From the NCBI GenBank assembly GCA_025351545.1, contig JANXVQ010000904.1, positions 1 through 21,784 of the forward strand: a stretch of DNA of 21,784 bases, read 5' to 3'. The notes under the pieces are model-generated. The model saw only the letters and a list, made by a program, of their open reading frames with translations. It was not told the DNA's origin and made no database searches. This document shows, piece after piece, positions 1 to 21,784 of the stretch (within the stretch, counting starts at the first letter, position 1; each line of letters opens with the position of its first letter). The position numbers and the translations under genes are program-made. The DNA is from Spirosoma sp. (GTDB taxonomy: Bacteria > Bacteroidota > Bacteroidia > Cytophagales > Spirosomataceae).

Positions 1-762
1 ATCTATTACCCACTGTCAATTCTGATGCTGGCTGGTATTCGCGATATTCTTATTATTTCGACGCCCCACGATTTGCCGCATTTTGAAAAATTACTTGGCG
101 ATGGTACGCGTATTGGATGCCGTTTCAGCTATGCTGTTCAGCCCAGTCCCGACGGACTGGCGCAGGCCTTCATTATCGGCGAAGAATTTATTGGTGATGA
201 TAAAGTTGCCCTGGTATTGGGCGACAATATTTTCTACGGATCGGGTCTGTCAAAATTACTTCAGGCCAACAACGACCCCGACGGCGGTGTGGTATATGCT
301 TATCAGGTGCATGATCCCGAACGCTATGGCGTAGTGGAGTTTGATGAACATTTTAATGTTTTGTCTATCGAAGAAAAACCGGAGAAGGCTAAATCAAATT
401 ATGCGGTTCCGGGTTTGTATTTCTATGACAATGACGTTGTTGAAATCGCTAAAAACATTAAGCCATCGCCCAGAGGTGAATTGGAAATTACGGATATAAA
501 TCGGGTGTATCTGGAACAGGGTAGGCTCAAAGTTGGTGTGCTGGATCGAGGAACCGCCTGGCTCGACACCGGTACATTTGAATCGTTAATGCAAGCCGGG
601 CAATTTGTCCATGTCATTGAGCAACGGCAGGGATTGAAAATCGGCTGTATTGAAGAGATTGCTTACCGTATGAAGTTCATCAATGCAGAACAACTCGCTG
701 TTATTGCTCAGCCGTTGGTCAAAAGTGGTTATGGACGCTATTTATTAAATATTCTAAAATAG
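1..762 (+). CDS. rmlA: Glucose-1-phosphate thymidylyltransferase, 5' end cut by the window
   Basis: RmlA (RfbA) joins glucose 1-phosphate and dTTP to give dTDP-glucose, the first step of dTDP-L-rhamnose and related sugars, in the cytoplasm. The reading frame is open from base 1 and reads [20 protein letters not shown], which matches the family from about residue 36 of roughly 290. The ATG at 25 is therefore internal and about 36 N-terminal residues, including the GGxGTRL nucleotide loop, lie outside the window. Visible family blocks are [58 protein letters not shown] (read as two adjacent blocks), [14 protein letters not shown] and [18 protein letters not shown]. The C-terminus YGRYLLNIL is complete. 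A strong terminator follows, so this is the last gene of its transcript. Other rml genes, if clustered, must lie upstream. Confidence 0.95.
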
Positions 763-790
763 GTATAGCTTATTAAGGTTATACAAGAGC

Positions 791-825
791 AAAAAAACGC
801 CGGGGCAAGTTGCTCCGGCGTTTTT
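791..825 (+). terminator. Rho-independent terminator after rmlA
   Basis: The arms CGCCGGGGCAA and TTGCTCCGGCG pair over 11 bp with one G-U pair around a 2-nt loop. The hairpin is preceded by an A run and followed by five T, so it could also act on the minus strand. It starts 29 bp after the rmlA stop codon. Confidence 0.9.
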
Positions 826-1168
826 CATTGACCTAACCTATAAGAAATGTCTTTGCTGAAGCTTGCTCAAACGGAGTGTTCACTAGCGACAAAATAAAGG
901 TAATTGTTTAGCGGGTAGCTATTTGAGAGCATAAATACTGGTTTTTATTATTGAAAATTAATCAGGCAAAAGCCCGCACTTTAATACGTATAAATACGCG
1001 TTGGTAAATGGCCTATGTGTACTAATTAATTGACTATCAACGTATTGATCTAATGGTTTGAGATTATGAGGGTTGGCGCACAAACAGACTTTTCGTAATT
1101 TAGATGTGCTTTCCAATTTTATCCATACAAGAACCACCTTACCTCATTTAATTTCAACCTTTTTTCTT
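826..1168. other. Intergenic region with no gene seen
   Basis: This is an AT-rich spacer between the rmlA terminator and the small CPQHC protein. I see no convincing reading frame and no tRNA-like fold. A weak promoter-like box TAATTTAG (7 of 8 matches to TAnnTTTG) lies near 1088-1095, about 75 bp before the ATG at 1169. It would suit the downstream module, but no good -33 element accompanies it. Confidence 0.4.
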
Positions 1169-1582
1169 ATGAGTGATAACGTTTTCAATGAAAATGCAGG
1201 GCGCTTCCTAAGCCCCACAGAAACCAGGCCCATGAAGGAGGCATACCGCAACGCTAAGCTAGCCTGTGGTCACAAGGAGAATGAGTATACTCGTTCGGAG
1301 TTTTTTGGTCTCGCCAAAGTAAATGAGCTGCTTAAACAGCCAGATTGTGTAGGAATTCGCATCCACTATGCCAATCGCTGGGAAGACGACAATGGTAAAC
1401 CTACCGAACAGGGTAAGGGAAAACACACCTCCCGTGTTCTATTGACAGCTGTAGATTTACGGGGCCGAGATTTGCCTGTTTATACTAGACCTGGCGGTTT
1501 AAAAGATGATGGTGGGGATGGCAATGAGGGAGAAATGACAGTAGGCGATGGAATGCCTTGTCCACAACATTGCGGACAGTAA
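1169..1582 (+). CDS. Uncharacterised small protein with C-terminal CPQHC motif
   Basis: The 137-residue product has no signal peptide and no membrane segment, and I cannot assign it to a named domain. The ATG at 1169 was chosen over an in-frame TTG at 1073 because the extra 32 residues look like translated leader. Visible features are SEFFGLAKVNELLKQPDCVG (residues 43-62), a beta-like stretch GIRIHYANRW, a Gly/Lys-rich loop, VLLTAVDLRGRDLPVY (90-105), an acidic Gly-rich linker and the C-terminus MPCPQHCGQ. It has four Cys, at 33, 60, 131 and 135. From memory, Bacteroidota genomes encode small proteins with the same pattern (Cys-x-Gly-[IV]-R-[IV] core, then VxVDxxGxD, then PCPxxC near the end) beside membrane proteins of the kind found next here. 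I could not verify this. The 20-bp gap to the next gene implies co-transcription. Function is unknown; a metal-binding, redox or processed C-terminus are possibilities. Confidence 0.75.
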   Translation: MSDNVFNENAGRFLSPTETRPMKEAYRNAKLACGHKENEYTRSEFFGLAKVNELLKQPDCVGIRIHYANRWEDDNGKPTEQGKGKHTSRVLLTAVDLRGRDLPVYTRPGGLKDDGGDGNEGEMTVGDGMPCPQHCGQ

Positions 1583-1602
1583 CTAATTTATTTATTACTA
1601 TT

Positions 1603-2280
1603 ATGCTTGAGAGGCTACTACTATTATGGGGAAAATATCCTTTAGATTTTATCACATATTTAAGTAGTGGCCTACCTGTCATTGTAGGATTATTTCGTTA
1701 TAAGTACATTTCTTTAGCATCAAAATTTATTCTTGCATTTTTTTTATTCTTTTTTGCAAAGGAGTCTTTTTCTATTTATCAATCAATTTTAAAGCATAAT
1801 AATTTATATCTACAAAATATTGAAATATTATTTAATATATTGATAGTATTAGCTATTGGGCTTTCATCTTTTCGCTCCCTTACTTGGAAGCGACTTGCCT
1901 TATTTTTAGCCACACTTTGCTTTATTTTCAGTCTCTTTACCTACCAAAGTAATGCTGTCTCCTCTGTAAGTTTATCAGCTTACCGACTTTTTGCAATATT
2001 TTTTTGCCTATCATACTTCAATAAAATAATAACTGACATGCGCGTGAAGAATATTACTAAGCACAGTATGTTCTGGTTCACGTCTGGATTACTTATTTAT
2101 TCTACCGGCACATTTTTCATCATGCTTTTTAGCGAATATTGGTATAAGGATATAAACAAAGTTTCTGCCGAAGTATTTGATAAATATTGGAATGCTAGTC
2201 AAGTATTATTCATTATTTTCTGTTTCTTCTCTGCTCATGGACTTTGGTTGAGCAAATATGAACAGGAAAATTTAATTTGA
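1603..2280 (+). CDS. Seven-transmembrane protein of unknown function
   Basis: The 225-residue product is strongly hydrophobic, with about seven membrane segments near residues 15-33, 35-53, 72-90, 97-114, 124-142, 155-177 and 197-216. It has no large soluble domain. The segment MFWFTSGLLIYSTGTFFIML near residue 156 and the ending AHGLWLSKY are the most distinctive parts. The ATG at 1603 was preferred to an in-frame TTG at 1558, because 1558 lies inside the upstream gene and 1603 leaves a 20-bp gap. The gene is visibly more AT-rich than its neighbours, partly because of its Phe, Ile, Tyr and Lys content, though transfer cannot be excluded. It precedes a sensor kinase gene that has no sensor domain, so I infer that it may be a membrane receptor or signal-transfer partner. 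It is not a recognisable transporter. Confidence 0.75.
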   Translation: MLERLLLLWGKYPLDFITYLSSGLPVIVGLFRYKYISLASKFILAFFLFFFAKESFSIYQSILKHNNLYLQNIEILFNILIVLAIGLSSFRSLTWKRLALFLATLCFIFSLFTYQSNAVSSVSLSAYRLFAIFFCLSYFNKIITDMRVKNITKHSMFWFTSGLLIYSTGTFFIMLFSEYWYKDINKVSAEVFDKYWNASQVLFIIFCFFSAHGLWLSKYEQENLI

Positions 2281-2382
2281 TACATTTATTCTAATAGATA
2301 AGCAGCATCACTGCTGTGATTACTGTTATAATGTTTGACTGCTAGTACACAAACTTATACAGAGTTGCCTCATAATTACCAG

Positions 2383-2486
2383 CAGGGCTTTCTTATAAAA
2401 ACTGACACGTTGATAATCAGACTATTCTTGTGAGGTCAGATTTGAGAATCTGACCTCACACAAGGCATTTTTATAAGAAAACCCTG
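2383..2486. mobile_element. MITE-like palindromic element with 19-bp terminal inverted repeats
   Basis: The left end CAGGGCTTTCTTATAAAAA (2383-2401) and the right end TTTTTATAAGAAAACCCTG (2468-2486) are inverted copies with 18 of 19 matches. They are flanked by near-identical 10-mers, TAATTACCAG (2373-2382) and TAATTAACAG (2487-2496), which look like a target-site duplication with one later change. The element encodes nothing and has a perfect 14-bp palindrome inside. Size, ends and flanks fit a non-autonomous transposable element, but no matching transposase is in the window and I cannot name an IS family. The alternative is a large nested hairpin acting in the transcript. It occupies the middle of the 347-bp gap between the membrane protein gene and the kinase gene. 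Confidence 0.6.
2429..2460. repeat. Perfect 14-bp inverted repeat inside the palindromic element
   Basis: The arms TGTGAGGTCAGATT (2429-2442) and AATCTGACCTCACA (2447-2460) are exact reverse complements around a TGAG loop. In RNA this would be a very stable hairpin. No T run follows, so it is not a textbook terminator. Confidence 0.85.
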
Positions 2487-2513
2487 TAATTAACAGTGGT
2501 TGACCAATTTATC

Positions 2514-2538
2514 AGCAGGAGATAAAACTTCTCCTGCT
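2514..2538 (+). terminator. Terminator-like hairpin upstream of the kinase gene
   Basis: The arms AGCAGGAGA and TCTCCTGCT (9 bp, perfect) enclose a 7-nt loop and are followed by AAATTTTA. The short, broken T tract makes termination uncertain. If active, it would separate the transcript of the two upstream genes from that of the kinase and regulator. Confidence 0.45.
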
Positions 2539-2627
2539 AAATTTTACCATTCGCTCAATACTTACAGTTAATTAGTTGATATTCAGCGTATATTATCGAA
2601 ATTTACTTTGATCGGTCAATAGCCTTT

Positions 2628-3440
2628 ATGTCAATAGACTCTAGTTTTGTGATTGCCTTGGGTACGGCCGTATTATTGACGATGGCGGTGTTCATCATCA
2701 TTTTTGTGGCATATTATCAGCAAAAACAGGCAAAACAACAACTGGCCTTCAAGGAATTACAGGTCCAGCACCGGCGCGACCTGATGGCCGCGACTTTCCG
2801 GGGACAGGAAGAAGAACGAAAGCGACTGGCTGAGGATATGCACGATGGTATTGGTACTATGCTGTCTGTGACAAAAATGAGCCTTAATCAGCTGGAACGA
2901 CAGGCGGGCAATGACGTAATGTTGGGTTTTCAGTTTCAGAAAACCCGCTCCATGATCGACGAAACAATGACTAATGTTCGGCGTATCAGCCGCAATTTAG
3001 TCCCCACAACTCTTGAACGTTTCGGCTTGCTGGCCGCCCTTGAAGAACTGGCCGATCGCGCTACCGATAAAGATACCGAAGTACAGTTGACATATCCTGA
3101 ATCGGCAATTCCGTTTCCGCCTGCTCTGGATCTGATGCTTTATCGAATTACGCAGGAGTTAGTCAATAACGCCATTCGGCATGCCCGCGCCAGGCATATT
3201 ATTATTCAACTATTTAGTATAGATAATGAGGTCCGGTTATCGGTGCTTGACGATGGAGTAGGCTTTGATTTTGACGTGATTATGGAAAACAAACAGGGCG
3301 GGTTGGGACTGCGGAATATTGAAAGTCGTTTGAGTGTCGTGAATGGGCACGTTACATTCGATGTAGCCCCCGGTCGCGGCTCACAGATTCATATACAGGT
3401 TCGGCTCTATGACGCGCAACCTGTTGATTTAATGAGTTAA
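2628..3440 (+). CDS. Sensor histidine kinase, HisKA_3 type, single membrane anchor
   Basis: This 270-residue kinase autophosphorylates on His and passes the phosphate to a response regulator, almost certainly the adjacent one. One membrane segment (about residues 8-29) is followed by a Gln/Lys-rich coiled-coil linker. The HisKA_3 dimerisation domain has the H-box EERKRLAEDMHDGIGTMLS with the phospho-acceptor His72. The HATPase domain has the N-box ITQELVNNAIRHA (174-186, with E177 and N181), the G1 box LDDGVGFDF and the G2 box GGLGLRNIESR. Fewer than ten residues precede the membrane segment and there is no PAS, HAMP or other sensor domain, so the signal must come from a partner; the seven-transmembrane protein upstream is the obvious candidate. 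A box TTACTTTG at 2603-2610 (7 of 8 matches to TAnnTTTG) could give this gene its own promoter. The ATG start is clear. Confidence 0.93.
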   Translation: MSIDSSFVIALGTAVLLTMAVFIIIFVAYYQQKQAKQQLAFKELQVQHRRDLMAATFRGQEEERKRLAEDMHDGIGTMLSVTKMSLNQLERQAGNDVMLGFQFQKTRSMIDETMTNVRRISRNLVPTTLERFGLLAALEELADRATDKDTEVQLTYPESAIPFPPALDLMLYRITQELVNNAIRHARARHIIIQLFSIDNEVRLSVLDDGVGFDFDVIMENKQGGLGLRNIESRLSVVNGHVTFDVAPGRGSQIHIQVRLYDAQPVDLMS

Positions 3441-3508
3441 TTTGTTTGCCAAATGATTCTTCTTCTGTACAACGAATACGGCATCAGTATTTAAACTCTT
3501 CCTCTTCC

Positions 3509-4168
3509 ATGCGAAAAATTAAATTGGCCCTCTGCGACGATCATACTTTATTTCGCGTTGGAATGGCGACTATACTTGGGCAGATTCACGATTTTGAGCT
3601 GGTTCTGGAAGCCGCCAATGGGCAGGAATTAATTGATCGGATTGCCCGGAAATTACCTGACGTTGTGTTGCTCGATCTTCAAATGCCGGTTATGGACGGC
3701 ACAGCTACAGCTGATTATCTGCGCGAAAATTACCCCCTTATCAAAATTGTCGTGCTAACAATGCATGATGAAGATCGCATGGTGCTCCACCTGCTCGAAA
3801 AGGGCGTTAGTGGCTATTTACTGAAAGATGCTGAAGCTGGAGAGGTGGAAAAAGCTATTCGGAAAGTGATGGACGAAGGCGTTTACCTGAACGAATTCGT
3901 GTCGAAAGCAATGCTTCGGAAAATGACCAATAAAACGACCGTAGCGAAGCCAGTTAATGGTTTTTATAATAGTAAAATTTTGCTCTCCGAGCGTGAAAAG
4001 GAAGTGCTAATGCTTATTTGTGAAGGACTTTCAACACTTGAAATCAGTGAAAAGATATTTCTTAGCCCTCGTACGGTTGAAGGGCATCGTTTACGGATTC
4101 TCGAAAAAACCGGCACTAAAAATACGGCTGGCATGGTAGCCTATGCGTTTAAAAATAGCTTAGTCTAA
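3509..4168 (+). CDS. NarL/LuxR-type response regulator
   Basis: The 219-residue product has an N-terminal receiver domain (about 3-120) and a C-terminal LuxR-type helix-turn-helix (about 152-215). Receiver residues are the acidic pair D10/D11, phospho-acceptor D56 in VVLLDLQMPVMDG, T84 in VVLTMHDED and K106 in GYLLKDA. The DNA-binding domain shows LSEREKEVLMLICEGLSTLE, then ISEKIFLSPRTVEGHRLRIL. The ATG at 3509 gives the usual MRKIKLALCDDH start; an in-frame TTG at 3446 would add 21 unlikely residues. It lies 68 bp after the kinase stop codon, so the pair should be co-transcribed. It probably acts as a cytoplasmic transcription factor once phosphorylated. Its targets cannot be read from the sequence, although autoregulation of the module is plausible. 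Confidence 0.93.
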   Translation: MRKIKLALCDDHTLFRVGMATILGQIHDFELVLEAANGQELIDRIARKLPDVVLLDLQMPVMDGTATADYLRENYPLIKIVVLTMHDEDRMVLHLLEKGVSGYLLKDAEAGEVEKAIRKVMDEGVYLNEFVSKAMLRKMTNKTTVAKPVNGFYNSKILLSEREKEVLMLICEGLSTLEISEKIFLSPRTVEGHRLRILEKTGTKNTAGMVAYAFKNSLV

Positions 4169-4196
4169 CTAATGAAATTATCGGCTAGACTAAGCT
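4157..4196. terminator. Inverted repeat overlapping the regulator stop codon
   Basis: The arms AGCTTAGTCTA (4157-4167) and TAGACTAAGCT (4186-4196) pair perfectly over 11 bp around an 18-nt loop. The left arm contains the last codons of the response regulator. The repeat lies between convergent genes, so it may end transcription from both sides, but there is no T run. Confidence 0.4.
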
Positions 4197-4237
4197 CAGC
4201 TAACAATCGGCCATAAACGCTGAATCTTACATCTCAG

Positions 4238-5026
4238 CTAAAGGCTTCCCGTTCTTCCTCCATCTACCGGAAGGTTAATACCATTGATAGAGGCTGCTGC
4301 CGGTGTACATAGGAAAGCGATGGCTGCAGCTACTTCTTCGGCTCTGACGAACCGCCCCGTTGGCATTTCGCTTTCCATCTGTTTGGCAACCTCTTCCTCT
4401 GTTTTGCCGGAAGCTTTTGCCCGCATAGTCAATACAGCGGCTAAACGGGCCGTTTCGGTATAACCCGGCAATACATTATTAACTGTAATGCCAAAGCTGG
4501 CAATCTCCAGAGAAAGCGTTTTTGCCCATTGTGCAACCGCTCCCCGAATGGTGTTCGAGATTCCTAAGCCCACAATCGGCTGCTTGACAGATGTTGAGAT
4601 AATATTAACAATCCGACCAAAACCAGCTTTCTTCATGGCTGGAAAAACCGCCTGAACCAGGGCCTGATTAGTAAGTAGATGGTTATGGAATGTTTGCACA
4701 AACTCCTCTGGCTTAGCGTTAATCAGCGGGCCACCCGCCGGACCGCCCGTATTGTTAATTAAAATATGTACGTCGGGAAATAGGGCCAAATGTTGTGCCA
4801 GAGACGTCGGAGCAGCCGACGGCTGGCTAAAATCAGCAACAATGTAGTAGTGCTTTTGACCCTTGGTCGTGTCTAAATTAGCCAGCGTAGTTTTAAGAGT
4901 CTGCTCATTTCGAGCCATCAATACGATGTTAGCACCCAGCAATGCCAGCTCAATAGCGGTAGCGCGACCAATTCCCTGCGTACTGCCACAAACAAGGGCA
5001 GTCTTTCCGGTTAACGTAAGATTCAT
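4238..5026 (-). CDS. SDR-fold oxidoreductase-like protein lacking the catalytic Tyr and Lys
   Basis: This 262-residue Rossmann-fold protein belongs to the short-chain dehydrogenase/reductase superfamily. The cofactor loop is ALVCGSTQGIGRA (TGxxxGIG region, residues 10-22), and NNTGG at 91-95 stands for the usual NNAG. A Ser is present in NIISTSVKQP near 144. Where YxxxK is expected the sequence reads GISNTIRGAVAQWAK, so the Tyr is replaced by S157 and the Lys by R161. From memory this matches the subgroup often annotated as beta-ketoacyl-ACP-reductase-like, which lacks a complete catalytic tetrad. It may bind NAD(P) yet use another mechanism or be inactive, so a FabG label would be misleading. 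The C-terminus INLPVDGGRTGSL is family-typical. It is divergent from lemA. Confidence 0.85.
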   Translation of the reverse strand: MNLTLTGKTALVCGSTQGIGRATAIELALLGANIVLMARNEQTLKTTLANLDTTKGQKHYYIVADFSQPSAAPTSLAQHLALFPDVHILINNTGGPAGGPLINAKPEEFVQTFHNHLLTNQALVQAVFPAMKKAGFGRIVNIISTSVKQPIVGLGISNTIRGAVAQWAKTLSLEIASFGITVNNVLPGYTETARLAAVLTMRAKASGKTEEEVAKQMESEMPTGRFVRAEEVAAAIAFLCTPAAASINGINLPVDGGRTGSL

Positions 5027-5124
5027 TGAAAAATATAGTTATTGGGTAATGCCAATCATCAATACAAACCCCCAAGCAAAATAGAGAAAAATACCACTGG
5101 CGTAGTTTTACGTCAACAAAGTAT

Positions 5125-5132
5125 TAGTTTTG
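5125..5132 (+). promoter_or_regulatory. Candidate Bacteroidota -7 promoter box for lemA
   Basis: TAGTTTTG matches the TAnnTTTG consensus at every fixed position and lies 44 bp before the lemA ATG. No clear TTTG -33 element was found at the usual spacing, so this is a motif match only. Confidence 0.4.
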
Positions 5133-5176
5133 GGCAACTTTGAATCCATTACTAACAATTTGCATTTCAACAGACC

Positions 5177-5758
5177 ATGTCAAAGACATTAATTATCGTG
5201 GTGGTTATTGCCCTGTTTTTGGGTATGTACGGCTGTAGCTCTTATAACGGTTTAGTTCAGACCGATACAAACGTACAGGAAAAGTGGGCGCAAGTCCAAA
5301 CTCAATACCAGCGCAGGGCCGATTTGATCCCGAACTTAGTTAAAACTGTTCAGGGTGCAGCTAATTTTGAGAAAAGTACGTTGACGGCCGTTATTCAGGC
5401 TCGTGCCAGTGCAACTCAGGTAAAGTTTACGGCGGATCAATTGACGCCCGAGAATATCCAGAAGTTTCAGGCAGCCCAGGCGCAGGTGAGCAGTTCCCTG
5501 TCGCGGCTGTTGGCCGTTGCGGAGAGCTACCCCAATCTGAAAGCGAACCAGAATTTTCTGGAGTTACAGGCACAATTAGAAGGTACAGAGAATAGAATTT
5601 CTGTATCCCGGAATGATTTTAATGGAGCGGTGAAAACCTACAATCAGTCGGTACGATCGTTTCCTAACAATATCTTCGCTGGTATTTTTGGCTTCCCTGT
5701 CAAAGGATTCTTCGAGGCTTCGCAAGCGGCCCAAAACGCCCCAACAGTACAGTTTTAA
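5177..5758 (+). CDS. lemA: LemA family protein
   Basis: The 193-residue product has an N-terminal hydrophobic segment (about 4-19) ending in GMYGC. This could be a membrane anchor or a poor lipobox. The LemA core follows: YNGLVQTDTNVQEKWAQVQT, then QYQRRADLIPNLVKTVQGAA, a long helical stretch with FEKSTLTAVIQARA, and the C-terminal part LEGTENRISVSRNDFNGAV and GIFGFPVKGFF. The length is typical of the family. LemA proteins are membrane-anchored helical-bundle proteins of unclear function, often found beside TPM-domain genes as here. The two following genes on the same strand complete the usual lemA-TPM-TPM arrangement. The ATG at 5177 is the natural start. Confidence 0.93.
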   Translation: MSKTLIIVVVIALFLGMYGCSSYNGLVQTDTNVQEKWAQVQTQYQRRADLIPNLVKTVQGAANFEKSTLTAVIQARASATQVKFTADQLTPENIQKFQAAQAQVSSSLSRLLAVAESYPNLKANQNFLELQAQLEGTENRISVSRNDFNGAVKTYNQSVRSFPNNIFAGIFGFPVKGFFEASQAAQNAPTVQF

Positions 5759-5771
5759 TGGCGTGAGGTAA

Positions 5772-5811
5772 GGGTACGGAGCCTGGGATTAAGTTTCCCG
5801 GCCTCGTGCCC
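5772..5811 (+). other. Imperfect hairpin between lemA and the first TPM gene
   Basis: GGGTACGGAGCCTGGGA can fold on TTTCCCGGCCTCGTGCCC with single-base bulges, giving about 14 pairs and a short loop. It ends 21 bp before the ATG at 5833. There is no T run, so it looks more like an RNA-processing or stability element between operon genes than a terminator. Confidence 0.45.
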
Positions 5812-5832
5812 TTAGCCCAAAACCCTACTCTC

Positions 5833-6267
5833 ATGCCAATCAATCCGTTTACGCCCGACGAACAGCAACGCATTGTAGCGGCTATCCGGGAAGCCGAAAA
5901 GGCCACATCGGGCGAAATTCGAGTGCATGTTGAACCGCATTGTGCCAACGCCAACCCTTTGGAGAGGGCCATTGAGGTGTTTGCGCATTTGGGAATGCAC
6001 CAGACCAAAGAACACAATGGTGTTTTATTTTATCTTGCTCATGCCGACCGGAAGTTTGCCGTGTTGGGTGATCAGGGGATTGATGCCAAAGTGCCCGATA
6101 ATTTTTGGGAGAGCACTAAAGAACTAGTCCTTACCCATTTTGTGGCAGGAAACTACGCTGAAGGCCTGAGCCGGGGAATTGAACGGGCCGGGCAACAGTT
6201 AAAACAGTATTTCCCCTACGCCAGCGACGACACCAACGAACTCGCCGACGATATTTCGTTTGACTGA
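5833..6267 (+). CDS. TPM domain protein, soluble form
   Basis: The 144-residue protein consists almost entirely of one TPM domain (about 5-130), with SGEIRVHVEPHC (30-41), KEHNGVLFYLAHADRKFAVL, a GDQGID block and NYAEGLSRGIERAGQQL. It has no signal peptide or membrane segment, so it is predicted to be cytoplasmic unless it is anchored by partners. The ATG at 5833 was chosen; an in-frame GTG at 5806 lies inside the hairpin and would add nine residues. TPM domains have been linked to phosphatase activity in plant TLP18.3 and to photosystem or membrane-protein maintenance, but the role in bacteria is not settled. The end overlaps the next gene if that gene uses the TTG at 6260, which suggests tight coupling in the operon. 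Confidence 0.88.
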   Translation: MPINPFTPDEQQRIVAAIREAEKATSGEIRVHVEPHCANANPLERAIEVFAHLGMHQTKEHNGVLFYLAHADRKFAVLGDQGIDAKVPDNFWESTKELVLTHFVAGNYAEGLSRGIERAGQQLKQYFPYASDDTNELADDISFD

Positions 6268-7102
6268 CACTGCTGTGAATGTACTCTCTTTTGTTACCAA
6301 TACCGCCCGACTGCTACGGCTCGGGTTACTAGTCTTACTGTTACTTGTAGGCCCGGCCAGATTACTGGCACAGGATACCGCAACTGATAGTGGGGTCAAT
6401 ACGCCTATTCCCGACAAGCCGAATCCGCCCCGTTTAGTCAATGATTTGGTTGGTATTCTGAGCAGTACCGAGCGCGACCAATTGGAGCAAAAACTCCGCG
6501 CTTACAACGACTCAACCTCAACACAGATTATTATTGTCATTGTTAAAACCACGGAACCTTACCCCATTGGCGATTTCGCTTTTCAGGTAGGTCGTAAGTG
6601 GGGTGTCGGCCAGACCGAAAAAAACAATGGGATGGTGATTGCCTGGGCTACGCAAACGCGTAAAGTATTTATTGCGCCGGGCTACGGCCTGGAAGGAGCC
6701 ATTCCCGACGCCATTGCCAAGCGGATTATCACCAACACGATTGCTCCGGCGTTCAAACAGGAACAATATTATCAGGGTTTAGATGCGGCTACGAGCGAAA
6801 TTATCCAACGGGCCAGTGGCGAATATAAGGGCGAACCAGCAACGAGCGATAGCGACGGGGTAGGGGGATTTTTTATTATACTCATCATTGCTCTGGTTAT
6901 TATCTTCGTCATATCGCGCCGAAATCGGGGGGGTGGCAGCAACGGCAATCGGGGTGGTGGTTTCGGAGGACCGATCTTCTTCCCAACATCAACTTTCTCT
7001 GGTTGGGGTAATTCTGGTGGTGGTGGCGGAGGAGGTGGCGGTGGCTTCGGCGGCTTTGGTGGCGGTAGTTTTGGTGGTGGTGGGGCAGGTGGGGATTATT
7101 AA
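6260..7102 (+). CDS. TPM domain protein, membrane-anchored with Gly-rich tail (YgcG-like)
   Basis: The 280-residue product has a signal peptide (about 1-38, with ARLLAQ before the cleavage site) and a TPM domain (about 58-186) with VNDLVGILSSTERDQLEQKL, IIIVIVKTTEPYPIGDFAFQ, KNNGMVIAWA and IAPGYGLEG. A C-terminal membrane segment (about 203-219) and a Gly-rich tail (224-280) follow. The TPM domain should be periplasmic and the tail cytoplasmic. No ATG is available near the start. A TTG at 6260 overlaps the upstream stop codon by 8 bp and a GTG at 6275 is the alternative; both keep the signal peptide. The architecture is that of the YgcG family. The Gly-rich tail is encoded by a low-complexity GGTGGN tract (about 6939-7098) that could be prone to slippage. 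Confidence 0.9.
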   Translation: MTDTAVNVLSFVTNTARLLRLGLLVLLLLVGPARLLAQDTATDSGVNTPIPDKPNPPRLVNDLVGILSSTERDQLEQKLRAYNDSTSTQIIIVIVKTTEPYPIGDFAFQVGRKWGVGQTEKNNGMVIAWATQTRKVFIAPGYGLEGAIPDAIAKRIITNTIAPAFKQEQYYQGLDAATSEIIQRASGEYKGEPATSDSDGVGGFFIILIIALVIIFVISRRNRGGGSNGNRGGGFGGPIFFPTSTFSGWGNSGGGGGGGGGGFGGFGGGSFGGGGAGGDY

Positions 7103-7201
7103 TTCCTACCGATAAATATGGCTAACGGGCCGTTCAACGAAAAATAGACCTACGATTAATGTCGTGTGCCTGTTTTTGGCCATTTAAGCTGTCCATATCA
7201 C

Positions 7202-7919
7202 ATGTTGCCCTCTGCTGTTTGTTGCTACCTGATTTTAAACTTTATTCCACTTTGTTTATTCGCCCAAACGAATCCTGTCGTACCCAATGCGGCTCAGTCT
7301 GATGTTGTTCAACAGGATACAAGTCGTACAAAAATCGGTGAGGAAAACGCCGTAAATGAGCAAACGGCAACTGGACGTTTCTGGAAAGTACGTACGAGTC
7401 GCACAGATTCGGGCTGGGTGGCCGAAATGCAGATTCCCTGGCAAACACTACGATATGCCCGCTCGGCAGATTCTATCCCGGTTCAGTACGATGTTCAGCA
7501 CCGATCCGTCGAAGAAAGTGTCGTTTCAGTTTAATGGCGAAACCGGTCGTTATTACGATGGTCACCTGAACTACGCACGTGCTTCGCTTATTGTAGCGCC
7601 TATTCCACAGGCCGCCTTTACGTTTAATGCCGAAGCGAACGATTTCCGGGCTGTGGGCGAATACACAGGAACAATAGCACTGTATAGCGTCGAAAGTCGA
7701 ATGGCGGTGAATCCTCGGCTTCAGTTGATTAGTTTTTTTCAGCGTAATACGTACAATGAAAAAAACGCCTGGAATATTCGGCTGGCATGGGAGTTTCAGC
7801 CGCTTCCGTTTTTATACGTTGTATACAACTACGGAACCTATGCGGGCTCTGTCCGAACGACAGACCGGCAGCAGGAACAGCATATTATTGGCAAGTTGTC
7901 GTATTTGAAGCAGTTCTAA
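7202..7919 (+). pseudogene. Remnant of a CBM9/DUF5916-type outer-membrane protein gene
   Basis: Two pieces of one family are present in different frames. From the ATG at 7202, a signal peptide (LPSAVCCYLILNFIPLCLFA) leads into a short CBM9-like piece, FWKVRTSRTDSGWVAEMQIP followed by WQTLRY, and that frame stops at 7534. From about 7492 another frame reads STDPSKKVSFQFNGETGRYY, then NPRLQLISFFQRNTYNE, AWNIRLAWEFQPLPFLYVVY and the terminal KLSYLKQF, which looks like the end of the barrel domain of such proteins. Intact relatives are, from memory, around 700 residues or more, so most of the barrel is deleted and the join is out of frame. Part of the CBM9 domain also seems to be missing. The remnant ends 14 bp from the convergent gmhA. 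The family assignment is from motif memory. Confidence 0.75.
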
Positions 7920-7933
7920 ATCACCGGTAAGAT

Positions 7934-8506
7934 CTAGATGACCTGTTTCTCAATAAGGAGAATGAACAGGTGAATTATCTTGATGTGAATCTCCTGAATG
8001 CGGTCGGCATAACCAAAATGGGGTACGCGAACTTCTACATCGGCCTGACCGGCGAGTTTGCCACCATCCTTACCCGTTAGCAGCACCACCTTCATGCCTT
8101 TTTGACGAGCTGCCTCAACAGCCCGGATGACGTTGGCCGAGTTGCCGCTTGTACTTAGTCCCAGTAATACGTCGCCTTCGTTGCCTAAACCTTCGATAAA
8201 TCGCGAAAATACGAACTCATAACCATAGTCATTACTTACGCACGAAAGGTGACTAACGTCCGAAATGGCAATGGCTGCCAACGATCGTCGATGATCCCGA
8301 TAACGACCGGAAAGCTCTTCGGCAAAGTGCATGGCGTCGCAATGTGAGCCGCCATTGCCACAGGAAATGATCTTACGGCCATTTTTGAGCGCATCGGCCA
8401 TAAGCACAGCCGCCTGCTCAATAGCTGAAAGATTGTCTGGATGGCTAAGGAAGGTATCTAAAACGGATTGAGCTTCGGTCAGCTCCTGACGAATGATATC
8501 AAGCAT
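7934..8506 (-). CDS. gmhA: Phosphoheptose isomerase
   Basis: GmhA converts sedoheptulose 7-phosphate to D-glycero-D-manno-heptose 7-phosphate, the first step of heptose synthesis for lipopolysaccharide or other glycans, in the cytoplasm. The 190-residue SIS-fold protein closely follows the E. coli enzyme: [20 protein letters not shown] (49-68, with active-site H60 and E64), [52 protein letters not shown] and [19 protein letters not shown]. The ATG at 8506 matches the family start; an in-frame TTG at 8518 would add four residues. No other heptose genes are in the window. It is followed on the same strand by nothing and faces the decayed gene across 14 bp. Confidence 0.95.
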
Positions 8507-8614
8507 AAAACGTAACAAGTCGTAAGGGGCGTAAAGGTCGTTAGGAAAAGCGAGTGTGCAAACTTACGTGTTCATGCAAGCAGCCATGTGCCGGGTTTAC
8601 GCTTATTGGTTAAT

Positions 8615-10408
8615 TTAAAATACCCAGTTCCGATAAGCCAGATTCCAACGAAGTGCAAAACTAGCTACCTGATTTGTATAACTGTCTGGCCGGTATTGAC
8701 TATCCTGATAACGGTAGAGGTAGCGGGCTTCCAGAAATACGTTGTGCCGAATCATGTATGACGCACGCAGATCAGCGTAGGTAACGACCGTTTTGCGACC
8801 TTGCCCGATAAAATTGTCTTCGTCACGAAAACGGTAGGTGTAATCTTTTAAAATGTTACCGCCATAGTTGATCGTAGGATCTGGGTCAGTACCATACATC
8901 ATCACGCCAAAAATGCCATTGGCCGACAGTCGCTTCCGCTGATACCGAACAATGCTCAGGCCTTCCATAAAATTCCCGCCCAATGGATGGGCTAAGGGCT
9001 GGCTGTAGTGGGCATAATTAGTTTGACCCGACGTGACTGTTGGCGATGCTTCGTGCGAATAGGTATACGGGCGGGCAAGATTGAATTCAGCCTGCAAATC
9101 AAGGTTTGGCACATTGAAGGCATCAATGTATTTACCGCCGAGTTGGATGGCAAACTTATTGGTCCAATCCCCTTTTCCAGCCAGCAATGCTTTTAAACGG
9201 AATTCATCTAACATAACCTGTGTATAAACCAGAAAATGTGAGAGGAAATTAGCCTTGAAGTCAATCCCGATAAACGCATTATCGCTACTACCTAAACTGG
9301 ATTCAACGTAGCGGTACAAAATAATTGGATTCAGATAACTTAGGTCCAGACGGTCTCGGCTAAACACTTCGGCCTCAAACACGCCCAGATTCATGTGATC
9401 ATTAATATTGATGCTTAAGTGGTGTATCGCAGCAAACTTTGGAGGAATAAATTGACTATCCTGCGATCTGGGAGCCTGCGTATTTTGCAAGAAAGTAAAG
9501 AGATTTGTATACTGGATTCGACGTCCTAATCGGGTCGATAATTTCAGAAACAGGTAGGGCGGACTATTATCCGAGAGGAACAACGACCGGAATCCATTAC
9601 CAAAGAAATTGCGGTCATGGCCAAATTGCACATTAATAACTTTCAGCGTATTGAAGGTGATGTATCCGCGAGCCGACAAAAAATCGGCACCGGTAGTACG
9701 GTAAGGTTTAACAAAGCCTTCGCCCGGAGCCGTAACTTGTGTTGTACCAGGTGAATTGTCTGTTTGACCATATGTTTGACCATATCGCTGAATGTACTGA
9801 GGATATAGGGCCTGGTTGTCAGAAAAAAATGTGTAGAAACCCAATTTACGGCCAATTGTGCCTCGTATTTCCAGCCCTCGGGTGTTTACAAACAGCGGTT
9901 GGTTGGCATTGGATGAAGCACCCGTTTGGTTGGATGCACTTTCGGCGCCAAAGCCAAAATAAAAGACAGGATTCACATGCAAATCGACATCTGGCGTCTG
10001 CAAGTTGTAGAAGTCTGCCTTTTTGTGAAAGAAATGCTTTAGAAATGGTTGGCGACTGTCACCAACTGCGGCTGGCGGACTTAAGTGTCTGGTAAACGGG
10101 TCGGGGCGAAGCGAATCACGCGGAGCTAACCATTCCCAACTATCATCCTTCAGATAATTAAAATTAAAATAATCTGAGTCTGAAAAATCCCGATTAGGAT
10201 GAGCCGCTACACTGTCAACTAATTGAATGATACTCTGACGGTTGTAGGGTTTTACGGAACTGTGAAAACCCTCGGCCCATTTATTCTGGCGAATTTCCAG
10301 CCTGTCGATAAGGTGGTAATAATCGGCGTTAAGCGGCACAAACGGGCTTTGCGCCCGAACCGCTAACGAAAGAAACAGAAAACAGAAAACGAAAACGTTG
10401 ATACGCAT
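8615..10408 (-). CDS. Wzi/RemB-like outer-membrane beta-barrel protein
   Basis: The 597-residue product begins with a signal peptide (cleavage near AVRAQ, residues 16-20). A long stretch of amphipathic beta strands follows, and the protein ends in an aromatic residue (NLAYRNWVF), typical of outer-membrane barrels. The block VQFGHDRNFFGNGFRSLFLS, then DNSPPYLFLKLSTRLGRRIQ and YTNLFTFLQ, is the conserved part I associate with Wzi-type capsule assembly proteins and with the Flavobacterium gliding protein RemB. I cannot separate these two labels from sequence alone. The likely role is at the cell surface, in capsule attachment or surface motility. The ATG at 10408 is clear. gmhA follows 108 bp later on the same strand, so a shared transcript and a common role in surface polysaccharide are possible. 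It is divergent from upp. Confidence 0.8.
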   Translation of the reverse strand: MRINVFVFCFLFLSLAVRAQSPFVPLNADYYHLIDRLEIRQNKWAEGFHSSVKPYNRQSIIQLVDSVAAHPNRDFSDSDYFNFNYLKDDSWEWLAPRDSLRPDPFTRHLSPPAAVGDSRQPFLKHFFHKKADFYNLQTPDVDLHVNPVFYFGFGAESASNQTGASSNANQPLFVNTRGLEIRGTIGRKLGFYTFFSDNQALYPQYIQRYGQTYGQTDNSPGTTQVTAPGEGFVKPYRTTGADFLSARGYITFNTLKVINVQFGHDRNFFGNGFRSLFLSDNSPPYLFLKLSTRLGRRIQYTNLFTFLQNTQAPRSQDSQFIPPKFAAIHHLSININDHMNLGVFEAEVFSRDRLDLSYLNPIILYRYVESSLGSSDNAFIGIDFKANFLSHFLVYTQVMLDEFRLKALLAGKGDWTNKFAIQLGGKYIDAFNVPNLDLQAEFNLARPYTYSHEASPTVTSGQTNYAHYSQPLAHPLGGNFMEGLSIVRYQRKRLSANGIFGVMMYGTDPDPTINYGGNILKDYTYRFRDEDNFIGQGRKTVVTYADLRASYMIRHNVFLEARYLYRYQDSQYRPDSYTNQVASFALRWNLAYRNWVF

Positions 10409-10542
10409 GTAACTTACTGACTGTCGGACCTATTATGCCTTTTTTTACGGCTTTCCAGTCCATATGAGCCGTTTAAATTAGACAATTGGTTTGGATATAC
10501 GCCAACCTTGCGGCTAAATTACAGCGAAAGAAGATACAAGCT

Positions 10543-11190
10543 ATGTTTGTTTTTACGCAGCAGCCTTCATTGGCCAACCAATACATTGCCGAATTACGTG
10601 ATGTGTCTATTCAGCAGGATCGGCTGCGGTTTCGGCGAAATCTGGAACGACTCGGTGAGTTGATGGCATACGAAATCTCGAAAACGTTGTCGTACCATAC
10701 TATAGCTGTACAAACGCCCCTCGGTATCTCTAATACACAAGTTCTTCGTACACAGCCTGTTTTAGCCACTATTATGCGAGCGGGATTGCCATTTCATCAG
10801 GGGTTTTCCAACTATTTTGATCAGGCAGAAAATGCATTTGCCGGTGCTTATAGAGGATCCAGCCTGAGTGGAAATGATGAATTTGAGATTGCAATGGACT
10901 ACATTGTGAGCCCCGATTTAAGCGGTAAAACGCTTATTCTTTGCGACCCGATGCTGGCCACGGGCCGTTCGCTCGAAAAAGTTTATCATGCGCTGCTACG
11001 GTACGGAATTCCCGCCCAAACGCACATAGCCGCTATCATAGCCAGCCCCGAAGGAGTTCGTTACGTACAGGAGCAATTACCCCAATGCCATCTTTGGCTG
11101 GGCGCTATTGACGACCATCTAAATGAGCATTTTTATATTGTTCCCGGTTTGGGCGACTCGGGTGATCTGGCCTATGGAGAAAAAGTATAG
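10543..11190 (+). CDS. upp: Uracil phosphoribosyltransferase
   Basis: Upp makes UMP from uracil and PRPP in pyrimidine salvage, in the cytoplasm. The 215-residue product carries the family's RFRRNLERLGELMAYEIS block, RAGLPFHQGFSNYF, the PRPP-binding loop TLILCDPMLATGRS (130-143) and the uracil-binding end PGLGDSGDLAYGEKV (201-215). The ATG at 10543 gives the normal start. An in-frame TTG at 10486 would add 19 residues that do not look like the family. It is a single-gene unit facing lolA, with a bidirectional terminator overlapping its stop codon. Confidence 0.95.
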   Translation: MFVFTQQPSLANQYIAELRDVSIQQDRLRFRRNLERLGELMAYEISKTLSYHTIAVQTPLGISNTQVLRTQPVLATIMRAGLPFHQGFSNYFDQAENAFAGAYRGSSLSGNDEFEIAMDYIVSPDLSGKTLILCDPMLATGRSLEKVYHALLRYGIPAQTHIAAIIASPEGVRYVQEQLPQCHLWLGAIDDHLNEHFYIVPGLGDSGDLAYGEKV

Positions 11191-11220
11191 AATACCATAA
11201 TATGTATGGCCTATACTTTT
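11181..11220. terminator. Bidirectional terminator between upp and lolA
   Basis: The arms AAAAGTATAG (11181-11190) and CTATACTTTT (11211-11220) pair over 10 bp. An inner CCATA/TATGG stem extends the structure. A run before it and T run after it allow termination in both directions. The left arm includes the upp stop codon. Confidence 0.75.
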
Positions 11221-11241
11221 ATCCGGCATCCATATTACACG

Positions 11242-11883
11242 TTATCGCAGATCGACTACCTCAACCCCGGAGTACTTCGATTTGTCGAAGAGAAAAAAGG
11301 AATCCGGCACATTTACGTTAGGCGTAAATTTGGTGATAGTGTACGATGTCTGCTTACCATCTTTATTAACAATTAGCCAGTTTCGAATCGACTTGTCGGT
11401 TTTGTCAACTGAGATTTGCACCGTTTTAATCGCGCTTTTGGGGCGGTTAGAGATCAATTCAATTACTTCAAGTGCACGACCTCCCTGCTTTTGTTCTTTC
11501 AGGAAATGATAATCGAAACCACGCTTATAAATAGTATAAATCTGCGTTGGATTCAATTCGTTATTGGCGCTGGCGTCGTAGTCCTGCACGTTTACTTCAT
11601 TCGATTCTTTGATGTACGTAGACATCGTTTTACCATCCGTAAATACTTCCTGCCCACCCAGCAGCAATCGAAATTTCTCGTTTTTTACGGTTAGGTCACC
11701 TTTGTACGACTCCTTTGCACCGGCATCCAGGCTGGCAAATGTGAAAGATGCCTGATACGATTTTAGTGACTTGTATCGTTTACTCATCGCGTCCAAAATA
11801 CCCTGCGCCCGTTTGTCTTTCTGGGCAAAAGCAGGCAGCGTCATTGCAAACGCCAAAATTAGCATCCAAACAATTTTCTTCAT
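11242..11883 (-). CDS. LolA-like outer-membrane lipoprotein carrier protein
   Basis: The 213-residue product has a signal peptide (1-20, cleaved at AFA|Q) and a LolA-type fold: QGILDAMSKRYKSLKSYQAS, FTFASLDAGAKESYKGDLTV, KNEKFRLLLGGQEVFTDGKT and the C-terminal VNVPDSFFLFDKSKYSGVEV. LolA-family proteins carry lipoproteins across the periplasm to the outer membrane. Bacteroidota members are divergent, so I give no firm symbol. It lies 119 bp after ftsK on the same strand, a pairing I recognise from other Bacteroidota. The start is a clear ATG. Confidence 0.88.
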   Translation of the reverse strand: MKKIVWMLILAFAMTLPAFAQKDKRAQGILDAMSKRYKSLKSYQASFTFASLDAGAKESYKGDLTVKNEKFRLLLGGQEVFTDGKTMSTYIKESNEVNVQDYDASANNELNPTQIYTIYKRGFDYHFLKEQKQGGRALEVIELISNRPKSAIKTVQISVDKTDKSIRNWLIVNKDGKQTSYTITKFTPNVNVPDSFFLFDKSKYSGVEVVDLR

Positions 11884-12002
11884 TACTATTGACTTATTAT
11901 TCGTCTATTCAGGCTATCAAATTAAACCTGCTATGTAGTTCTTAGACGAGAAAGTAAGGGGAAAAGTTTAATTTTTAATTAATCGACCTTACCGATTACG
12001 GG

Positions 12003-14582
12003 TTACTCACCTTTCAAACGTTTCAGTATTTCTTCCAACGCCTGTAAATCCTGCACAAGCACATCTCGGGCTTTGCTTCCCTCAAACGACCCGACAATTC
12101 GGGCAGCCTCCAGTTGATCAATTAATCGCCCGGCGCGGTTGTAGCCAAGTTTGAGTTTACGCTGAATCAACGATGTGCTGCCTTGCTGATGAATAACAAT
12201 AAGCCGGGCTGCTTCATCGAACATAGGATCTCGGTTGGCCATATCGACATCTTTATCGTCGCTCTGTCCACCATCGTCGCCTACAAATTCAGGCAAAACA
12301 TAGGCGTCGTCATAACCGCGTTGATTGCCGATAAACTCGCAGATGTCTTCGATCTCATTGGTATCAACAAACGGGCATTGTAACCGGATAATGTCGGAAT
12401 TGGACGACAGCAGCATGTCTCCCATGCCAACCAGTTGTTCAGCACCACCCGTGTCCAGAATTGTCCTGGAGTCAATTTTAGACGTTACTTTAAACGATAA
12501 TCGCGCCGGAAAATTGGCCTTGATCAACCCCGTAATAACGTTTACAGATGGCCGCTGAGTAGCCACAACCAGGTGAATGCCAATGGCTCGCGCTAACTGG
12601 GCCAGCCGGGCAATTGGCTGTTCTACTTCCTTTCCTGCCGTCATCATTAAGTCGGCCAGCTCATCAATAATCAGTACGATATAGGGTAAAAAGCGATGGC
12701 CTTTTTCAGGGCTGAGCTTTCTTTTTACAAACTTTGCGTTATATTCTTTCAGGTTCCGACAACCAGCATCTTTGAGCAGGTTGTAGCGGTTATCCATCTC
12801 GATACACAGCGAGTTAAGCGTGTTGACCACTTTCTTCGTGTCCGTAATAATTGGCTCTTCGGCGTCTGGCAGTTTCGCCAAGAAATGCCGCTCTAATTTG
12901 TTGAACAGCGTTAGTTCCACCTTTTTAGGATCAACTAACACGAGTTTGAGTTGCGAAGGGTGTTTTTTGTAAATAAGTGATGTAAGTAACACATTCAGCC
13001 CGACAGACTTACCCTGACCTGTTGCTCCGGCCATGAGTAAATGCGGCATCTTGGCTAAATCGGCCACGTAAATTTCGTTCGATATCGTTTTACCTAAAAC
13101 GATGGGCAGATCAAACTTGCTATTGTTGAAAATGTCGCTTGTAATTACCGAGCGCATCGAAACCATTTCGCGGTTTTTATTTGGCACCTCGATGCCAATA
13201 GTTCCCATGCCGGGCATTGGGGCAATAATGCGGATACCAAGTGCCGATAAGCTCAGCGCGATGTCATCTTCAAGGCTCTTGATTTTGGAAATCCGAACAC
13301 CCTTTGCCGGTATAATTTCGTAGAGCGTAACGGTTGGCCCGATAGATGCCTGGATGGAGTCGATTTCGATACCGAAGTTGCGCAGCGTATTTTCAATCTT
13401 CTCTTTGTTCGCCGTCAATTCATCATCCGAAACCTGAGCTTTACGGCTGTTTGGATAGTCGGTCAGCAGGGTCGGGATTGGATATTGATATTGTGGTAAA
13501 TCGAGCGTTGAGTCATACAAACCATGAGTAGCCACTAGATCATCCTCTTCGAATGGATCTGGCTCAAACGTTGGGGCAGGCGTTGCACTAAGCTCTCCTA
13601 CATCGGCTGAATTGTCTGTTACGGATTCGCGATTCTTAATTATAAGCTTAACACCGGTTGTCTGGGCAATAACATCTGGTAATGCTGTTTCTGCTTCAAT
13701 CGGATCAGTTACCTCTTTGGTTACAAATGTATTAACCGGCTGAGTACGTGTTGCTGCCGGTTCTGTTTCTGACGCGTCTGGTGGGTCTGTTTCGTCATTT
13801 TCCTCTTCTGGCTCGAATTCGCTTTCTGCATAGGTTTGAAGTGGATTCGTGGAGCGACTTTTATATCCGGGTGCTTTGGGGAGGGAGAAACTTGGTAGTT
13901 TGATATTCCGAACATCGAAAAAATAAACAACAAAGCAGAAAAGCAGAAAAGCAATAAAGGCCAGATTACCCCATCCAAACAGACTGTATAATGCCAGATT
14001 GGTTTCGTAACCAATGCCACCGCACCACACGCTGGCGGTTTCGGCAGACTTCGTAACGAGCACGATATAACCCAGCATGAGACTACACCAAACTGCCGCA
14101 AATAGTAAGGCTGTAGTCGCCCGGCTCAACGGTATTAATTCACTTCCAAATGTTAATTTATAGCCCGACAAAAATACAATAACCGGTAAGGCCAGCGCGC
14201 CCACACCAAACCAACGGAAAACAAACGCCTGAGCTACATACGCCCCCACCAGACCGACCCAGTTGCGGGTTTCGATCCCAGCTTCGGCCAATGGCTCCGA
14301 AAAAGCGGCTCCTACTACACTCTGATCGGCCGGGCCGTTCAGGAGATAGGATATGAAGGCAACCATCAACCCTACAGCCAGGCCCATCAACAACACACCT
14401 AACGTTAGGATTGAGCGTTGGTCGGTAAGCCAGCGGTCGAGTGCGGCCCCCCAGTTAAATGAATGTGTTTTAGAACGGCCGGCCGGAGAGCTACCATCGC
14501 GGTTTATGCGCGGACGGGGTTCAGTGCGGTCAGCCGGTCTTCGGATTGTATTTTGACGGGGCGATGTGGTTGGTTGTGCCAT
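12003..14582 (-). CDS. ftsK: DNA translocase FtsK/SpoIIIE family
   Basis: FtsK is a membrane-anchored ATP-driven DNA pump that clears chromosomes from the division septum and helps dimer resolution. The 859-residue product has about four or five N-terminal membrane segments (roughly 55-225) and an acidic, Thr/Pro-rich linker (about 245-365). The motor carries Walker A GATGQGKS (519-526), the block LVLVDPKKVELTLFNKLERH, Walker B IVLIIDELADLM (635-646, with D640/E641) and HLVVATQRPSVNVITGLIKA. A C-terminal winged-helix gamma domain (about 785-845) contains QRKLKLGYNRAGRLIDQLEA. The ATG at 14582 gives MAQPTTSPRQN; an in-frame GTG at 14621 would add 13 residues. The gamma domain implies recognition of KOPS-like polar motifs, though the motif itself cannot be read here. 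It is followed by lolA on the same strand. Confidence 0.95.
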   Translation of the reverse strand: MAQPTTSPRQNTIRRPADRTEPRPRINRDGSSPAGRSKTHSFNWGAALDRWLTDQRSILTLGVLLMGLAVGLMVAFISYLLNGPADQSVVGAAFSEPLAEAGIETRNWVGLVGAYVAQAFVFRWFGVGALALPVIVFLSGYKLTFGSELIPLSRATTALLFAAVWCSLMLGYIVLVTKSAETASVWCGGIGYETNLALYSLFGWGNLAFIAFLLFCFVVYFFDVRNIKLPSFSLPKAPGYKSRSTNPLQTYAESEFEPEEENDETDPPDASETEPAATRTQPVNTFVTKEVTDPIEAETALPDVIAQTTGVKLIIKNRESVTDNSADVGELSATPAPTFEPDPFEEDDLVATHGLYDSTLDLPQYQYPIPTLLTDYPNSRKAQVSDDELTANKEKIENTLRNFGIEIDSIQASIGPTVTLYEIIPAKGVRISKIKSLEDDIALSLSALGIRIIAPMPGMGTIGIEVPNKNREMVSMRSVITSDIFNNSKFDLPIVLGKTISNEIYVADLAKMPHLLMAGATGQGKSVGLNVLLTSLIYKKHPSQLKLVLVDPKKVELTLFNKLERHFLAKLPDAEEPIITDTKKVVNTLNSLCIEMDNRYNLLKDAGCRNLKEYNAKFVKRKLSPEKGHRFLPYIVLIIDELADLMMTAGKEVEQPIARLAQLARAIGIHLVVATQRPSVNVITGLIKANFPARLSFKVTSKIDSRTILDTGGAEQLVGMGDMLLSSNSDIIRLQCPFVDTNEIEDICEFIGNQRGYDDAYVLPEFVGDDGGQSDDKDVDMANRDPMFDEAARLIVIHQQGSTSLIQRKLKLGYNRAGRLIDQLEAARIVGSFEGSKARDVLVQDLQALEEILKRLKGE

Positions 14583-14760
14583 GCGTTGGGTTAGGGCGGT
14601 AGCGACAGGTAAATTTCCCACTTTTTAACGAGAAACCACGATAGGCAGGGGTATAGAAACGCAAAATTTTACCGAACAGAAAATCTGTATCCAGACACTC
14701 TATACTGATAGGTTTTTTGGTGCAACTATGGTCCTACGGGCAAAGTAGGTTCCTTCCTAT

Positions 14761-15810
14761 TTACATATCTCTTAGCAAGGCCTTATTGATTCGCTTGGCC
14801 AGGCCAGGCCCTTCGTAAATAAAACTAGTATAAACCTGAACCAAGCTGGCACCGGCACGGAGTTTCTCCTGGGCATCCTCGGGCGAAGCGATACCGCCAA
14901 CGCCGATAATTGGAAAAGCTCCGCCAGATTGTTGATGCAAATAGCGAATCACCTCGGTAGCCCGCTCACGCAGGGGCAGACCGCTAACACCACCAGCTCC
15001 CATCTGCGAAACAGCTGCCGAATTGGTTGTCAGTCCATCGCGGCTAGTAGTTGTGTTGGTCGCAATGATACCCGCAATGCCTGTTTCTGCAACAATGCTA
15101 ATAATGTCGTCTAACTGACCATTCGTTAGATCGGGCGCAATTTTTAAAAGAACTGGTTTGGGAGACGGGTGCTGACGATTTTCCTGCTGGAGCGCTGTCA
15201 ATAATCGCGTAAGTGGTTCCCGTTCCTGTAAATCCCGTAAACCAGGCGTATTGGGTGAACTGACATTGACCACGAAATAATCGACTGCATCAAACAACTC
15301 GCGGAAACTGATCAAGTAGTCATTGAGGGCGTTTTCGTTGGGCGTGTCTTTGTTCTTACCAATATTTCCTCCAACAATTACGTGCCGTCCGCCCCGATTT
15401 TTAGCAAAGTGACGAAGTCGCTCGGTTGCCGGACCGACACCTTTATTGTTGAATCCCATCCGATTTATTAAGCCTCCATCGTCTTTTAAACGGAACAGGC
15501 GCGGGCGCGGGTTACCCGGTTGTGGGCGGGGTGTTACCGTACCAATCTCAACGAAGCCAAACCCCAGATCGCTTAATTCACTAATCAGTTCGGCGTTTTT
15601 GTCGAACCCGGCGGCAATACCTATCGGATTAGGAAACGTTAGCCCGAACACTGTGCGGGCTAAACGTTTATCGTCTACAACATACAGTTTTCGGCAAATT
15701 GCGGATACACCAGGAATCGACAAAACCAGTTGCAGGAGTCGCGTAACGGTATGATGGATTGTTTCAGCGTCGAAACGGAACAGTATTGGTAGGATAATTC
15801 GCTTGTACAT
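14761..15810 (-). CDS. pyrD: Dihydroorotate dehydrogenase (quinone), class 2
   Basis: PyrD oxidises dihydroorotate to orotate and passes electrons to membrane quinone in pyrimidine synthesis. The 349-residue product has the N-terminal helical membrane-association region of class 2 enzymes (about 1-45) and FMN-barrel motifs: [13 protein letters not shown] (62-74), [45 protein letters not shown] (181-195, catalytic S185), [20 protein letters not shown] and [11 protein letters not shown]. The catalytic Ser and the N-terminal extension both mark class 2. It lies 87 bp downstream of cysM on the same strand and 178 bp upstream of ftsK, so one transcript is possible but not shown. Confidence 0.96.
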
Positions 15811-15897
15811 AAACGCAAAGATAACGCAGTACGGGCGCCCAGACGTGTGCTACGGTATCTTTCTGATTTTTCCCGACCACGACAGTGTATACATTGT

Positions 15898-16770
15898 TTA
15901 CCCAAAGAGATCGGACGACAAATAACGGTCGCCCCGGTCGCAGAGGATGCAAACAATAACCCCCGACTCAATTTCCTGAGCTAATTGAATGGCTGCATAA
16001 ACAGAACCGCCACTGCTCATACCCGCGAAAATGCCCTCAACATTGGCCAGTTTTTGGGTCATACTGGTGGCTTCATCGGCTGACACTTCCATGATGCGAT
16101 CTATCCGATGTGGTTCGAAAATTTTCGGCAAGTATTCTATTGGCCATTTTCGAATGCCCGGAATAGACGAGCCATCTGTAGGTTGACAGCCTACAATCTG
16201 CACGGATGAATTCTGCTCTTTCAGATAGCGGGACGTGCCCATAATAGTGCCCGTTGTGCCCATCGAGGAAACAAAGTGTGTTATTTCGCCGGCTGTATCA
16301 CGCCAGATTTCAGGGCCGGTCGTTCGATAGTGAGCCAGGTAATTATCTGGATTAGCAAACTGGTTGAGCATTAGGTAACCGCCCTTTTGTACTTGCGCAT
16401 CAGCGTAGTCGCGGGCACTTTCGATGGTTTCGGTCAGGGTGACTTTGGCGCCGAACGCTTCCATTGTCAGGACGCGTTCGCGGGTTGAATTTTCGGGCAT
16501 TACCAATTCAATGGCAATGTCATAAAGCCGCGCAATCATGGCAAGAGCAATACCAGTGTTACCGCTTGTCGCTTCAACTAAAGTTATACCCGGTTTAAGT
16601 TCACCGCGCGACAGAGCACCCTGAATCATACTAACGGCGGCCCGGTCTTTTACACTGCCACCGGGATTGTTGCCTTCGAGCTTGCCGTATAACTTAACAT
16701 TAGGGTTAGGATTTAGGCGGTTTAATTCAACTAAAGGTGTGTTGCCAACTAAATCAAGCAGGGTTGCCAT
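15898..16770 (-). CDS. cysM: Cysteine synthase CysM
   Basis: This PLP enzyme makes cysteine from O-acetylserine and sulfide; CysM types can also use thiosulfate. The 290-residue product follows the E. coli CysM pattern: GNTPLVELNRLNPN, KLEGNNPGGSVKDRAA (30-45, with PLP-binding K41), EATSGNTGIALAMIA, THFVSSMGTTGTIMGTSRYL, the CysM-like QPTDGSSIPGIRKWPIEYLP, EGIFAGMSSGGS and the end ILCDRGDRYLSSDLFG. The blocks EGNNPGGSVKDR and GIRKWPIEYLP argue for CysM over CysK. The ATG at 16770 is the natural start. A divergent intergenic region of 285 bp separates it from the LytTR gene. Confidence 0.95.
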   Translation of the reverse strand: MATLLDLVGNTPLVELNRLNPNPNVKLYGKLEGNNPGGSVKDRAAVSMIQGALSRGELKPGITLVEATSGNTGIALAMIARLYDIAIELVMPENSTRERVLTMEAFGAKVTLTETIESARDYADAQVQKGGYLMLNQFANPDNYLAHYRTTGPEIWRDTAGEITHFVSSMGTTGTIMGTSRYLKEQNSSVQIVGCQPTDGSSIPGIRKWPIEYLPKIFEPHRIDRIMEVSADEATSMTQKLANVEGIFAGMSSGGSVYAAIQLAQEIESGVIVCILCDRGDRYLSSDLFG

Positions 16771-17055
16771 GCTAATTCTTAAGAAAATTGTCTTTAGCTG
16801 TCAAGGATAATGACAATCAATAAGTTCGCGATTTGTACTATTCCTGAAAATCAGCTAGTGGAAAATCAACACAGAGCCGATTGCGGACTACCCTGATCCG
16901 GGTATTCTGTAACGGATGAGCCATTTTTTTAATAGGCCTTAATTGATTGATAGTGAATTTTTTGTAAACTTGCTATTACGGTTCACTGATGTTCATTTGT
17001 TTTCAGTTAACTTATTTCAGTTTCAATTTATTCACACCTCTTGATTAGTAAATTA

Positions 17056-17496
17056 ATGAAATCACCTTTAATTACCCAGCCTCTTTCCAGTGCACATGTC
17101 GAACAACTGGCCGATCAGTTTTCCATGTCTGATTTAATGCTTCCATTTTGGGGATGCCGTAAAAAAATGCCCATGCACCATATTGTGCGATTGGAAGGCG
17201 AAGGAAATTACACCTTATTTCATTTTGCCGATGGTAGCCAGCTGATGGTGTCATTGACGCTAAAAAAAATGGAGAGTCGGCTATCGCCCAAAGTGTTTGT
17301 TCGTCCGCATAAAAAAAACATTATCAACTTGCTGTATTTAGAAGGTATTCATCCAGATCGGCAGCAGTTGAGCGTGAGTCTGGTTAATGGCGACCGGATT
17401 GAGGTGTCGCGTCGAAAGGCAAGTCGGTTTATTAAGCAAGTGAGGGGATTTCAGCAGGAGCTTCTAACGCTCGACTCGTTATCTATAGCGGCATGA
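17056..17496 (+). CDS. Stand-alone LytTR-domain DNA-binding protein
   Basis: The 146-residue product has a short N-terminal extension (1-37) and one LytTR domain (about 38-128): HHIVRLEGEGNYTLFHFADG, SQLMVSLTLKKMESRLSPKV, FVRPHKKNIINLLYLEGI and VNGDRIEVSRRKASRFIKQV. There is no receiver domain, no membrane segment and no adjacent kinase, so it is probably regulated by abundance or by a distant partner. The ATG at 17056 was preferred to the in-frame TTG at 17041. It converges on fadD across a strong terminator and is divergent from cysM. Its targets are unknown. Confidence 0.9.
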   Translation: MKSPLITQPLSSAHVEQLADQFSMSDLMLPFWGCRKKMPMHHIVRLEGEGNYTLFHFADGSQLMVSLTLKKMESRLSPKVFVRPHKKNIINLLYLEGIHPDRQQLSVSLVNGDRIEVSRRKASRFIKQVRGFQQELLTLDSLSIAA

Positions 17497-17512
17497 AATT
17501 AGTAAGCACTAC

Positions 17513-17554
17513 GTAAAAAAGGCGTTTCTCTTTTTTGAGAAACGCCTTTTTTAC
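17513..17554. terminator. Strong bidirectional terminator between LytTR gene and fadD
   Basis: An 18-bp perfect stem, GTAAAAAAGGCGTTTCTC with GAGAAACGCCTTTTTTAC, encloses a T6 loop. The A and T runs within the arms flank the GC-rich core on both strands, so it serves both convergent genes. Confidence 0.95.
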
Positions 17555-17569
17555 AGAAAACGGCCTGGG

Positions 17570-19273
17570 TTATTTCTTTAATTTCGCCAGCTCTTCATCT
17601 CGCAGGGGTTTGCGAAGAATTTTGCCAACGTTAGACTTTGGTAATTCATTTCGAAACTCAATAATACGCGGCACTTTATAGGGAGTCAGGTTTTCTCGGC
17701 AAAATGCTTTAATCGTTTCTGGTGTAAGATTTGGGTCTTTTTTGACGACAAAAATCTTTACTACCTCTGTCGATTTTTCGTCGGGAATACCAATACAGGC
17801 AACTTCAAGTACACCAGGGCATTGTGCCACAACGTCTTCAATTTCATTAGGATAGACGTTAAAGCCCGACACTAGAATCATGTCTTTTTTGCGGTCAACA
17901 ATCTTAAAATAACCATCCTCATTCATGACGCCAATGTCGCCGGTTTTGAACCAGTCGCCCATCATTGAATTAGCGGTTTCTTCGGGTCGTTTATAGTAGC
18001 CACTAAATACCTGCGGACCACGGGCCACAATTTCACCGGCTTCGCCAATGGGTGCGTCGCTTCCATCTTCGCGAATAATTTTCATATCCGTGCTGGGCCA
18101 GGGAATGCCAATTGTCCCAACACGCACCGTGCCATCAATTGGATTAGAGCAAAGAACCGGAGAGGTTTCTGTTAAGCCGTAGCCTTCGCAAGGTGTGTTG
18201 CCGGTGAGTTTAGCCCAGCGTTCAGCCACGATCGTTTGTAAGGCCATTCCACCCGCCGACGTAACTCTCAGATGACTAAAATCTACTTCGCCAATTCGTG
18301 GATTATTGAGCAAACCATTATATAAAGTATTGACGCCTGTGAAAGCCGTAATTTTGTACTTTTTCAGGTCATCAATGAAGGCATTCATATCGCGCGGGTT
18401 GGTAATCAGCAAGTTCATTGATCCGCTTTTCAAGGCCGCCAAAGCATTGGTTGTCAAGGCGTAAACGTGATATAGCGGTAATGCTGCAACGATGATACCT
18501 TCTCCATCGGGTATGCCCCCTGGTTTCATCCAAACATGCTGACCTTCAACATTGGCTATAATATTTCGGTGCGTAAGCATGGCCCCTTTCGAGACGCCCG
18601 TTGTGCCACCCGTATATTGAACAAAGGCCAAATCGGTATTCTTTATAACGACGGGCTTAAACGGCTGGCTGCTTCCCCGACTCAATGCATCGCCAAACGA
18701 AATGGCATCGGGTAGGGTATAAGCAGGTACTAGTTTCTTTACATACTTCACAACGGCGTTAACGATTTGCTTTTTGGGAAAGCCCAATAAATCGCCCAGT
18801 TGAGTGACAATAATATGCTGAATATCAGTCCGGTCCAGAATTTTTTCTAAATGGCTGGCAAAGTTGCTCAGAATCACAATGGCCTTCGCCCCGGAGTCTT
18901 TGAACTGGTGCTGCATTTCGCGGGGAGTATAGAGCGGGTTCGTATTGACTATCGCTAAGCCCGCCCTAAGTGCGCCAAACATTGCCACCGGATATTGCAA
19001 CGAGTTGGGCATCTGAATAGCAATTCGGTCTCCCTTTTGAAGCTTCAGATCATTCTGTAGAAATGAAGCAAACTGCGCTGACAACGTGTCTAACTCACCA
19101 AAGGTGATCTGCTTGCCCATACAGGCATAAGCGGGCCGGTCTGTAAACAGTCGGCAACCTTCTTCCAATAGTGCGGCCAGCGATGAATAGGCGTCGGGGT
19201 TTATTTCATCTGGCACTTCTTTCGGATAAAAACGGCGCCAGGGATATGGGTTTAATGCTGATTCTGTGTTCAT
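17570..19273 (-). CDS. fadD: Long-chain fatty acid-CoA ligase
   Basis: This AMP-forming enzyme activates fatty acids to acyl-CoA in two steps at the inner face of the membrane. The 567-residue product is close to the length of E. coli FadD (561). Motifs in order are the P-loop YTGGTTGVSKGAMLTH (220-235), PLYHVYALTTNALAALKSG (266-284), GYGLTETSP (364-372), WFKTGDIG (441-448), DRKKDMILVSGFNVYPNEIE (460-479) and the catalytic-lysine block PKSNVGKILRKPLRDEE with K551. All core residues are present, so it should be active; chain-length preference cannot be read. The start is ATG at 19273. A candidate promoter box lies at 19382-19389, which would give a leader of about 100 nt. Confidence 0.93.
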   Translation of the reverse strand: MNTESALNPYPWRRFYPKEVPDEINPDAYSSLAALLEEGCRLFTDRPAYACMGKQITFGELDTLSAQFASFLQNDLKLQKGDRIAIQMPNSLQYPVAMFGALRAGLAIVNTNPLYTPREMQHQFKDSGAKAIVILSNFASHLEKILDRTDIQHIIVTQLGDLLGFPKKQIVNAVVKYVKKLVPAYTLPDAISFGDALSRGSSQPFKPVVIKNTDLAFVQYTGGTTGVSKGAMLTHRNIIANVEGQHVWMKPGGIPDGEGIIVAALPLYHVYALTTNALAALKSGSMNLLITNPRDMNAFIDDLKKYKITAFTGVNTLYNGLLNNPRIGEVDFSHLRVTSAGGMALQTIVAERWAKLTGNTPCEGYGLTETSPVLCSNPIDGTVRVGTIGIPWPSTDMKIIREDGSDAPIGEAGEIVARGPQVFSGYYKRPEETANSMMGDWFKTGDIGVMNEDGYFKIVDRKKDMILVSGFNVYPNEIEDVVAQCPGVLEVACIGIPDEKSTEVVKIFVVKKDPNLTPETIKAFCRENLTPYKVPRIIEFRNELPKSNVGKILRKPLRDEELAKLKK

Positions 19274-19381
19274 GTAGTGTGTTGGTTTTAACGCAAAAGC
19301 GAATCTGCCTCTGTGATTTAGGAGTTTTCTCAGTGATTATAACAACTGGTAAGCTAGTATCAAAATCATTGATGCGTACAA

Positions 19382-19389
19382 CAAAACTA
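19382..19389 (-). promoter_or_regulatory. Candidate -7 promoter box for fadD
   Basis: The minus strand reads TAGTTTTG here, a full match to TAnnTTTG, 108 bp before the fadD start codon. No TTTG was seen at -33, so the evidence is the box alone. Confidence 0.3.
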
Positions 19390-19439
19390 AGGAAATTGTT
19401 CAACCTGACGCGGTCATATTCTAAACCTTTTTGTAAAGT

Positions 19440-19486
19440 CAGCATACAAACGCCGGGACCATATGAGTCCCGGCGTTTGTATGCTG
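19440..19486. repeat. Perfect 20-bp hairpin with no gene in front of it
   Basis: CAGCATACAAACGCCGGGAC (19440-19459) and its exact reverse complement (19467-19486) enclose the 7-nt loop CATATGA. The GC-rich core AACGCCGGGA resembles the terminator cores at 791 and 19608. It lies between divergent genes, where no known transcript should end, and no clean T run follows on either strand. Confidence 0.85.
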
Positions 19487-19607
19487 GCCATTTGTACATT
19501 TATTCTACCGTTTACACAAAAGTGGTCACCGATATGCAACATTAGACCGAACTCCTGCGTCATTCATCTGACGTCTAAACAGCGTTTAAGTTAAGAAAAG
19601 AGTGCAG

Positions 19608-19641
19608 AAACGCCGGGCCTGTGATGTGTTCGGCGTTTTTT
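19608..19641 (+). terminator. Orphan Rho-independent terminator upstream of the nitrilase gene
   Basis: The arms AAACGCCG (19608-19615) and CGGCGTTT (19631-19638) enclose a 15-nt loop and run into TTTTTT. It points to a plus-strand transcript ending here, but no coding gene lies upstream on that strand. The rest of the fadD/nitrilase gap (19274-19774) shows no convincing reading frame. Confidence 0.7.
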
Positions 19642-19745
19642 GGTTTTATGCACTATGTGCAAGGTAATTAATCTTTTTGATGATTTGTTTCAGGGGCAGA
19701 ATAGCTAGTAAAAACAATAGAACAGGCTGCTGATTATATTTTTCA

Positions 19746-19753
19746 TACCTTTG
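19746..19753 (+). promoter_or_regulatory. Candidate -7 promoter box for the nitrilase gene
   Basis: TACCTTTG matches TAnnTTTG fully and lies 21 bp before the ATG at 19775, a plausible spacing for a short leader. No convincing -33 element was found. Confidence 0.45.
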
Positions 19754-19774
19754 AAAGTCAACTTCTTTTGAGTC

Positions 19775-20731
19775 ATGGAAAACCTTAAGATTGCGACCGC
19801 CCAATTCGAGAACGCCAGTGGCGATAAGGATCATAATCTACGTGTTATTCGCAATCTTTCCTCCAAAGCTGCTCAGCAGGGTGCTCAGGTAATTGCCTTC
19901 CATGAGTGCTCAATTACTGGCTATACCTTTGCCCGCCATTTATCCAAAGAGCAGATGCTGGCCTTAGCTGAATACATTCCTGACGGGCCTAGTATTCAGG
20001 CACTCACACAAATTGCTCAGGACAACGATATCGTTATACTGGCTGGCTTATTCGAAAAAGACGATCAGAATCAGCTTTTTAAAGCTTACGTGTGCGTAGA
20101 CAAGAATGGCTTGGTTGCAAAATACCGTAAGCTACATCCGTTTATTAACCCCCATCTGTTGCCTGGCAATGAGTATGTTGTGTTTGATTTATTTGGCTGG
20201 AAATGTGGCATCTTAATTTGTTACGATAACAATATCGTTGAAAATGTACGGGCAACAACCTTGTTAGGCGCAGATATTATATTCATGCCTCATGTGACAA
20301 TGCTGACGCCTTCTACCCGGCCGGGCGCCGGTTTTGCTGACCCCCGTCTGTGGTATAATCGTGATAACGATCCCACTTCACTACGACTGGAATTCGATGG
20401 TATGAAAGGTCGCGCCTGGCTCATGAAGTGGCTACCTGCTCGGGCCTACGACAATGGTATATACGTCGTTTTTTCCAATCCTATTGGTATGGACGATGAT
20501 CAATTGAAAAATGGTTGTTCAATGATAATTGACCCTTTCGGTGATATTATAGCCGAATGCCGAGTGCTTGGGGATGATATTGCCGTATCCACCTGCACGC
20601 CCGATAAATTACAACAAGCAGGCGGGCATCGTTACCGAAAAGCCAGAAGGCCCGATTTATATAAGCATATTATTGGTCAGGAACACGTGCCCGAACAAAA
20701 AGTAGTCTGGCTAAACTCCGAGAATAAGTAG
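19775..20731 (+). CDS. Nitrilase-family carbon-nitrogen hydrolase
   Basis: The 318-residue cytoplasmic enzyme has the Glu-Lys-Cys triad of the nitrilase superfamily: E44 in VIAFHECSITGY, K119 in AKYRKLHPF and C149 in CGILICYDNNIVENVRA. The KIATAQFENASGDKDHNL start is also typical. Family members hydrolyse amides, carbamoyl groups or, rarely, nitriles; the substrate cannot be named here. A distinctive insert, about residues 177-220 (TPSTRPGAGFADPRLWYNRD, then NDPTSLRLEFDGMKGRAWLM), lies between the Cys and the conserved ARAYDNGIYVVFSN segment and may shape the substrate pocket. It stands alone, with its own candidate promoter and no clear terminator. Confidence 0.9.
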   Translation: MENLKIATAQFENASGDKDHNLRVIRNLSSKAAQQGAQVIAFHECSITGYTFARHLSKEQMLALAEYIPDGPSIQALTQIAQDNDIVILAGLFEKDDQNQLFKAYVCVDKNGLVAKYRKLHPFINPHLLPGNEYVVFDLFGWKCGILICYDNNIVENVRATTLLGADIIFMPHVTMLTPSTRPGAGFADPRLWYNRDNDPTSLRLEFDGMKGRAWLMKWLPARAYDNGIYVVFSNPIGMDDDQLKNGCSMIIDPFGDIIAECRVLGDDIAVSTCTPDKLQQAGGHRYRKARRPDLYKHIIGQEHVPEQKVVWLNSENK

Positions 20732-21784
20732 GGTTTGGGTGTTTCCATTACCACGGGAATTATAAGATGGTTCGATTTAGTCGGTCACGCTTACCCTGTA
20801 ATTTGACGTTTAAACTGCCTTGGATTCAGAAACTCGAAGCTGAATTGTGAGAGACAAACCCCCTATGAAAGGGCTATTCAGTGGTAGTGAATGGATTGGT
20901 AAAGTATTGTACATTTCATAGATTGGCTACTGGCTCAGCTAACCAAGCTTCTTAATGTGCCAATACGAATATGCTTCTTCGATGTCCAGTACTAAGTGTC
21001 AGTAAATAACAACTCTAATATTATGATGGGCTTAATGGGCTGCTGCGTATTTGCCGAAATGATTTAAAGGCAATCGTGCGTGATATTTTGTTTGAGTTTG
21101 CGAACAAAATCAGTCAAGGTGGACCTGAATTTATTATTGGACACCCCTACAAATAAGGTAAAGTTGATTAAAGTAATCATCAGCAGTTCCGTGACGGCTG
21201 GGCGTACCGCCATCATACACTAGTGATCCCCTTTTATTTCACCTGCCTTAGACCCTCAGGATCAATACCAAAATGGTACGTTCACAGCAAATGATTGGGT
21301 TTACGTAATTTATTTGGGTATAGTGGGAAGTTTATCTACTCGCTAGCAGAATATTGCCAGAACTGTCAACCTGTCGGGTAAAATTATCATTTAGCCGGAA
21401 TTTGGGTACTTATAACATTCCTTACAAATCCATTCGGGATCAGTTTTCCGCTTATGCCAGTATAGTCGCTCCGCTGGATATTTTTTTTGGATTCAACTCA
21501 CAGCTAATGTTGCTGCTGCTGCTGACACCCTCTGTCAAAACAAGATTTGTACATTTATTAGTATACGAAAAAAGGGGCACATAAACTAGTCCAAGTAATT
21601 TAACCAACATAGAGAATTAGTATATTGGATTTTTTTAAGACGACATTTATACCTAATTTGCAGTCTAGTTTTCTGAACCGTAGGATAATATTCGTGTAAA
21701 CCCGTCAGGTGTATGTCTTATTTTAGCGTACATAGTTTGACAAGAAGCTTGCCAAACTGTTGAGGAGTAAATTTGAGAGGTATG
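20732..21784. other. About 1 kb with no recognisable gene
   Basis: I find no convincing coding region on either strand. A 76-codon frame at 21354-21584 (+) starts and ends without family features and has a Leu run encoded by a GCT repeat (about 21508-21522). A 44-codon stretch near 21015-21155 (+), ending EFIIGHPYK, was not recognised either. The stretch may be decayed coding DNA or an insertion scar. An ATG occupies the last three bases (21782-21784), preceded by GAGGAG and GAGAGG purine stretches and by a dyad, so a gene probably starts at the window edge. Confidence 0.5.
21734..21758. promoter_or_regulatory. 25-bp dyad, possible operator of the gene starting at the right edge
   Basis: AGTTTGACAAG (21734-21744) and CTTGCCAAACT (21748-21758) are inverted copies with 10 of 11 matches around AAG. 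The dyad ends 23 bp before the ATG at 21782. Its symmetry and position fit a binding site for a dimeric regulator; a short RNA hairpin is the alternative. Confidence 0.45.

Follow-up and report, generated by a model that had tools for sequence, protein, structure and literature searches.

The signal of a histidine kinase that lacks a sensor domain cannot be assigned from the kinase's own sequence. We asked what might supply this input at a Spirosoma locus lying in a 21,784-nucleotide stretch of DNA (the window), where four plus-strand open reading frames (ORFs) stand in a row, as the earlier note on this DNA had described. The first gene (SMALL, 1169..1582) encodes a 137-residue protein without a signal peptide, predicted to consist of helices and a beta hairpin; its C-terminal tail, modelled with low confidence, finishes in CPQHCGQ (the C-terminus reads PCPQHCGQ). 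It is followed by MEM (1603..2280), which encodes a 225-residue seven-helix membrane protein with a predicted N-out/C-in orientation, by a 270-residue histidine kinase (HK, 2628..3440), and by a 219-residue response regulator (RR, 3509..4168), all on the plus strand. The ORF list starts RR at TTG 3446; family alignments begin at residue 22-25 of that ORF, so ATG 3509 is the likely start. An inverted repeat with a T run at 799..820, as read from the sequence, is the likely terminator of an upstream RmlA-type gene, and the module therefore probably begins its own transcription unit. Gene spacing is uneven: the 347-bp gap between MEM and HK contains a 104-bp terminal-inverted-repeat element (2383..2486), whose 19-bp end has 32 matches with at most one mismatch in this genome, compared with 0 for a reversed-pattern control. 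This dispersed, MITE-like element lies outside the conserved module.

By domain content, HK and RR are a predicted two-component system of the HisKA_3/NarL type. HK carries HisKA_3 at residues 63-129 (45.3 bits, cut-off 24) and HATPase_c at 170-260 (45.7 bits, cut-off 26.4) behind a single hydrophobic segment, and RR carries a receiver domain (82.8 bits, cut-off 30.2) and a GerE (LuxR-type) helix-turn-helix domain (52.7 bits, cut-off 23.5). A Pfam scan matched no sensor domain in HK, consistent with the earlier proposal that one membrane segment is the kinase's sole input region. Among 128 module kinases, 119 have at most 300 residues and 118 have one hydrophobic segment within the first 150 residues. 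HK scored below the LiaS equivalog cut-off (Strep_LiaS, 107.3 versus 450 bits), and the Uhp cut-offs were not reached by HK (87.5 versus 408 bits for UhpB) or by RR (72.3 versus 258 bits for UhpA).

Neither SMALL nor MEM has a convincing family or a solved-structure match. Scans of both proteins against Pfam, NCBIfam and PADLOC returned no matches even at E<=1, so that the two genes called unrecognised beforehand stay so, and the profile searches suggested at that time yielded no convincing family for either one. When relatives were scanned against Pfam and NCBIfam at E<=0.1, the 41 relatives of SMALL gave scattered matches whose families never recurred in a second relative, and no family was matched in more than one of the 46 relatives of MEM. 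Against PDB sequences, the best E-value was 0.41 for the SMALL profile and 0.028 for the MEM profile; comparison of the SMALL fold with the PDB gave zero matches at E<=0.001, and a PHROGs search with all four proteins gave nothing useful. Stops were reported inside SMALL in some genomes; when genome G172 was checked by coordinates against locus L107, the match looked as though it contained the terminal stop.

The AlphaFold2 model of MEM (mean pLDDT 95.2, pTM 0.90) contains seven long helices, a short N-terminal helix and a short extra one, and the loop charges favour an N-out/C-in orientation. The best-conserved positions are F, N, W, G and Y plus one membrane acid; E54, N67 and N72 point toward the outside in the model, while F157-W158 lie at the cytoplasmic end of helix 6. 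No sequence relation of MEM to microbial rhodopsins or GPCR-type seven-helix receptors was found. A retinal-type lysine is absent from the hydrophobic core of helix 7 (196-216), and K194, at the outer edge of this helix, is replaced by F, Q, S or I in the close relatives P0066, P0081, P0086 and P0088. The 7TMR-DISM Pfam domain was not matched in the window MEM at E<=1 or in more than one of its 46 relatives at E<=0.1.

The two orphan genes are strongly linked to each other and to the two-component genes. In all 36 genus genomes, the coordinates place SMALL next to MEM. Across 144 deduplicated SMALL loci with enough sequence, taken from locus sets partly hand-picked for diversity (fam 52, class 30, phyl 17, named 74) after eight duplicates, 16 loci that were too short and 5 without a SMALL ORF had been left out, MEM adjoined SMALL in 142, bearing out the earlier note's statement that in Bacteroidota a membrane protein repeatedly accompanies a small PCPxxC protein. 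Co-occurrence of all four genes, on which the earlier note had staked its proposal beforehand, was found in 127 of the 144, as counted with kinase, regulator and final MEM and SMALL profiles derived from these same loci. Some kinase was present in 131, three of these being of the PAS-HisKA class, and no nearby kinase was found in 13. The gene set spans Bacteroidota and also occurs in metagenome-assembled genomes labelled Neomarinimicrobiota and Ignavibacteria, an extent larger than had been thought. The description of the system as conserved but undescribed fits both the database and the literature searches: searches of the open-licence PMC literature for the module, for sensorless Bacteroidota kinases with partners and for precedents gave no account of the four-gene module among the titles and abstract starts listed, and the passages of PMC12419801 do not describe it.

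We also approached the linkage from MEM, reusing the same locus-derived profiles on the last 20 weak MEM matches among those listed, which were new loci chosen regardless of SMALL. A kinase lay within 1.5 kb downstream in 17 of these, overlapping MEM in 14, and a regulator lay within 2.6 kb in 18; no kinase was found within 1.5 kb of MEM in L362, L369 and L370. Eight paralogous loci (L095-L102) had appeared to carry MEM without SMALL. A better profile and inspection of upstream ORFs revealed a divergent SMALL or a CP-ended ORF in all eight, and the idea that MEM frequently acts alone was therefore abandoned.

Could this arrangement be mere conserved synteny, or a housekeeping operon in which the orphans have functions unrelated to the kinase? 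Within Spirosomataceae, wide conservation does extend to the flanking RmlA, SDR, LemA and TPM genes, as such a reading would predict, but these flanks vanish outside the family while the four genes remain together. RmlA, LemA, TPM and GmhA were unmatched in the 30 class-set loci, bar two weak generic SDR matches, and a search for a fifth module gene found no cluster of flanking ORFs in more than 9 of 113 loci. Moreover, the kinases that SMALL-MEM precedes in L218, L219 and L286 belong to another class, PAS-HisKA, two of them being hybrids. We thus regard mere synteny or a housekeeping operon as very improbable. Tight linkage is not obligatory, since five Spirosomataceae genomes have their most similar kinase at another site, with 60-76% identity (five kinase-less family loci were checked for such a homolog; Fibrella L340 and L342 were left out).

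Evolutionary distances from 82 loci, which come from related genomes and are not independent, gave partial correlations of 0.60 for HK-RR, 0.38 for SMALL-MEM, 0.26 for MEM-RR, 0.22 for MEM-HK, 0.00 for SMALL-HK and -0.15 for SMALL-RR. The observed SMALL-MEM correlation was reached in 0 of 200 permutations of SMALL. Because the MEM-RR value is no weaker than the MEM-HK value, the distances are no proof of a MEM-kinase step. Two SMALLs and two MEMs occur in 10 of the 144 loci, with the order SMALL-MEM-SMALL-MEM-HK-RR in, for example, L107, L108, L330 and L333-L335. Taken together, the four-gene linkage, the coupling of SMALL to MEM and of MEM to the kinase, and the interchangeability of the kinase are supported by these observations, as is the conserved dyad considered below.

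On which side of the membrane SMALL acts bears directly on its role. One reading holds that SMALL is a cytosolic adaptor or a redox or metal sensor, its CPxxC motif forming a disulfide or holding a metal inside the cell, that its target is MEM or the kinase, approached from the cytoplasmic side, and that MEM is an anchor or scaffold. In line with this reading, no leader could be recognised in the window SMALL or in most, by a wide margin, of the 181 SMALL ORFs, and where one tail cysteine is present the other usually is too (162 with both, 10 with none and 9 with one). Ten members thus lack both cysteines and the tail is not universal, which speaks against this reading, as do credible leaders or anchors in 13 of the 181 ORFs (a hydrophobicity window flagged 18, of which 13 were kept by eye) and SMALL distances that follow MEM rather than the kinase. 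In the 20 weak-MEM loci, a lipoprotein, secreted or TM-anchored gene precedes MEM in about 10 as judged by eye; only some of the exported partner genes in such remote loci are detectably related to SMALL. Since the partner before MEM is often exported in remote loci, the original contact was probably periplasmic. In the window, SMALL carries no signal peptide, yet the polar residues conserved in MEM face outside in the model, which counts against the relay proposed below. Overall, a cytosolic role for SMALL seems to us somewhat unlikely, even though a redox partner of a kinase has a precedent in HbpS-SenS-SenR, where HbpS is nonetheless secreted (PMC4991794).

The folded domain of SMALL is followed by a conserved C-terminal tail, which raises a different scenario: MEM might export, process or immobilise SMALL or its tail peptide as a pheromone-like intercellular signal, with the kinase sensing the product. 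Peptide pheromone operons have the order signal precursor, membrane protein, kinase and regulator, which the module resembles, and a dedicated exporter would account for the many leaderless SMALLs. However, the 28 best-conserved MEM positions contain no peptidase-like Cys/His/Ser set, and SMALL forms that are tandem domains or lipoproteins are unlike peptide precursors, making this scenario quite improbable.

How the module might be regulated is suggested by a conserved dyad upstream of SMALL. Of 33 genus loci, 26 carry in the 400 bp before SMALL a 7-2-7 inverted repeat that departs at no more than two positions from the genus consensus TACGTAG-NN-CTACGTA, a pattern derived from the very loci in which it was counted. 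By comparison, 3 matches were found at other places in 503 kb, and shuffled sequence gave 1. Allowing three mismatches raises the count to 32 of 33, but also gives matches in 26 places elsewhere. The window copy (985..1000, TACGTAT-AA-ATACGCG) differs at 4 of 14 positions, a threshold with 122 other matches in 503 kb, and is counted solely on account of its aligned position. In the five genomes with a relocated kinase, the dyad is still upstream of SMALL with 1-3 mismatches, three of them having at most two. Outside the family, 7-2-7 repeats were present in 25 of 104 SMALL upstreams and in 28 of 284 upstreams of control genes (Fisher p 0.0007); inverted repeats of every gap tested were also enriched there, two- to fourfold for gaps of 0, 4, 6 and 8 and about 1.5- to 2-fold over controls for odd gaps, and the SMALL upstreams had a GC of 0.33 versus 0.36 in controls, so the exact site outside the family is not defined. 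NarL is known to use 7-2-7 sites (PMC7419079). The conserved dyad therefore suggests autoregulation of the module through putative binding by RR.

We consider it likely that the four genes form one relay, running from SMALL to MEM to the kinase to the regulator, in which the dyad-bound regulator controls its own module. SMALL would be a dedicated partner of MEM, either a ligand or a signal-binding subunit, and MEM a seven-helix receptor in the inner membrane; both the receptor role of MEM and a ligand or adaptor role of SMALL are consistent with the co-variation, the kinase swaps and the MEM model. SMALL may bind MEM through its CPxxC tail. MEM would govern the sensorless kinase via the transmembrane segments of both proteins, control presumably flowing in that direction, and the kinase would phosphorylate the NarL/LuxR-type regulator, which may then bind the candidate dyad upstream of SMALL and thereby control its own module and probably other genes too.

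This proposed relay shares features with known systems. UhpC-UhpB-UhpA of Escherichia coli likewise combines a separate membrane receptor, a HisKA_3-type kinase and a NarL-family regulator. UhpC is transporter-like, with about 12 helices, whereas MEM has seven long helices in its model and no Pfam match, and UhpABC has no SMALL. HbpS-SenS-SenR of Streptomyces resembles the module in that a dedicated partner, a membrane kinase and a response regulator are encoded in one cluster and the partner modulates the kinase; HbpS is described as GAF-like and secreted, making contact with a sensing domain that belongs to the kinase itself, and, in contrast with the module, the system as described in PMC4991794 includes no seven-helix protein. 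The HbpS-type Pfam family was not matched in SMALL at E<=1 or in more than one of 41 relatives at E<=0.1. Dependence on an accessory membrane protein is likewise a feature of LiaFSR and other intramembrane-sensing kinases; LiaF is described as an inhibitor (PMC3543457, PMC7191749) and belongs to a different family from MEM.

For one widespread class of sensor-domain-free kinases, the module would provide the front end that has been missing, with two protein families that lack a Pfam or NCBIfam model, are found together in many Bacteroidota and beyond, and come with a candidate regulator-binding site. A bolder extension, which we put forward tentatively and think unlikely as it stands, is that the FCB group uses a GPCR-like arrangement in which the seven-helix MEM is the receptor for a protein ligand encoded by a gene of its own, either SMALL or a lipoprotein with a CP tail, recognises it by that tail and relays the signal across the membrane to exchangeable histidine kinases, possibly carrying intercellular or envelope signals. 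If the relay is correct, annotators could name hundreds of "hypothetical proteins" (one profile search found 740 SMALL relatives at E<=1e-5), and harmless, culturable soil bacteria would offer defined genes, an order of action open to testing and a site for a reporter. The relay would then add a new type to the accessory-gated two-component systems, one whose seven-helix receptor can be swapped.

Within the window, which derives from a fragmented metagenome-assembled genome (5.07 Mb in 1028 contigs, 80% complete), the left end has a truncated RmlA-type gene (25-762), then a hairpin with a T run (799-820) and four plus-strand genes: SMALL, an orphan protein of 137 residues with a C-terminal CPxxC ("CP") tail (1169-1582); MEM, an orphan seven-helix membrane protein of 225 residues (1603-2280); HK, a kinase with HisKA_3 and HATPase_c domains by Pfam and one membrane segment (2628-3440); and RR, a regulator with a receiver and a LuxR-type HTH by Pfam (3509-4168). 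A dispersed 104-bp element (2383-2486) lies between MEM and HK; it carries an inner palindrome and 19-bp terminal inverted repeats that differ from each other at one position. Its end sequence matched 32 times in the window's genome at ≤1 mismatch, against 0 for a reversed-pattern control, and is present in 13 of 36 genus genomes.

The earlier note had left both orphans unrecognised, and profile searches placed neither in a described family. Searches of Pfam, NCBIfam and PADLOC at E≤1, and of PHROGs at E≤0.01, gave no match for either protein, and Pfam and NCBIfam scans revealed no family common to the relatives of SMALL or to those of MEM. The window belongs to Spirosoma, the genus that also supplies the named relatives of the two proteins, at identities of up to 77% for SMALL and up to 72% for MEM.

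Profile searches found both proteins in all 36 genus genomes, and their coordinates place SMALL beside MEM in every one, MEM being broken in one (G008). Among 222 family genomes, narrow profiles detected SMALL in 141 and MEM in 147. Where 52 family loci with SMALL were mapped gene by gene, MEM adjoined SMALL in every one and 47 had all four genes; in the other five (L071, L083, L088, L106 and L119) a close homolog of the kinase is encoded at another genomic site (60-76% identity). One Spirosoma locus (L070:6266-8083) has a two-SMALL-domain lipoprotein between a broken MEM and the kinase. The window's genome also holds a second, divergent SMALL-MEM pair (L211, G000:C226:140-1149), with the contig ending just past MEM; a similar SMALL in another genome (L102, G023) belongs to two tandem four-gene modules.

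Beyond the family, a broader profile found SMALL in 65 of 395 genomes of a class sample, where MEM was found in 123 at E≤1e-5, and in 48 of 395 of a phylum sample. Scanning of named genomes yielded 74 loci, including Hymenobacter, Chitinophaga, Larkinella, Fibrella and Fulvivirga as well as MAG loci labelled Neomarinimicrobiota, Ignavibacteria, Calditrichia and Zixibacteria. Complete modules occur in Neomarinimicrobiota (L279, L280, L299 and L312) and in one Ignavibacteria MAG (L308); the Zixibacteria match lies on a contig too short to judge module content, and a lone Anaerolineales match is marginal. Eight duplicates were dropped; of the SMALL loci left, 144 came with 3.2 kb or more of sequence downstream. 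The earlier note had suggested that small PCPxxC proteins and membrane proteins recur together in Bacteroidota and had proposed scoring the four families as neighbours; the recurrence was borne out, with MEM at 142 of these loci, HK at 128, RR at 129, some kinase at 131 and all four genes at 127, in locus sets that were partly hand-picked and searched with profiles built from the same loci. MEM and HK overlapped in 81% of 27 class-set cases. Spirosoma flanking genes went unmatched in 30 class-set loci, apart from two weak generic SDR matches, and no cluster of flank ORFs recurred in more than nine of 113 loci. The four-gene linkage is therefore not general synteny.

For a check that started from MEM instead, we took the last 20 of the MEM matches listed for the class sample, together with 3 kb of flanking sequence in both directions. 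The kinase lay ≤1.5 kb downstream in 17 of the 20, overlapping MEM in 14 of those, and the regulator lay ≤2.6 kb downstream in 18. The gene directly upstream of MEM was usually longer and very divergent: four loci showed a SMALL-profile match at E≤0.1, a few more showed weak similarity with filters off, and seven had CPxxC within the last 45 residues of that gene. Five others, judged by eye, have a two-cysteine CP tail with other spacing or in a slightly farther ORF (L356, L359, L361, L366 and L369), while no partner gene was recognisable in L365, L367 or L370. Thus MEM and the kinase are the best-kept components of the wider family, and the partner often retains its CP tail.

Also by eye, the partner before MEM is a lipoprotein in eight of these loci (L356, L358, L359, L362, L363, L368, L369 and L374), secreted in L364 and membrane-anchored in L360, making about 10 of 20 exported types. 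The window SMALL and most of its relatives have no recognisable leader; credible leaders or anchors were seen by eye in 13 of 181 SMALL ORFs, with one more visible in L115. Since these 13 are leadered or anchored and about half of the remote partners look exported, we think that the ancestral SMALL-MEM contact was on the periplasmic side of MEM.

Pairwise protein distances at 82 loci gave partial correlations of 0.60 for HK-RR, 0.38 for SMALL-MEM, 0.26 for MEM-RR, 0.22 for MEM-HK, 0.00 for SMALL-HK and -0.15 for SMALL-RR; with distant pairs only, the values were 0.39, 0.32, 0.23, 0.14, -0.14 and -0.20, respectively. None of 200 SMALL permutations reached the observed SMALL-MEM value. SMALL tracks MEM alone, as would be expected if it contacted MEM rather than the kinase, although this is support and not proof because related genomes are non-independent. 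MEM tracked kinase and regulator about equally, so a MEM-kinase contact is not singled out.

A candidate regulator site, a dyad with the genus consensus TACGTAG-NN-CTACGTA, lies ~110-190 bp upstream of SMALL. Counted in the same genus loci from which the pattern was derived, it was present at ≤2 mismatches in 26 of 33 loci (three other matches in 503 kb, one in shuffles) and at ≤3 mismatches in 32 of 33 (26 other matches in 503 kb). The window copy (985-1000) is degenerate, with four mismatches, and would not stand alone. The five genomes whose kinase lies elsewhere keep a copy upstream of SMALL (1, 2, 2, 3 and 3 mismatches); the 3.8 kb surrounding the relocated kinase contained no copy at ≤2 mismatches. 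Beyond the family, 25 of 104 upstream regions of SMALL contained 7-2-7 repeats versus 28 of 284 in the control set (p 0.0007), an enrichment shared by repeats with other gaps, and GC content differs from that of the controls. Two Chitinophaga loci carry TGCGTAG-TT-CTACGCA upstream of SMALL. NarL binds heptamers in inverted orientation with 2 bp between them (PMC7419079).

Two SMALLs and two MEMs were present in 10 of 144 loci, with up to four MEMs in others, and tandem SMALL-MEM pairs stand ahead of one kinase (for example, L107, L108 and L333-L335). Downstream of the pair lies a hybrid PAS-HisKA-receiver kinase in L218 and L286 and a PAS-HisKA kinase in L219, and the HisKA_3 kinase bears PAS or PAS/GAF domains in L279, L308, L215 and L216. 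At L289:7737-9092, the module regulator combines an AraC-type HTH with an AraC-binding/cupin domain in place of the LuxR-type HTH. Given the tandem pairs and the variety of kinases, SMALL-MEM looks like a front end pluggable into different kinases.

Other arrangements were also seen. Tandem SMALL-type domains share one protein in L221, L230, L228 and L374, some of them secreted or lipoproteins; by eye, the L374 protein has two CP-tailed halves. At L228:6100-9533, two SMALL proteins, both secreted and double-domain, occur without MEM, and bestrophin-like and TauE-like membrane proteins come next. A Calditrichia MAG (L314:5012-9600) has a leader-bearing SMALL with a weak MEM match on one side and an LRR-Roc-COR protein on the other; no kinase was matched close by. 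A Chitinophaga MAG (L325:6336-9002) has SMALL-MEM followed by an unassigned 195-aa ORF and a PrnB-type protein, with no kinase next.

UhpABC is a known accessory-gated two-component system; the window kinase falls far below the UhpB cut-off and the regulator far below that for UhpA. HbpS-SenS-SenR (PMC4991794) and LiaFSR (PMC3543457, PMC7191749) are also such systems, and the window kinase is far below the LiaS cut-off. The module, which would work in the manner of all three, belongs to none of them by their membership tests, because its kinase and regulator score far under the cut-offs and its orphans match no described family. Searches of open-licence PMC papers listed no account of it, which, with the linkage counts and the missing family matches, fits the earlier note's view of a conserved but undescribed system. 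We class SMALL-MEM-HK-RR as a novel variant among the accessory-gated two-component systems.
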